From Hoeflea sp. IMCC20628 (GTDB lineage Bacteria; Pseudomonadota; Alphaproteobacteria; Rhizobiales; Rhizobiaceae): a DNA stretch of 64,000 nt. The position numbers and the translations under genes were made by a program. The notes beneath the pieces were generated by a model that did not search any database, was not told the DNA's origin, and saw only the letters and a program-made list of their open reading frames with translations. Each line of letters opens with the position of its first letter. The stretch's first letter is position 1. This document shows positions 1-64,000 of this stretch, in pieces. The stretch covers positions 4,413,662-4,477,661 of the forward strand of contig NZ_CP011479.1 in assembly GCF_001011155.1 (NCBI RefSeq), read 5' to 3'.

Positions 1-43
1 CCACTCGCCGAAGGGGGGCAGGTTGCGTTATCGGCCAGTTCCG

Positions 44-1828
44 TCAGGCAGCACCTTTTTGCGGGCGCATGTCGTTGCGGCTGATGCCGGCAACAACGAC
101 AGGCTTTTTCATGGCGTCCCTGCGGAAGGGCTCGCCCAGCTCCTGATTGAGCACGATTTCGATGAACGTGGTCTCACCCTTCTTCATCTGGCGCTCAACC
201 GCTTTGGCCAGTTCCTCGGTCAGCGCGTGCTGATCCTTGACCACCACGCCATGGGCGCCGCAGGCTTCCGCGATCCTGGCATAGGAGGTGTCGCGGTCGA
301 GTTCGGTGCCGACGAAATTATTGTCGTACCAGAGCGTGGTGTTGCGCTTTTCCGCACCCCATTGGTAGTTGCGGAAGATCACCATGGTGATCGGCGGCCA
401 TTCATCGCGGCCGCAGGCGGTCATCTCGTTCATCGAGATGCCGAAGGCGCCGTCACCGGAAAAACCGACGACCGGGATATCGGGCTGACCGATCTTGGCG
501 CCGAGGATCGACGGGAAGCCATAGCCGCAGGGCCCGAACAAGCCGGGCGCGAGATATTTGCGGCCCTCTTCGAAACTCGGATAGGCATTGCCGATGGCGC
601 AGTTATTGCCGATATCCGACGAGATGATGGCGTTTTTCGGCAGCGCTGCCTGAATGGCGCGCCAGGCCTGACGGGGTGACATCAGGTCGGCGTCGCGCTT
701 GCGTGATTGCGCGTTCCACTCGGTACCGGGATCATCTTCCTCGTGATCAAGCGAAGACAGTTCCTGCGCCCAGCGCGATTTGGTCAGCGACACCAGATTG
801 CGCCGGTCCTCGCGGCCAGCATTGCCGGCATCACCCGAAAGCTGGGCCAGGATAGCGCGCGCCACTTTGGTTGCATCCCCTTCGATGCCGACGGTGACTT
901 TCTTGGTCAGGCCAATTCGGTCGGCGTTTATATCGACCTGAATCACGTCGGCGTCTTTCGGCCAGTAATCGATACCGTAGCCGGGCAAGGTCGAGAACGG
1001 ATTGAGCCTTGTGCCGAGCGCCAGCACCACATCGGCCTTGGCGATCAGTTCCATTGCGGCCTTTGAGCCATTGTAGCCGAGCGGGCCGACAGCCAGCGGG
1101 TGCGATCCGGGGAAACTGTCATTGTGCTGGTAGTTGGAGCAGACCGGCGCATCGAGGCGGTCGGCGAGTTCGACAACATCCGGGATGGCGCCGGAGAGCA
1201 CCACGCCGGCACCCGACAGGATGACCGGAAACTTGGCTTTCGAGAGAAGCCCGGCGGCTTGCGCAATGGCCTGCTCGCCGCCGGCAGGACGTTCGAAGCG
1301 GACCATCTGCGGCAGATCGACATCAATCACCTGCGTCCACATATCGCGCGGAATGTTCATCTGCGCCGGCGCCGAGCCACGCCAGGCCTTCATGATCACC
1401 CGGTTGAGCACTTCGGGAATGCGCGACGCATCGCGGACCTCTTCTTGGTAGCAGACGCAATCGGCAAACAGCCGCATCTGCTCCATCTCCTGAAAACCGC
1501 CCTGGCCGATGGTCTTGTTGGCCGCCTGCGGGGTGATCAGCAGCATCGGCGTGTGGTTCCAGTAGGCGGTCTTGACCGGGGTGACGAAGCCGGTGACGCC
1601 GGGACCGTTCTGGGCAATGGCCATGGCCATCTTGCCGGTGGTGCGGATGTAGCCGTCGCACATCAACCCGGCATTGGTTTCGTGGGCGCAATCCCAGAAA
1701 GTGATCCCGGCCTTGGGGAACAGGTCCGACACCGGCATCATGGCCGATCCGATGATGCCGAATGCATGCTCGATGCCGTGCATCTGGAGAACCTTCACGA
1801 AAGCTTCCTCGGTGGTCATTTTTGGCAT
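44..1828 (-). CDS. xsc: Sulfoacetaldehyde acetyltransferase (Xsc)
   Basis: TPP-dependent enzyme that converts sulfoacetaldehyde plus phosphate to acetyl phosphate and sulfite, the desulfonation step of taurine/sulfonate breakdown. The 594-residue product has the three-domain acetolactate-synthase layout. An N-terminal His-Glu pair (CAHETNAG) supplies the cofactor-activating Glu, and the C-terminal GDGAFG followed about 26 residues later by N is the TPP/Mg motif. Full-length similarity to Xsc, as I recall the family, separates it from IlvB/IlvI. The ATG at 1828 is chosen because AAGGAGGAG lies just upstream; an in-frame start 36 bases earlier lacks that site. The usual partner, phosphotransacetylase, would lie left of the window. 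No taurine transporter or transaminase is seen here. Confidence 0.93.
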   Translation of the reverse strand: MPKMTTEEAFVKVLQMHGIEHAFGIIGSAMMPVSDLFPKAGITFWDCAHETNAGLMCDGYIRTTGKMAMAIAQNGPGVTGFVTPVKTAYWNHTPMLLITPQAANKTIGQGGFQEMEQMRLFADCVCYQEEVRDASRIPEVLNRVIMKAWRGSAPAQMNIPRDMWTQVIDVDLPQMVRFERPAGGEQAIAQAAGLLSKAKFPVILSGAGVVLSGAIPDVVELADRLDAPVCSNYQHNDSFPGSHPLAVGPLGYNGSKAAMELIAKADVVLALGTRLNPFSTLPGYGIDYWPKDADVIQVDINADRIGLTKKVTVGIEGDATKVARAILAQLSGDAGNAGREDRRNLVSLTKSRWAQELSSLDHEEDDPGTEWNAQSRKRDADLMSPRQAWRAIQAALPKNAIISSDIGNNCAIGNAYPSFEEGRKYLAPGLFGPCGYGFPSILGAKIGQPDIPVVGFSGDGAFGISMNEMTACGRDEWPPITMVIFRNYQWGAEKRNTTLWYDNNFVGTELDRDTSYARIAEACGAHGVVVKDQHALTEELAKAVERQMKKGETTFIEIVLNQELGEPFRRDAMKKPVVVAGISRNDMRPQKGAA

Positions 1829-1990
1829 CGGACACTCCTCCTTGTTGAAGGCTAGAAACCACAACTGGCCCGAACCGCTCTAGTGCCAGTTTCGCGGTTT
1901 GACGACGCCAGATCAGTTTGCAGACGGCCGCGCGTCACGGCAAAGCCTGCCGGGCCGGATCAATTCTGCGGTCAGGCCGCGCCGAGGCGC

Positions 1991-2638
1991 CTAGAGCGAG
2001 GCGGCGTGCAGCATCGACAGAATTCCCGTATCGGGATCGATGATGCCGCGATACATCATGTCGCCGGCGACATAGATCAGCACCGCCAGACCAAGCCAGG
2101 AAATCGCCGGGAAGTGGCTCAGCAGTTTCATGATCATCGTTGCCGCGAAAGCCATCAGCAGAATGGCCAATCCCAGGCCGAACACCAACATCTGGGTGTT
2201 GCCGTCGGCAATGGCTGCAACCGCCAGCACATTGTCGATCGACATCGACAAATCGGCGATGGTGATAGATATCAGCGCCTGAACAAGAGTTTTGTGCGAT
2301 GGACCGCTACAGCCTTCTGCGCCGTTGTCGACCGCTTCAAGCGCATGAACGGCGTCCTCGTCAATATTGGCCCGGATTTCTCCATAGAGCCGCCAACACA
2401 CCCAGAAAAGCAGCAGCGCGCCCAAAAACAGCAAGCCCGGCACGCCGAGAAGCTTGGTTGCAACCAGCGCAAAGATGATCCGAAGCACGGCAGCGACGAT
2501 GATGCCGTAAAGGATGGCGCGCTTGCGCAACTCCGGCGACAACGACGCTGCAGCCATGCCGATGATCAGGGCGTTGTCGCCTGAAAGCACCAGATCGGCC
2601 AGAACAATGGTGCCGAAATCGAGAACCAGTTGCAACAT
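1991..2638 (-). CDS. TerC/YjbE-family integral membrane protein
   Basis: Small hydrophobic protein (215 residues, about seven membrane segments) of the TerC family, whose members are implicated in metal ion (manganese) export or tellurite resistance. The two diagnostic acidic motifs are present: SGDNAL in the first helix and SIDNVLA in the second half, the internal repeat typical of the family. ATG at 2638 follows AGGAGC at good spacing; a TTG directly before it is less likely. A hydrophilic loop around residues 85-110 separates the halves. I looked for a yybP-ykoY-type manganese riboswitch upstream and saw none. The 292 bases between this gene and the LysR gene hold no recognisable gene. Confidence 0.85.
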   Translation of the reverse strand: MLQLVLDFGTIVLADLVLSGDNALIIGMAAASLSPELRKRAILYGIIVAAVLRIIFALVATKLLGVPGLLFLGALLLFWVCWRLYGEIRANIDEDAVHALEAVDNGAEGCSGPSHKTLVQALISITIADLSMSIDNVLAVAAIADGNTQMLVFGLGLAILLMAFAATMIMKLLSHFPAISWLGLAVLIYVAGDMMYRGIIDPDTGILSMLHAASL

Positions 2639-2930
2639 CAATAGGCTCCTGCGGTTTCTGGTGCGAAAACTGCGGTCATGCGGATGATGTCAATTTCGAT
2701 GATTCCTCGCGGATAGTCCTGCATTTCTCGTTTCCGGCCTAGACCTCACCCTATTGCTGGAAACAAGCTGCGGCGCAAGGTGACATCCACTGCCTTACCC
2801 GCTGCCGCCAGTGATCTGACCGGCACAATGGGCGAAATCGGATGCGATGTGACGGCAATCCTTGTTCGAGACAGTCAGGGGCAACCGCATGTCGAACGCA
2901 CGCCTGTTCATCGCCCATCCTGCTCACATT

Positions 2931-3812
2931 TCAGCGCAGCGCAGCGAAGTCCCGCATGGCTTGATACAAATAATCCGCGACAAAGCGGATCCGCGGGCTG
3001 TGCCGCACATCGCTATGCAGGGTCAAATAGGTCTCGAGCCGGGGCAATGGCATGTCTTCGAGACAGGTCTCAAGGTCTGGATTCATCGCCACCAGTGGAA
3101 CCTGTGCGAAATGGATGCCTGCGCCAGCGCGCGTTGCTTCCCACAATACCAGTTGACTGTCCGACCGGATCTTGAAGGCTGAGCGGCTGAGCGTGACGCC
3201 GGCTTTGGCAAAGCCGTCGATGATCTCGTCCGAGCGGTCATAGCCAATCAGGTCATGGCTGGTCATGTCCTCGAGCCGCTCAGGTTTGCCTGCGCGGGCG
3301 AAATAGGACGAACTGGCGCAGGGCACCAGTGGAATATCGGCGATGTGACGAATCAGCAGATCAAGCTGGTGCGGCTTGACCATCCGAATGGCGATGTCGG
3401 CGTCGCGCCGCAGCAAATTGCCAACACTGTTGGACGCGACAATTTCGATCTCGATGGACGGTTCCTGCAGTCTCAGTTCAGTGACCATGGCCGGCAGCAC
3501 CAGAGCACCGATGATTTCGCTGGCAGTAATTCTCACCGTGCCGGCGAGACTTTCGGATTGCCCGAAGGCAATGCGGGAAACAGCGTCTGCAGCCTCCCCC
3601 ATCCGGGCCACCTCGGCCATCAGGTCCAACCCGCGCTCGCTGAGTTGCTGGCCGCGCGGGCCGCGCCGGAAAAGCGGTGTGTCGAGCTGCCGTTCCAATT
3701 CACCGATGTGGCGACCGATCGAGGGCTGGCTCATGCCAAGCTTCACTGCAGCCGCCGTCAGGCTTCCGGTTTCAGCCACTGCCAGAAAGCTGCGCAGCAG
3801 GTTCCAGTCCAT
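2931..3812 (-). CDS. LysR-family transcriptional regulator
   Basis: LysR-type regulator of 293 residues. The N-terminal winged helix-turn-helix (residues 1-60) has the family hallmarks AVAETGSLTAAA and SQPSIGRHI, followed by a linker helix and a LysR substrate-binding domain to the C-terminus. Three ATGs compete within 18 bases (3830, 3824, 3812). The last is preferred because GGAGG sits 5 bases upstream and the protein then begins at the conserved MDWNLLRSFL. It is transcribed divergently from an NAD(P)-binding gene, the usual arrangement for a LysR regulator and its target, with palindromic sequences in the shared gap. The ligand is unknown. Confidence 0.9.
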   Translation of the reverse strand: MDWNLLRSFLAVAETGSLTAAAVKLGMSQPSIGRHIGELERQLDTPLFRRGPRGQQLSERGLDLMAEVARMGEAADAVSRIAFGQSESLAGTVRITASEIIGALVLPAMVTELRLQEPSIEIEIVASNSVGNLLRRDADIAIRMVKPHQLDLLIRHIADIPLVPCASSSYFARAGKPERLEDMTSHDLIGYDRSDEIIDGFAKAGVTLSRSAFKIRSDSQLVLWEATRAGAGIHFAQVPLVAMNPDLETCLEDMPLPRLETYLTLHSDVRHSPRIRFVADYLYQAMRDFAALR

Positions 3813-3827
3813 GGTGCCCTCCATTGT

Positions 3828-3889
3828 CATTCATATATGCATGATCATCCAACATTATTGGGCAATGTTCAAACCAATATGAATGATCA
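3828..3889. promoter_or_regulatory. Divergent promoter/operator region with palindromes
   Basis: The gap between the LysR gene and the divergent NAD(P)-binding gene contains a perfect 9-bp inverted repeat, CATTCATAT (3828-3836) and ATATGAATG (3877-3885). Inside it lies AACATT-N7-AATGTT (3851-3869), and TGATCA occurs at 3842 and 3884. LysR regulators commonly bind interrupted dyads of this kind between themselves and their target. Which element is the operator cannot be told from sequence alone. Confidence 0.45.
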
Positions 3890-3924
3890 AAAATGGTCTC
3901 ATCCAATCACAACAGGAGACGAAC

Positions 3925-4884
3925 ATGAAAACCATCGCAATTCTCGGAGCACGCGGCAGATTGAGCCGCATGGTGGCACGCGCCTTTCTGGCACAGAACT
4001 GGCAGGTCATCGCCATTACCCGTGACGGCAAAGCGCCCGAAGGGGTCGCTCAAGCTGACTGTCGCGCCGCCGACGCCATGGACAAGGCCGCTTTGATCAG
4101 CGCCTGTCAGGGTGCTGATGTGATCTTCAACGGGCTCAACCCGATCTACACCGAATGGGCGGACAAGGTGCCGGTGTTCACCGCCAATGTCATCGCCGCT
4201 GCCAAGGCCACCGGGGCGCTGCATCTGCTGCCTGGCAATGTCTACAATTATGGCAGGAGCATTCCCGATCTCGCCGACGAGACCACTGCGATGCCGGGTG
4301 ATACCGGCAAGGGTAAAATCCGCAATGCCATGGAACAGGCTTTCAAGGATGCAGCCAAGAATGGGGTCAAGACAATCATACTTAGGGCCGGCGATTTTTA
4401 CGGCGGCGACGGACGCGGCTCCTGGTTCGATCTGGCGATCACCGCCAAGCTCGACAAGGGTGCGTTCACCTGGCCGGGTGCAATGGACATTGACCATGCC
4501 TGGGCCTATCTGCCGGATCTGGCGCAGGCCTTCGTCAAGCTTGCCGACAAGGGATGCGGCTCATCCGGATATGAGCATTACACATTCGAGGGACACACGC
4601 TGAGCGGCACCGAGATGAAACGGCTGGTTGAACAGGCACTCGGTGGCAAATCCTTGAAACAAGCCGGCATGCCATGGCTGCTGTTGCGCGCCGGTGGGCT
4701 GGTTGTGCCGATGTGGCGCGAAATCTCGGAGATGTCCTATCTCTGGTTCACCCCGCACCGGTTGTCCGGCGACAAGCTTGCTGTTGCCATTGGTCCCTTT
4801 GCGCAGACCGCACCGGACATTGCTGTCGCGAAAGCGCTTGCCGAACTGGGGTTTGATAGGTCCGGTCTCAGCCACGCTGCGTGA
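3925..4884 (+). CDS. NAD(P)-binding (atypical SDR/epimerase-like) protein
   Basis: A 319-residue Rossmann-fold protein of the NAD-dependent epimerase/NmrA-like superfamily. It opens with the nucleotide-binding strand-turn-helix MKTIAILGARGRLS (glycine motif GARGRLS). It later has LLPGNVYNYG and ILRAGDFYGG, segments typical of extended SDR proteins; the canonical YxxxK catalytic pair is not clear. ATG at 3925 follows AACAGGAGACGA. The divergent LysR regulator probably controls it. The substrate is unknown, and oxidoreductase, epimerase or redox-sensing roles are all possible. Confidence 0.78.
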   Translation: MKTIAILGARGRLSRMVARAFLAQNWQVIAITRDGKAPEGVAQADCRAADAMDKAALISACQGADVIFNGLNPIYTEWADKVPVFTANVIAAAKATGALHLLPGNVYNYGRSIPDLADETTAMPGDTGKGKIRNAMEQAFKDAAKNGVKTIILRAGDFYGGDGRGSWFDLAITAKLDKGAFTWPGAMDIDHAWAYLPDLAQAFVKLADKGCGSSGYEHYTFEGHTLSGTEMKRLVEQALGGKSLKQAGMPWLLLRAGGLVVPMWREISEMSYLWFTPHRLSGDKLAVAIGPFAQTAPDIAVAKALAELGFDRSGLSHAA

Positions 4885-5188
4885 GCAATCTGCCGGCGAC
4901 AAGAATCAGCGGATGCCGGGGCGAGTCTCCGGCGTTCGGCTGGCGCGCACCGAAAAGTAACCACTCAGACCTTGCCCCAATTGGCGGATTGCGACGGCAA
5001 TAAGCCCGTTTGCCTTAGCCGATGGTCGCAAAAAGGCGGTTTTGCGCGGTCTTGTTGTTGCAACGCAACAAATCCGTGATAGGTTTCCGGACTGTTTGCG
5101 CGCTGCGACAAGTCAGACTCCGGTAAGGATATGACGTGCATGATGGCGGGAACGGGGCAGTCGATCTGCCGGAAAAGGGCTATTTTCC
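4885..5188. promoter_or_regulatory. phaZ upstream region with TTGTTGC/GCAACAA dyad
   Basis: This 304-base gap carries no gene that I can support. At 5055-5071 is a perfect dyad, TTGTTGC-AAC-GCAACAA, 118 bases before the phaZ start. The TTGC-N3-GCAA core resembles the TGC/GCA half-sites reported for PhaR/AniA-type regulators of polyhydroxyalkanoate genes, so a PhaR operator is a plausible inference. A Shine-Dalgarno-like GGAAAAGGG lies at 5171-5179. Confidence 0.4.
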
Positions 5189-6472
5189 ATGTTCTACCAG
5201 ATGTATGAGTTCAATCATGCCGCAATAGCGCCGATGCGAGCCTATGCCGATGCCATGCGGTTGACGTTCCGCAATCCGATCAATCCGATTTCGCACACAC
5301 CAATTGGCCGCGCCATGGGCGCCGGCTTCGAGCTGTTCGAACGCACCACGCGGCGCTATGGCAAGCCTGCTTTCGGGCTGGATGAGACAAAGCTCGATTC
5401 CGGAACAGTCTCCGTGCATGAAAAGACCGTCTGGTCGCGGCCATTCTGCAATCTGATTCATTTCGAGCGCAGCCTGCCTGCAAACCATCGGCCTGACCCC
5501 AAGATTCTGGTGGTGGCGCCGATGTCGGGTCATTACGCGACGCTGCTGCGCGGCACGGTCGAGACCTTGCTGCCCAATGCCGAAGTCTACGTCACCGACT
5601 GGACCGATGCCCGCATGGTGCCTGTCACCGACGGCAAGTTCGATCTTGATGATTACATCGACTACGTGATCTCGATGTTGCACGCGCTTGGACCGGACAC
5701 CCATGTGATGGCCGTCTGCCAACCGGCCGTGCCGGTGCTGGCTGCCGTCGCATTGATGGAAGAAGACGGCGATGCGTTCGCGCCTTCGACAATGACGCTG
5801 ATGGGCGGCCCGATCGACACCCGCATCAGCCCGACCGGCGTCAACGAGCTGGCCCAGGCCAAGCCGATCGAGTGGTTCGAAGAAAACGTCACCATGCAAG
5901 TGCCCTGGCCATTGCCGGGATTCTCCCGCCAAGTCTATCCGGGTTTTCTGCAATTGTCCGGTTTCATGACCATGAACCTCGACCGGCACATGATCGCGCA
6001 GAAGGATTTCTACCAGCATCTGGTCAAGAATGATGGCGATTCTGCCGAACGGCATCGCGACTTCTACGACGAATATCTGGCGGTCATGGATATGACAGCC
6101 GAATTCTACCTGCAGACCGTCGACACGGTGTTCATCAAGCATTCGCTGCCCAAGGGCGAAATGATGTATCGCGGCCGCAAGATCGATACCAAGGCCATTC
6201 GGAATGTGGCGCTGTTGACCGTCGAAGGTGAAAACGACGATATTTCGGGTGCTGGCCAGACCGAAGCGGCGCAGACCATCTGCCCCAATATTCCCGATGA
6301 CATGCGTCACCATTATGTGCAGCCCGATGTCGGCCATTACGGCGTCTTCAACGGCTCGCGATTCCGCGCCGAAATCGCACCGCGGATCCTGGATTTTGCC
6401 CGCACTCATGCCCAGGAAAATCGCGGAAAAAAGACCGCGCCGAAGGTGATCAAGGGTGGCCGCAGCAGCTGA
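5189..6472 (+). CDS. phaZ: Intracellular polyhydroxybutyrate depolymerase
   Basis: Hydrolyses stored poly(3-hydroxybutyrate) granules inside the cell. The 427-residue protein matches the PhaZ family end to end, starting MFYQMYEFNH as rhizobial homologues do. It is an alpha/beta hydrolase with a Cys nucleophile: the motif VCQPAV places Cys near residue 177, where secreted depolymerases have a Ser lipase box. A late DVGHYGVF supplies the probable catalytic His. There is no signal peptide, as expected for the intracellular type. It stands alone between two gaps. A TTGC/GCAA dyad upstream suggests control by a PHA-responsive repressor. Confidence 0.92.
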   Translation: MFYQMYEFNHAAIAPMRAYADAMRLTFRNPINPISHTPIGRAMGAGFELFERTTRRYGKPAFGLDETKLDSGTVSVHEKTVWSRPFCNLIHFERSLPANHRPDPKILVVAPMSGHYATLLRGTVETLLPNAEVYVTDWTDARMVPVTDGKFDLDDYIDYVISMLHALGPDTHVMAVCQPAVPVLAAVALMEEDGDAFAPSTMTLMGGPIDTRISPTGVNELAQAKPIEWFEENVTMQVPWPLPGFSRQVYPGFLQLSGFMTMNLDRHMIAQKDFYQHLVKNDGDSAERHRDFYDEYLAVMDMTAEFYLQTVDTVFIKHSLPKGEMMYRGRKIDTKAIRNVALLTVEGENDDISGAGQTEAAQTICPNIPDDMRHHYVQPDVGHYGVFNGSRFRAEIAPRILDFARTHAQENRGKKTAPKVIKGGRSS

Positions 6473-6634
6473 CACGGAAATTTAGCGGCATTTTAGGCGT
6501 TCGAAATTTCTCTGTTAAAACAGTAGAATATCGGATTTTTGCGGTCAATTTCTTGAATAGGCAGGCGATTCATACCACATCAAATACACTAGGGAACGAT
6601 TCCGGCTTCCCTTCACCTGATTAGGTTTTACCTG

Positions 6635-7069
6635 ATGACACAGACCGCATTGATCCGTCCCGCATGGACACCGGCGACCATCGCCCTGATGGTTTTGGGC
6701 TTCATGGTTTTCTGGCCGCTCGGCCTTGCCATGCTCGCTTATATCATCTGGGGTGACAGGCTCGAAGCGTTCAAGGCAGACGTGAACCGCGCTACCGATG
6801 ATTTCACCGGCGCGTTCCGCAAGAAAAGCGGCAACGGCATGCGCGCCAGCAGCGGCAACGCAGCCTTTGACGACTGGCGCGACACTGAATTGTCGCGGCT
6901 TGATGAAGAACGCAAGAAGCTTGACGAGATGCGCAGCGAATTCGACCAGCATATGCGCGACCTGCGCATGGCCCGCGACCGCACAGAATTCGAGCAGTTC
7001 ATGGCCGACCGCCAGGCCAGCCAGAGCAAGGCCAAGAAAGGCCGCTCGGTGCCTGAAATCGACGGCTGA
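6635..7069 (+). CDS. DUF2852 membrane-anchored protein
   Basis: A 144-residue protein of the rhizobial DUF2852 family with no assigned function. It has one strong hydrophobic stretch at roughly residues 13-40, predicted to span the inner membrane. A charged, probably coiled-coil region follows (about residues 80-130, rich in Glu, Arg and Lys). It is preceded by a 162-base gap without a gene and followed by a strong hairpin terminator, so it is probably a single-gene transcript. Confidence 0.82.
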   Translation: MTQTALIRPAWTPATIALMVLGFMVFWPLGLAMLAYIIWGDRLEAFKADVNRATDDFTGAFRKKSGNGMRASSGNAAFDDWRDTELSRLDEERKKLDEMRSEFDQHMRDLRMARDRTEFEQFMADRQASQSKAKKGRSVPEIDG

Positions 7070-7091
7070 TTGCCAAAACCCGCGAGTACCG

Positions 7092-7120
7092 GCGGCGTCC
7101 TGTTCAGGGCGCCGCTTTTT
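7092..7120 (+). terminator. Rho-independent terminator after the DUF2852 gene
   Basis: GCGGCG-T-CCTG, a TT loop, then CAGG-G-CGCCGC (one T-G wobble pair) and five T residues. It ends the preceding gene. It also argues that the next coding region starts after it, at 7199, rather than reading through from 7070. Confidence 0.85.
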
Positions 7121-7198
7121 ATTGCCCTAATCCCGGGTTTTGCAGGCAGCACGCATTTTCAGGCTTACAGCCCCGGCGAATCGGATAAAACCACTGCC

Positions 7199-7945
7199 AT
7201 GTTCGGATTTGGCCGCACGTCCCCCAGGAAGACCACCGCACGGCTGGCGGCTATCACCGTCAATGGCCGCGAGTTGCCGCTGACTGTCCGCGAGAATGCC
7301 CGGGCAACGCGGATGACACTGCGGATCGAGCCGGGTGGCCAGGCGCTGAAGCTGACCGTGCCACGGGGCCTTCCCGACCGGGACGTCGATGAATTTCTCA
7401 CCCGCCACCATGGCTGGCTGATGACCCGGCTGGCCCGCGTCACCGAAGCCGGCCCGCTGACCCAGGACAAGACCATCGCCATCCGCGGCGTCGATCACCG
7501 GATCGAGATGACCGGCAAGCTGCGCGGACTGGCCGAAGAGACCGAAATTGACGGCGTGCCGACGCTCAGGGTGTCCGGCGCAGAAGAGCATGTCGGCAGG
7601 CGGGTGTCGGATCATCTCAAGCGGGTGGCGCGTCGCGAACTTGACGCCGCGGTGCGGATGCATGCGGCAACGCTGGGCAAGCCGGTGCGGGCGATCGCCT
7701 ACAAGGATACCAAGAGCCGCTGGGGATCGTGCACATCACAGGGCAACCTGGCCTTTTCCTGGCGCATCGCCATGGCGCCAGATTTCGTCATTGACTACCT
7801 CGCTGCCCATGAAGTGGCGCATCTGAAGGAAATGAACCATGGGCCCGATTTCTGGGCCACCTGCCTTGAGCTGTGCCCGCGCACCAAGGAAGCCAAGCGC
7901 TGGCTCAAGCAGAACGGCTCGCGGCTGTTCGCCGTCACCTTCTGA
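7199..7945 (+). CDS. YgjP-like (SprT-type) metallopeptidase domain protein
   Basis: A 248-residue member of COG1451 (YgjP/DUF45), putative zinc metalloproteases. The signature HEVAH (HExxH) lies near residue 205 within AAHEVAHLKEMNHG; the downstream His of NHG is the likely third ligand. SRWGSC, also typical of the family, comes about 30 residues earlier. The frame is open back to 7070, but that longer version would run through the terminator at 7092-7120, so ATG 7199 is preferred. In many alphaproteobacteria this gene precedes trpF, as here. The cellular substrate is unknown. Confidence 0.85.
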   Translation: MFGFGRTSPRKTTARLAAITVNGRELPLTVRENARATRMTLRIEPGGQALKLTVPRGLPDRDVDEFLTRHHGWLMTRLARVTEAGPLTQDKTIAIRGVDHRIEMTGKLRGLAEETEIDGVPTLRVSGAEEHVGRRVSDHLKRVARRELDAAVRMHAATLGKPVRAIAYKDTKSRWGSCTSQGNLAFSWRIAMAPDFVIDYLAAHEVAHLKEMNHGPDFWATCLELCPRTKEAKRWLKQNGSRLFAVTF

Positions 7946-8037
7946 GCGTCCGGCAAAGGCGGTACTGCGCCGATCCGGACGATTGATGGCGCATCCATAT
8001 CTCGACTCTCGGGCGGATTCATGCGACTTCAGCCGGC

Positions 8038-8703
8038 ATGACGATACAGATCAAGATTTGTGGCCTGAGCACGCCTGAAGCGGTGGATCGCGCGGCCGAT
8101 CTGAACGCGGATATGGCCGGGTTCATCTTTTTTCCAAAGAGCCCGCGCCACGTCAGCGTCGAGGCTGCCAGCACGCTGGCTGAGCGCGCCCTGACGCGCG
8201 GTCTGAAAACCGTGGCGGTGACGGTTGATATGGACGATGCCGGTCTCGACGAGATCGTGGCAATGGTCAAACCGGACTGGCTGCAACTGCATGGCGGCGA
8301 AAGCCCGGAACGGACCGCAGAACTCAAGACCCGCTATGGATTGCCGGTGATGAAGGCCTTTGCAATCCGCGAGGCCGCTGATTTTGACAAGATTGGGCCT
8401 TACAAGGGTATTGCAGACCGGTTTCTGTTTGATGCCAAGGCGCCGAAAGGCTCGGATCTGCCGGGCGGCAATGGGGTCAGTTTCGACTGGCGACTCCTTG
8501 CCACGCTTGACGGGGCCGCCAATTACATGCTTTCCGGTGGATTGACGAAAGACAATATCGGCGAGGCGCTCGGCATCAGCCACGCAACCGGTATTGATGT
8601 ATCATCCGGCGTTGAAAGCGCGCCAGGTGTAAAAAGCCTCGAGATGATGGACAGCTTCATCCGCGCGGTTCGTGACGCAGACAAGGGACGGCCCCAGGAG
8701 TAG
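8038..8703 (+). CDS. trpF: Phosphoribosylanthranilate isomerase
   Basis: Third step of tryptophan biosynthesis, isomerising phosphoribosylanthranilate to the carboxyphenylamino-deoxyribulose phosphate. The 221-residue TIM barrel starts with the catalytic-Cys motif IKICGLS. The catalytic Asp lies in VTVDMDD, and the phosphate-binding loops LSGGL and DVSSGVE come near the C-terminus. The ribosome site before ATG 8038 is weak. It heads the trpF-trpB-trpA run, with trpB beginning 6 bases after its stop. Confidence 0.95.
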
Positions 8704-8708
8704 ATGAT

Positions 8709-9929
8709 TTGAACCAGACAAGTACCCCAAACTCATTCCGTACCGGCCCCGACGAGCAGGGCATGTTCGGTATTTTCGGTGGCCGTTTCGTTGCCGAAAC
8801 GCTGATGCCGCTTATCCTTGAGCTGGAAGAGGAATGGACCAAGGCGAAAGCTGATCCGGCCTTCCGCGCTGAACTCGACCATCTCAACGCCCATTATGTC
8901 GGGCGGCCATCGCCGCTCTATTTCGCCGAACGGCTGACCGAGCATCTGGGCGGCGCCAAGGTCTATTTCAAGCGTGACGAGCTCAACCACACCGGTTCGC
9001 ACAAGATCAACAATTGCATCGGCCAGATTCTGCTGGCAAAGCGCATGGGCAAGACCCGGATCATCGCCGAGACCGGCGCTGGCCAGCATGGCGTTGCTTC
9101 GGCCACTGTTGCGGCACGCTTTGGTTATCCGTGCGAAGTCTATATGGGCGCCACGGACGTTCAGCGGCAAGCGCCGAACGTGTTCCGCATGAAACTGCTT
9201 GGCGCACAGGTGCACCCGGTCTCTTCCGGTCACGGCACGCTGAAAGACGCGATGAACGAGGCGCTGCGGGATTGGGTCACCAATGTCGACGATACCTATT
9301 ACCTGATCGGCACAGCGGCAGGGCCGCATCCTTATCCGGAGATGGTTCGCACCTTCCAGTCGGTGATCGGCGAGGAAACCCGCGAGCAAATTATGGCAGC
9401 CGAAGGCCGCTTGCCGGACATGCTGGTCGCAGCGGTCGGCGGTGGCTCCAACGCCATCGGGCTGTTCCATCCGTTCCTGGATGACAAGGACGTGCAGATT
9501 GTCGGCGTCGAAGCCGGTGGCAAGGGCCTTGAAGGCGAAGAGCACTGCGCCTCGTTGACCGCCGGTTCGCCCGGCGTGCTGCACGGCAACCGCACCTATC
9601 TGCTGCAGGACGGCGACGGACAGATCAAGGAAGGCCATTCGATCTCGGCCGGCCTCGACTATCCCGGCATCGGACCTGAGCATTCATGGCTGAAGGAATC
9701 GGGCCGGGTCGAGTATGTACCGATCATGGATACGGAAGCACTGGAAGCTTTCCAGCTGCTGACCAAGCTCGAAGGCATTATTCCCGCGCTGGAACCAAGC
9801 CACGCGCTGGCCGAAGTGATCAAGCGTGCGCCGAAAATGGGCAAGGATCAGATCATCGTGATGAACCTGTGTGGCCGCGGCGACAAGGACATCTTTACTG
9901 TCGGCAAGATTCTCGGCGTGGAGCTTTGA
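8709..9929 (+). CDS. trpB: Tryptophan synthase beta chain
   Basis: PLP enzyme that condenses indole with serine in the last step of tryptophan synthesis, acting as an alpha2-beta2 complex with TrpA. It has 406 residues. The PLP Schiff-base lysine is Lys99 in NHTGSHKIN, and GGGSNAIG binds the cofactor phosphate. The start is taken as TTG at 8709: AGGAG at 8696-8700 is well spaced, the nearby ATG at 8704 is out of frame and stops at once, and the N-terminus [16 protein letters not shown] matches rhizobial TrpB. trpA follows 2 bases after the stop. Confidence 0.97.
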
Positions 9930-9931
9930 TC

Positions 9932-10771
9932 ATGACCACTCGCATCGATACCCGTTTTGAAAAACTCAAGGCCGAAGGCCGGCCGGCGCTGGTGACCTAT
10001 TTCATGGGCGGTGATCCCGACTACGACACCTCGCTGAAGATCATGCAGGCACTACCGGGCGCCGGCTCCGACGTGATCGAACTTGGCATGCCGTTCTCCG
10101 ATCCGATGGCCGACGGTCCGGCGATCCAGATGGCCGGACAGCGGGCGCTGAAAGGCGGCCAGACGCTCAAGAAGACGCTGGCGCTGGCTGCTGACTTCCG
10201 CAAGGGAGACAATGAGACACCGATCGTGCTGATGGGCTATTACAACCCGATCTACATCTATGGTGTCGACCGGTTTCTGGTGGATGCCATAGAGGCCGGA
10301 ATCGACGGGCTGATCGTGGTTGATCTGCCGCCGGAGATGGATGAGGAATTGTGCCTGCCTGCGCTGAAAGCCGGGCTGAATTTCATCCGCCTGGCAACGC
10401 CGACCACCGACGACAAGCGGCTGCCGCGGGTGTTGAGCAATACTTCGGGCTTTGTCTATTACGTGTCGATGAACGGCATCACCGGCTCAGCCATTGCCGA
10501 CACATCAAAGGTCAATGAGGCTGTCGACCGGATAAAGAGCCACACAAATTTGCCGGTCTGCGTCGGTTTTGGCGTCAAGACCGCCGAACAGGCGCGAGCC
10601 ATCGGACAGTCGGCGGACGGCGTGGTGGTTGGCACCGCGATCGTCAACCAGATCGCCAATACGCTTGATGCCAAGAATGCGGCAACCACCGACACGGTCG
10701 AGAGTGTCGTCACCATGGTGCGCGGTCTTGCCACCGGCGTGCGCGCCGCACGTCTTGCACCGACGCAATAA
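9932..10771 (+). CDS. trpA: Tryptophan synthase alpha chain
   Basis: Cleaves indole-3-glycerol phosphate to indole and glyceraldehyde-3-phosphate, and channels indole to TrpB. The 279-residue TIM barrel carries the catalytic Glu and Asp in the family motif [16 protein letters not shown]. The phosphate site GFGVKT-Q lies near residue 210. ATG 9932 starts just after the trpB stop, consistent with coupled translation. The frame remains open upstream inside trpB, but that extension is not part of the family. Confidence 0.97.
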
Positions 10772-10807
10772 CAGCCCCACATTGGGTGACGAACCGGAGA
10801 TAACGCC

Positions 10808-11728
10808 TTGAACTGGATTACCAACTACGTCAGGCCAAAGATCAATTCGATGCTCGGCCGCCGCGAGGTGCCGGAGAATCTCTGGATCAAGTGCCCCGAA
10901 ACCGGGGAAATGGTGTTCCATAGCGATCTGGAAGAAAACCATTTCGTCATCCCTGCCTCCGGCTACCACATGAAAATGACAGCCGAAGCACGGCTCAAGC
11001 ACATGTTTGACGAGGGGAAATACGAACTCCTGCCTTCACCAAAAGTGCCGCAGGATCCGCTCAAATTCCGCGATTCAAAAAAATACAGCGATCGGCTGCG
11101 GGAAAACCGGACCAAGACCGGCCTCGAAGATTCGATCGTCGCAGCCCATGGCGCGGTGCAAGGCGTCGAAATTGTTGCCTGCGTGCATGATTTTTCGTTC
11201 ATGGGTGGTTCTCTCGGCATCGCCGCCGGCGAAGCCATCATCCAGGCCTTCGAAGCCGCGATCGCCCGCAATTGCCCGCTGGTGATGTTTCCTGCGTCTG
11301 GCGGCGCCCGCATGCAGGAAGGCATCCTGTCGCTGATGCAATTGCCGCGCACCACCGTAGCGGTTGAAATGCTCAAGGAAGCCGGCCTGCCCTACATCGT
11401 GGTGCTGACCAATCCGACCACCGGCGGCGTCTCCGCCTCCTATGCCATGCTCGGCGACGTGCATCTGGCCGAACCCGGTGCCGAAATCTGCTTTGCCGGC
11501 AAACGGGTGATCGAGCAGACCATCCGGGAGAAACTCCCAGAAGGCTTCCAGACATCAGAATATCTGCTCGATCACGGCATGATCGACATGGTGGTGCACC
11601 GCCACGACATTCCGGCGACGGTTGCGCGCTTGCTGAGGATTTTCCTCAAGATGGATGCGCCGGCACCAGCAGCACTTCCTGCGCCTGTTGAACTTGCTGA
11701 GCCCGTACCGGCCGAGGCCGCGGAATAG
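10808..11728 (+). CDS. accD: Acetyl-CoA carboxylase carboxyltransferase subunit beta
   Basis: Beta subunit of the carboxyltransferase that makes malonyl-CoA for fatty acid synthesis. The 306-residue protein has the crotonase-like carboxyltransferase core ([12 protein letters not shown] and [14 protein letters not shown]). It starts at TTG 10808 ([10 protein letters not shown], preceded by CGGAGA), as in rhizobial AccD. The N-terminal zinc ribbon is degenerate: CxxC is CPET and the second pair is IPAS, leaving one of four usual Cys. The C-terminus ends in an Ala/Pro/Glu-rich tail. It sits between trpA and folC in the common accD-folC arrangement. Confidence 0.96.
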
Positions 11729-11766
11729 GTTTTCAACGAGAGCCGCAACCAGCGGGAGGAGCGGTC

Positions 11767-13092
11767 GTGTCGGCTGCCGAACGGGAAATCGACGCGCTGA
11801 TGGCGCTGCATCCGAAGGGCTTTGACCTTTCGCTGGGGCGGATTACACAGCTGCTTGAGCGTCTTGGAAATCCGCATCAGAAATTGCCGCCGGTGATCCA
11901 TATTGCCGGCACCAACGGCAAGGGTTCAACCAGTGCCTTCTGCCGTGCCATTCTCGAGGCGCAGGGACTCAAGGTCCATGTCCATACTTCTCCGCATCTG
12001 GTCAATTGGCACGAACGCTTCCGCATCGGCGCGGAAGGCGGCGGTCATCTGGTCGATGACGAGGTGCTGGCCGATGCGGTGCGGCGGGTAGCGGACGCCA
12101 ATCAGGGCGAGATGATCACCGTGTTCGAAATCCTGACTGCGGTGATGTTCGTGCTGTTTTCCGAGCACCCCGCTGACGCTGCACTGATCGAGGTCGGCCT
12201 TGGCGGCCGCTTTGACGCGACCAATGTGATTGCTCATCCGGCGGTGTCGGTTATCATGTCGATCTCGCTCGATCATCAGGCCTATCTCGGCGACCGCGTC
12301 GAATTGATTGCCATGGAAAAGGCCGGCATCATCAAACAGCGATCACCGGTGGTGATCGGCGCGCAAACCGAAGATACCGCCCGCGACGTTGTCATCGGTA
12401 TCGCTGAAAGGCTCAGATGTCCGGTCAGTGTCTATGGACAGGACTTCTTCGCCACCCAGGAAAACGGGCGATTGGCCTATCAGGATGAAGATGAGCTGAT
12501 TGATCTGCCGTTGCCGAAGCTCGCCGGCCGGCATCAGCAGGCCAATGCGGCGGCGGCAATTCGGGCGCTTAAAGCCGCCGGATTCAAGCTTGATGAAGCG
12601 GCCATCGCCAAAGGACTGGTCAATGTCTATTGGCCCGGGCGGCTGGAACGTCTCGCTGAAGGACGGCTTGCGGACTTCGCCATGGAAGGCGCAGAACTGT
12701 GGATCGATGGCGGTCACAATCCCGGCGCGGGACTGGTGATCGCCGAAGCCATGGCCAATCTCAACGACCGCGAGTCGCGGCCATTGTTCCTGATCTCCGG
12801 GATGATCAACACCAAGGATCCAGTGGGCTATTTCGAAGCCTTTGCTGGCATGGCCCGGCATGTCTACACCGTTCCTGTCCCGGCTTCGGAAGCCGGAATT
12901 GACCCCGAATTGCTGGCCAAGGCCGCCGGCGAGGCCGGGCTGACGGCTGAATCAGTCCCAAATGTCGAAACAGCAATTGCCGCTGTTTGCAGCAACTGGA
13001 ATCAAAACGAACGGCCACCGCGGATTCTGATTGGCGGGTCGCTCTATCTGTTGGGTGACGTCCTCAAGCTCAACGGCACAGCGCCAATCTGA
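11767..13092 (+). CDS. folC: Folylpolyglutamate/dihydrofolate synthase
   Basis: Adds glutamate to dihydropteroate and tetrahydrofolate, making and retaining cellular folates. The 441-residue Mur-ligase-like enzyme has the ATP loop GTNGKGSTSAF near residue 50, HTSPHLVNWHERFR, and the C-terminal ligase domain with DGGHNPGA. The start is GTG 11767, preceded by GGAGGAG. It is the last gene of the trp-accD-folC run and ends at a hairpin shared with convergent trxA. Confidence 0.95.
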   Translation: MSAAEREIDALMALHPKGFDLSLGRITQLLERLGNPHQKLPPVIHIAGTNGKGSTSAFCRAILEAQGLKVHVHTSPHLVNWHERFRIGAEGGGHLVDDEVLADAVRRVADANQGEMITVFEILTAVMFVLFSEHPADAALIEVGLGGRFDATNVIAHPAVSVIMSISLDHQAYLGDRVELIAMEKAGIIKQRSPVVIGAQTEDTARDVVIGIAERLRCPVSVYGQDFFATQENGRLAYQDEDELIDLPLPKLAGRHQQANAAAAIRALKAAGFKLDEAAIAKGLVNVYWPGRLERLAEGRLADFAMEGAELWIDGGHNPGAGLVIAEAMANLNDRESRPLFLISGMINTKDPVGYFEAFAGMARHVYTVPVPASEAGIDPELLAKAAGEAGLTAESVPNVETAIAAVCSNWNQNERPPRILIGGSLYLLGDVLKLNGTAPI

Positions 13093-13120
13093 GCCGAACC
13101 CGGTCCTATTTGCGCAGCAA

Positions 13121-13150
13121 AAAACCCGCCCGGTTGCCCGGACGGGTTTT
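13121..13150. terminator. Bidirectional terminator between folC and trxA
   Basis: AAAACCCG-C-CCGG, loop TTGC, CCGG-A-CGGGTTTT: a 13-bp stem with one mismatch, with A residues on the left and T residues on the right. It can serve as an intrinsic terminator in both directions for the convergent folC and trxA genes. Confidence 0.85.
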
Positions 13151-13170
13151 GTCATGCTGATACTTTGAGT

Positions 13171-13491
13171 TCAGGCAGCGCCCGAAATCCAGCTGGCCAG
13201 AGCGCTCTTCGGCGAGGCGCCAACCTTGATGTCGGCCACTGCGCCACCCTTGAACATCGCCAGCGTCGGGATCGAACGCACGCCGAATTGCGATGCAAGC
13301 TCCGGATTTTCGTCGATGTTGAGCTTGACGACCTTGATCTTGCCTTCCATCTCGTTGGAGATTTCCTCAAGGCTGGGGGCAATCATCTTGCATGGTCCGC
13401 ACCATTCGGCCCAGAAATCGACAACCACCGGTACGGTCGATTCGAGCACTTCGCTCTGAAAATTGGCGTTGTCTACTTTAACGGTTGCCAT
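13171..13491 (-). CDS. trxA: Thioredoxin
   Basis: Classic 106-residue cytosolic thioredoxin, a protein disulfide reductase regenerated by thioredoxin reductase. The active site WCGPC lies at residues 30-34, with the conserved cis-Pro segment SIPTL near residue 75. ATG 13491 is preceded by AAAGGAGTG; the longer open frame lacks such a site. It is the last gene of the minus-strand run divL-tsaE/amgK-murU-addB-addA-trxA, a linkage common in Rhizobiales. Confidence 0.96.
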
Positions 13492-13602
13492 GAATGGGCA
13501 CTCCTTTGGTGAGTCTGTTGATGCAGCCAATGTGATGATTCGATCAGGTTTATTCAAGGCTTTTCCGACCCGCATCACCGGGTCGTGATTTCCAGGACCA
13601 AA

Positions 13603-16600
13603 TCACGTGTTGAGCCGGGCCATTGCCTCGTCCAGCGCGTGCGCGGTTATTTCAATCAGCAATGGCCCGGACACATAAACCAGTGCAGCGTCAATTTGTC
13701 GTCCGGGATACAGCGGCGCCAAAAGCGCGCGATAAATAGCCAGTTGTGACACATGACTGGCGGGAGGACTCTCGCCCGGACGCGGCGCAAGACCGGTCTT
13801 GTAATCCACGACAAGCACCCGATCGCCATCCAGCGCTATGCGGTCGATCCGGCCCGAAACCGCGCGGTCCTCGCCACCGATCCGCAAGGTTCCCATCACC
13901 GAAACCTCGGCTTCGCCGGGCGCATCGAAAATCGGCGCGAAGCGGGGATCAGTGAGAACTGCGAGAATTTGGGTTTCCAGTGCCTGGGACACATCCGCCT
14001 GGTCCGCGGACAAGGCTCTTTCGAGATAACGGGCAAGCACGGTCTGACGTTGATCCGCAGCGACCGCAGGCAAGACCTGCAGCAGACGATGCACCATACT
14101 TCCGCGCTCGAGAGCTGCAGCCGAGCCGGATTGCCGATCAGCAAAGGGCGAGCGTGTGGCGATGCCGGCGCTTTCCTCGAGCACGGCACCGACACCCGAT
14201 GGCGCCAAGGGCCGGGGCAGCCTGCGTGGTGGCGGCAGCGGTGCATCGGTAATGGTCAAGATGGTAGACTGCGGCGCGGCTGGTGTCGCTGATGGTTCGG
14301 CTGCAGGCGCGACCGAATCATCGCCGCGCGCCCGGCAAAGGCGGCGCGCCTCGAATGGTTCGCCGCCCGGATCATGCACGATATCGGAGACCAGATAGCC
14401 GGCTTCGTCTGCGGCGCTGTCAAAACCAGCGGCTGCCAACGAATGCCAGGTCGGGGTTTTCACCTCGCGAACACCACGGTAGCCACAGACAATCAGCCGG
14501 TCGGCAGCGCGTGTCAGCCCAACATAGAGCAACCGGCGATATTCCTCCTCGGCCTGTTCCCGCATCTTGTCCCGCATCGCAGCCGTCGCTTCATTTTCAT
14601 AGGACTTGTCGGGCAACCAGACCGGGATTGAGGGCGGCTCGGAGCTCCCTGGCGCTTTAGGCAACAGCCAGAGCCGCGGCTGATGGCTGTGCTGGAAGGC
14701 TTCGCCGCCGGAATCAACCAGAAACACAATCGGCGCTTCCAGTCCCTTGGCGGCGTGCACGGTCATGATCCGCACCGCACCGGATTGACCCTCCATCTCG
14801 CGCTTGATCTCGGGCGATTCGGTTTCGAGCATGGCGAGAAAGCTTTCCAGCCCCGGAAGCCCTGCCTGTTCGTGATCGAGTGCAAGCCCCAGAAACTCAT
14901 CGAGCACATCGCCGACCTCATGACCAAGACGGGAGAGATAGGCGCGGCGGCCGCCATCGGGGCCGAGCAGCGTTGCATAAAAATCATGAGGCGGCAGCCG
15001 GGTGGCACACGCGGCCCAGTGATCGAGTTTTTTCACCGCCACGGCAAATGCTTCGTCGGATTCGGAAAGCCCGCGCATGTGACGCCAGACCGACTGGTCC
15101 TTGGGCCGCGAGGCGGTCAGACGGAACAGATCATCTTCATTCAGACCGAGCAACGGGCTCTTGATCAGCGCGGCAAGCGACAGGTCATCATCGGCCAGAA
15201 CCGCGAAACGGCCCAGCGCGATCAGATCCTGCACGGCGATGTGATCGGTCAGCCGCAACCGGTCGGCACCGGCCACCGGAATGTCGGTTGTGGCCTTGAG
15301 CGTGCGCAGCAGCGTTGGCACGAAGCCGTCGCGCTTGCGCACCAGAACCAATATGTCGCCCGGCGCGACGAGCCGCAGTTGCCGGGTTTTCTGGTCCTCG
15401 ATGGTTTCAATGCCGACCCACTGGCTCAGCACCTTGGCGATTCGCCGCGCCAGTTGCGCCGCCGGCGCCGATTCCGGAACCTCGTCAAAGGCGGCAGTCC
15501 AGTCCTCGTCGTTGTCGGTTTTTTCCTTGGCGATCATCGGCCAGAGTTCGACCAGTCCGGGGGCCTGCTGCCGGGCGGTTTCGTGGATCACCGGATCAAG
15601 CGCCGACCCCATGCCGCGCAGCGCGTCGGCGCTGGCAAAGACGTGATCGACCAGCTTGAGCACTTCCTTCGATGAGCGGAACGAAACCCGGAGTTGAACC
15701 TCCCTGAAATCCACATCCGCCGCCCGCGCACGTCCGGATATTCGGCTGCGTTCTTCGGCGAAGCGTTCCGGACGGGCGCCCTGGAAGGAATAGATCGACT
15801 GTTTCTCGTCGCCGACGGCAAACACGGTGCGCAGCGCCGCACGTGCTCCTTCGCCGGCAAAGAACTCGTCCGACAGCGAGCCGATGACGTTCCATTGCAA
15901 AGGTGCTGTATCCTGGGCCTCGTCGACGAGCACATGGTCAATGCCCTGATCGAGCTTGTAGTGCACCCAGGCGCTGGCGCCGCTTTTCGACAACAGCGCC
16001 TCGGTCGCGGCGATGAGATCATCATAATCAAGCAAGGCCTGGCGGGTCTTGAGCGCCTCGAAGCTGCCAAGATAGCGGCGCGCCAGGCGGAACGCCGTCA
16101 GCGAGACCGACAGCGCATTAAGCCGCGCCAACCGGTCGCAGACATCCATGATCTGCGTCTGAGCCTGTTCCAGCCTCTCGGCGAGATCGGGAAATTGCGC
16201 GGCAACCGTCTTGGACGCAGCACCGCCAAGTTTGGCGGGCGCGCCAGCCTGGGTGAAAAACACCTGCCTCAAAAGCTCAAGCCGCTTGTCCGGATCGGGT
16301 TCGGATCCGCATACGAGTAGCCCATAGGACACATTGTGGGCCCGCGTCGCCGATTTTGCGGTTTCGGCAAAAGCGCACAGGCTGCGGATGTAATCGACCG
16401 GCAGCGCCTCCAGCGGCCAGGCCCGGTCCGTCGCCGTTGCTGCAGTCTCCCCGGCTGACAGGCCGAGTGCAGTCCGGAACATCGGCTCGGCACCACCACC
16501 GGAAGCGCGGGCAAGCGTATCAAAGGCGAGGTAGTCGCGGCGGCGCGCATAGAGCCCTGAAAGCAGCTTGTCGAAGCCGGCTTCGCCCGCGGTATCGAGC

Positions 16601-17163
16601 GCCGTGGTCACCGCCAAGGCCAGGTCCGGATCATCCTCGAAGGTCTTGCGCGACATCAGTTGCCGCCGCGCTTCGGCCAGCAATTCTGCGGCCTTGTGAT
16701 CATCGAGAACATTGAAATGGCCGGGAATATTGGCTTCCAGCGGAAACCGGTGCAACACGGCCTCACAAAACGCATGAATGGTCTGAATCTTGAGGCCTCC
16801 CGGGGTTTCGAGCGCGGTGGCAAACAGGCGCCGGGCGCGGACCAGCATATGCGGTTCGACCGTGCGGCCTTCCAGCTCCGTCAGCCTGTTGGCAAGCGCG
16901 GCATCATCAAGCCGGACCCATTCCCCCAGCGTGCGGAACACGCGGATCGACATCTCCGCCGAGGCCGCCTTGGTGTAGGTCAGGCACAGGATCGCCGAGG
17001 GCGGGGCGCCGCGCAGCAACAGCCGGATCACCCGGCGGGCCAGCACATGGGTCTTGCCGGACCCGGCATTGGCCGACACCCAGGCCGACAGATTCGGCGT
17101 GGCCGCCAGATTCTGCCGCAGCGTGGTATCGGAGACCGGGTTGGTTGTGGCTTCAGCCGTCAT
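13603..17163 (-). CDS. addA: Double-strand break repair helicase-nuclease AddA
   Basis: Large subunit of AddAB, the helicase-nuclease that resects double-strand breaks and loads RecA, equivalent to RecBCD. The 1186-residue UvrD-like SF1 helicase has Walker A NAGSGKT at residues 32-38, Walker B LVDEAQD, and MTVHAAKGLEAP (helicase motif V region). It ends in a PD-(D/E)XK nuclease with VVDYKTG. ATG 17163 is preceded by GGAGGCG and overlaps the addB stop by 11 bases, indicating translational coupling; a longer N-terminus would lie entirely inside addB. Confidence 0.96.
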   Translation of the reverse strand: MTAEATTNPVSDTTLRQNLAATPNLSAWVSANAGSGKTHVLARRVIRLLLRGAPPSAILCLTYTKAASAEMSIRVFRTLGEWVRLDDAALANRLTELEGRTVEPHMLVRARRLFATALETPGGLKIQTIHAFCEAVLHRFPLEANIPGHFNVLDDHKAAELLAEARRQLMSRKTFEDDPDLALAVTTALDTAGEAGFDKLLSGLYARRRDYLAFDTLARASGGGAEPMFRTALGLSAGETAATATDRAWPLEALPVDYIRSLCAFAETAKSATRAHNVSYGLLVCGSEPDPDKRLELLRQVFFTQAGAPAKLGGAASKTVAAQFPDLAERLEQAQTQIMDVCDRLARLNALSVSLTAFRLARRYLGSFEALKTRQALLDYDDLIAATEALLSKSGASAWVHYKLDQGIDHVLVDEAQDTAPLQWNVIGSLSDEFFAGEGARAALRTVFAVGDEKQSIYSFQGARPERFAEERSRISGRARAADVDFREVQLRVSFRSSKEVLKLVDHVFASADALRGMGSALDPVIHETARQQAPGLVELWPMIAKEKTDNDEDWTAAFDEVPESAPAAQLARRIAKVLSQWVGIETIEDQKTRQLRLVAPGDILVLVRKRDGFVPTLLRTLKATTDIPVAGADRLRLTDHIAVQDLIALGRFAVLADDDLSLAALIKSPLLGLNEDDLFRLTASRPKDQSVWRHMRGLSESDEAFAVAVKKLDHWAACATRLPPHDFYATLLGPDGGRRAYLSRLGHEVGDVLDEFLGLALDHEQAGLPGLESFLAMLETESPEIKREMEGQSGAVRIMTVHAAKGLEAPIVFLVDSGGEAFQHSHQPRLWLLPKAPGSSEPPSIPVWLPDKSYENEATAAMRDKMREQAEEEYRRLLYVGLTRAADRLIVCGYRGVREVKTPTWHSLAAAGFDSAADEAGYLVSDIVHDPGGEPFEARRLCRARGDDSVAPAAEPSATPAAPQSTILTITDAPLPPPRRLPRPLAPSGVGAVLEESAGIATRSPFADRQSGSAAALERGSMVHRLLQVLPAVAADQRQTVLARYLERALSADQADVSQALETQILAVLTDPRFAPIFDAPGEAEVSVMGTLRIGGEDRAVSGRIDRIALDGDRVLVVDYKTGLAPRPGESPPASHVSQLAIYRALLAPLYPGRQIDAALVYVSGPLLIEITAHALDEAMARLNT

Positions 17164-20100
17164 CGCCGTCGCCTCCTTCTGCATCGACAGCGGTCTGCCA
17201 TTCGGCGACACGGGCGAGATGATCATATTCGCCGCCAAAATCGCGGGCGCTCTGCGGAATGGCGCGCGAGAGGAACCCGCGCTTGCCGGAGCGGAGCAAG
17301 TTTACCAGCCGGCCAAGTTCCTCAACGGCTTTGACGCCAAGATCTTCCGGACCGACAAACTCGTCCTTGCCCGGCTTTTCCGGATCGGTGTCGATCCGGT
17401 CCGCAACCTTCTCCTTGCCAGTCAGACGAATGTAGAAAAGCCCCGACACCGGTATTTTCCCGGCATCGGAAAAGCCGCCATGGATCAATGCATAGGCTTC
17501 CAGCGCCAATTGCGGATCAAGCAGGATGCGGGCCTCCTTGCGCGATGGCGTGCCGCCGGTCTTGTAGTCGATGATCCAGGCGGTTTTGTCCTTGCGCAGA
17601 TCAATCCGGTCGGCCATGCCGGTGAGTTTCACCCCGGCACCTGGCAGTTCCAGACTGGCGCGGGTCTCAACGAGGGAGCGAACCAGGCCATCGGCTGCAC
17701 CCGCTTCCCACTCGGCAATGAAGCGCGCCGCCTTGTCGAAGCGCATCCGCCAGACCAATGCGGTGGCGTCCGGCAACTGTGCGCGGGCGAAATGCTTTGC
17801 TGCGATGCCCTGCAGGGTTTGCTGTGTCCGATCACTTCGTTCCGTGGACGAAATGAATTCTTCGAGGATCGCATGGTAGAGTGTTCCGCGTTCGCGCGGC
17901 CCGGGATCCGCGAGAAAGGGCTCGAGCGGATCAAGCTTGAGCACGCGGCGCGCATAGATCGCATAGGGATCGCGGCGCAGCTTGCCGACCTCGGAGAAGG
18001 AATAGCTTTTGGGCTGAAGATCAGCGGGCGGACATGGCTCCGGGCGCGAGGCGGGAGCCGTCGACGGGCCCTGATCCAGCGACCGCGCATGGGCAAGGAG
18101 CGCATCGCCTCTGTGCTTGAGCGCCTTGGCCGGTTCAGGCCCGACAACGGCCAGAAGCCGCTGAAGCCAGCGCGATGCCACCGTCGGAGCCTTGCCCGAA
18201 CGCAGCGACCGCGACAGCACCACAACGGGTGCGCCCATGGCCATTTGGAAATCATGCGCTGCCTGGCCAATCCGCCGCTCCGGCGGTTCCAGCCCGATCG
18301 CCGCTTTCATCGAGCGCGATAAAAACGGATCTTCCTGACCGGCCTGTGGCCAGACACCCTCGTTGAGACCGCCCAATAGCAGCGTGTCGACATGCTGCAA
18401 CCGGGCCTCGAGTGCGCCCCAGATGAAAGCACGGGGATGTCCGCCGGCGCGCGGCTTGACCATTCTGCCGGCCATCAGCGCGTCCAGCGTGTCGATCCAT
18501 TCATGCCCGGACATCGCCAGGGTCGAGCCGCTGTCGCGGGTCTCGAGCAAAAGGCTGGCCAGGTCGGCGCCTGCTTCATCGCCCCAGAGACCATCGAGCG
18601 CCGCAGTGTCATCGGCGCAAATCCGCTCCAGCACGGCTGCGGTCAAGCCGGCAAACCGGCCGATGGCACTTTCGGTCGTCTCGGCCAGCATCGAGGTCAG
18701 CGGCGACAGCGCCTCGGTGACGCGACCGGCAAAATCGACGGCGAGGCTTGCGTCCTCGTCGCTGATCCTGCTGAGCCAGTGCGGCGCATGACGGTCATGC
18801 CGTCCGGGATCGCGTTTCCTCACAAGTTCTTCAAGAGAGTTGATATCAGCTGCGCCACTGCCGCCGCGCAGGCCGATGCGCTCGACCATGCCGGCGCGGA
18901 GTTTCGCCTCTTGGGCAGTCAGGCCAAAACGCGCCAAGGGGTGCTTGATAAGTGCTGCAATCGCCACCGGATCGCCCGGCGCAAAACCCACCTGCACAAC
19001 CAGCCGCGCCAGACCGCCCTGCGGGCTTGATGCCAATGGCACACCGCCCGAATCATTGGCTTCGATCCCGTAGCGGCCAAGTTCGGTGACAACCCGACGC
19101 GCCAGATTGCGATCAGATGTGATCAGAGCCGCGGTGGGTTCAGGATTGCCCGAACCTGGCTCAAGTGCGCGGCGCATGGCGGCGGCAAGCGCCGCGGCTT
19201 CCTCGCGCTCATTGGCGGCCTCAATCAGGCTGACCTGTTCAAAACCGGACTGAACAACTGATGGATCTGGCAGAAACCCCGCTTCGCCCCAGGCCTCGGT
19301 GCAAGCCGCCGGCAGAAGTGCCGCGGATACAAGGTCCCGCCGCGCCGTCATTTCGGAACCGATATGACCGATCTCCGGGATCTCGCCGATCCGGTCAGCA
19401 TCAAGGCCGGAACTTTGAAGCAGCCGGAGGAGGCCGTATTGCGGATGGCTGCGAATCGACACATCAACCACGGCACGCCCGTCATCAGCGGTCCGGTTGG
19501 TCGCGGCTTGAGACAGCGCAGCCCAGTGCGAGGCGCGCATGACGTGATCGAGGCCGGGCAAGACAACCGCGCCCTGCGCGAGCTGTGCCACGGTGGCGAT
19601 CAGGCGGGCGGTTGACGGCCTTGTACCGGTCGATCCGGCAACGATAACCGGCCGGGACTGCGATGCTTCCGCCAGGCCGCGCGTGAACACATCAATCATC
19701 ACATTGTGATGGTGAGTTGGGCTGGAGCGGGAAATTTCAGTCAGCAGCGCCGGCCAGTAGTTGCGGGCGATCTTGAGAAATTCGCTGGTCAGCTGCCACC
19801 ATTGCTGCAGATCTGCATCGATCACCGTATCGAGGCCGGCGAAATCGCATTCCTCGGTCTCCACCGCCTGGATCAGGTCAAACAGGGCGCGACCCAGCCA
19901 GATCGCATCGGCCGGGTTGGCGGGCGCCACCAAAGGCATTCCGCCAAGATGATCGCGAATGGTTTGCGGCAGGGCCATTTTCCAGGCCAGAACCAGATCG
20001 GCCAGACGCAGGATGGCTGCTGTTTGCGGTATCGGCGGATCCAGCGCCAGGATTTCAGGATCAGCGGAATCGAAAAATCCCGCATCGTCGTCGGTTTCAC

Positions 20101-20344
20101 CCAGCGGACGGATCGAGGGCAGGATCGCCGAACCCTTGCCAATCAGATCGGTCAGTTCGGAGCGCAGCACCCGGGCGGCGCGGCGCGTGGGCACGAACAC
20201 CGTGGCGCCGGCCAGCGACAGCGGGTTGTCAGGATCATAGGCAAGCTCCGGAACCAGACCGCCGGAGAGGATCTGTTCGGCCAGCGTGGTCAGAAACGCC
20301 GCACCGGGCGGAATTGTCAGGATTCTGGCTGCACCGCGAGTCAC
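17153..20344 (-). CDS. addB: Double-strand break repair protein AddB
   Basis: Second subunit of AddAB. The 1063-residue protein resembles an inactivated helicase: VFVPTRRAAR occupies the N-terminal region where AddA has its ATP site. It retains its own C-terminal nuclease, with IIDYKTGG as the PD-(D/E)XK core, so the enzyme would cut both strands. It starts with GTG at 20344, overlapping the murU stop codon as GTGA. Its position between murU and addA is typical for rhizobia. Confidence 0.94.
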   Translation of the reverse strand: MTRGAARILTIPPGAAFLTTLAEQILSGGLVPELAYDPDNPLSLAGATVFVPTRRAARVLRSELTDLIGKGSAILPSIRPLGETDDDAGFFDSADPEILALDPPIPQTAAILRLADLVLAWKMALPQTIRDHLGGMPLVAPANPADAIWLGRALFDLIQAVETEECDFAGLDTVIDADLQQWWQLTSEFLKIARNYWPALLTEISRSSPTHHHNVMIDVFTRGLAEASQSRPVIVAGSTGTRPSTARLIATVAQLAQGAVVLPGLDHVMRASHWAALSQAATNRTADDGRAVVDVSIRSHPQYGLLRLLQSSGLDADRIGEIPEIGHIGSEMTARRDLVSAALLPAACTEAWGEAGFLPDPSVVQSGFEQVSLIEAANEREEAAALAAAMRRALEPGSGNPEPTAALITSDRNLARRVVTELGRYGIEANDSGGVPLASSPQGGLARLVVQVGFAPGDPVAIAALIKHPLARFGLTAQEAKLRAGMVERIGLRGGSGAADINSLEELVRKRDPGRHDRHAPHWLSRISDEDASLAVDFAGRVTEALSPLTSMLAETTESAIGRFAGLTAAVLERICADDTAALDGLWGDEAGADLASLLLETRDSGSTLAMSGHEWIDTLDALMAGRMVKPRAGGHPRAFIWGALEARLQHVDTLLLGGLNEGVWPQAGQEDPFLSRSMKAAIGLEPPERRIGQAAHDFQMAMGAPVVVLSRSLRSGKAPTVASRWLQRLLAVVGPEPAKALKHRGDALLAHARSLDQGPSTAPASRPEPCPPADLQPKSYSFSEVGKLRRDPYAIYARRVLKLDPLEPFLADPGPRERGTLYHAILEEFISSTERSDRTQQTLQGIAAKHFARAQLPDATALVWRMRFDKAARFIAEWEAGAADGLVRSLVETRASLELPGAGVKLTGMADRIDLRKDKTAWIIDYKTGGTPSRKEARILLDPQLALEAYALIHGGFSDAGKIPVSGLFYIRLTGKEKVADRIDTDPEKPGKDEFVGPEDLGVKAVEELGRLVNLLRSGKRGFLSRAIPQSARDFGGEYDHLARVAEWQTAVDAEGGDGDDG

Positions 20345-21096
20345 TGACCCAGACCGCCAGCGCCGGGGGCCTGTTCGCTGAAATAGGCGGACCGGGCGGC
20401 CTCGGCTTCGCCGATCGCCTCGGGCGTTCCCACCGTAAGCCAGTGACCGCGCATCGGTGCGCCAAACAGCCGTCCGGCGCTTGCAGCGGCATCAAAGCAG
20501 CGATTGAGATTGAATTTCGGCTCGGTGATGCCGTCGAAAACCCGCGGATGCAGGATGATTGCACCGGCATAGATCACAGGGTCGCCAGCGCCCTTGTAGC
20601 GGGCGAGCCGTCCGTCCGCCTCATAGATGAAATCACCAGCACCGGTATGGCCGGTGGCCTGATCAAGCCGCGCGGTCATCAGCAGCATATCCATTGATTC
20701 GGGATCGAAACGATCTGTCATCAAACTCAGATTGTCGGATCGAGCGCCGGGTTCTTCAACCCAGAACGTATCAGCATTGAGCACCAGAAACGGGTCGGTC
20801 CCGAGATTTGGCAAGGCGTTGACGATGCCGCCGCCTGAATCCAGCAGTGCTGCTGTTTCATCAACCACACAGATCTCCGGGCCGGGCCAGGCTGCAAGCC
20901 AGTCGATCAGCATCGGCGCGAGATAATGGACATTGACCACTACGCGGTCGACCCCAAGCCGGTTCAGCGCCTCTAGCGAATAGGCGATCAAAGGCTTGCC
21001 GGCGACTTCGACCAGCGGTTTGGGCACCGTCTCGGTGATCGGCCGCATGCGGGTGCCAAGCCCCGCGGCAAGAATCATGGCGGTTTTGATGGTCAT
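20341..21096 (-). CDS. murU: N-acetylmuramate-1-phosphate uridylyltransferase (MurU-type)
   Basis: Nucleotidyltransferase of 251 residues with the signature LAAGLGTRMRP and PKPLVEVAGKPL. The metal-binding Asp is in LNADTFW. The adjacent upstream gene carries an AmgK-like sugar kinase domain. Together AmgK and MurU form the fosfomycin-bypassing peptidoglycan recycling route MurNAc to MurNAc-1-P to UDP-MurNAc known from Pseudomonas and Caulobacter. The assignment rests on this pairing as much as on sequence; a mannose- or glucose-1-phosphate nucleotidyltransferase is the alternative. Its stop overlaps the addB start. Confidence 0.85.
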   Translation of the reverse strand: MTIKTAMILAAGLGTRMRPITETVPKPLVEVAGKPLIAYSLEALNRLGVDRVVVNVHYLAPMLIDWLAAWPGPEICVVDETAALLDSGGGIVNALPNLGTDPFLVLNADTFWVEEPGARSDNLSLMTDRFDPESMDMLLMTARLDQATGHTGAGDFIYEADGRLARYKGAGDPVIYAGAIILHPRVFDGITEPKFNLNRCFDAAASAGRLFGAPMRGHWLTVGTPEAIGEAEAARSAYFSEQAPGAGGLGQ

Positions 21097-21114
21097 CTCT
21101 CAGACAGTTCCGGT

Positions 21115-22623
21115 TTATGATTCGCTGGCGCTGATACCAGCCTTTGCAAACCAGAAGTGCAAGGGTTGCATCACCGGATGGGTAAGAGAAGCAGCAATAT
21201 AGGCCTCTATGCGCGGAAGATGACGCATATAGCCGGATTTTCCATCGCGCTGCTTGAGACGGACGAAGATGCCGAGGATCTTGGCGGCGCGCTGGGCTGC
21301 CATGATAGCGTAGGCTTCGCGGAACCCTGCTTCATCAAACTCTGCATTGGCTTCATGACGAGCCGCGATATAGCGATCCAGCAGTCGGCCTGCCAGATCC
21401 GGGTCGACAGTCACGCGCGCATCCTGGCACAAGGACGCCACGTCATAGGCGGACGGACCGATCATCGCATCCTGGAAATCGATAATACCGAGACGGTCAA
21501 AACCGGATTTGTCATTTCGCCAGATCAGGTTGGGCGAATGATAATCCCGCAGTACCAGATGGGATTCAGCGCTCTTGAGCCGGGCAAATAATGCCTGCCA
21601 AAGATCGAGATAGCTTTGACGCTCTTCTTCTCCAACAGCAGTGTCGCGCCGCCAGGGCAAATACCAGTCGGTCAACAGTTCGACTTCGATCTGCATCGCG
21701 CGCGAATCATAAGCCGGCACATGATGCGTCCGGTTGCCCGCTGGAAGCGATCCGGGTTGAGTTTTTTGATGCAGCTCTGCAAGGCAATCAATCGCCAACC
21801 CATAGCGATCGGGATCAGGTCGGTCGTCAGCATCGAGGAGGCCATCGGTGCCGAGATTTTCGAGCAGCAGAAAACCCTGATCAAGATCCTCGCCCAGAAT
21901 TTCGGGGGCGGAAAAACCTTGTGCACCCAGCCAGCGAGCAACGGCGACAAATGGAACAACGTCTTCGGCCAGATGGGCAATCTGCGAATAGGGCAGGCCA
22001 TCGCGAATCGGTGGACCATCCGGCTGACGCGGCGCGTTCATCAAAATGATTGATTGGCGCCCGGATTTACGAATGGTTTCGTACGTGCGGGACGATGCAT
22101 CGCCCTGCAGATGCCGGCGTTCAGCCAGCTCGTATCCGGTCTGGTCAAGAAACCGCCGCGCGGCTCGCGACCTGCCGAGCCGTGCCATGAAATCATCCGG
22201 CCCGGACACATCGACAGTGCGGCTTTCGCCCAGTCCATCAAAGCGCATCATCACCCGGTCAAACGGCAGACGTTCCAGCGCCTTTTCCGGCCATTCGATC
22301 AAGGCTGCGCCTTCGACGAGCGCATCATCGAGACCAAGCTCATCCAGTTCGTCGGGTGACCCGATCCGGTAGAGATCGAGATGGGCAATCGGAAGCCGCA
22401 GTTGGTAGCTCTGGACCAGCGTAAATGTCGGGCTCGGGGCTTCGAGATCAAGATCATCGGCGATGGTCCGGATGAGGGCGCGGGCAAAGGTTGATTTTCC
22501 GGCGCCGAGATCACCCGACAGGCACAGGCAATCGCCCGGCTTGAGCGCCATCGCGACGTCTTCGGCAAAGCGGGTCGTCGCGGACGCATCCGCCAGTTCA
22601 ACGCGCAAGGGAGCAGCCGTCAT
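21115..22623 (-). CDS. tsaE: TsaE-AmgK fusion (t6A ATPase plus MurNAc/GlcNAc kinase-like domain)
   Basis: Two-domain protein of 502 residues. Residues 1-150 are TsaE, the ATPase needed for t6A37 tRNA modification, with Walker A GDLGAGKST at 37-45 and PSPTFTL as a switch segment. From about residue 155 the protein is an aminoglycoside phosphotransferase-fold kinase (LRDYHSPNLIW catalytic loop, IIDFQDA metal site) resembling AmgK, the anomeric MurNAc/GlcNAc kinase. The reading frame is continuous with no sign of a frameshift. It begins 6 bases after divL and is followed by murU, completing the recycling pair. I recall such fusions from other rhizobia. Confidence 0.9.
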   Translation of the reverse strand: MTAAPLRVELADASATTRFAEDVAMALKPGDCLCLSGDLGAGKSTFARALIRTIADDLDLEAPSPTFTLVQSYQLRLPIAHLDLYRIGSPDELDELGLDDALVEGAALIEWPEKALERLPFDRVMMRFDGLGESRTVDVSGPDDFMARLGRSRAARRFLDQTGYELAERRHLQGDASSRTYETIRKSGRQSIILMNAPRQPDGPPIRDGLPYSQIAHLAEDVVPFVAVARWLGAQGFSAPEILGEDLDQGFLLLENLGTDGLLDADDRPDPDRYGLAIDCLAELHQKTQPGSLPAGNRTHHVPAYDSRAMQIEVELLTDWYLPWRRDTAVGEEERQSYLDLWQALFARLKSAESHLVLRDYHSPNLIWRNDKSGFDRLGIIDFQDAMIGPSAYDVASLCQDARVTVDPDLAGRLLDRYIAARHEANAEFDEAGFREAYAIMAAQRAAKILGIFVRLKQRDGKSGYMRHLPRIEAYIAASLTHPVMQPLHFWFAKAGISASES

Positions 22624-22629
22624 TGCGGC

Positions 22630-25167
22630 TCACTCAGCCGCATCGCGGGCGCGTGAGCCGGTAATCGGGAACCGGCAAACTATTGTTGCGCCACCTGCTT
22701 CGCCGCCCTCGATGGATACGGTTCCGTTGTGCAATCCGACAAAACTCTGGACGATCGACAGTCCCAACCCGGCGCCGCGGCGACGGCCACCCTGGCCGTG
22801 GGTTTCGAAACGGGCAAATACATCCTTGCGCGCATCCTCCGGAATGCCGGGACCGGAGTCCGATACCGAGAAAATGGTCGCCTGATTGTCCTGGCTGCAG
22901 CGAAGACGAACCGCTGATCCGGCCGGCGCAAAGTTGGCGGCATTCATCAACAATTTGAAAAGGATCTGCTTGAGCCGCTGGTGATCACCGATCATTTCTT
23001 CCGGCGCGTTATCGATGTCGACTTCAAGCGAGAGACCGTTTTCCTTCAACCGGTCAGAAATCTGAACACCCGCTTCGGCCACCAGTTCGGCGATGTTCAC
23101 GGTGCCCGCGTCGAGCCGCATGATGCCGGCATCAACTGTGGCGAGGTCGAGAATGTCGTTGACGATGGTCAGCAGCACCGAAGAAGACGTCGAGATATGA
23201 TCCAGATATTCAGACTGACGTTCATTGAGCGGACCGAAATCGGGGGTACGCAGCAATTCGGTGAATCCGATGATATTGGTCAGGGGAGACCGCAACTCAT
23301 AGGAAACGTGCTGGACGAATTCATTCTTCAGCACATCGGCCTTGCGCAACGCTTCGTTTTTCTCGGTCAGCATGCGTTCGGCGCCGACACTGTCGGTGAC
23401 ATTGACGAACGCAACCATGGTTTGGCCATTGGGCAGCGGCACGATGGCGTAATCCAGGATCAGACCGGTCGTAAGTTCTATGCGGCCGTCACGGGTAAGC
23501 CGCTCTTCTTCAAATCCGGTAATTTCCCCGGCAAAAAGCTTCCATCCATCAGCTTCGCGATAGGAGGGTTCGCAGGCCTCGGCGATGTGACGAATATGGG
23601 TGCCTGGCTTGACCTGCTCTTCGGTGAGGCCCCAAAGCGCCCGAAAAGACGGATTGGACAGACGGATCTTGCCGTCGGGACCAAAAACGCCGACGCCTTC
23701 GGCCAGATGATCGATGGTTTCACCCTGCGCGCGCAGCAGTGTGTTGTAGCGGGTTTCAAGATTGACCTTTTCGGTCAGGTTCTCGAACACCCAGGTCACA
23801 CCACCTTGCGGATGGGCGTTGGCAAAAACATTGAGTGTCTGGCCATCGGGCAGATGCCAAAGCTGCGGCGTCGTCTCGACTGAGCGGTAAGCCGCCAGAA
23901 TCTGTTCTTTCCAGTCACGCCAGGCATGCGGTTCGGGCAATTTGCCCTCGGCCCGCAGCCGTTCAAGAAACTCGCCATTGTCGGGACGGCGGGCCAGAAA
24001 TGGTGTGTCGAGTTCCCAAAGCCGCTGGAATGCCTGATTGAAAAACTGCAGCCGCTGATCCCGGTCGAAAATCGCTACCGGAGTGGCCAGATGATCCAGC
24101 GTTTCCGAGTGGCTTTGAATGGTGCGCTTGAGCTCTTCGCGCAGATCCTCTTCGATCGAGACATCGAGTGCGAGGCCGGCAGTACCGGATGGCGTCTTGA
24201 CGTCGGCAACTTCAAGAAAGCGGCGGTGGCCATGAATGACCGTCGAGACCTTGTCCAGAAACGGGCGTTCCAGCGTCGCCATGGCGCGCACGCGTTCACG
24301 CGCCGCGGTTCCCAGCAGTTCCAGGCCCCGGGTCAGGGCGTCGTCACGGTCCGCACCTTCAACCGATTGGGCATAGGCATTGTTGACCCAGAGGAGTTTT
24401 GCATCAGGCCCGCGCAGCCACACTGGCATGTCGATGACGTCCAAAAGCGCCTCGAACGTGTCGACGGAGGTGAGCAACCGGTCCCGCTCGGTCTTCAGTT
24501 CTGCCAATTCGGCGCGGACATTGGACAAGGTTACAAATCGGACGAAGGCACGACCGCCCGAAACACGGCCCTGGGCCTCGATGACGTGGCCCCGGATTGT
24601 TTCCACGACGATATCAAACCGTTCGGCCTGAGCGCGCAATCTGTCGAGTGCCTCGTCAATGGTGGCGGCGGATCTGGGCTCAAGCCAACGGCCAAACGCC
24701 AGGAAATCGCCGGGCTTCTGCGGCGCGCCTGTCTCGGCTGGCAGGTTTCCAAGTACTTCGGCAGGCAGTCCGACTCCGTCCCAGACCACAATCTGGCGAT
24801 CGCGGTCGACGATCAGCGCCTGATGGCGTGACAGCTTGGCGTTGGCGTCGGCCAGGGACGCGCGCAATCTGACATTTTCAAAGTCGATCTTGCCGCGTTC
24901 GCGGATCAGCCAGATGGCCGAAATCATTGCCGCCGAGATGGCGCCAATCACCATCGCGAAATTGACCACTTCGAGGGAGGAAACAGACAGCCCGCCGGGG
25001 GTCTGCTCGCCAATCTGGGCAAATGCGGTACCTGGTGAAGCGAACAGGGAACTCAGAAGCGCCGTGCCGGTCAAGAACCGGCTCCGATACCTGTCGAGAA
25101 TGCTGGCCACAGTTCCGCGTAAGCCAAAAAGCCGATCGCGCTGAAGTGAATCCGGTTTCACCGGCAT
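22630..25167 (-). CDS. divL: DivL-type cell-cycle sensor kinase with Tyr in place of the phospho-His
   Basis: Membrane-anchored, PAS-rich histidine-kinase homologue of 845 residues. Hydrophobic segments lie near residues 31-50 and 68-88, PAS-like sensor repeats fill about 120-590, a HisKA-like dimerisation helix follows, then an ATPase domain with N box (LLMNAANF), G1 (DSGPGIP) and G2 (GAGLGLS). The H box reads HVSYELRSPLT: the phospho-acceptor His is replaced by Tyr623 (TAT codon at 23299-23301). That substitution, the PAS array and the position between tsaE and ahcY identify it as DivL, which modulates CckA-ChpT-CtrA signalling in alphaproteobacteria. Phosphotransfer is probably not its main job. 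Confidence 0.85.
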   Translation of the reverse strand: MPVKPDSLQRDRLFGLRGTVASILDRYRSRFLTGTALLSSLFASPGTAFAQIGEQTPGGLSVSSLEVVNFAMVIGAISAAMISAIWLIRERGKIDFENVRLRASLADANAKLSRHQALIVDRDRQIVVWDGVGLPAEVLGNLPAETGAPQKPGDFLAFGRWLEPRSAATIDEALDRLRAQAERFDIVVETIRGHVIEAQGRVSGGRAFVRFVTLSNVRAELAELKTERDRLLTSVDTFEALLDVIDMPVWLRGPDAKLLWVNNAYAQSVEGADRDDALTRGLELLGTAARERVRAMATLERPFLDKVSTVIHGHRRFLEVADVKTPSGTAGLALDVSIEEDLREELKRTIQSHSETLDHLATPVAIFDRDQRLQFFNQAFQRLWELDTPFLARRPDNGEFLERLRAEGKLPEPHAWRDWKEQILAAYRSVETTPQLWHLPDGQTLNVFANAHPQGGVTWVFENLTEKVNLETRYNTLLRAQGETIDHLAEGVGVFGPDGKIRLSNPSFRALWGLTEEQVKPGTHIRHIAEACEPSYREADGWKLFAGEITGFEEERLTRDGRIELTTGLILDYAIVPLPNGQTMVAFVNVTDSVGAERMLTEKNEALRKADVLKNEFVQHVSYELRSPLTNIIGFTELLRTPDFGPLNERQSEYLDHISTSSSVLLTIVNDILDLATVDAGIMRLDAGTVNIAELVAEAGVQISDRLKENGLSLEVDIDNAPEEMIGDHQRLKQILFKLLMNAANFAPAGSAVRLRCSQDNQATIFSVSDSGPGIPEDARKDVFARFETHGQGGRRRGAGLGLSIVQSFVGLHNGTVSIEGGEAGGATIVCRFPITGSRARDAAE

Positions 25168-25293
25168 GCCGCAGTCCCCTCATCGCATGTTTGACAAGAC
25201 ATTGCCTATCCGCTTTTCGCGCCGCCACAACGCAAAACGAATCAATGTTCAAAACATACCTGCTTCGCGAATCACGGTGAAGGGGACGAAGCG

Positions 25294-25333
25294 GAAAAAG
25301 AAAACGCACCCCTGTTGTCAAGGATGCGTTTTC
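25294..25333 (-). terminator. Terminator after ahcY
   Basis: Perfect 9-bp inverted repeat GAAAACGCA (25300-25308) and TGCGTTTTC (25325-25333). On the minus strand the stem is followed by a run of T (TTTTTCC), as expected of an intrinsic terminator for ahcY. The rest of the 193-base gap before divL shows no gene; the divL promoter should lie there. Confidence 0.75.
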
Positions 25334-25360
25334 AATATCTTGTGGGTACTGCGTTAAAAA

Positions 25361-26758
25361 TTAGTACCTGTAGTGTTCCGGCTTGAACGGGCCTTCAACC
25401 GGCACGCCAATATAATCGGCCTGTTCGGTTTTCAGCTGGGTCAATTTGGCGCCAATCTTGTCGAGATGCAGACGCGCGACCTTTTCGTCGAGATGCTTGG
25501 GCAGCACATAGACTTCGTTCTGATATTCGTTGCCCTTGGTCCAAAGTTCGATCTGCGCCAGCACCTGGTTGGTGAACGAGGCCGACATGACGAAGCTCGG
25601 GTGACCGGTGGCATTGCCGAGATTGAGCAAGCGACCCTGGCTCAGAAGAATCATGCGATTGCCCGAAGGCATTTCGATCATGTCCACCTGGTCCTTGATG
25701 TTGGTCCATTTGTGGTTCTTCAGCGCTGCGACCTGGATCTCATTGTCAAAGTGGCCGATGTTGCCGACAATGGCCATGTCCTTCATCTCGCGCATATGCT
25801 CGAGCCGGATCACGTCCTTGTTGCCGGTCGTGGTGACGAAGATATCGGCAGACTTGACCACGTCTTCCAGAAGAACAACTTCGAAGCCGTCCATTGCGGC
25901 CTGCAATGCGCAGATCGGGTCAACTTCTGTGACTTTCACCCGTGCACCAGCGCCGCGAAGCGAAGCCGCCGAACCCTTGCCTACATCGCCGTAACCGCAG
26001 ACGACGGCAACTTTGCCGGCCATCATGGTGTCGGTGGCGCGGCGGATACCGTCAACCAGGCTTTCCTTGCAGCCGTACTTGTTGTCGAACTTCGACTTGG
26101 TGACCGAATCATTGACGTTGAAGGCAGGGAAAGGCAACTGGCCCTTCTTCTGCAGATCATAAAGACGGTGCACGCCGGTGGTGGTTTCCTCGGATACACC
26201 CTTGATGGCGTCACGTACCTTGGTGAACCAACCGGGGCTGGCTTTCATGCGCTTCTTGATCTGGGCGAAAATTGCTTCTTCTTCTTCCGAGCTCGCAACG
26301 TCGAGCAGGTTGGTCTCGCCTGCTTCAACCCGTGCGCCCAGCAGGACGTAGAGCGTGGCGTCGCCGCCGTCGTCGAGGATCATGTTGGCGCCCTCGGGGA
26401 ACAGGAACGAGCGATCAAGGTAATCCCAATGCTCGACAAGGGTCTGTCCCTTGACGGCAAACACCGGAACGCCGCTGGCCGCGATGGCTGCTGCAGCATG
26501 ATCCTGAGTCGAATAGATGTTGCACGATGCCCAACGGACATCGGCTCCCAAAGCCACCAATGTTTCAATCAGCACGGCGGTCTGGATGGTCATGTGCAAG
26601 GAGCCGACGATGCGTGCGCCTTTCAAAGGCTGCTGTGCGCCATATTCTTCGCGCAGAGACATCAGGCCGGGCATTTCCGTTTCGGCGATATCAAGCTCCT
26701 TGCGGCCGAATCCGGCTAGCTCGATATTGGCGACGACATAATCATGGGTTTCGGACAT
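25361..26758 (-). CDS. ahcY: S-adenosylhomocysteinase
   Basis: Hydrolyses S-adenosylhomocysteine to adenosine and homocysteine, relieving product inhibition of methyltransferases in the methionine cycle. The protein has 465 residues, with the NAD-binding loop [10 protein letters not shown] near residue 260 and the invariant C-terminus PEHYRY. The start at ATG 26758 gives the conserved N-terminus; an upstream in-frame codon is not supported. Between divL and the ptsH group it stands as its own transcript, with a terminator downstream and a 16-base palindrome about 92 bases upstream of its start. Confidence 0.97.
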
Positions 26759-26849
26759 AGAGTTTTCCAAGGGTTTTGAGATCCAGACGGGACAGACTGG
26801 ATTGCATGGGCGCTGCAATAGCAGGAAACAACCATGCTGGCAATACGAT

Positions 26850-26865
26850 ATAAAGATGTCTTTAT
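26850..26865. promoter_or_regulatory. Palindromic operator candidate upstream of ahcY (SahR-like)
   Basis: ATAAAGA-TG-TCTTTAT is a perfect dyad with 7-bp arms, 92 bases before the ahcY start. ArsR-type regulators (SahR group) of methionine-cycle genes in Proteobacteria are known to bind AT-rich dyads of this form near ahcY and met genes. The match is by form and context only. Confidence 0.55.
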
Positions 26866-26875
26866 GTGGGGAAAA

Positions 26876-27163
26876 TCAGGCTTCTTCGCCAAATCGGTTG
26901 GCGATCAGCGCCTCGAGCGCGTCGAGAACTTCATCGGCCTGACGGCCTCCGGCCTGCACAACGATGGAGCAGCCTGGACTGGCGGCAAGCATCATCAGAC
27001 CCATGATTGACGTTCCGCCGACGGTAGAGCCCTCGCGGGTCACCTTGACTGCAGCGTCATAGCCTTCGACAGTCTGGACAAACCTGGCCGACGCCCGGGC
27101 ATGCAGACCGCGCTTGTTGACGATTTCAAGGGTTCGCGTCTTTAGGAGAGAATCAGCTGTCAT
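26876..27163 (-). CDS. ptsH: Phosphocarrier protein HPr
   Basis: Small PTS phosphocarrier (95 residues). The phosphorylatable His is His21 in KRGLHARAS, and the regulatory site is Ser52 in TSIMGLMML, the residue targeted by HPr kinase. ATG 27163 overlaps the stop of the upstream EIIA gene (ATGA). With EIIA and HprK nearby and no sugar permease, it belongs to the regulatory phosphotransferase system of Rhizobiales rather than to sugar uptake. Confidence 0.95.
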   Translation of the reverse strand: MTADSLLKTRTLEIVNKRGLHARASARFVQTVEGYDAAVKVTREGSTVGGTSIMGLMMLAASPGCSIVVQAGGRQADEVLDALEALIANRFGEEA

Positions 27164-27561
27164 TTTCCGGTCAGCAGTCGGCTTGCAACATTGATATATT
27201 TGCGACCCGCGTCCTGTGCATCGGCAAGGGCTTTTTGCATGTCGTTGGAACCGCGGACACCGGCGAGCTTGATCAGCATCGGCAGATTGACCCCGGCAAT
27301 GACATCAATGCGATCGGAGTCCATGACGGAAATGGACAGATTTGAGGGTGTCCCGCCAAACATGTCTGTCAGGATGATGACGCCATTGCCGCTTTCCACG
27401 CGCGACACCGCGCCAACAATATCCAGCCGGCGCTGGTCCATGTCGTCCTCGGGACCAATGCAAACCGTTTCCAGCGCGGTTTGCGGTCCGACCACGTGTT
27501 CAAGCGCATGCCGAAATTCCTCGGCGAGCTTGCCATGGGTGACAAGCACCAATCCGATCAT
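27160..27561 (-). CDS. manX: PTS EIIA component, mannose family
   Basis: EIIA-Man-type domain protein of 133 residues that accepts phosphate from HPr. The probable phosphorylation site is His9 in LVTHGKLA, and TDMFGGTPSN is the second family motif. No EIIB, EIIC or EIID partner occurs in the window, so the phosphate probably has a regulatory use. It overlaps ptsH by 4 bases. A 155-base gap with no recognisable gene separates it from hprK. Confidence 0.92.
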   Translation of the reverse strand: MIGLVLVTHGKLAEEFRHALEHVVGPQTALETVCIGPEDDMDQRRLDIVGAVSRVESGNGVIILTDMFGGTPSNLSISVMDSDRIDVIAGVNLPMLIKLAGVRGSNDMQKALADAQDAGRKYINVASRLLTGK

Positions 27562-27716
27562 TTTGCCTCCAGCAGCATGCGGTCAACCCGGTTCGTCGTC
27601 GAGCACGCTGATTGCTTGACAGTTGCGCACTGTTTGAAAAAATCATCTTGGACAGATGCAGGCGAAGTTCAAGCCAAAAAACGTCACAAATGCAGCAATT
27701 CGATCAGCTGGGTCTT

Positions 27717-28187
27717 TCAGCGGGCTAAAAACAGCTCCGGGCGGCGGGCAATCAGGTAATCAAGCGGATCGGTTGCGCCATCGTGCCACAGTCGCATGAG
27801 TGGCATCTTCACGTCATTACACGAAAAGGTTTCATGTTCGGGCGGCATTCGGGTCGCCGCCGAGGGCTCGGTGAGAGCCACAGCAAGATGAATCACGGCC
27901 CGGCCGAGCCGGCGAACTGCGACAATACCAGTGCCGCGCAATTCCAGAAGACCCTCAATCGGCGCCGGGCAGGACGCGATGCAGCGGCCGGAATTGACCG
28001 ACAGGATCGTCTGGTCATCGGCGACAAGGGCCGCGTTCCAACCCCGCGCGATGGCCGCATTGATACAGGCGAAGGCAACGGCGCTTTTTCCAGAACCCGA
28101 CGGTCCCAGAAACAATACACCGGTGACGCCGGCAACAATTGCAGTTGCATGAATGGCTTCACCGGACGTGGTTGTGAGACCGGTCAT
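27717..28187 (-). CDS. hprK: HPr kinase/phosphorylase, short alphaproteobacterial form
   Basis: Phosphorylates and dephosphorylates HPr on its regulatory Ser. The 156-residue protein consists of the catalytic domain alone, with P-loop GPSGSGKS near residue 30; it lacks the N-terminal domain of the roughly 310-residue Firmicute enzyme, as in other alphaproteobacteria. ATG 28187 overlaps the chvG stop as ATGA. The order chvI-chvG-hprK-EIIA-HPr implies co-expression of the ChvGI two-component system and the regulatory PTS. Confidence 0.9.
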   Translation of the reverse strand: MTGLTTTSGEAIHATAIVAGVTGVLFLGPSGSGKSAVAFACINAAIARGWNAALVADDQTILSVNSGRCIASCPAPIEGLLELRGTGIVAVRRLGRAVIHLAVALTEPSAATRMPPEHETFSCNDVKMPLMRLWHDGATDPLDYLIARRPELFLAR

Positions 28188-29968
28188 GGATTTTCGGCAG
28201 GAAGCTGGATCGTGAACCGCGCCCCGGCCCATGTGCCCTCAACATCGCCCGGGATGTTGTCGGCAACGAGGTTGCCGCCATGGGCTTCGATAATCTGACG
28301 GCTGATAGAAAGCCCGAGGCCCGAATTCTGGCCGAAATCCTCGCCATCGGGTCGATCGGTGTAGAACCGCTCAAACACCCGTTCGATCACTTCGGCGCGT
28401 ATTCCGGGGCCGTTGTCTTCAATCACCACCTCGATCATTCCGCGTCGCCGGCCCAGCCGTATGTCGATGCGACCGCCGGTTTCAGGGACGAATGAGCGCG
28501 CGTTTTCAATCAGGTTGGTGATGACCTGACCCAGTCTGAGATCGTGGCCGAGCACGGTGAAAGCGGTTTTACCGGCATTTCGGTTGTTGATTTTCAATTC
28601 AATGGCGACCGACTTGCTACCGGCGCGAACCTGCCTGGCAATATTGACCATGTCGGTCAGCAAAGTCCGCATGTCGACGCTGACACCATCCTGACGCGCC
28701 AGTTCGGCATCAAGCCGGGACGCATCGGAAATGTCGCTAATGAGCCGGTCCATGCGCCGGACATCGTGCTGGATGACATCCATCAACCGCTTGCGGGACT
28801 GCTCGTTGCGTACCCGTGGCAGGGTTTCGACAGCACTGCGCAACGAGGTCAGCGGATTTTTGAGTTCGTGGCTGACGTCGGCGGCAAAACTCTCGATGGC
28901 GGCAATCCGGTCATAGAGCGCGTTGGTCATGCCGCGCAGCGCCACGGACAGATTGCCGATCTCGTCCTGACGGTCCGAAAAATCCGGGATCTCTTCGCGC
29001 GCCTTGGCGCCGCGCCGTACCCGGACCGCTGCCGCAGACAAGCGTCTGAGCGGTGTCGCGATGGTGCTGGCCAGCAGCAGGGACAGGACAATATTGACCA
29101 TGGCCGCAACGCCAAACACCCGAAAAATGGCCATCCGTTCGGCGTGGACGATCTTGTCGATATCGCCAGCCTGGGTGGACAACAGCAAAACGCCCAGGAC
29201 CGCGCGAAACCGCTGCACCGGAACCGCCACCGAAACAATCAGTTCGCCTTTCTCGGTGACCCGGACCACCGCGCCACGACCACCGGTCAACGCATTCATC
29301 ACTTCGGGATAGATCGATCCGTCGGCGCCGGGTGGTTCACGATAGAGCGGCAGGTCGCGACGCTGGAAAAAGCGATTGAACCAGCTCGACACGGTTTCTC
29401 TCAGGCTGAAGGGTTGGGCTTCCGCCGGCGGCAGATCATAACGGAGCACCTGCCCGCTGGTGTAGAGATAGCGCGAATCCAGAATCAGGCTTGCGTCATC
29501 ATCATAAATCCGCGCGCGCGTGCGGGTCGGCGAAATCAATCGCCGCAGCACCGGGGCGACCCGCTCCGGATTGATGGGAAAATCAAGGTTTTCGTTGGAA
29601 TTGGTCGGCGAAATGCTTTGCCCGGCCTGCAATTCGAGAAGTTTCTCGGGATCGATGGTGATCGAATTGGTGTCGACCGACGCCGATGCCGCAACCGCAC
29701 CGGCGATGATTTCGCCCTGGGTCAGAAGACTTTCAACCCGCGCGTCGATCAGCCCCTCGCGAAACTGATTGAGATACAGAATCCCTGATACCAGCACGAT
29801 CAGGGCTGCGAGGTTGAGAAACAGAATACGCCGGGTCAGGCTCGAAAAAATGAGATTGCCGAACATCCGGCGCACAAGCGTTACCGGATGGATACGGCTT
29901 TTCGCCCGCCGCGGCTCGGGCGGGGCCTCATCCTCGCCACCGGCATTGTCATCAGTATCAGCCACCAT
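28184..29968 (-). CDS. chvG: ChvG/ExoS sensor histidine kinase
   Basis: Inner-membrane sensor kinase of the ChvG-ChvI system, which in rhizobia and Agrobacterium responds to acidity and envelope or host signals and controls exopolysaccharide, motility and virulence genes. The product is 594 residues: a membrane helix near residue 50, a periplasmic domain of about 200 residues, a second helix near 275, HAMP, H box DVSHELKNPLT, then ATPase motifs (ENARSF, DNGPGI, GLGLSIS). ATG 29968 is used; TTG at 29998 would add ten residues. hprK overlaps its stop. Confidence 0.93.
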   Translation of the reverse strand: MVADTDDNAGGEDEAPPEPRRAKSRIHPVTLVRRMFGNLIFSSLTRRILFLNLAALIVLVSGILYLNQFREGLIDARVESLLTQGEIIAGAVAASASVDTNSITIDPEKLLELQAGQSISPTNSNENLDFPINPERVAPVLRRLISPTRTRARIYDDDASLILDSRYLYTSGQVLRYDLPPAEAQPFSLRETVSSWFNRFFQRRDLPLYREPPGADGSIYPEVMNALTGGRGAVVRVTEKGELIVSVAVPVQRFRAVLGVLLLSTQAGDIDKIVHAERMAIFRVFGVAAMVNIVLSLLLASTIATPLRRLSAAAVRVRRGAKAREEIPDFSDRQDEIGNLSVALRGMTNALYDRIAAIESFAADVSHELKNPLTSLRSAVETLPRVRNEQSRKRLMDVIQHDVRRMDRLISDISDASRLDAELARQDGVSVDMRTLLTDMVNIARQVRAGSKSVAIELKINNRNAGKTAFTVLGHDLRLGQVITNLIENARSFVPETGGRIDIRLGRRRGMIEVVIEDNGPGIRAEVIERVFERFYTDRPDGEDFGQNSGLGLSISRQIIEAHGGNLVADNIPGDVEGTWAGARFTIQLPAENP

Positions 29969-30013
29969 GCCGTATTTGCCACATCCGGCAACCGGCAATC
30001 AGGAAGATGCCGG

Positions 30014-30730
30014 TCATGCCGCCTCCCTGAACCGGTAGCCAACCCCATAAAGGGTTTCGATCATATCGAAGTCATCATCGACCATTTTGAACTTCTTGCG
30101 CAGTCGCTTGATATGGCTGTCGATGGTGCGGTCGTCAACATAGACCTGTTCATCATAGGCGGCGTCCATCAGCGCATCCCGGCTCTTGACCACGCCAGGC
30201 CGTTGGGCCAGCGACTGCAGGATCAGGAATTCGGTGACGGTCAGGGTCACGGCTTCATTCTTCCAGGTGCAGGTGTGGCGTTCCTGGTCCATGACCAGAT
30301 TGCCCCGCTCCAGCGATTTGGTCGGTGTGGCGGCGGCGCGGCCCGGTGCGGCGGCAGCGGCCTCACGGTTGGCGGCGCGGCGCAGCACCGCCTTGACGCG
30401 CTCGACCAGCAGACGCTGGGAAAACGGTTTGGTGATAAAATCATCCGCACCCATTTTGAGACCGAACAGTTCATCGATCTCTTCATCCTTGGATGTCAGG
30501 AAGATCACCGGAATATCGGATTTCTGACGCAGACGGCGCAGAAGCTCCATTCCGTCCATGCGCGGCATCTTGATGTCAAAGATCGCCAGTTGGGGAGGAC
30601 GCGCCAGCAAGCCGTCCAGTGCGGAGGCGCCATCGGTGTAGGTTTCAACACGATACCCTTCTGTTTCGAGTGCAATCGAAACCGAGGTAAGGATGTTGCG
30701 GTCGTCGTCGACGAGCGCGATTGTCTGCAT
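30014..30730 (-). CDS. chvI: ChvI response regulator
   Basis: OmpR-type response regulator of 238 residues, partner of ChvG. The receiver domain has phospho-acceptor Asp52 in [11 protein letters not shown] and Lys in ITKPF. A winged-helix DNA-binding domain follows ([24 protein letters not shown]), separated by an Ala-rich linker near residues 130-145. ATG 30730 gives the conserved [10 protein letters not shown] and has GGAG upstream; the frame is open further but not conserved. It diverges from pckA, as in Sinorhizobium and Agrobacterium. Confidence 0.96.
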
Positions 30731-31076
30731 GTCTGTCGTCTCCATCATGGTCAAGCACGCCTCCAGGAAGTGCCCCCCGGCTTTCCGGGTCAGCCGCGTT
30801 ATCGCGTCATCGCCAGGTCCCGCTGTCACGTCCATGAGGATAAAGTGAGAACAAAATGTGGCACAGATCCCCGTCGGTGTCATTCTCTCATTACCGGCTT
30901 GTCCCGCAACAAAGCTTCACTGAACCGATTAAAACGAATACTAGGTTTTTTAAATCGATTAATACTTTGATTTCATTAAGTATTCAAAGAACCACGTGTT
31001 GTTTTTTGAAATCCTCGCCCCTATGGTCCGGCGAAAATTGAACTTGACCCGCGTTTGAGCAAAAAGGGAATCCGGG
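30731..31076. promoter_or_regulatory. chvI-pckA divergent intergenic region
   Basis: 346 bases without a gene, unusually AT-rich between about 30910 and 31010. It holds a direct repeat AACCGATTAA (30923-30932) and AATCGATTAA (30953-30962) spaced exactly 30 bases, and a perfect 7-bp dyad AATACTT-N10-AAGTATT (30961-30984). pckA in S. meliloti is controlled by the LacI-type regulator PckR, and CG-centred AT-rich sites are typical of LacI regulators, so these are operator candidates (inference). Both promoters should lie here. Confidence 0.45.
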
Positions 31077-32690
31077 ATGATTGAGGATTTGGGAGTGCGT
31101 AACCCGTCGGCCGGAATTGGCCTCTGCGGCCTGACCACCACTGGCCTGGTGCGCTATAACACTGGTGAAGCCGAACTGGTTGAACTGGCCCTGGCAAGGG
31201 GTGAAGCCACGTTGACAGCGCATGGAGCGCTCCGGGCGCTGACAGGTCAGCACACCGGACGTTCAGCCAAGGACAAATTTGTGGTCCGTGATGCCACAAC
31301 CGAAAATCAGATCTGGTGGGACAACAACAAACCGATGTCGCCCGAGGCTTTTGACATCCTTCATGCCGACATGGTTACACATGCCAAAGACCGCGAGCTG
31401 TTTGTTCAGGATCTGATTGGTGGAGCAGACGAGGAGAACGCGCTCAATTCGCGCATCGTCACCGAATATGCATGGCATGCGCTGTTCATCCGCAATTTGC
31501 TGATCCGCCCGGACAGCGCGGCTGTGGCAAAGTTCATGCCGCAGCTGACAATAATCAACCTGCCCTCGTTCCAAGCTGATCCGGCGCGTCACGGCTGCCG
31601 TTCCGAGACCGTGATTGCGGTCAATCTGGACAAGGGACTGGTTCTGATCGGCGGCACCTCCTATGCCGGCGAGATGAAGAAGTCGGTGTTCACGGTACTC
31701 AATTACCTGCTGCCGGCCAAAGACGTGATGCCAATGCATTGCTCTGCCAATGTCGGCCCCAACGACGACACTGCCGTATTTTTCGGTCTCTCGGGAACCG
31801 GCAAGACGACCCTTTCCGCCGACCCGAAACGTACCCTGATCGGCGACGACGAGCATGGCTGGGGCGAACATGGCGTGTTCAATTTCGAAGGTGGCTGTTA
31901 CGCCAAGACCATCCGCCTGTCGCGCGAAGCCGAGCCTGAAATCTTCGGCACCACCGAGCGATTCGGAACGGTTCTTGAAAATGTGGTTCTGGATGAAAAC
32001 CGGGTCCCGGATTTCGATGACGGCTCACTGACCGAAAACACCCGCTGCGCCTATCCGCTGCATTTCATCCCCAATGCCAGCGACACGGGTCGCTCGGGCC
32101 ATCCCCGCAACATCATCATGCTGACTGCTGATGCATTCGGCGTGATGCCGCCGATCGCCAGGCTGACGCCGGAACAGGCGATGTATCATTTCCTCTCGGG
32201 CTACACCGCCAAGGTCGCCGGGACTGAGAAAGGCGTGACCGAACCCGAAGCGACGTTTTCAACCTGCTTTGGCGCACCATTCATGCCGCGCCATCCGTCA
32301 GAATACGGAGATCTACTGCGCCGGCTGATCCATGACCACAACGTCAACTGCTGGCTGGTCAACACCGGCTGGACCGGCGGTGCCTATGGCGTGGGCCAAC
32401 GCATGCCGATCAAGGCAACCCGGGCGCTGTTGTCGTCAGCACTCGACGGCTCTCTGGAAAAATCTGATTTCCGCGTCGACGCCAATTTCGGCTTTGCGGT
32501 GCCGGTTGCCGTTGATGGCGTCGATGGAGGGATCCTCGATCCGCGGTCGACCTGGTCAGACAAGGCCGGCTATGACGCCTCCGCGGACCGTCTGGTGCGC
32601 ATGTTCATCGACAATTTTGCCAAATTCGAAGCCCATGTCGATGGGGCGGTCCTGGATGCCGCACCCGGCTTCAAGGCTGCGGCGGAGTAA
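31077..32690 (+). CDS. pckA: Phosphoenolpyruvate carboxykinase (ATP)
   Basis: Converts oxaloacetate and ATP to PEP, the entry to gluconeogenesis during growth on organic acids. The 537-residue protein has [11 protein letters not shown] near residue 60, the kinase loop [11 protein letters not shown] near 240 and a following LIGDDEHGW metal site, all diagnostic of the ATP-dependent class. ATG 31077 follows GGGAATCCGGG. It is probably monocistronic, with a strong hairpin after the stop. Confidence 0.97.
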
Positions 32691-32716
32691 ACCTTCCGCT
32701 TTCGAGCACTGATTTT

Positions 32717-32747
32717 GACAGGCCCCGTTGACCAGACGGGGCCTGTC
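32717..32747 (+). terminator. Hairpin terminator after pckA
   Basis: GACAGGCCCCGT, 7-base loop TGACCAG, ACGGGGCCTGTC: a perfect 12-bp stem 26 bases after the pckA stop. The T-run after it is poor (GCGCATTTT), so termination may be partial or the hairpin may stabilise the 3' end. Confidence 0.7.
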
Positions 32748-32791
32748 GCGCATTTTCGGCTGGTTCAAATCCGCTGCAGGAGACAGCCGCC

Positions 32792-33469
32792 ATGGCCAAA
32801 ACGGCCGACACAGTCGAACTTTCGCCCTTGCGGTTTACCAAGCCAGAGATGCAGGCACATTCGGAAGAATTCTTTGAGCTGATGAATAGGCGCCGCACAG
32901 TGCGGGATTTCTCATCGGAACCAGTTGATCCGGAGATCATCCGGCTTGCGGTTCGCGCCGCAGCAACCGCACCCTCCGGCGCCAATCAGCAACCGTGGAG
33001 TTTCGTCGCCATTGGCGATCCGGACACCAAGCGCGCGATCAGACTTGCGGCGGAAGAGGAAGAGCGGACCTTTTATGCGGGCCGGGCCGGTGAGGAGTGG
33101 CTTGAAGCCTTGTCACATCTGGGCACCGATTCGGACAAGCCGTTCCTGGAGACCGCGCCCTGGCTTATCGCCATTTTCGCGCAACGCTGGGGGACTGATG
33201 CCGAAGGCCGAAAGGTCAAGCACTATTATGTTCCCGAATCAGTCTCCATCGCCATCGGCATTCTGATCACCAGCCTGCATATGGCCGGGCTGGCGACGCT
33301 GACCCATACGCCATCGCCGATGGGGTTTCTCAATCAGATCTGCGGCCGGCCGGACAATGAAAAACCGCTGGTGCTGCTTGTCGTGGGCCATCCGGCCGAA
33401 GGTGCCAGAGTGCCGGCGATCAGCCGCAAGCCGGAAGACGAAGTGCTTTTCTGGAAGACCACGCCATGA
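32792..33469 (+). CDS. Nitroreductase-family flavoprotein
   Basis: FMN-dependent nitroreductase superfamily protein of 225 residues, closest by eye to the iodotyrosine-deiodinase/BluB-like branch. [13 protein letters not shown] begins the flavin-binding region, and [13 protein letters not shown] is the family signature near residue 70. ATG 32792 lies 8 bases after AGGAGA. arfB begins inside its stop (ATGA), so the two are co-translated. The substrate is unknown; a quinone, nitro or halo-aromatic compound is possible. Confidence 0.85.
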
Positions 33470-33900
33470 GCGCAGACCCTCTGCATGCGGCGCGCGGAAT
33501 CATCATAGCCGGCTGGGAGCTCAGCGAGAGCTTTATTCGCGCCTCCGGTCCCGGCGGCCAGAACGTCAACAAGGTCGCCACGGCGGTCCAGCTCCGGTTT
33601 GATATCCGCAAATCGCCTTCCCTTTTCGAGCGGGTGAAGAAAAACGCCATAAAACTTGGCGGCAGCCGTGTTTCCAAGGATGGCGTCATCATCATAGAGG
33701 CAAACCGGTTCCGGACGCAGGAACGCAACCGGGCTGATGCGCGGGCACGGCTTGTCGAACTGATCGACCAGGCTTCGGAACCACCGCCACCGCCCAGACG
33801 CAAGACAAGGCCAACACGAGGATCGGTGGAGCGCCGTCTGGCCGCAAAATCCGGCAGAGCAGTCGTCAAAAAGGCACGGGGCAAGGTTACCGACGAGTAA
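33466..33900 (+). CDS. arfB: Alternative ribosome-rescue factor ArfB (YaeJ)
   Basis: Releases ribosomes stalled on non-stop mRNAs by hydrolysing peptidyl-tRNA. The 144-residue protein carries the GGQ motif at residues 30-32 ([10 protein letters not shown]) and a basic C-terminal tail rich in Arg, Lys and Pro, which enters the empty mRNA channel in ArfB and distinguishes it from full-size release factors. ATG 33466 overlaps the nitroreductase stop by 4 bases. Confidence 0.93.
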
Positions 33901-33979
33901 TCGACGTCAGCTTTTTGTTGGCAGTCGGGCACCCGCATGCTTATGTGATGACGGCAATCACTTAAGGAGATGAGGATTT

Positions 33980-34495
33980 ATGGGCATTTTTGATTTCATC
34001 AAGTCGGCAGGAAAGAAACTCGGTATTGGCGGCGATGAAGATTCGCCAGAGGCCGATGCTGTGAAGAAGGAACTTGATTCGCATGGTCTTGGCACCGACA
34101 AGGTCGATGTCAAAGTCGATGGCGACAAGATCGTTCTGTCCGGCGTGGTTGAAGATCAGTCGATCTTCGAAAAAGCCATCGTCGCGGTGGGCAACACCTT
34201 GGGCATATCCAAGGTCGAGGCCGGCGAACTCAAGGTGATTGTACCGGATTCCGGCCTGTCGCTCGGATCTGCCGACATGACCGCACTGGTCAAGGCCTCT
34301 ACACCTGCCAAGACACCGCGTTTCCACACCGTGGAAAAGGGTGACAATCTCTGGAAGGTTGCGGAAGCCGCCTATGGCAAGGGCAAAGGCTCCAAATACA
34401 CCGTGATCTTTGAAGCCAACAAGCCGATGCTGTCGGATCCCGACAAGATCTATCCGGGCCAGGTGCTGCGCATCCCCGATATCGAAACTGCCTGA
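33980..34495 (+). CDS. BON and LysM domain protein (YgaU/Kbp-like)
   Basis: A 171-residue protein with an N-terminal BON domain (about 22-85) and a C-terminal LysM domain (about 113-167: HTVEKGDNLWKVAEA ... IYPGQVLRIP). This is the architecture of E. coli Kbp (YgaU), a potassium-binding cytoplasmic protein. No signal peptide is visible, consistent with a cytoplasmic role despite the LysM domain. A clear TAAGGAGATGAGG ribosome site precedes ATG 33980. Confidence 0.88.
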   Translation: MGIFDFIKSAGKKLGIGGDEDSPEADAVKKELDSHGLGTDKVDVKVDGDKIVLSGVVEDQSIFEKAIVAVGNTLGISKVEAGELKVIVPDSGLSLGSADMTALVKASTPAKTPRFHTVEKGDNLWKVAEAAYGKGKGSKYTVIFEANKPMLSDPDKIYPGQVLRIPDIETA

Positions 34496-34508
34496 GACGG
34501 TGATCTGG

Positions 34509-34584
34509 CATAGAGCATTTCCGGGCAAACCAGAGCCTTGGAAATGCTCTATGTATTTCTGAGGACCGTTTCCGGACCGGAAAC
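34509..34584. repeat. Intergenic palindromic repeat (rhizobial RIME-like)
   Basis: A perfect 14-bp inverted repeat CATAGAGCATTTCC (34509-34522) and GGAAATGCTCTATG (34540-34553), followed by a second dyad GTTTCCGG-A-CCGGAAAC (34568-34584). Composition and form resemble the short palindromic intergenic elements scattered in Rhizobiales genomes. It lies between the BON/LysM gene and alkB and might also act as a terminator or mRNA 3'-end structure. Confidence 0.65.
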
Positions 34585-34623
34585 CGTTTCAACGTTTCCT
34601 CGAAACACAAGGGAAGGCCGGTG

Positions 34624-35232
34624 ATGTTTGTCCTGCCCAAGGGGGTGCGTCACATCCCCGGCCATCTCGATCGTTCCGAGCAGGAAGCCTTGCTCGATGA
34701 AATCCGCGACGTGGTGCGCCAGGCACCGCTCTACCGGCCGGAAATGCCGCGAACCGGCAAACCCTTTAGCGTGCGGATGACCAATTGCGGCGATCTCGGC
34801 TGGGTCGCTGACAAGAATGGCTATCGCTATCAGGACCGCCACCCGGTCACCGGCACGCCGTGGCCGTCGATTCCCTCCCGCTTGCTCAAGCTCTGGGCTG
34901 ACCTGACCGGGGAAACCAGCCCTCCACAAGCCTGTCTGGTCAATTTTTACGGCACTGATGCGCGTATGGGCCTCCACCAGGACCGTGACGAGCAGGATTT
35001 CGCCGCGCCTGTATTGTCGGTTTCGCTGGGCGATGCCTGCCTGTTCCGCATCGGAGGGACCGAACGCGGCCAGCCGACCAAATCATTCCGGCTGGAAAGC
35101 GGCGATATTGTCATTTTGGGCGGTGAGGGACGGTTGGCCTTCCATGGTGTTGACCGGATTTACCCGACAACATCGACACTTCTCAAGGATGGCGGACGCA
35201 TCAACCTAACACTGAGACGGGTTGGCGCCTGA
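34624..35232 (+). CDS. alkB: AlkB-type alpha-ketoglutarate-dependent dioxygenase
   Basis: Fe(II)/2-oxoglutarate dioxygenase that removes alkyl groups from damaged bases. The 202-residue protein has the iron ligands HQD (GLHQDRDE) and a later His in AFHGVDRI, with a C-terminal Arg-rich NLTLRR for 2-oxoglutarate. ATG 34624 follows GGAAGG at 6 bases; GTG directly before it is the alternative. Its 3' end overlaps the convergent PAP2 gene by 27 bases. Confidence 0.92.
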   Translation: MFVLPKGVRHIPGHLDRSEQEALLDEIRDVVRQAPLYRPEMPRTGKPFSVRMTNCGDLGWVADKNGYRYQDRHPVTGTPWPSIPSRLLKLWADLTGETSPPQACLVNFYGTDARMGLHQDRDEQDFAAPVLSVSLGDACLFRIGGTERGQPTKSFRLESGDIVILGGEGRLAFHGVDRIYPTTSTLLKDGGRINLTLRRVGA

Positions 35233-36213
35233 TCCAGCCCCGAGAATTTTCGGATCGGCTGGACGCATGCTGCCCGGCAGTTGTGCAAGCTCAGCGTCGC
35301 TCGCTTTATCGAATGTGCCGCCTAGCCTGAAGATCTGCTTGACCATCACCACGCACAGAATCGCAAGCGGAATGCTCGCCACTATATCGATGAAATAGTG
35401 GTTTGCGTTCACCACAGCCGCAATCGCCATGGTCACGTTGATGAGCAGGAATGGATATCGGAGCCAGACACTTGTCCAAGTGGCCCAAATCAGCAGATAG
35501 GCCACACCGGCATGAACCGATGGAAATGTCAGGATCCCGGACATGGCCTGTGACGATACGTGGAAAGTCTCGCTGCTGCGCACCGCTTCAAAGTGCTGGA
35601 TAAACTCGTAGCCGAAGTAGTTGTTGATGTTGGCAAGCTGCCCCTCGGCATATCCATAATGGGTATAGGTGCCATAGGCCGGGAACCAGATCGCCACCAC
35701 AGCAGCCAATAGGGCGAGCAGACCGTAGGCGATCATGAAAGCATGGGCGCGACGTGTATAGCCCAACAGCGTCAGCAGCACAGGAACAAGCGCAACCTGG
35801 ATCAAAAATGACTGATAGGCCTGGCCGAACGCTTCGGCGAGCCAGGGCTGTGCATCGACAAAGGCGATGAAGCTATGCCAGTCAAACCCGATTGCCGTGT
35901 CCATTTTGACCAGAAGATCGTCAGCCAGTGGCATGTTAAATGACATCGCCATATAGTTGGCGGCCACCATCGGCAGCATGATCAGGAACAGGCCGGCGAT
36001 CAGGCCAGATATAGCTCTGAACAGTGCAAACCCAAGCCGGCCAAGGCCGTAGCCGGCGCATGCAATCAGCAAAATCATCAAGATGCTGACCGAGAATTCC
36101 TGGTAGTTGATCGTTACTTTGGTGAAAGGTCGGGCAACGAGAACGGCAATCCAGATTGCGCCCAGAGACAGGAAAAATCGCTTTTGGATATCGTCTAGAT
36201 CCGGATTATGCAT
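35206..36213 (-). CDS. PAP2-family membrane phosphatase
   Basis: Integral membrane protein of 335 residues with about eight hydrophobic segments and a C-terminal PAP2/inositolphosphotransferase-like domain. LTFPSVHAG carries the active-site His, and NANHYFIDIVAS supplies the second His/Asp group. Members hydrolyse lipid phosphates or transfer head groups; the substrate here is not deducible. ATG 36213 is preferred over a TTG seven codons earlier. Its last 27 bases overlap the 3' end of alkB on the other strand. Confidence 0.8.
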   Translation of the reverse strand: MHNPDLDDIQKRFFLSLGAIWIAVLVARPFTKVTINYQEFSVSILMILLIACAGYGLGRLGFALFRAISGLIAGLFLIMLPMVAANYMAMSFNMPLADDLLVKMDTAIGFDWHSFIAFVDAQPWLAEAFGQAYQSFLIQVALVPVLLTLLGYTRRAHAFMIAYGLLALLAAVVAIWFPAYGTYTHYGYAEGQLANINNYFGYEFIQHFEAVRSSETFHVSSQAMSGILTFPSVHAGVAYLLIWATWTSVWLRYPFLLINVTMAIAAVVNANHYFIDIVASIPLAILCVVMVKQIFRLGGTFDKASDAELAQLPGSMRPADPKILGAGSGANPSQC

Positions 36214-36335
36214 GGTCCAAGCCCCGAAAACCAAGGTGGGTCTGACCTAGCAGGCGAACTCTAATTTCCAGTTAACCAGCCGGCTTTTGCCCTCATTTCA
36301 TGGCTTGCGGACCGATCTGAAACACCGGTTGGTTG

Positions 36336-37322
36336 CTACAACTTCCTAAGCGCCACCTGTTCAATCAGGTGGTTTGGAGATTTGCGCAGGATCAGGTCGG
36401 CGCGCGGGCGGGTTGGCAGGATATTTTCCTTCAGATTCTTCAAATTGATGTTCTCCCAGAGGTTTTCCGCAATGGCGCGGGCAGCCTCCTCCTTGATCGC
36501 GGCATAGCGGTGAAAGAAGGATTCGGGATTGCGGAAAGCCGTTTGTCTCAAATTCATGAAACGGTCGACATACCAGCGATGAATGTCAGCCTCCTCGGCG
36601 TCAATATAGATCGAGAAATCAAAGAAGTCGGAGACGAAGGGGACAATCTTGCCGTCCGCTGGCAGATCCCGCACCTGCAGCACGTTGATCCCCTCGAAAA
36701 TCAGAATGTCGGGCCGGTCGATATAGGTGTTTTCGCCAGGCAGCACATCATAGGTCAGGTGCGAATAGCACGGCGCCCGCACATTGTGCTGGCCGGCCTT
36801 GATCTCGGAGAGGAACCGCAGCACCGCTCCGACATCATAGCTGTCGGGAAATCCCTTGCGGTCCATCAGATTGTCGCGCCTGAGCACCTCGTTCGGATAG
36901 AGAAATCCATCCGTGGTCACCAGATCGACTTTCGGACTGGAAGGCCAACGCCCCAAAAGCTCGGCCAGCACGCGGGCGGTGGTGGATTTCCCCACCGCCA
37001 CCGATCCGGCAATGCCGATGATGAACGGCGTCTTGGTCACATTCGAGAGATTGAGGAAACGCTTGCGCTGCTCAAACAGCAATTGCGACGATTCCACATG
37101 CGCCGACAACAGCCGTGACAGCGACAGGTAAATCCGCCGGATTTCATCGAGATCGACCGGGTCATTCAACGACCGAAGCCGGCGAACCTCGTCTTCGGTC
37201 AGGGTCAGCGGCGTATCGGCGCGAAATTCGGCCCATTTGTCAGCGGTGAAAAACCGGTAGGGGGAAAACTCGTCGCCGGTGAAGTGATCAAGCGTCCGCG
37301 GCTGGATATCCATCTGGTCCAT
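36336..37322 (-). CDS. coaA: Pantothenate kinase (type I)
   Basis: First step of coenzyme A synthesis. The 328-residue P-loop kinase has [15 protein letters not shown] near residue 95, with the family motifs TTDGFLYPN and IFEGINVLQ. The start at ATG 37322 follows GTGGAG by 5 bases, immediately after the hisE stop; GTG 37328 and ATG 37313 are alternatives. It closes the his operon, an arrangement shared with other rhizobia. Confidence 0.95.
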
Positions 37323-37324
37323 GA

Positions 37325-37648
37325 TCACTCCACCGCGCGTCCGGCTTTTTCGGAAAGGCCCGATTGGGTTGTCCGTCTCTCCAGCTCCGCCATCACCTCA
37401 GCCAGCGGGATATCTGCGATCTTCAGCACCACCAGCAGGTGATAGAGCAGATCAGCCGATTCACCGACCAGTTCGCCGCGGCTCTGTGACAGCGAGGCGA
37501 TAACCGTTTCAACCGCCTCTTCGCCGAGTTTCTTCGCTGCTTTAGGCATCCCGGCTGCGACCAGCTTAGCCGTCCAGGACTGCCCCGGATCTGCCAAGGC
37601 GCGGTCGGCGACGATCCGTTCAAGATCGGCAAGATCAAAGCTGGTCAT
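37325..37648 (-). CDS. hisE: Phosphoribosyl-ATP pyrophosphatase
   Basis: Second step of histidine biosynthesis, splitting PR-ATP to PR-AMP and pyrophosphate. It is a stand-alone HisE of 107 residues, all-alpha MazG-like, with [10 protein letters not shown] and [11 protein letters not shown] as metal-binding helices. ATG 37648 matches the conserved N-terminus [10 protein letters not shown]. The companion HisI is not in the window. coaA starts within 3 bases of the stop. Confidence 0.95.
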
Positions 37649-37690
37649 GATGGGCGTTTCCCTTCGGGGCATTTGCTCAAGAAAGTTGGC

Positions 37691-38467
37691 TCAAACCATG
37701 CGCATGTCGAGACCAGCGCTGGCCATATGCTGTTTGGCTTCATGGATCGTATAGGTTCCAAAATGGAAAATCGAGGCTGCGAGCACCGCGGTGGCATGAC
37801 CGTCGCGAATTCCCTCAACCAGATGGTCAAGCGTTCCGACCCCGCCCGAGGCGATCACCGGCACCCTCACGGCATCGGCGATGGTCCGGGTCAGCCCGAT
37901 GTCATAGCCGGATTTGGTGCCGTCCTTGTCCATCGAGGTCAGGAGCAACTCGCCCGCACCGCGCTCCACCATCTGAATGGCGAAGTCCACCGCATCGATG
38001 CCGGTGGGGGTGCGGCCGCCATGAGTGAAAATCTCCCAACGGTCTGATTCGCCCGGTGCCGAGACCTTCTTGGAATCAATCGAGACCACAATGCACTGGT
38101 TGCCGAACTTGTCAGCGGCTTCCGCCACGAAGTCAGGATTGTTGACCGCCGCCGAGTTGATCGAGACCTTGTCGGCGCCCGAGAGCAGCAGCTTGCGGAT
38201 ATCGGCCACCGTGCGGACGCCGCCGCCAACGGTGAGCGGCATGAAGCAATGCTCTGCGGTCTGAGCGACGACATCGAAAATGGTTTCGCGGTTGTCAGAT
38301 GAGGCGGTGATGTCAAGAAAGCACAACTCGTCGGCGCCTGCCGCATCATAGGCCTTGGCAGCCTCCACCGGGTCGCCGGCATCGATCAGATCGACAAAAT
38401 TGACGCCCTTGACGACGCGGCCGTCCTTTACGTCCAAACACGGGATGACGCGGGATTTCAGGGTCAT
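37691..38467 (-). CDS. hisF: Imidazole glycerol phosphate synthase subunit HisF
   Basis: Cyclase subunit that uses ammonia from HisH to form imidazole glycerol phosphate and AICAR. The 258-residue barrel has catalytic Asp in [14 protein letters not shown] near residue 11 and the second in [10 protein letters not shown] near 131. ATG 38467 overlaps the hisA stop (ATGA). It sits in the order hisB-DUF2628-hisH-hisA-hisF-hisE-coaA. Confidence 0.97.
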
Positions 38468-39234
38468 GAGCGGTCAGCTTCCTCGAATTTGGCGGCTTCA
38501 ACCGCCAGCGTACCGTTGAGAATGCCCAACGCTTCCGATGGATCGATCCGGCCGTCATAGAGCGCGCGTCCGGATATGGCGCCTTCAAGGCCGGCGGCAT
38601 CCGGCATTTTCATCCGCACGATGTCGGCAATCGAAGCCAGGCCACCCGAAGCAATAACCGGGATCGACACGGATTCTGCCAGTTCGATGGTCGACTCCCA
38701 ATTGATGCCCGTCAGCACGCCATCGCGATCAATGTCGGTGTAGATGATGGCCGCGACGCCGGCGCCTTCAAAGCGTCGGGCCAGTTCGATCACGCCGAGT
38801 TCGGAAGCCTCGGCCCAGCCTTCGACCGCCACTTTGCCGCCTTTGGCATCGATGCCGACAGCGACCCTTCCCGGAAACAGTTTGCAGGCTTCTCGCACAA
38901 GATCGGGATCGCGCACCGCGATGGTGCCGAGAATCACCCGGGCCAGACCCTTGTCGAGCCAGGCTTCGATATGCGCCAATGTGCGGATGCCACCGCCCAG
39001 CTGCACCGGGTTCTTCGTCGCCTTGAGGATCGCCTCGACTGCTGCGCCATTGACCGACTGGCCTTCGAACGCCCCATTGAGATCAACCACATGCAGCCAT
39101 TCAAAGCCCTGCTCTTCAAAAGCGCGGGCCTGTGCTGCCGGGTCTTCATTGTAGACCGTGGCCGAATCCATTTCGCCCAGCTTGAGCCGGACGCACTGGC
39201 CGTCCTTGAGATCGATGGCGGGAAACAGGATCAT
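38464..39234 (-). CDS. hisA: ProFAR isomerase HisA
   Basis: Amadori isomerase giving the substrate for HisF. The 256-residue half-barrel repeat enzyme, homologous to HisF, has [13 protein letters not shown] (catalytic Asp8) and [12 protein letters not shown] (second catalytic Asp). It begins 1 base after the hisH stop and overlaps hisF by 4 bases, indicating tight translational coupling. Confidence 0.97.
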
Positions 39235-39235
39235 G

Positions 39236-39886
39236 TCAGGGCTTCCATTTGAGGAAATTGGCGATCAGCGCCAGGCCGAGCGTCTGGCTTTTTTCCGGGT
39301 GAAACTGGGTACCGGCCTTGTTGCCATGGGCAACGGCTGCGGTAACCGGCCCGCCGTAATCCGTCATGGCAATCACGTCAGCAGGATTGTTTGCCGCCAA
39401 ATGATAGGAGTGGACGAAATAGGCATGCAGACCGTCAGGGCCGGTCGGAATGCCGTCAAACAGCGGGTGGTCAGCCACCTGATCAAGCGTGTTCCAGCCG
39501 ATCTGGGGAATTTTCAAAGCCGGATTCAAAGGCTTGATCTCGACCACATCGCCGGAAATCCAGTCGAAGCCATTGGTCACGGATTTTTCCAGCCCGCGCG
39601 TCGACATCAGCTGCATGCCGACGCAGATGCCGAGAAAGGGGCGCGCCTTATCCTCGACCGCATAACGAAGCGCCGCGTCCATGCCGTCTATGGCATCAAG
39701 CCCTGCTCGGCAATCGGCATAGGCGCCAACTCCTGGCAGCACCACGCGATCGGCGCCGGCGACATGATCAGCGTCCGCGCTCAGAACGATATCGGCCGAC
39801 ACGCCTGCTTCCCGCGCTGCGCGCTCGAATGCCTTCAATGCCGAGCGAAGATTGCCCGATCCGTAATCAACAATGACAACCTGCAT
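39236..39886 (-). CDS. hisH: Imidazole glycerol phosphate synthase glutaminase HisH
   Basis: Class I glutamine amidotransferase that feeds ammonia to HisF. The protein has 216 residues, with nucleophile Cys in GICVGMQLM near residue 85 and the catalytic His-x-Glu near the C-terminus (TQFHPEKSQ). It starts 5 bases downstream of the DUF2628 gene stop and ends directly before hisA. Confidence 0.97.
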
Positions 39887-39891
39887 GCGAT

Positions 39892-40374
39892 CTAATTCCT
39901 TTCAACCGGCACCATGCCGATGGAACTCGCCTCACCGCCGCCGGATCGGCCAAGCTTCAGTGGACGCATAATCGGTCGGCCCTGCACAGGCGCGAGTGGC
40001 TTTGCCGGGCTCAAGGCACGGGCCGTATGGATGTCAAACGCCGTATCGGGATCATCGGTTTCAACAACATCGACAAGACGCCAGCCCCGACGCTGCAATG
40101 CCGAGGCGCGCCAGTTGCGGCCTTCCAGCGCCGTAATCAGCGACAGGGCCAGGCTGATCGCCATGCCGAGGACCAGCTGACCGGCATCGCCCGTCAACAG
40201 GATTGCCGAGATCAGAACCAGGGCTGCTGCGATAGCTTCGAGCCACAGCCGGTTGAACAGCAGCCATATCACCGGCGCAAAGAAAGCCCACGGCGCAAAG
40301 CTGTCGGCGATCACCTCGGAACGCTCGTCAGGTGCCTCCGCCCCAGGGCTGGCCAAAACAAGATAGGCGGTCAT
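39892..40374 (-). CDS. DUF2628 small membrane protein in the his operon
   Basis: Uncharacterised 160-residue protein of the DUF2628 family. Two or three hydrophobic segments occupy residues 27-80 ([13 protein letters not shown] and the following helices), and the remainder is hydrophilic. It lies between hisB and hisH in the same direction, as in other rhizobia. No role in histidine synthesis is known; co-expression is all that can be inferred. Confidence 0.8.
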
Positions 40375-40410
40375 GACAATTTTCTCCGATCAATCCTTGC
40401 CGGGACAGAG

Positions 40411-41019
40411 TCAGGCAAGCGATCCCTTGGTCGAGGGAATCCGGTCTTTCTGCCGTGGATCAACTTCACATGCAGTGCGCATCACCCGCGCAACCGCCTT
40501 GAAGCAGGTCTCGGCGATATGGTGACTGTTGGCACCATAGAGATTGGCCACATGCAGGGTGATGCCGGCATGCTGGGACAGAGCCTGGAAAAACTCGCGG
40601 ACGAGCTCGGTGTCAAAGGTTCCGATTTTCGGCGACGTGAAGGTCACATCCCAAACCAGAAACGGCCGGCCCGAAATATCGATCGCGGCCCGTGTCAGTG
40701 TCTCGTCCATCGCCAGATCCAGCGATGCATAGCGGCAGATGCCTCTGCGATCTCCGAGTGCCTTGGCCAGCGCCTGACCGATGGCGATGCCGGTGTCTTC
40801 GACCGTATGGTGGTCATCGATGTGCAAATCGCCCTTGGCCTTGATGTCCATGTCGATCAGCGAATGGCGGGCCAATTGTTCCAGCATGTGGTCGAAAAAG
40901 CCAATTCCGGTCGAAATTGATCCGGCTCCGGTGCCGTCTACCGACAGCGCCACGGAAATATCGGTTTCATTGGTCTTGCGTGCGACAGCCGCCGCGCGCG
41001 CATTTTCAGGGGTGGCCAT
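40411..41019 (-). CDS. hisB: Imidazoleglycerol-phosphate dehydratase
   Basis: Manganese-dependent dehydratase of histidine synthesis. The 202-residue monofunctional form has duplicated metal motifs: DDHHTVED near residue 72 and [11 protein letters not shown] near 165. ATG 41019 is preceded by CGGAGACCTCTG; the longer open frame is not conserved. It is the first gene of the his operon, and the 221-base gap to divergent hslV carries the promoters of both. Confidence 0.97.
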
Positions 41020-41240
41020 CAGAGGTCTCCGAACTGTGCTTTGGCGCTCAATATCAGTCCGCAAAGCAAATATCCAGAACGGCTTTGGTACGACGTCACA
41101 GTTCGGTCTCCGCTTTGCCGCGCAAGTTTGATGCCGGGTGCGGATAACTGGGTTGGATTTGCAATCGGGCGCGGTGCGCTTACATAGAGCAAACACGTCG
41201 TAACGCGGCCCTTCATGCCGCTGGAAGGAAAGGATGCGCC

Positions 41241-41801
41241 ATGGGCGAGCACAATCCCTTTGGAGCAATGCATGCAACCACCATCATCACGGTGCGCAAG
41301 GGCAACCAGGTGGTCATGGCCGGCGATGGCCAGGTCAGCCTGGGACAGACCGTGATGAAAGGTAATGCACGCAAGGTCCGCCGCATCGGCAAGGACAATT
41401 CGGTGATTGCCGGATTTGCCGGCGCCACCGCAGATGCGTTCACGCTGCTGGAACGGCTGGAAGCCAAGCTCGAACAATACCCCGATCAGTTGACCCGGGC
41501 CGCCGTCGAGCTGGCCAAGGACTGGCGCACCGACCGGTATCTCAGACGGCTGGAAGCCATGATGCTGGTTGCGGACAAGACCGTGACGCTGGCGATCACC
41601 GGCAATGGTGATGTGCTCGAGCCCGAACATGGCACCATGGCCATCGGGTCGGGTGGCAATTATGCCTATGCCGCTGCCCGCGCGTTGATGGACACTGACA
41701 AGACCGCCGAGGAAATAGCCCGGCGCGCCATGGAAATTGCCGGCGACATTTGCGTCTACACCAATGGCAATATCGTGATCGAAACCCTTGATCTTGACTG
41801 A
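41241..41801 (+). CDS. hslV: ATP-dependent protease subunit HslV
   Basis: Peptidase of the HslUV (ClpQY) protease. The 186-residue proteasome-like protein has a 12-residue N-terminal extension ([12 protein letters not shown]) before the catalytic threonine in TTIITVRKG; in E. coli the Thr follows Met1 directly. GDGQVSLGQ and GSGGNYA are conserved. A good AAGGAAAGG site favours ATG 41241, but an ATG at 41268 (MHATT) could shorten the extension. hslU is separated from it by a DUF2157 gene. A 7-bp hairpin without a T-run overlaps the stop (41800-41820). Confidence 0.96.
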
Positions 41802-41831
41802 AGCCGCTTGCATCGGCTTCCGGCGGTCGAG

Positions 41832-41847
41832 TGTTTCACGTGAATCG
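41832..41847. other. parS-like site, outlying
   Basis: TGTTTCACGTGAATCG matches the 16-base parS consensus TGTTTCACGTGAAACA at 14 positions. It lies in the gap after hslV, about 16 kb left of the main cluster. Whether ParB binds it is uncertain. Confidence 0.55.
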
Positions 41848-41917
41848 TTCGGCGAGGATGCCGAACCGGTCATGACTTCGCCTCACTCTGGCAAAAAACC
41901 GATAGCGAGACCATTGC

Positions 41918-43078
41918 ATGATTGACGATTTGACGCTCGATCGCGCGGTCAACGCCGGCATTCTCAACGCTACGCAACGCGACGCGCTTTTGGCGCTGGC
42001 CGGGGAAGACCGGGCTGCGCTTATGTCTGAGGAACCCATCGATCTTTCCGTCGATGAACAGATGCGGCTGGTCGGTGGCGGCAATGATATCTTCGTTACC
42101 GTCGGCATTGTCCTGCTGTTTTCCGGAGCACTGTTTGCACTGCAGGCTGTGTTATCACCCAGCAGCATGCTGCTTGCCGCAATCCTGGCCATGGCAAGCT
42201 GGATTGTCGCAGAAATCGTCACCCGGCAAAAACGCATGCGCCTGTCGAGCACGCTGCTGGCGCTGATTTTCTGTGGTGCAATCCTGTCGCTGCTTGTCGA
42301 TTTCATTGTCGAACGGTTTGATCTTCCCGAAACGGTCAATGCATTTTCGCTGTTTGCACTGCGCGCTGACGCCTGGCCCATCGGCCTGACGCTCAGTGGT
42401 GGCCTGATAGCCGCAGCGGTGGTTTATTTCGTGCGTTTCAAGGTTCCTGTGCTGGCGGCGGTCACGGCGATTGCCGCGACCGGTCTGGCATTCTTGGCGA
42501 CAGTCCTGATCTATCATGACCAGGTGGTCAGCGGTGCTGCGGCGGCTCCCGCGCCCGATCAACTGGCGGATGTGCTGTCCAGCGCCTTGGTGATGCCGCT
42601 GGTTTGCGGCCTGATCATCTTCGCAGTGGCGGTGCTGCTGGATCTGCGGGACCGCGAGCGCCAGACGGTATGGTCGGACTGCGCCTTCTGGCTGCATGTG
42701 GTTTCAGCGCCGCTTCTGGTGCATCCGCTGTTCATTCTGGCAACCGGTCAGGAGGTCCTGTCGGGTCGTATCGAGCCAGGCGTTACCGCCAGTGTCCTGT
42801 TGGGACTGATGATGACGATGTTTGTGCTGGTGGCGTTGGCCATCGACCGTCGCTCGCTTCTGGCACCAACGCTGGCCTATTTCGGGTCGGTGGGGATTTA
42901 TTATCTGATCAATGGCGCCGCAAACACCACTGGCATTCCACCTTTTGCCCTGATCCTGATCGCCATCGGAGCCGTGGTAATCCTGTTTGGCGCCGGCTGG
43001 CAACGGATCCGACGCTTGATAATCCGCCCGCTTCTTCCCACATCGATGCTCGACAGACTCCCCCCGATAAAGGCATGA
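41918..43078 (+). CDS. DUF2157 multi-spanning membrane protein
   Basis: A 386-residue membrane protein with a soluble N-terminus (about 1-55) resembling the DUF2157 head region, followed by about ten hydrophobic segments. No catalytic motif is visible. It lies between hslV and hslU on the same strand, 7 bases before hslU, and so probably shares their transcript; other rhizobia have, as I recall, a different gene in this slot. The function is unknown. Confidence 0.75.
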
Positions 43079-43085
43079 TCCCGAC

Positions 43086-44393
43086 ATGAGCAATTTTTCT
43101 CCCCGCGAAACAGTAACCGAGCTCGACCGGTTCATCATCGGCCAGAACGACGCCAAGCGCGCAGTTGCGATTGCGTTGAGGAATCGCTGGCGGCGGCAGC
43201 AGCTCGACGGTCCATTGCGCGAAGAAGTAATGCCGAAGAACATTTTGATGATCGGACCGACCGGCGTCGGCAAGACCGAGATTTCCCGACGTCTGGCGCG
43301 GCTGGCAGGTGCGCCGTTCATCAAGGTCGAGGCAACCAAGTTCACCGAAGTCGGCTATGTCGGCCGCGACGTTGAACAGATCATCCGCGATCTGGTGGAA
43401 GTGGGCATCACGATTGTGCGCGAGCGCAAACGTGGAGAAGTCGAAGCCAAGGCGCGACTCAATGCCGAAGAACGAGTACTCGACGCGCTGGTTGGCACCA
43501 CGGCATCGCCGGCGACCCGGGATTCGTTTCGCAAAAAGCTGCGCGACGGACAGCTTGACGACAAGGAAATCGAGATCGAGGTGGCCGAGACTTCTGCCGG
43601 CATGCCGCAATTCGAGCTTCCGGGTATGCAGGGCGCCAATGTCGGTGTTCTCAATCTTGGCGACTTGTTCGGCAAGGCGATGGGCGGACGCACCCGCAAG
43701 ATCAAGACAACGGTGAAGGAATCCTATGATTCGCTGATCAATGATGAATCCGACAAGCTTCTCGATATGGAGCAGATCCACCAGGAAGCAGTGAAATCCG
43801 CGCAGGATGATGGAATTGTCTTTATCGACGAGATCGACAAGATCGCCTCCCGCGAAGGCGGCATGGGTGCTGGCGTTTCCCGCGAGGGCGTGCAGCGCGA
43901 TTTGCTGCCACTGGTCGAAGGCACGACGGTGGCGACAAAATACGGACCGGTGAAAACCGATCACATTCTGTTTATCGCGTCTGGCGCGTTCCACATCTCC
44001 AAACCATCGGACCTGTTGCCCGAATTGCAGGGCCGTTTGCCGATCCGGGTTGAATTGCGCGCGCTGGGCAAAGATGATTTCCGCCGTATCCTGACCGAAA
44101 CCGAAGCCAGTCTGATCAAGCAATATGTGGCCTTGATGGCCACCGAAGATCTGACGCTGGACTTCACTGAAGACGCAATCGACGCTTTGGCGGAAGTTGC
44201 AGTGCATCTGAATTCGAGCATTGAAAATATCGGAGCGCGGCGTTTGCAGACGGTGATGGAACGCGTTCTCGACGAGATTTCTTTCACTGCGCCGGACAAG
44301 CCGGGCTCGACAATCACGATAGATTCGGACTATGTCCGGGAGCATGTTGGCGACCTTGCGCAGAATACCGACCTGTCGCGGTTTATCCTGTAA
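43086..44393 (+). CDS. hslU: HslU ATPase (ClpY)
   Basis: AAA+ unfoldase that feeds substrates to HslV. The 435-residue protein has Walker A GPTGVGKT at residues 57-64, Walker [12 protein letters not shown] near 240, sensor-1 region LFIASGAFH, and the I domain between them with its variable acidic insert. The C-terminal DLSRFIL is the tail that activates HslV. ATG 43086 follows the DUF2157 stop closely. Confidence 0.97.
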
Positions 44394-44478
44394 ACGGCAA
44401 TTTCGAGGTGGTGCGTCACACGGAAACAGGCTGCGCTCCCTATCGGGCCCTGGATCCGCTGACGCAATGGAGAAGATC

Positions 44479-45468
44479 ATGATTGTGGCCTGCAGCAAGC
44501 TCAAAACCGTGATGGCGATCTCGATCGCGCTCACCATGAGCTTGACGCAGGTTCCCGACAGCCTTTCTGCCGAACTGGTGCCTGCAGGAAATCGCAGCGC
44601 CACGCAGCCCGATATTCCGGGCGCATCGAAGCGGCGCACCAAGGCGACAAAATCCAGCTTCGACGAAAAATACGAAAAGATCCGCGACCTGATTGCTGAT
44701 GACAGCAAGCTGAGGCGAAAGATCGTCAGTGTCTCGAAACTCTACAAGATCGATCCGATCCACATCGTCGGCGCACTCGTCGGCGAACATACCTACAATG
44801 TCGATGCCTATGACCGGCTGCAAACCTATTATATCAAGGCGATCTCCTATGCCGGTGAGAGCTTCCGTTTTGAGCATGACGGCGAAAGCGTGGTCGACTT
44901 CGTCAAGCGGCCGGAATTTGACGATTGCGATGAAAATTCGGATTCGGCGAAGCTTTGGACCTGCCGTGAAGACGTCTGGGAGACAGTCTTCCGCGGCAAG
45001 AAGGTGGCGGGCGTTGCCTTCCCCAATGACAGATTTGGTGCTGTGTTCTTCCAGCCATTCTACGCTGGACAGACTTTCGGGCTTGGCCAGCTCAATCCCC
45101 TCACCGCTCTGATCCATACCGACCGGGTCAGCAAGGTTTCAAGACTGAGAAAGCTCAGCGCCGGCAACGCCTCGAAGGTGTACAACGCCATTATGGAGCC
45201 GGATTCGACATTGGCCTACATGGCCGCGTCGATTGCCGAATCAATTGATAATTACCGCGACATCGCCGGCTTCGATATTTCCGGCAATCCCGGACTGACA
45301 GCGACCTTGTACAATGTCGGCAACCCTGCACGCCGGGCGCGGGAACTGGCCGAGGAAAACGCGAAACGCAAAAAGCGCGGTCTGAAACCGGTGCTGCCGC
45401 GTGAAAATTACTATGGCTGGCTGGTCAATGACCATGAAGACGAGCTCCGCGCCATCATAAAGCGCTGA
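44479..45468 (+). CDS. DUF1402 family secreted protein
   Basis: A 329-residue protein of the alphaproteobacterial DUF1402 family. A probable signal peptide covers residues 1-31 (basic start, hydrophobic core ISIALTMSL, small residues before ELVPAG). The middle (FGLGQLNPLTALI, YMAASIAESIDNY) resembles a lysozyme-like helical domain, but catalytic activity is not established. ATG 44479 has GGAGA 5 bases upstream; ATG 44467 would add four residues. It is convergent with the xre gene, with a 29-base gap. Confidence 0.8.
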   Translation: MIVACSKLKTVMAISIALTMSLTQVPDSLSAELVPAGNRSATQPDIPGASKRRTKATKSSFDEKYEKIRDLIADDSKLRRKIVSVSKLYKIDPIHIVGALVGEHTYNVDAYDRLQTYYIKAISYAGESFRFEHDGESVVDFVKRPEFDDCDENSDSAKLWTCREDVWETVFRGKKVAGVAFPNDRFGAVFFQPFYAGQTFGLGQLNPLTALIHTDRVSKVSRLRKLSAGNASKVYNAIMEPDSTLAYMAASIAESIDNYRDIAGFDISGNPGLTATLYNVGNPARRARELAEENAKRKKRGLKPVLPRENYYGWLVNDHEDELRAIIKR

Positions 45469-45497
45469 TCGCAACCGCATTGCTGGTCACCCAGTCA

Positions 45498-45923
45498 TCA
45501 ATTTTGCTGTGACTGTCTTTCTTTAGGCCGCCGAACCTTCTTTTTTGCCGGCTGGGAGCTGGCGGCAAGTTTTGCTTGATCTATCAGATTGCCGATTCCC
45601 TCAAGCGTCGGCTCGTCCAGACGGGCGATGACGGTAGCCAGCCTGTTGGCAATTTCAGTGGCCTTGGGCGTCAGTCCGGACGTGTCGATTGTGACCTTTG
45701 GCCGTGACAGACTGCCGAGCATCTGCAATTCCTCGGCTTCGTCCCAGATAATGTTGAAATAGCCGATGGCGCGCTGGATAAACTCCCAGCTTGGTTCGGA
45801 GCGGTTGCCATGTTCAAGCGCTGACAGATAGGCGGGCGAGACACCCATGGCTGTGGCCATCTGGCGTTGGGTCACGCCGCGCTCGGCGCGCAGGCGCCGC
45901 AGCGCTTCCCCGAACGGTGTCAT
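45498..45923 (-). CDS. XRE-family helix-turn-helix regulator
   Basis: A 141-residue DNA-binding protein. The N-terminal HTH (residues 5-60: LRRLRAERGVTQRQMATAMG, SPAYLSALEHG) is followed by a middle region of unclear fold and a basic Lys/Arg-rich tail. ATG 45923 overlaps the smr stop (ATGA), so it is made from the Tim44-mltA-smr transcript. Targets are unknown. Confidence 0.88.
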   Translation of the reverse strand: MTPFGEALRRLRAERGVTQRQMATAMGVSPAYLSALEHGNRSEPSWEFIQRAIGYFNIIWDEAEELQMLGSLSRPKVTIDTSGLTPKATEIANRLATVIARLDEPTLEGIGNLIDQAKLAASSQPAKKKVRRPKERQSQQN

Positions 45924-46468
45924 CCTGGCCTCCCCTTCTCACGGCGTAACCTTATATACAGCGCGCCTTCGCCGCCATGGCCGCGCGCTGCATCTTCATA
46001 CCCCGAAATGAGAAACCGGAACTCGGGCTTTGTCAGCCAATCCGGCACCACGCGCTTGAGAACCCCCTCGCCGCCTCGCGAAGTGCCCTTGCCAGTAATG
46101 ACAAGAACATGCCTGAGACCACGCTCATGGGCGCGGGCAAGAAACCCGAACAGCAAATTATGGGCTTCGCTCTGGGTGAGGCCATGAAGATCGATACGCC
46201 CATCGATCGGCAGCTTTCCGCGCGCCAGTTTGCGCACCACAGGCTTTTCAATCGGATGCGGCTTGGGTTTGGCGGGCGGATTGGGGCCGGGGATTGATTG
46301 CGGGCGCTTGACCGGCTTGTCCGGCGCAGGCTGCGGTGTTGCTGGTGTATCCAGCGTAAACCAGTCATCGACTTCCACTTGCTTGCCTGGAAAAGCTTCA
46401 ACCGTACGGGCCACCTGCGCCCAGATGATCCGGTCTTCATGGCTGAGTTTGGCTTTGCCGTTACTCAT
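45920..46468 (-). CDS. Smr/MutS2-domain protein
   Basis: A 182-residue protein with a Pro/Lys-rich N-terminal half and a C-terminal Smr domain, a predicted nuclease: IDLHGLTQSEA near residue 93 and VITGKGTSRGGEG near 125. Stand-alone Smr proteins act in RNA or DNA cleavage; the target here is unknown. ATG 46468 overlaps the mltA stop by 8 bases. Confidence 0.9.
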   Translation of the reverse strand: MSNGKAKLSHEDRIIWAQVARTVEAFPGKQVEVDDWFTLDTPATPQPAPDKPVKRPQSIPGPNPPAKPKPHPIEKPVVRKLARGKLPIDGRIDLHGLTQSEAHNLLFGFLARAHERGLRHVLVITGKGTSRGGEGVLKRVVPDWLTKPEFRFLISGYEDAARGHGGEGALYIRLRREKGRPG

Positions 46469-47591
46469 GACCTGCCCGCCGTGCAATCTCCGATCCCACT
46501 GGAGCAAGAACCACAAATTCCGCTTTGGCTTTTATTGATCCGGCGGTGGCACCAGCGACAGGACCGGAGCCGGCAAACAAATCTCCACGGACCGGCCCGA
46601 CGATAGCGGTTCCGGTATCCTGGGCAATCATCAGACGCGCAAAAGGCCGCGGTTCATCAAAGTCTTTCAACTCAGGCGCGGATACAAATATCGGGGTCCC
46701 GAAGCTGTGGATATGACGGTCCACTGCAAGCGAACGGCCGGGCTCCAGCGGAACTTTGGCAGCTGCCACCGGTCCCAGGCGATCATCATCAACGGCTGCT
46801 TCGTGAAAAAAAATGTAGGACCGGTTTTCCTGCATCAAGCGGTCTGCCCGTTCCGGATCGGCGGCAAGCCAATCCCTTATGGCGGCCATGGATATTTTGT
46901 CGGCGGCAACCTCGCCGCGCTCGACCAAAAGCTGACCTATGCCGGTAAAGGGATGCCCGCTTTTGCCGGCATAGGTAATCCGACTGACCTGCCCATCGGG
47001 AAACTGAAGCCGGGCGCAGCCTTGCACATGGGCGAAGAAGACATCGACCCGGCTTTCCGCCCAGGCGATCTCGAGATTCTGATCATCAAATGCACCGTTC
47101 TCAATGGCTGCCCGATCCGGACAGCACCTTGGTCCGCCATCATCCTTGATCATGAAAGCATATCCAGCCGGGATCCCCGGCGGTGGATTTTCCGGATCGG
47201 CAACCTTGTTGAGATTTCCCGGTTTGCGCAGAAACGGATATCTGTAGCCGGATTCAGCCTGGTACCCGACCCTGACCTCAGGCTCATAATAGCCGGTTAC
47301 GAATCCCTCTTCATCGGCGTGACAGATGGCCACCGGGCGGAACCAGGTTTCAAAGAAAGCTCGCGCTTCCGAATCCGATAGATAGCCGGATTCAACTAGC
47401 TCCCGAGCCAGGGCCGCAGCATAGGACGGCAGAAAATCGGCATGACTGAGACCGAGTGACCCGGTGCGATAGGGCCCACGGCGCATGGCATGGTCTGCCG
47501 AGCGCCGGAAAGCCGTAAAAGCTGGGCCGGGCGCATCATCCGCCCAGCCGGGAAGTGTGGAGAAATCCTCTCGCCGAAGCGACAACCCCAT
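46461..47591 (-). CDS. mltA: Membrane-bound lytic transglycosylase A family protein
   Basis: Murein lytic transglycosylase, cleaving glycan strands to 1,6-anhydro products. The 376-residue protein has VTGYYEPEVR and, near the C-terminus, the 3D domain MIAQDTGTAIVGPVRGDLFAG with catalytic Asp residues. No signal peptide or lipobox is visible in the N-terminus (MGLSLRREDF), which is unusual for a periplasmic enzyme. Its ATG overlaps the Tim44-gene stop by one base (TAATG). Confidence 0.92.
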   Translation of the reverse strand: MGLSLRREDFSTLPGWADDAPGPAFTAFRRSADHAMRRGPYRTGSLGLSHADFLPSYAAALARELVESGYLSDSEARAFFETWFRPVAICHADEEGFVTGYYEPEVRVGYQAESGYRYPFLRKPGNLNKVADPENPPPGIPAGYAFMIKDDGGPRCCPDRAAIENGAFDDQNLEIAWAESRVDVFFAHVQGCARLQFPDGQVSRITYAGKSGHPFTGIGQLLVERGEVAADKISMAAIRDWLAADPERADRLMQENRSYIFFHEAAVDDDRLGPVAAAKVPLEPGRSLAVDRHIHSFGTPIFVSAPELKDFDEPRPFARLMIAQDTGTAIVGPVRGDLFAGSGPVAGATAGSIKAKAEFVVLAPVGSEIARRAGHE

Positions 47592-48277
47592 TACTGATCG
47601 GCTTCCGTCGCAATCAGACGCCAGTTAGGGTCGCGCGAGCGCGTATCGCGGGAAAATGTCCAGACATCATTGACGTCCGTCACTTCAACCAGATCACCTT
47701 CTATGACCTCGCCATCCTTGTCCAAAGTTGCCGATATCAGCTGACTCATGATCCGAAGCGTGATGTTGGCTTCCGTACCTTTCATCTCGGCCTGGATAAT
47801 ACTGGATTTTTCAATGCCGACGAAATTCGATCGAACCGTTTCGCCATTGGCCTCGCGCTCATCGATTGCGGCAACGAAGCCGTCATAGACGTCACGAGAC
47901 AACAATCCCTTCAGGGTTTTCCGGTCACCATCGGCATAGGCTGACACGATCATCTCATAGGCCATGGTGGCACCGCCAACAAACTCCTTGGGATCAAAGG
48001 ACGAATCAGCCGAAACCACCTCGCGCAAACCCTTGTTGAGTTCGCTGCCTGGTTCGGCATAGGCGTCAACCGCCACAAACATGTCCGGCTCGGCGCTTTC
48101 CCGGCCGCGGCGCGGAAGCGTGACAACCTTGGGGTCGTCCAGACCCTCGACCGCCGGCGCCTGGTCACGCGGCGGGGCTTCGTGCCCTGTCCGCTTGCCA
48201 AGCACCGACCGAAGCTGAATGAATATGATCACCGCCGCCACAAAAAAGAAGAACGTCACAAAATCAAAGGAACCCAT
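47591..48277 (-). CDS. Tim44/TimA-family membrane-anchored protein
   Basis: A 228-residue alphaproteobacterial Tim44-domain protein. A single N-terminal membrane helix (residues 5-25, FDFVTFFFFVAAVIIFI) is followed by a linker and the Tim44 domain (about 85-225). The bacterial relatives of the mitochondrial import component are thought to act at the inner membrane; the exact role is unresolved. It is the first gene of the Tim44-mltA-smr-xre operon and diverges from fxsA. Confidence 0.9.
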   Translation of the reverse strand: MGSFDFVTFFFFVAAVIIFIQLRSVLGKRTGHEAPPRDQAPAVEGLDDPKVVTLPRRGRESAEPDMFVAVDAYAEPGSELNKGLREVVSADSSFDPKEFVGGATMAYEMIVSAYADGDRKTLKGLLSRDVYDGFVAAIDEREANGETVRSNFVGIEKSSIIQAEMKGTEANITLRIMSQLISATLDKDGEVIEGDLVEVTDVNDVWTFSRDTRSRDPNWRLIATEADQ

Positions 48278-48412
48278 TCCCGCCTTCTTTCGGTTACATC
48301 ATCAATCAGGATGCATATAATGCCCTTGGGCCGATCAATCAAAGGGTCAGGCCATTCTATTTCCTGCTTCCTGCTAAATGCAGGCGCTTTTTCACCGCGG
48401 ACAGTCTTCACC

Positions 48413-48970
48413 ATGCGCTTTTCCCTGATTCCTTTTCTATTGCTCGCCATACCGCTGGCCGAAATCGCGGCCTTTGTCGTGATCGGCGGCCAGATCGGCG
48501 TCTGGGCAACGCTGGGCATGGTTCTTCTGACTGCGATCATCGGCAGCTTTCTGCTTCGGTGGCAGGGAGTGGGGCTGTTCAACAGGATCAACGCGGAGGT
48601 TCGCGCCAATCGCGTTCCAGGTCGCGAACTGGTTCATGGCGTGATGATCCTGGTTGCGGGTGTGTTGTTGCTGACGCCGGGATTCGTCACCGATTCTCTG
48701 GGGTTCCTGCTGTTCGTCCCCTCAATTCGGGATATCGTGTGGCGCCTGGTTAAAGATCGGGTGGTGGTGCAAACCATGGGCGGGTCAACCGCCGGCCCAG
48801 GCAATCCGGGCGCGGGTGCTCATTCAGGTGGCGCTAGCAGGGACGGTGTGGTCGACCTCAATGAGGATGAATTCAAGCGCACAAACGATCCGGCATCGCC
48901 GTGGTCTGGGGATCGCAGCAGCCTGCCCAAGGCCGATCGCAAAGACGGTGGCAGCGCAAACGGGTTGTAA
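48413..48970 (+). CDS. fxsA: FxsA family membrane protein
   Basis: A 185-residue inner-membrane protein with three or four helices in the first 110 residues (LIPFLLLAIPLAEIAAF, then GVWATLGMVLLTAIIG) and a Gly/Ser-rich hydrophilic C-terminal tail. E. coli FxsA suppresses phage F exclusion of T7; its normal role is unknown. It usually lies next to secB in rhizobia, as here. The ribosome site before ATG 48413 is weak. Confidence 0.87.
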   Translation: MRFSLIPFLLLAIPLAEIAAFVVIGGQIGVWATLGMVLLTAIIGSFLLRWQGVGLFNRINAEVRANRVPGRELVHGVMILVAGVLLLTPGFVTDSLGFLLFVPSIRDIVWRLVKDRVVVQTMGGSTAGPGNPGAGAHSGGASRDGVVDLNEDEFKRTNDPASPWSGDRSSLPKADRKDGGSANGL

Positions 48971-49050
48971 GCCCGGTGGCGAAATGCTAGCCCATGCCCG
49001 AACAATTTTCAGGATAACCGCCTCGGCGGATGAAAACAGGGAAGAGCCAC

Positions 49051-49557
49051 ATGGCAAAAGATACGACCCCAAAAGGTGATGCGGCAGCGACTGACGTCAA
49101 AGGCAACGGCGAAGCGCCTTCGCTGAATGTTCTGGCCCAGTACATCAAGGATTTGTCATTCGAAAATCCAGGCGCGCCCAAGTCACTTGGCCCGCGTGAA
49201 AAAGCACCGGAAATCAGCATCAACGTCAACGTCAACGCCAATCCGTTGAGCGAGTCAGAGTTTGACGTCCTGCTGACGATGAATGCCACTGCCAAAACCG
49301 GTGATGCGGTCGTTTTCAACGTCGAGCTGGTCTATGGCGGTGTCTTCCGGGTTGCCAATTTTCCGCAGGAGCACATGTTGCCGCTGCTGTTTATCGAATG
49401 CCCGCGGATGCTTTTCCCGTTTGCCCGTCAGATCATCGCCGATGCGACCCGCAATGGCGGCTTCCCGCCGCTGTTGATCGACCCGATCGATTTTGCACAG
49501 ATGTTCCAGCAGCGCATGGCTGAAGAAAACACCAAGGCACAGGTTGCCACCAATTAG
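49051..49557 (+). CDS. secB: Protein-export chaperone SecB
   Basis: Tetrameric chaperone that holds precursor proteins unfolded for SecA. The 168-residue protein has the family core [13 protein letters not shown] near residue 30 and INVNVNA. ATG 49051 is chosen because AGGGAAGAG lies 4 bases upstream. An intrinsic terminator follows the stop. Confidence 0.96.
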
Positions 49558-49590
49558 GTCAACTGAGACCGGCACTGTCGATAATTTGTG

Positions 49591-49615
49591 AAAGGCCGCC
49601 CACGGGCGGCTTTTT
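49591..49615 (+). terminator. Rho-independent terminator after secB
   Basis: GCCGCCC (49595-49601), two-base loop AC, GGGCGGC (49604-49610), then five T residues. AAAG before the stem can pair with the T tract, so the hairpin may also serve the convergent dnaQ side weakly. Confidence 0.85.
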
Positions 49616-49673
49616 GCATTTCAGGGATTAGACGCTGCTGATCCGGTGAAGCGCAGATCGTGCTGTTGCCGTG

Positions 49674-50366
49674 TCAGGCCTTGTTCCACAGGGCGTCGCC
49701 GCCGATCCGGGCAATCAGTTTTGCATGCGCTTCAAGCTCGACGGCACTCAGGCGCGGTGGCAACGGTCGCAACCGCTCGCCGATTTCGACAACCTCTTCA
49801 TCAGCGTCCCGTTCGACAGAGACAACCTCATCAGTCGACAGTCCGAGTGCTGCCTGGCGGCCGCCATTCATCTCGATATAGACATCGGTCAGCAATTCCG
49901 CATCGAGAAGCGCCCCGTGCTTGTTGCGATGGGAATTGTCGATGCCGTAGCGCCGGCACAGGGCATCAAGGCTGTTGGGCCCCATCGGATGGCGCCTGCG
50001 GGCAAGTGAAAGGGTATCGATCACCAGATCTGGCGAGATAGCGGGGCGGCCAATCCGGGTGTATTCGGCGTTGAGAAATCCCATGTCGAAACTGGCGTTG
50101 TGCGCAACATAGTGCGCGCCCTCAAAAAATTCGGCGATTTGCTGCGCCACGGCGCTGAACACCGGTTTGTCGGCGAGAAACGCATCGGTAATGCCGTGTA
50201 TCGCGAGCGCATCGGGATGAACCTTGCAGCCATCGGGATTGATGAACAGATGCAATGTCCGTCCGGTGGGAAACTGGTTTTCGAGCTCGATGCAGCCGAT
50301 TTCGATGATTCGGTCGGTCTGGTTGCTCAGTCCGGTGGTTTCCGTATCGAAGACAATCTCGCGCAT
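49674..50366 (-). CDS. dnaQ: DNA polymerase III epsilon subunit (proofreading exonuclease)
   Basis: 3'-5' exonuclease of the replicative polymerase. The 230-residue DEDDh enzyme has Exo I FDTETTG at residues 6-12, Exo II in HNASFDMGF near 100 and Exo III HGALLDAELL near 160. ATG 50366 lies 1 base after the coaE stop. It is the last gene of the operon PPDK-regulator-maf-aroE-coaE-dnaQ. Confidence 0.96.
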   Translation of the reverse strand: MREIVFDTETTGLSNQTDRIIEIGCIELENQFPTGRTLHLFINPDGCKVHPDALAIHGITDAFLADKPVFSAVAQQIAEFFEGAHYVAHNASFDMGFLNAEYTRIGRPAISPDLVIDTLSLARRRHPMGPNSLDALCRRYGIDNSHRNKHGALLDAELLTDVYIEMNGGRQAALGLSTDEVVSVERDADEEVVEIGERLRPLPPRLSAVELEAHAKLIARIGGDALWNKA

Positions 50367-50367
50367 T

Positions 50368-50967
50368 CTATAGGCCCTTCTTCGAGGATTCGGTCAGCTT
50401 TGCGACGATCTCGGCGACCTGCTGGCGTGCCGCCTCCAGTCCGCCACCGGTATCAATCACATGATCGGCGCGTGCGCGTTTTTCAGCATCAGGAACCTGC
50501 CGCGCCAGGATAGCTTCGAATTTCTCCAACGTCATCCCCGGACGGTCCAGTACCCGCTGGCGCTGGATCTCCGGCGCGCAGCTGACAACGACGATGACAT
50601 CAACCCGGTTTTCGGCTCCGGTTTCAAACAGCAGAGGAATATCCACCAGCACCATCGGTTCACCGTCGGCGCGCGCCTCTTCGATGAAGCTTTTCTCACG
50701 CGCCCGCACCAGCGGATGAATGATCGCCTCCAGGCGGGTGAAATCAGCGGGGGCGGCCATCAGTTTTTTCGACAGGATTTCCCGGTTGACGACGCCGTCG
50801 GACGCGGTCCCAGGAAATGCCTGATCGATCAAGGGCGCTGCCTCGCCGCGATAGAGCTCATGCACAATCTCGTCGGCGCTGATCACCGGCACGCCAAGTG
50901 CTCGGAACATCTCCGAGGTGGTAGATTTTCCCATGCCGATAGAGCCTGTCAGGCCGATGACGATCAT
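50368..50967 (-). CDS. coaE: Dephospho-CoA kinase
   Basis: Last step of CoA synthesis. The 199-residue P-loop kinase has GLTGSIGMGKST near residue 5, the DIPLLFE substrate motif and a lid rich in Arg. ATG 50967 overlaps the aroE stop by one base (TGATG); the longer frame lies within aroE. The window thus holds both coaA and coaE. Confidence 0.96.
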   Translation of the reverse strand: MIVIGLTGSIGMGKSTTSEMFRALGVPVISADEIVHELYRGEAAPLIDQAFPGTASDGVVNREILSKKLMAAPADFTRLEAIIHPLVRAREKSFIEEARADGEPMVLVDIPLLFETGAENRVDVIVVVSCAPEIQRQRVLDRPGMTLEKFEAILARQVPDAEKRARADHVIDTGGGLEAARQQVAEIVAKLTESSKKGL

Positions 50968-51821
50968 CAGTGCGCTTCCATGTCTGAAATTATCAACTGC
51001 CGCAATTCGGGCGTAACCACCGGTTTGACCCCGAACCATTTCTGAAATCCGGGCGCTGCCTGATGCAACAGCATGCCAAGACCGTCAGTTGTAGCCACGC
51101 CCTGATGCTTGGCCATTGCCAATATTGGCGTTTCCAAGGGGATATAGACAATATCGGTGACCAGCGCATCCGATGCCATGGTGGTGAAATCGATTGGTGG
51201 AACCTCGGTCCCTGCCATCCCGAGCGTCGTGGTGTTGACGAAGAGATTCGCGCCTTTGATCACGTCTGCAAGATTTTCCAAGCCATGCGCTGAGACGCAC
51301 GGGCCAAAGCGTTCAGCCAAAGTGCTGGCGCGGGATGCCGTGCGATTGACAACGCTGACCTCATCAAAGCCGCGCGCCAGCAAGGCATGGACAACCGCGC
51401 GACTGGCGCCGCCGGCTCCAAGAACAATCGCCCTTTTGCCGTGATCCCAACCTGCTGCTGTTTCGTCCAGATTGGCGGCAAAGCCGAGAGAATCGGTGTT
51501 TGTCGCCATCAACCGACCATCCTCGAGCCACACCGTATTGGCAGCGCCGATCAGCCGAGCGGTTTCATCAATCTCGTCAACGAGAGTAATGATGGCTTCC
51601 TTGTGCGGAACAGTGACATTGCCGCCGGTAAACCCGGAAGATCTGTCTTTCAGCGCACGGAAAAACGTCGGCAGATCTTCCGGCGCAACGTCTACCGGGT
51701 CGTAACTGCCGGTCAGGCCAGCCTGGTTGAGCCAATAGCGATGAATCATCGGTGACCGGGAATGGCCAATCGGATGACCGATGACAAAAGCGCGCGACGA
51801 ATTCTGGATGTCTTTATCCAT
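50967..51821 (-). CDS. aroE: Shikimate dehydrogenase
   Basis: NADPH-dependent reduction of dehydroshikimate to shikimate on the path to aromatic amino acids. The 284-residue protein has [10 protein letters not shown] near residue 15, NVTVPHKE with the catalytic Lys near 70, and NADP loop [11 protein letters not shown] near 135. ATG 51821 overlaps the maf stop by 8 bases; the neighbouring TTG is less likely. Confidence 0.96.
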
Positions 51822-52407
51822 CAATGGCCTGCAACTCCCGGAGTTTGGCCAACAGCGGCAGCATCGGCAATCCGATTATGGTGAAGTAGTCACCCTCAAA
51901 CCGCTGAAACAGCTGAATACCTTCGCCTTCAAACTGGTAAGCACCAACCGAGGAAAGAGCCCGATCGCCGACATTGGACAAATGCCGGCCAATGAAACCC
52001 GGATCGAGATTCCGCATGGTCATGCCCGCCACGGAAACATGCCGCCATATGGTCTCGCCATCCTGGGCCAGGACAATGGCACTGTTTAGATGGTGGGTTC
52101 GGCCTGACAACTGCAACAGCCGCCGTCGTGCTTCCTCCATGGTACCGGTCTTGTGAAAGATTTCTCCATCAAGCGACAGGGTCTGATCCGAGCCGATGAC
52201 AAGTGCGCCAGAATTGCGCCCCGAAACGTCCTGCGCCTTGGCCTCGGCAAGCACAGAGGCGACATCTTCAGCGGTCAAACCATCGAGCGTCTGTTCAATA
52301 ACGCGCTCATCGATCTGAGCCGGCTCGATCTCAAATGTCAGGCCGGCATTTTCAAGCAAAGCTCTGCGGAAAGGGCTGGCGGATGCAAGCACAAGGCGCG
52401 GCGGCAT
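51814..52407 (-). CDS. maf: Maf-like nucleoside triphosphate pyrophosphatase
   Basis: House-cleaning pyrophosphatase acting on non-canonical or pyrimidine nucleotides. The 197-residue protein has [12 protein letters not shown] at the start and [12 protein letters not shown] in the middle, both Maf signatures. Two in-frame ATGs lie close together; 52407 is used because TAAGGAG is 6 bases upstream of it. Confidence 0.93.
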
Positions 52408-52446
52408 GGGCATCTCCTTAAACAAGGGGGCTGGCTTTCGACCGGG

Positions 52447-53268
52447 TTAGCGCCACTTGGGACGCAAGGCAAGGATTGCCGCTGAGGTCTCTTCGATGGA
52501 ACGGCGGGTTACGTCAATTACCGGCCAACCGTGGCGTTCGCAAAGCGACCGGGCATATTTCAGCTCTTCGCTGATCAGCGCGCGATCAGTGTAATGCTCC
52601 CCCTGGTAACCGGTGGTCGAACCCAAAACCCGGTTGCGGCGAACCTGGGCGATTCGATCTACAGAGGCAATGAGGCCCACCACAAGGGGTTTTGTTGCTG
52701 TAACCAGGCCATCGGGAAGCGGCACTCCATGCACGATCGGTATATTCGCGGTCTTGATGCCGCGATTGGCAATGTAGATGCTTGTCGGGGTTTTCGATGT
52801 GCGGCTGATGCCGAGGATTACCAGATCGGCTTCGTCAAAATCTGCGGGCAACTGGCCGTCGTCGTGATCAAGCGTAAAATTCAGCGCGTCGATTCGCTTG
52901 AAATACTCTTCGCCCATGGCGTGTTGCGCCCCGACGCGGCGACGTGACGGAGCGCCGAGATAGGACTGGAACACATTGATGACCGGCTCGAGCACCGAGA
53001 CGCTTGGAAGTCCCATGTCGCGGCATTTCAGTTCGATGATCGAGGAGAGCTCGGCGTCGACTATGGTGTAGAGCACAATCCCCGGCGCACCATCTATGGC
53101 GTCGAGTACTGCAAACAACTGCTTGCGGGTGCGAATCAGTGGATAGACATGCTCAAGTGCCTGCGCGCCCTGGAACTGCGCGGCCGCAGCACGACCGGCG
53201 GCCATCAGAGTCTCTCCCGTAGAGTCCGATATCAGATGCAGATGGAAGTAATTTTTGCTCTGCTCCAC
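52447..53268 (-). CDS. Pyruvate,phosphate dikinase regulatory protein (DUF299)
   Basis: Bifunctional kinase-pyrophosphorylase that switches PPDK, or PEP synthetase in relatives, by phosphorylating a Thr using ADP. The 273-residue protein has [10 protein letters not shown] near the start and the P-loop [12 protein letters not shown] near residue 150. The start is taken as GTG 53268 ([12 protein letters not shown]), with CGGAG upstream. The frame is open 150 bases further, but that segment is origin-like DNA and does not match the family. It opens the maf-aroE-coaE-dnaQ operon. Confidence 0.92.
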
Positions 53269-53646
53269 ATTATTCTCCGAGGGGTGTTGATAACCGGGGA
53301 CAGGCTCGAGGTAAGGGTCCCGACCTCCAGATTGCAAGGGATAACCTCGGGGTTTGTCCACAATGGCCAAACGCGGGACAGAATTCGGGAATGATTTTGG
53401 CATATAGGGGATAACCATCTTACGGAGAAATCCGATTGGCCATTAACATTCTCCGACAACGCCTGAATCAATTGGATTTAATTGGGGCGACCCGGAGAAG
53501 CGATGAAATCCGATTGGCCTTCCGGAATGGCACAGTTTATAGGATCAACCTGTGGATAGACTGTGGACAGAGTCCAATCCCCGTAAAACACAGACTCATA
53601 GAATCAGAATCCTTTTCAAATAGGATTTGTTTTAAGGAAGTGGTGG
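53269..53646. other. Probable chromosomal replication origin (oriC)
   Basis: 378-base gap next to hemE, where alphaproteobacterial origins (Caulobacter, Sinorhizobium) lie. DnaA-box-like sequences: TTGTCCACA at 53354-53362, TGTGGATAG at 53551-53559 and TGTGGACAG at 53562-53570, each one or two bases off TTATCCACA or its complement. GATAACC occurs at 53289, 53340 and 53410. GAAATCCGATTGGCC is repeated exactly at 53427 and 53505. GANTC (CcrM) sites occur at 53465, 53570, 53593, 53601 and 53607. A T/A-rich stretch (53605-53637) could be the unwinding element. The hemE promoter must also lie here. Confidence 0.75.
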
Positions 53647-54687
53647 ATGACAAATCCGAGTGATCGTAAGGTGATGAAGGTACTGGCTGGGGAGACAGTG
53701 TTTCCGCCACCTCTCTGGCTGATGCGACAGGCAGGGAGATATTTGCCCGAGTACCGGGCCACACGTGCCACAGCCAAGGGATTTCTCGATGTGTGCTACA
53801 CACCGGATCTGGCTGTCGAGGTGACGATGCAGCCGATCCGCCGGTTTGGCTTTGATGCGGCAATCCTGTTTTCAGACATCCTCGTCATTCCCGATGCGCT
53901 TGACCGCAATGTGCGCTTTGTCGAGGGAACCGGGCCATTGATGGATCCGATTTCGCCTGAAGCGATTGCCTCGCTTGATGCGTCCGGGATGCACGCCCAT
54001 CTGGCTCCGGTCTACGAAACGGTGCGGCGGTTGCGCGCGGAACTTCCGCCTGAAACCACGCTGCTGGGTTTTTGCGGCGCGCCCTGGACTGTGGCGACCT
54101 ACATGATCGCCGGGCGCGGAACACCTGATCAGGCGCCGGCGCGGCTATTTGCCATGCAGCATCCCGAAGAATTCATGATGCTGCTCAATCTGCTGTCGGA
54201 AATTTCAGCTGACTATCTGATCGCCCAGATCGATGCGGGTGCCGATGCAGTGCAGATTTTCGATTCCTGGGCCGGCGTGCTGGGCGAGCGGGACTTTGCA
54301 GATTTCGCTGTTGGTCCGATGAAGCGGATGGTCGACAGGATTCGTGCGGAAAGACCCGGTGTTCCAATTATCGGTTTTGCCAAGGGCGCTGGTGCCATGC
54401 TGCAAAACTATCGGGCTTTGACCGGGATTGACTGCGTTGGCCTTGACTGGACGGTCCCGTCCGGTCTGGCGCGTGAGATCCAGAAGGGCGGGGCTGTCCA
54501 AGGCAATCTCGACCCGTTGTTGATGGTCGCAGGCGGTGAAGCGCTCGACCGGGGCGTTGACGAGGTTCTTGAAACACTGGGGAATGGACCGCTGATTTTC
54601 AATCTGGGACACGGAATCACGCCGCAGGCGGATCCGGAAAATGTCACGCGTTTGATGAACCGGGTCAGGGGCGCTGAGAAGCTGTGA
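53647..54687 (+). CDS. hemE: Uroporphyrinogen decarboxylase
   Basis: Decarboxylates uroporphyrinogen III to coproporphyrinogen III in heme synthesis. The 346-residue barrel has the invariant [16 protein letters not shown] near residue 20, with the catalytic Arg pair, and GFCGAPWT near 135. ATG 53647 is preceded by AAGGAAG. It lies directly right of the probable origin, and hemJ overlaps its stop (GTGA). Confidence 0.97.
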
Positions 54688-55229
54688 CACACGACAGCGC
54701 AACAAGTGCCGTTGAAGGCAGCAAAGCCAGTGCCAAGGCCTATCTGTCGATTTCCATCGTGGTGGCTCTGGCGGGGGCGGCCTGGTGGTTTGATCCGGAT
54801 TGGCTATATGGCTGGATCAAGGTGTTGCATGTCGTTGCAGTGATTTCCTGGATGGTTGGTTTGTTCTATCTGCCGCGTCTGTTCGTCTATCATGCGGATG
54901 CGGCTACCGGGAGCGAGCCAGCAGTCACCTTCGAGGTGATGGAGCAGCGTCTGGTCAAGGTGATCATGACACCCGCAATGATGGTTTCCTGGGTGACGGG
55001 TCTTTGGCTGGCCTGGAGCGGTTTCGGATTTCTTGGGATCTGGCTGTGGGTGAAACTGGCCGCGGTGGTTGGACTGACCGTGTTTCACGTTCTTCTCAGC
55101 CGGTCTGCGCGGCGCTTTGCCAAAGGCGAAAACGCCTGGACAGCTCGGCAATGGCGGATGGCCAATGAGATCCCGACCGTGCTGATGATCGTCGTGGTGA
55201 TCATGGTGATTATCAAGCCATTCGCCTGA
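54684..55229 (+). CDS. hemJ: Protoporphyrinogen IX oxidase HemJ
   Basis: Membrane protein of 181 residues of the HemJ (UPF0093) family, which performs the penultimate oxidation of heme synthesis in bacteria lacking HemG or HemY. About five hydrophobic segments are visible. The conserved His and Arg lie in [12 protein letters not shown] and YLPRLFVYH. It starts with GTG 54684, overlapping the hemE stop by 4 bases. Confidence 0.93.
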
Positions 55230-55294
55230 TCTGACCGATATTTATCGAGACTTAGCCTGATTGGGCCCATTTTGCTGCATAACGGGGCTTGCGG

Positions 55295-55310
55295 CGTTTC
55301 ACGTGAATCG
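55295..55310. other. parS-like site upstream of rho
   Basis: CGTTTCACGTGAATCG matches the 16-base parS consensus at 13 positions and lies in the 199-base gap between hemJ and rho. Weak, but about 3 kb from the strong cluster. Confidence 0.5.
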
Positions 55311-55428
55311 CTATCTAACAAACAACGTCTTCAAGGCGGGCGCCAGTATCAGTCTGGCCGGCTTCCCAAGCCGGATCCCATAATGCCCGCCGCTTCCCAT
55401 ACTATTAAATACAGAATTTGGATTTCCC

Positions 55429-56694
55429 ATGCAGGAAATGAAGCTTCAAGAGCTCAAGAACAAGTCCGCTACCGATCTGTTGGCGTTTGCCGAATCAGTC
55501 GAAGTCGAGAACGCCAGTGTCTTGCGCAAGCAGGAACTGATGTTTGCGATCCTCAAACAGCTCGCGGCACAGGATGTCGAGATTATTGGTGAGGGTGTCG
55601 TCGAACTGCTGCAGGATGGTTTTGGCTTCATGCGGTCAGCCAATGCCAACTATCTGCCTGGCCCGGATGATATCTACATTTCGCCATCGCAAATCCGTCG
55701 CTTCTCGTTGAAGACCGGCGATACCGTCGAAGGTCCGATTCGCGGACCCAAGGAAGGCGAGCGCTATTTCGCTCTGCTCAAGGTCAATACGATCAATTTC
55801 GAGGATCCTGAAAAGATCCGCCACAAGGTGCATTTCGACAATCTGACACCGCTATATCCAGATGAGCGGTTCAAGATGGAGGTCGAGAATCCGACGACCA
55901 AGGACATATCCGCACGGGTGATCGATCTGGTAGCGCCGATCGGCAAGGGCCAGCGTGGCCTGATTGTTGCGCCGCCCCGCACCGGTAAAACCGTGCTGTT
56001 GCAGAATATCGCCCACTCGATCACCGCAAATCATCCCGATTGCTATCTGATCGTGCTGTTGATTGATGAACGGCCTGAGGAAGTCACCGACATGCAGCGC
56101 TCGGTCAAGGGCGAAGTGGTGGCATCGACCTTCGATGAACCCGCTGTTCGTCACGTCCAGGTAGCCGAGATGGTGATCGAGAAGGCAAAGCGTCTGGTTG
56201 AACACGGTCGGGATGTGGTCATTCTGCTCGATTCAATCACCCGTCTTGGCCGTGCCTACAACACCGTCGTGCCGTCATCAGGCAAGGTTTTGACCGGTGG
56301 TGTGGATGCCAACGCCCTGCAGCGTCCGAAGCGCTTTTTTGGTGCTGCGCGTAACATCGAGGAAGGTGGCTCGCTGACTATCATCGCCACCGCCTTGATT
56401 GATACCGGATCGCGGATGGATGAAGTGATCTTTGAGGAGTTCAAGGGCACCGGTAACTCGGAAATCGTTCTTGACCGCAAAGTTGCAGACAAGAGAATTT
56501 TCCCGTCAATGGATATTCTCAAGTCCGGCACCCGCAAGGAAGACCTTCTGGTTCCAAAGCAGGATCTGCAGAAGATCTTTGTTCTGCGCCGTATTCTGGC
56601 ACCGATGGGAACAACCGATGCGATCGAGTTCCTGATCGACAAACTCAAGCAGACCAAGACCAACAGCGACTTTTTCGATTCAATGAATACCTGA
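55429..56694 (+). CDS. rho: Transcription termination factor Rho
   Basis: Hexameric RNA helicase for Rho-dependent termination. The protein has 421 residues, with an N-terminal RNA-binding domain ([20 protein letters not shown], about 65-85), Walker A PPRTGKT near 183 and Walker [12 protein letters not shown] near 265. ATG 55429 is preceded by a long T/A-rich leader, with no strong ribosome site. mnmE follows 37 bases after its stop. Confidence 0.98.
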
Positions 56695-56731
56695 GGAAGC
56701 TTAGAATCATCGGATTCGATTCGACACCGGT

Positions 56732-58063
56732 ATGAATATGCGGGATACCATCTTCGCTCTTTCGACAGGACACCCACCATCGGGTGTTGCTGTCATCCGG
56801 ATATCTGGCCCTGGTGTTCGATTCGGACTCGAAACGTTAACAGGTTCACTTCCGCCTCCGCGTAGCGCACAGTTGAGCGTGATACGGGACAGCAATGGTT
56901 TGGTCCTTGATCGCGGTATAATTCTCTATTTTCCAGGTCCAGGTTCCTTTACGGGCGAGGATGTCGCAGAATTGCAGATCCATGGCAGCCGCGCATCTAT
57001 CGCGGCTGTGCTTGGGGCCCTGTCGGGGCTTGAGGGCTTTCGTCCAGCCGAGGCTGGTGAGTACACTCGAAGGGCTTTCGAGAACGGCCGTATGGATCTG
57101 ACGGCGGTTGAAGGTCTGTCAGACTTGATCCGCGCCGAAACCGAGAGCCAGCGCCGACAAGCACTCAGTCAGACCGATGGTTCCCTGCAGATCATGTATG
57201 ACGGTTGGGCCAAACGTTTGACCCATGCTCGCGCCATGATAGAGGCGGAACTCGATTTTTCCGATGAAGAAGATATTCCTGGTTCAGTGGCAGACAAAAT
57301 CTGGCCGGATATGGTTTTGGTCGCGCATGAAATATCTCAACACCTCGAGAAAGCGCGCCATGGTGAGATCGTCCGTGAAGGATTCCGAATTGCGCTCGTC
57401 GGCCCACCAAATGTCGGTAAATCTTCACTGCTGAATGCTTTGGCTGGACGTGACGTTGCAATTGTGTCCGAATCGCCGGGTACGACCCGGGATGTCATAG
57501 AAGTCCGGCTGGATATTGGTGGTCACCTCGTCGTGCTTCAGGACACCGCAGGTCTGCGCGAAACTGAAAATTCAGTTGAACTTGAAGGCATACGTCGCAG
57601 CAGGATGACAGCTGAGAATGCTGACCTGGTTCTGGACATTCACGACCTTAGCTGTATCGATACTGAAAACCCATTCCCTGTGGGTGTGAACGACAAAACA
57701 GTGCCTGTCTTTTCCAAGCTGGATTTGGTGGGAGATGATATGCTCCCTACAATAGATGCGGGTTTAGCTATTTCCAGCAAATCCGGGATGGGCCTGGATG
57801 AGCTCGTGGCCAAAATTTCCGGGCGGCTCTCCATTCTCGACCTGGATTCCGGGGAGGGCCTACCCAGCCGGGAACGTCATGTTTCGCTTTTGCAAAGATG
57901 CAGGAAGGAACTAGGTCTTGCGCTCGACGATGCAGCAGCTCCGATTGAAGTCCGCTCTGAACATCTGCGATTTGCTGCGACAGCGCTTGGCAGAATCACA
58001 GGCAGGATAGATGTGGAAGATCTGCTCGGTGTAATTTTTTCAGAGTTCTGCGTAGGCAAATGA
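56732..58063 (+). CDS. mnmE: tRNA modification GTPase MnmE (TrmE)
   Basis: Works with MnmG to form 5-aminomethyl-type modification at the wobble U34 of certain tRNAs. The 443-residue protein has an N-terminal folate-binding domain (DTIFALSTGHPPSGVAVIR), an inserted G domain with G1 GPPNVGKSS near 225 and G3 DTAG, and the C-terminal FCVGK with the conserved Cys. The G4 motif reads SKLD rather than NKxD. ATG at 56738 (two codons in) is a possible alternative start. Its stop codon is part of a parS-like site. Confidence 0.95.
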   Translation: MNMRDTIFALSTGHPPSGVAVIRISGPGVRFGLETLTGSLPPPRSAQLSVIRDSNGLVLDRGIILYFPGPGSFTGEDVAELQIHGSRASIAAVLGALSGLEGFRPAEAGEYTRRAFENGRMDLTAVEGLSDLIRAETESQRRQALSQTDGSLQIMYDGWAKRLTHARAMIEAELDFSDEEDIPGSVADKIWPDMVLVAHEISQHLEKARHGEIVREGFRIALVGPPNVGKSSLLNALAGRDVAIVSESPGTTRDVIEVRLDIGGHLVVLQDTAGLRETENSVELEGIRRSRMTAENADLVLDIHDLSCIDTENPFPVGVNDKTVPVFSKLDLVGDDMLPTIDAGLAISSKSGMGLDELVAKISGRLSILDLDSGEGLPSRERHVSLLQRCRKELGLALDDAAAPIEVRSEHLRFAATALGRITGRIDVEDLLGVIFSEFCVGK

Positions 58064-58076
58064 TTCACGTGGAACA
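58061..58076. other. parS-like site overlapping the mnmE stop
   Basis: TGATTCACGTGGAACA: 14 of 16 positions match the parS consensus. The first three bases are the mnmE stop codon. It is the first of three sites in the 162-base mnmE-mnmG gap. Confidence 0.75.
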
Positions 58077-58097
58077 TTTGGACTGCAAGTAGGCTCG

Positions 58098-58113
58098 TGA
58101 TTCACGTGAAACA
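58098..58113. other. parS site
   Basis: TGATTCACGTGAAACA: 15 of 16 positions match parS. It lies 37 bases after the first site in the same gap. Confidence 0.85.
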
Positions 58114-58152
58114 TCTTTTGTCTCGAATGCGGTGTGATTCCTGCGGTCTTGT

Positions 58153-58168
58153 TGTTTCACGTGAAACG
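58153..58168. other. parS site
   Basis: TGTTTCACGTGAAACG: 15 of 16 positions match parS. It is the third site of the cluster, 58 bases before the mnmG start. Confidence 0.87.
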
Positions 58169-58225
58169 TATTCCCTTGACATCGATGGGCATATGCCCAA
58201 AACAGGCTCCTTCCGGAGATAGCTC

Positions 58226-60097
58226 ATGATTTATGATGTCGTTGTGATCGGCGGTGGACACGCAGGCAGTGAAGCTGCTTCCGCTTCAGCACGCCTTGGC
58301 GCCAGAACCGCACTGGTGACCCACAAGTTTGATACCATCGGAACTATGTCCTGCAATCCAGCGATTGGTGGCTTGGGCAAGGGGCACCTTGTACGTGAAA
58401 TAGATGCAATGGACGGATTGATGGGCGTTGCCGCCGACCTGTCCGGAATTCAATTCCGTATGCTCAATCGCCGTAAAGGGCCAGCCGTGTGGGGTCCACG
58501 CACCCAGGCGGACCGAAAACTCTACAGGCAGGCGATACAGAAGCTTCTGACGGAAACGCCCAACCTGGATATTATCGAAGGCGAAGTGGATGATCTCGAA
58601 CTGACCGGAGAGGTTTTGTCCGGAGTTCGCTTGAAAGATGGACGCGTGGTCACCTGCTCTGCAGCGGTCTTGACAACAGGCACTTTTCTTCGCGGCCTCA
58701 TTCATATTGGAGATCATAAAATTCCGGCCGGGAGGATGAATGAAGATCCTTCGCTGGGATTGTCGGGCACATTGGAGCGGGCGGGCTTTAAGCTCGGGCG
58801 ATTGAAAACTGGAACCCCGGCGCGGCTTGACGGTGATACCATTGATTGGTCACTGGTCGAATGGCAAGAAGCTGATGCTGAACCGGTCCCGTTCTCTTTC
58901 ATGACAGACAAGATCGAGGTTCGGCAAGTTCGGTGCGGCATTACCCGTACGACCCAGGCCACCCACAAGATTATTCAGGACAATATTCACCGCTCGGCGA
59001 TGTATTCCGGTCAAATTGAAGGTGTCGGACCGCGTTATTGCCCTTCAATCGAGGACAAGATTGTCCGGTTCGGTGAGAGAGATGGTCATCAGATTTTTCT
59101 GGAGCCGGAAGGGCTCGATGATTCAACCGTTTACCCCAATGGTATCTCCACCTCCCTGCCGGAGGATGTTCAGGAAGCTTTCATTCGTACCATCCCGGGT
59201 CTGGCTTCGGTGAAAATCGTTCAGCCTGGCTATGCGATCGAATACGATCATGTGGATCCGCGGGAACTGAGCCAAGCCCTGGAGACTCGCCGGATCAGCG
59301 GTCTTTATCTGGCCGGCCAGATCAATGGGACAACCGGCTATGAAGAGGCTGCTGCCCAGGGGCTGGTTGCCGGTTTGAATGCGGCCTTGAAGGTTCAATC
59401 CCGACCAGTCTGTCTGTTCAGCCGGACAGACTCCTATATTGGTGTGATGGTAGATGATCTTACGACCAAGGGGGTCAGTGAACCCTACCGGATGTTTACC
59501 TCCAGGGCTGAATACCGTCTCTCACTTCGGGCCGACAATGCAGAGCTGCGCCTCACTCCGAAGGCAATCGCGCTTGGATGTGCATCTGATTTGCGCATTG
59601 CCAGGTACGAGGCGTATTTTGATTCGTTAGCGGAATGTTTGGATGATCTGAAAACCCGAAACCTGTCACCAAACGAGGCCAAGGCACATGGTCTGGCTTT
59701 GAACCAGGATGGAATTCGCCGTTCTGCCTTCCAATTGTTGTCTTATCCCAATGTGGGCGTGGCTGATCTGATCAGCATATGGCCAGATCTCGGCAGGCAT
59801 AATCGTCAGATCCTGACTGCAGCGGCGATCGATGCGATCTATGCGGTTTACATGACCCGTCAGAAACAGGATATCGATAATCAGAAACGAGATGAGACCC
59901 GCTTGATACCGGATTGGTTTCAATATGATAATCTATCCGGCCTATCGAAGGAACTACGGCAAAAGCTGGATTCGGTTCGACCACCGTCAATCGGGCACGC
60001 AGAACGGATCGAAGGAATGACCCCGGCTGCTGTCGCTTTGATTCTTGCGCATCTGCGTAAAGGTCAGAATGGGCCGGCAGCGAGAGAGATTGCTTGA
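58226..60097 (+). CDS. mnmG: tRNA modification flavoprotein MnmG (GidA)
   Basis: FAD-dependent partner of MnmE. The 623-residue protein has the FAD loop [10 protein letters not shown] near residue 9, the GidA motifs [11 protein letters not shown] and PQxQ-type GPRTQADR, and the helical C-terminal domain that docks MnmE. ATG 58226 follows CCGGAGAT. rsmG begins 1 base after its stop, the common gidA-gidB coupling. Confidence 0.98.
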
Positions 60098-60098
60098 T

Positions 60099-60761
60099 AT
60101 GCCTAAGAGTTTGCCTGTTGAAGGCTTTTTTCCGAATTCCGAATTTGTTTCACGTGAAACATGGGATCGGTTGCAGGACTATGCAGATCTCGTGCGCAAA
60201 TGGCAGGGATCGTTCAATCTGATCTCACCCCACACACTGCCGGTGCTGTGGCAGCGGCACGTTCTTGACAGTCTACAACTCTATCGGCTTCAGCCAAAAC
60301 CGCTGACCTGGGTCGATATGGGCAGCGGTGCTGGCTTTCCGGGCCTGGTCACCGCTATTTGCCTGGCAGAGCAGAATGCGGGATGGGTCCATCTGGTGGA
60401 GAGCAACAACAAAAAGGCGGCTTTTCTTCGTCAGGTGATTCTGAAAACCGGCGCAAGAGCCAGCGTTCATCCGATGCGCGTGGAAGCGAAGGCTCCGGAA
60501 CTTGATAATGTGGACGCCATTTCAGCACGGGCGCTCGCATCTCTGCCGGATTTGTTGACCTATGCCTGGCCGATTGCGCTGGACAACCCGAATGTCGAGA
60601 TGTGGTTCCATAAAGGACTGGATTACCCTGAAGAAGTGCGATCAGCGCGTGACCTTTGGGCTTTTGATCTGATAGAACATCATAGTCTGGCGCAGGATGG
60701 ATCGGCGATCCTGCAAATCAGCAATCTTTCCAAGCAAAATCAGGCCGTGGACCCTTCTTGA
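60099..60761 (+). CDS. rsmG: 16S rRNA (G527-N7) methyltransferase RsmG (GidB)
   Basis: Methylates G527 in 16S rRNA; loss gives low-level streptomycin resistance in other bacteria. The 220-residue enzyme has SAM loop DMGSGAGFPGL near residue 70. Codons 16-22 (FVSRETW) contain a perfect parS site. ATG 60099 is preceded by GAGAGAG, and a longer frame reading out of mnmG is not supported. Its stop overlaps parA by one base. Confidence 0.96.
   Translation: MPKSLPVEGFFPNSEFVSRETWDRLQDYADLVRKWQGSFNLISPHTLPVLWQRHVLDSLQLYRLQPKPLTWVDMGSGAGFPGLVTAICLAEQNAGWVHLVESNNKKAAFLRQVILKTGARASVHPMRVEAKAPELDNVDAISARALASLPDLLTYAWPIALDNPNVEMWFHKGLDYPEEVRSARDLWAFDLIEHHSLAQDGSAILQISNLSKQNQAVDPS
60146..60161. other. 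Perfect parS site within rsmG
   Basis: TGTTTCACGTGAAACA, the exact 16-base parS consensus, inside the rsmG coding sequence and about 600 bases before parA. It is the best match in the window and the most likely ParB nucleation site. Confidence 0.93.
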
Positions 60762-61555
60762 TGCAACTTTCAAAGAACCGGATCATCACCATTGCCAATC
60801 AAAAGGGTGGTGTAGGCAAAACCACCACCGCCATTAATCTCGCCACAGCATTGGCAGCGATAGGCGAAGAGGTGTTGATCGTCGATATCGACCCGCAGGG
60901 CAATGCCAGCACAGGTTTGGGCATCGACCGCAAGGACCGCGGAGTGTCAGCTTATGATTTGCTGACCCATAACGCCTCGGTCAGCGAAACAGTAATGCAG
61001 ACATCTGTACCGCATCTGAGCATCATTCCCTCGACCATGGATTTGCTCGGTGTGGAGATGGAGATTGCCGGCATGTCGGACAGGGTTTTCCGGCTGCGAA
61101 AAGCGCTTCAGGCAGAAGATGCCCGCCGCTATAATTACGTGCTGATAGATTGCCCACCATCACTCAATCTTTTGACGATGAACGCGATGGCCGCCGCCCA
61201 TTCGATTCTGGTTCCTCTGCAGTGCGAATTCTTTGCGCTCGAGGGTTTGAGCCAGTTGCTTGAGACGGTCGAGCAGGTCCGCGATTCGCTCAATCCAACC
61301 CTGGATATTCAGGGCATCGTGATGACCATGTATGATCCACGCAATAATCTTGCGCATCAGGTGGTGGCCGATGTCCGGGCGCATCTTGGCGACAAGGTTT
61401 ACAGGACGCTGATTCCGAGAAATGTCCGGGTTTCCGAAGCGCCATCCTATGGCAAACCGGCAATCCTCTATGATTTGAAGTGCTCCGGAAGCCAGGCCTA
61501 TCTTCAATTGGCTTCCGAAGTCATCCAGCGCGAACGTAACCGCAAGGCCGCCTGA
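60761..61555 (+). CDS. parA: Chromosome-partitioning ATPase ParA
   Basis: Deviant Walker-A ATPase that moves ParB-parS complexes. The 264-residue protein has KGGVGKTTT at residues 15-23, D(I)DPQGN near 45 and VLIDCPPSLN near 128. It lacks the N-terminal HTH of plasmid type Ia ParA, as expected for a chromosomal copy. ATG 60761 shares one base with the rsmG stop (TGATG). Confidence 0.97.
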   Translation: MQLSKNRIITIANQKGGVGKTTTAINLATALAAIGEEVLIVDIDPQGNASTGLGIDRKDRGVSAYDLLTHNASVSETVMQTSVPHLSIIPSTMDLLGVEMEIAGMSDRVFRLRKALQAEDARRYNYVLIDCPPSLNLLTMNAMAAAHSILVPLQCEFFALEGLSQLLETVEQVRDSLNPTLDIQGIVMTMYDPRNNLAHQVVADVRAHLGDKVYRTLIPRNVRVSEAPSYGKPAILYDLKCSGSQAYLQLASEVIQRERNRKAA

Positions 61556-61578
61556 TTCACCGGGGAACAGGCGCAAGA

Positions 61579-62487
61579 ATGGAAAACACTATGGCAGAAG
61601 ATGTTTCGAAAAAGCGTCTTGGACGCGGCTTGGCAGCGCTGATCGGCGAAATTGATCAGCCCTCTGCTGCCCAGACAACACCCACAATTTCTGCGGACCG
61701 GTTCGTGCCAATTGAACATGTCAGCCGCAACCCGCGCAATCCCCGGCGGACATTTGATCCTGCGGATCTCGAGGATCTGGCGCGCTCGATCCGTCAACAT
61801 GGCATTGTGCAGCCGGTTATGGTGCGCACCGCCGAAGCGGGCCGCTTTGAAATCATTGCCGGTGAACGCCGTTGGCGGGCAGCGCAGATGGCCGGACTGG
61901 TGGAAATCCCGGTCATCGTGCGCGATGTGGATGACAAGACGGCGCTTGAAATTGCCATTGTCGAGAATGTGCAGCGCGCTGACCTGAATGCGCTGGAAGA
62001 AGCCCAGGGCTATGAGCAACTCATCGCTCTGTATGGTTATACCCAGAATGATTTGGGCGAGGTCATCGGCAAGAGCCGCAGTCATGTGGCCAATTCGCTT
62101 CGGTTGCTCAAACTCCCCGATGAAGTTCGCGCCATGTTGGCTGAAGGCGCATTGTCGGCCGGCCATGCCCGCGCCATTGTCTCGACCACCGATCCGATCG
62201 GCTTGGCAAAATTGATCGCTGACCGTGGGTTGTCGGTGCGTGACGCTGAACGTCTCGCCCAGAAGGATGCGGATCAGGCAGGCAAACCCGCTGGCCTGGA
62301 AACCAAGTCGTCCGGCCACGCAGATGCAAAAGACGCAGATACTGTCGCTCTTGAGAAAAGTCTGTCCGACGTTTTGGGACTGAAGATTGAATTGATCCAC
62401 AAAGGCCAGGGTGGCCAGATGCGGATCGATTACAAATCACTTGATCAACTTGATGAACTTTGCCGGTTATTGGGCGAGAAACAGTAG
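61579..62487 (+). CDS. parB: Chromosome-partitioning protein ParB
   Basis: CTP-dependent clamp that loads at parS and spreads. The 302-residue protein begins with the ParA-stimulating basic motif KKRLGRGLAALIG. It then has the CTP-binding GERRWRAAQ and ENVQRADL segments, the HTH IGKSRSHVANSLRLL near 155, and a C-terminal dimerisation domain. ATG 61579 is used; ATG 61591 (MAEDVSKKR) is equally possible and closer to relatives. It is convergent with holA. Confidence 0.96.
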   Translation: MENTMAEDVSKKRLGRGLAALIGEIDQPSAAQTTPTISADRFVPIEHVSRNPRNPRRTFDPADLEDLARSIRQHGIVQPVMVRTAEAGRFEIIAGERRWRAAQMAGLVEIPVIVRDVDDKTALEIAIVENVQRADLNALEEAQGYEQLIALYGYTQNDLGEVIGKSRSHVANSLRLLKLPDEVRAMLAEGALSAGHARAIVSTTDPIGLAKLIADRGLSVRDAERLAQKDADQAGKPAGLETKSSGHADAKDADTVALEKSLSDVLGLKIELIHKGQGGQMRIDYKSLDQLDELCRLLGEKQ

Positions 62488-62508
62488 ATATATCAACAGG
62501 ATGCGGCT

Positions 62509-63537
62509 TTAACGGCTGAGCAGGCAGGTTCGCAGCAGAGCCTGCCGGGCGATGGCTGATTCCAGATGCGGCCGGCGACGTGTTTCCAGAACTGCGTCAT
62601 AGAGACGCCGCATCTCGCGATTGATCGCTTTCAAGTGCCAGTGACGCAGGGCGCGTTCGACGACAGGCTTGCGCTTGAAGTGAATGCCACGGCCCTTTTC
62701 GGCAATTGCTTGGGCGGGCTGTTTATGATGGTTTTCAACCAGAGACCGCATGGCGTCGAGTTGCTCGAACTGGACTATACAGCCGCGCAGTACCAGGAAC
62801 ACCGAGGTTTTCGAGGACAGTATCCGCTCTAGAGCGGCCTCCAGGCGCAATTTGTCGCCTGAAAACACCGCATCAATTGCATCATCGACGGAAAGCGCTG
62901 CGACGTCACCCATTGCGTCGATCACGTCTTCCTCGGTAACTGTCCCCGTGCCGTGACAGTAAAGTGCGAGCTTTTTCAATTCGTTGCGGCTGGCCAACCG
63001 GTCCCCGCCCAAAAGCTGCGTCAGTCTCCGGCGTGCATCGCCTTGGACAACCAGACCACTGCCGCCGAGTTCTTCGTCGATGAGGGTCTGAAACCCGCTG
63101 GCATCATCGGAATAGCAGGGGATCGCAAGGGTTGAACGTGCGTTCTCGATCAGTTTGCGCAGGCCGCTGCCCTTTTTCAGGTCTCCGGCTTCTACAAGCA
63201 GGTGGGACGAGCCGGGATCCGTCTCGGCCAGAGCGGTCAACGAGTCGATGAGAGCACGTTCATTGCCGGCGTTCTTTATCCAGACAAGCCGATCGCCGCC
63301 GAACAGGCTTATGGCGCCGAATTCATCCGCCAGACGTCCCGGATCTCCGGAAAGGTCCGAGGCCTCGAGCTTCAGAACAGCGAAATCATCCTTGAGATCA
63401 ACACCGGTCTTGGCAGCAACCTGGGCGGCGCGTTCAGACACAAGCCCACGATCCGGCCCATAGACAAGGATTATCCGGTAAGGTGTGCCTTCGCGGCGCA
63501 GGAAGCTCGAATATTCGTGGGATTTGAGTTGAGCCAT
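62509..63537 (-). CDS. holA: DNA polymerase III delta subunit
   Basis: Clamp-loader subunit that opens the sliding clamp. The 342-residue protein is weakly conserved but recognisable by the N-terminal RIILVYGPDRGLVSERA and the three-domain length. ATG 63537 begins MAQLKSHEYS, and the gap to upstream lptE is 25 bases, so the two are co-transcribed as in most proteobacteria. Confidence 0.93.
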   Translation of the reverse strand: MAQLKSHEYSSFLRREGTPYRIILVYGPDRGLVSERAAQVAAKTGVDLKDDFAVLKLEASDLSGDPGRLADEFGAISLFGGDRLVWIKNAGNERALIDSLTALAETDPGSSHLLVEAGDLKKGSGLRKLIENARSTLAIPCYSDDASGFQTLIDEELGGSGLVVQGDARRRLTQLLGGDRLASRNELKKLALYCHGTGTVTEEDVIDAMGDVAALSVDDAIDAVFSGDKLRLEAALERILSSKTSVFLVLRGCIVQFEQLDAMRSLVENHHKQPAQAIAEKGRGIHFKRKPVVERALRHWHLKAINREMRRLYDAVLETRRRPHLESAIARQALLRTCLLSR

Positions 63538-63562
63538 GCGGCAGCCGCGACCAATCTACGAC

Positions 63563-64000
63563 TTATCGGGCAAGCGCTGACGCGACATCAGCCCGGACAA
63601 GAACTGCCACTGCGTGGGCCGCGCGGTCTTCTGCTTCACGTTTGGCTCGTACTTGCGCGAAATGCTGCGAGGGAAGATCCAGTTGTGCATCGGCGAAGCG
63701 GGAACCGGATTTGACGGTTTCTCCGGTTGCGACATTCTCGAGCACGTATTTCGCCGTTACCGTCGCGCGCGCGGCCGAGAATTCATTGTCCACTCCGCCA
63801 GGCAAGACGCCGGCAACGGTGGAGGACACAGTCAGGTCGAGGCGATAGGCACCGTCGGGTTGCTCGCCGCCGAAACCAAGCACAAGTTCATTGCGCACGG
63901 TTTGTTCAACGCGGGAATCGGCCACCGAAACCGAGACGGACTGTTTTTGGCCGGACATCGTTCCATAAAGTGGCTGCGCCTGACAACCGGCCAACAATGA
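63563..64000 (-). CDS. lptE: LPS-assembly lipoprotein LptE (partial, 5' end outside)
   Basis: Outer-membrane lipoprotein that plugs LptD and helps place LPS at the surface. The window holds about 146 codons including the lipobox LAGC, so only the signal-peptide start is missing. The C-terminal region is helical and charged (AQVRAKREAEDRAAHA). It lies directly upstream of holA. The identification rests on context and general character, because LptE is poorly conserved. Confidence 0.87.
   Translation of the reverse strand, partial: SLLAGCQAQPLYGTMSGQKQSVSVSVADSRVEQTVRNELVLGFGGEQPDGAYRLDLTVSSTVAGVLPGGVDNEFSAARATVTAKYVLENVATGETVKSGSRFADAQLDLPSQHFAQVRAKREAEDRAAHAVAVLVRADVASALAR

Follow-up and report, generated by a model that had tools for sequence, protein, structure and literature searches.

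Where on the chromosome of Hoeflea sp. IMCC20628 does replication start? We addressed this question in a window of 64,000 nucleotides, comprising bases 4,413,662-4,477,661 of contig C1 (4,842,322 bases), which belongs to an assembly of 5,119,813 bases in three contigs. An initial annotation, made from the sequence of this window, had named the gap at 53269-53646 as the probable chromosome origin. Our results support that proposal through a change in GC skew, synteny, DnaA-like boxes, an unstable segment, and nearby parS sites. We consider it very probable that the gap is the DnaA-dependent oriC of the chromosome, of the alphaproteobacterial ppsR/COG1806-hemE type.

The gap is bounded by a divergent pair of genes, ppsR running leftward and hemE rightward, both identified by Pfam matches on window frames. 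By HemE, the closest named relative is a Hoeflea MAG (locus L003), with 88% identity.

53269..53646, no strand: predicted oriC gap from ppsR to hemE, 378 bases, defined by flanking frames, skew, boxes, and synteny
52447..53268, minus strand: ppsR (PPDK regulator, COG1806/DUF299), PF03618 with E 2.2e-86 in the longest frame, GTG start at 53268
53647..54687, plus strand: hemE, PF01208 with E 5.5e-114

The extent of the gap depends on where ppsR begins. Its longest frame reaches 53418, and the PF03618 domain starts from residue 60, that is, at about 53241. From the position of the domain we infer a GTG start at 53268, and the gap therefore occupies 53269-53646. On this reasoning the shorter ppsR frame is the better call. 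The initial annotation had cautioned that the longest frame would make the gap falsely coding, which applies to about 150 of its 378 bases, and its description of a 378-base gap adjoining hemE and the PPDK-regulator gene is borne out by the Pfam-identified flanks. The gap is 52% AT overall, and Rfam gave no match in 48000-64000. A perfect 15-base direct repeat, GAAATCCGATTGGCC, lies within the origin at 53427-53441 and 53505-53519, with the copies 78 bases apart; by eye, the genus alignment keeps the place of the second copy only.

GC skew was sampled in 60 stretches and the window, which together represent 1.262 Mb, or 26% of C1. Skew was positive in all 31 stretches of the right arm; on the left arm it was negative in 19 of 29 and slightly positive in the other 10. 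With three further stretches included and the window left out, mean skew was +0.040 on the right arm (32 stretches) and -0.007 on the left (31). The skew evidence is a step, not a clean sign change, and because left-arm skew is so weak, it is the change point and not the raw minimum that carries the argument for an origin. Within 4.375-4.497 Mb, that change point falls at window position 52,368, and between 51,576 and 53,298 the statistic does not drop below 90% of its maximum. The cumulative skew of the window itself is lowest in the rows for 50-53 kb and rises thereafter; for the entire 122-kb stretch (4.375-4.497 Mb), the lowest cumulative skew is reached 30.7 kb before the left edge of the window. 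An opposite switch in both skew and KOPS-like octamers occurs near 2.065 Mb, where the sign is plus until 2,064,683 and mostly minus from 2,067,473. The point exactly opposite the gap is 2.046 Mb, and the arms measure about 2.44 and 2.40 Mb. The GC-skew test suggested with the initial annotation, run here on the 26% sample, was thus passed, with a change at window 51.6-53.3 kb and the reverse change at about 2.065 Mb.

The octamer GGGNAGGG, which was chosen from these same data although it fits the KOPS of E. coli, is polar over the sampled arms, with 73 plus and 8 minus on the right and 59 minus and 8 plus on the left; a listing of the first 100 of 402 places provides no map. Within about 180 kb of the origin, the octamers (7 minus and 2 plus on the left, 5 of each on the right) are too sparse and mixed to place it. 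Arm skew is very unequal across C1 (stretches L083-L142 and L238-L240), yet the octamers are equally polar on both arms. A search with a dif consensus gave one match with 3 mismatches on C3 and none on C1, while the reversed control also gave one, and the sampled C1 stretches held nothing convincing. Given that there is no convincing dif, we place the terminus by skew and KOPS-like octamers.

A chromosomal origin would be expected to carry sites for DnaA, which we scored by mismatches to TTATCCACA.

53285..53293, minus strand: DnaA-like box TTATCAACA, 1 mismatch, mean column conservation 0.90 in 73 aligned gaps
53354..53362, plus strand: DnaA-like box TTGTCCACA, 1 mismatch, mean column conservation 0.93
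53406..53414, minus strand: weak DnaA-like site TTATCCCCT, 2 mismatches
53551..53559, minus strand: DnaA-like box CTATCCACA, first of a tandem pair, 1 mismatch, TGTGGA core in 17/17 genus rows
53562..53570, minus strand: DnaA-like box CTGTCCACA, second of the tandem pair, 2 mismatches, TGTGGA core in 17/17 genus rows

The three DnaA-box-like sites that had been noticed before (53354, 53551, and 53562, two of them adjacent) are all present, with 1, 1, and 2 mismatches. Missing from that list were the weak site at 53406 and the box at 53285-53293, which is better conserved. The strict motif TTWTNCACA is absent from the gap, with its sole match in the window at 49491, and "DnaA-box-like" is therefore the right term. 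The sites are more numerous than in shuffled sequence. There are three with at most one mismatch, whereas 2000 dinucleotide shuffles averaged 0.115 and none of them reached three; when two mismatches are allowed there are five, compared to a shuffle mean of 1.34, with 18 of the 2000 shuffles reaching five. Across the 1.262 Mb of sampled genome, sites with at most one mismatch number 116. The richest stretch of about 378 bases in all 61 stretches (1.262 Mb) starts at 53193 and overlaps the gap, with six sites at up to two mismatches, and six other stretches reach five. The enrichment extends to 72 relatives, where DnaA-like sites occur at 7.23 per kb in the ppsR-hemE gap and at 0 (hemJ-rho, 69 loci), 0.15 (mnmE-mnmG, 58), and 0.29 (rho-mnmE, 54) per kb in control gaps. 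The genus alignment in which the tandem pair was followed has 17 rows, made up of the window, 15 genus loci, and L003, with the L003 and L146 rows identical; genus locus L156 was left out because its fetched stretch has no ppsR. In the aligned gaps of the family the pair is less well kept, with conservation of 0.53 and 0.61.

Adjoining the tandem pair is a segment that could serve for unwinding, and to the right of hemE there is a partition locus.

53584..53633, no strand: AT-rich, thermodynamically unstable segment from a stability scan of the window, probable unwinding element
58061..60161, no strand: parS-like sites at 58061, 58098, 58153, and 60146, with others at 41832 and 55295
60758..61555, plus strand: parA, PF13614 with E 1.5e-61
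61579..62487, plus strand: parB, PF02195 with E 4.5e-36

The T/A-rich segment described earlier beside the boxes corresponds to 53584-53633, which is the second least stable 50-base locus in the window and ranks third when scanned at 30 and at 70 bases. The expectation of parS and parAB a few kilobases away also proved correct, since the parS cluster and parAB lie 2-9 kb from the gap (parA and parB at about 7-8 kb). At up to 3 mismatches there are six parS-like sites, compared to 0.13 expected. The partition genes do not score as repABC type: parA reached 111 bits, where the cut-off for RepA is 348, and parB 52, where that for RepB is 202. Together, these features suggest how the origin may work. 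DnaA would bind the outer boxes (53285 and 53354) and the tandem pair (53551 and 53562), and its assembly would melt the adjoining AT-rich segment at 53584-53633, where helicase would be loaded. Two forks would then run in opposite directions to the terminus near 2.065 Mb, and ParB bound to parS a few kilobases away would segregate the new origins.

The same arrangement recurs among relatives. In 72 of the 80 loci fetched with HemE, ppsR adjoins hemE, and in 57 of those 72 the gap is 395-404 bases long. The genus sample comprised 18 genomes, including our own, with a HemE match at E <= 1e-100 in 17. Across the 73 aligned gaps, mean column conservation is 0.59 for the whole gap, and it is highest in the box at 53354 (0.93), in TGTTGATAA at 53285 (0.90), and in a block at 53576-53610 (0.88), within which 53592-53603 reaches 0.94. 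In the other eight loci (L004, L043, L050, L056, L058, L063, L066, and L077) ppsR is not beside hemE; several are of Aurantimonas/Aureimonas type, and the block and DnaA-like sites are still found upstream of hemE. One record, L073, is titled Bacillus subtilis SK6B4, but its hemE region is of Rhizobiales type (66% identity), so a labelling error or contamination is probable.

Within the hemE-origin type, the gap is an ordinary example. The chromosomal origin of Sinorhizobium meliloti, the subject of a 2006 study by Sibley et al., is reportedly adjacent to hemE and in need of DnaA boxes. Loci from S. medicae and Sinorhizobium sp. (L040, L035, and L057) share both the gene order and the block with Hoeflea, but their gaps are 402-404 bases long compared to 378, and some mid-gap consensus boxes have been lost in Hoeflea. 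As in Hoeflea, where no exact match to the CtrA consensus TTAA-N7-TTAA occurs in the gap (one place, 53467, has 2 mismatches), the S. meliloti origin is reported to be without CtrA motifs (PMC4433202). The Caulobacter crescentus origin, Cori, lies between hemE and COG1806 and has DnaA boxes and an AT-rich stretch (PMC1914354). The resemblance to Caulobacter in the hemE-side position, which the initial annotation had drawn, thus extends to the same gene pair, DnaA-like boxes, and an AT-rich stretch. Unlike Cori, for which five CtrA sites and one IHF site are reported (PMC1914354), the Hoeflea gap has no exact CtrA or IHF consensus; for IHF (WATCAANNNNTTR), a degenerate site may be present. The origins of Wolbachia and Rickettsia are likewise hemE-linked gaps with DnaA boxes, about 380-455 bases long (PMC1914354). 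They are far richer in AT, at about 70-83% compared to 52% in Hoeflea, and in Wolbachia COG1253 stands in place of COG1806.

It can be argued that the gap holds nothing more than divergent promoters and that replication really starts at some other place close to the skew step, such as dnaA or the parS/parAB cluster. Most of the change-point interval (51.6-53.3 kb) is to the left of the gap, and parS and parAB are 2-9 kb away. Also counted against the gap are the weak left-arm skew, the cumulative minimum outside it, the uninformative octamers near the origin, and the missing strict TTWTNCACA. Nevertheless, nowhere else in the 61 sampled stretches are DnaA-like sites as dense as in the gap, while other gaps of the same loci are almost devoid of them. 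The best dnaA match is 387 kb off, at C1 4,079,967, and a scan limited to one promoter type found no sigma-70-like promoter in 53200-53700. We therefore regard an origin elsewhere as very unlikely and retain the ppsR-hemE gap as oriC.

Does the block contribute to this origin? It is a candidate element that goes beyond the original observation.

53576..53610, plus strand: conserved block carrying GANTC sites, its 17-base core GACTCATAGAATCAGAA lying at 53593-53609, conservation 0.88 compared to 0.59 for the gap

With a length of about 35 bases, the block is as conserved as the best DnaA-like boxes, and it overlaps the unstable segment. The exact 17-mer GASTCWWAGAAWNARAA is present once in 76 of the 80 loci, the other four being without the exact form, and it is single-copy in our own genome at zero mismatches. 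Among 121 family genomes, it was found in 78, one of which has two copies, and was missing from 43; the reversed control gave 3 matches. Where family loci were fetched, the 17-mer is upstream of hemE and on the hemE strand in all 29, at a distance of 50-99 bases in 28 and of 179 in L184. As judged from the class and order samples, the block is not recognised outside the family. The 17-mer was found in 12 of 385 genomes of the class (our own included), of which only our own has it at hemE, and the block was recognisable in 2 of 29 order-level loci, both of the same family. (For the order, loci were obtained from 30 of the 60 matched genomes; setting our own aside leaves 29.) When up to two mismatches were allowed in our own genome there were 7 matches compared to 14 for the control, and since control matches outnumber real ones, relaxed searches are uninformative. 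We found no description of the block in the literature that we searched, but one may already be in print.

A serious rival to an origin function is that the block is a promoter or leader element of hemE, perhaps read by GcrA/CcrM. We consider this quite possible, if somewhat short of an even chance. Its constant orientation and its position 50-99 bases upstream of hemE in 28 of the 29 family loci speak for such a role, as does the behaviour of the eight loci in which ppsR is not adjacent, where a recognisable block (exact in five) stays with hemE. However, the spacing to hemE may be 179 bases or more (L184, L056, and L063), the block overlaps the unstable segment, and the scan for the one promoter type found nothing there.

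If the block is instead part of the origin, its GANTC sites could make unwinding depend on methylation. GANTC is the CcrM site. Three copies lie at 53593, 53601, and 53607 (spanning 53593..53611), and the gap has two others at 53465 and 53570. Four of them fall within 40 bases at 53568, a concentration equalled in one other of the 61 stretches. The sequence GANTC-NN-AGAA occurs in the last 130 bases of 87 of 88 gaps (72 relatives, 15 genus loci, and the window, with one sequence counted twice), N being C in 74 and G in 13; in the sole exception, L080, it is farther upstream. Of 16 palindromes compared across these gaps, GANTC shows the strongest enrichment. In 72 relatives there are 3.81 GANTC per gap compared to 1.04 from whole-locus density, and in the 29 order-level loci 3.86 per 450 bases compared to 1.06. 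Furthermore, a CcrM-like methylase is encoded, with a RAMA domain over its cut-off, but its 630 bits against NF050803 are below that model's cut-off of 830.

As a signature of the origin, GANTC was rejected on two counts. Its density of 9.4 per kb in the ppsR-hemE gap compares with 5.2, 12.0, and 12.0 in other gaps of the same loci, and the five sites in the gap were reached in 112 of 2000 shuffles. Rough gap calling in our own genome gave 2.54 GANTC per kb in 262 gaps, and the oriC gap, of which this calling took in 228 of 378 bases, has one of the two second-highest counts. The rho-mnmE gap of the window (56695-56731, 37 bases) has three GANTC, and the relatives show 12 per kb both there and between mnmE and mnmG; an abundance of CcrM sites may thus be shared by gaps around the origin. 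For most chromosomes of Alphaproteobacteria, an enrichment of GANTC in intergenic DNA has been described (PMC8116508). The Caulobacter origin is known to have GANTC motifs, and a ccrM deletion in minimal medium had DNA content like that of the wild type (PMC3973325). Two other papers describe repABC origins as GANTC-rich (PMC6090056) and the second, repABC origin of Agrobacterium as affected by CcrM (PMC11514494).

Since GANTC density does not exceed that of two of the three control gaps, we offer methylation control only as a hypothesis. The proposal that unwinding is tied to CcrM methylation through the GANTC in the block, with firing thereby restricted to once per cycle, is favoured by the near-universal GANTC-NN-AGAA, the top rank of GANTC among palindromes, the encoded enzyme, and the cluster at 53568. 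Against it stand the control gaps, the shuffles, the general intergenic enrichment (PMC8116508), the Caulobacter mutant (PMC3973325), and the low methylase score, and on balance we find it improbable. We would extend the idea to the Rhizobiaceae just as tentatively: the block, at the margin of the unwinding segment, could be an element dedicated to the origin and normally present once per genome, with its methylation by CcrM licensing or blocking the melting driven by DnaA, but we doubt that it is.

Whatever the role of the block, the chromosome origin has now been placed to within a few hundred bases. If methylation control were true, the GANTC block would serve, with no need of CtrA, the purpose for which Caulobacter uses CtrA, and its control by CcrM would parallel the control by Dam and SeqA in E. 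coli. For the question of how Rhizobiaceae limit firing to once per cycle, the conserved and normally single-copy block offers a precise target for mutation.
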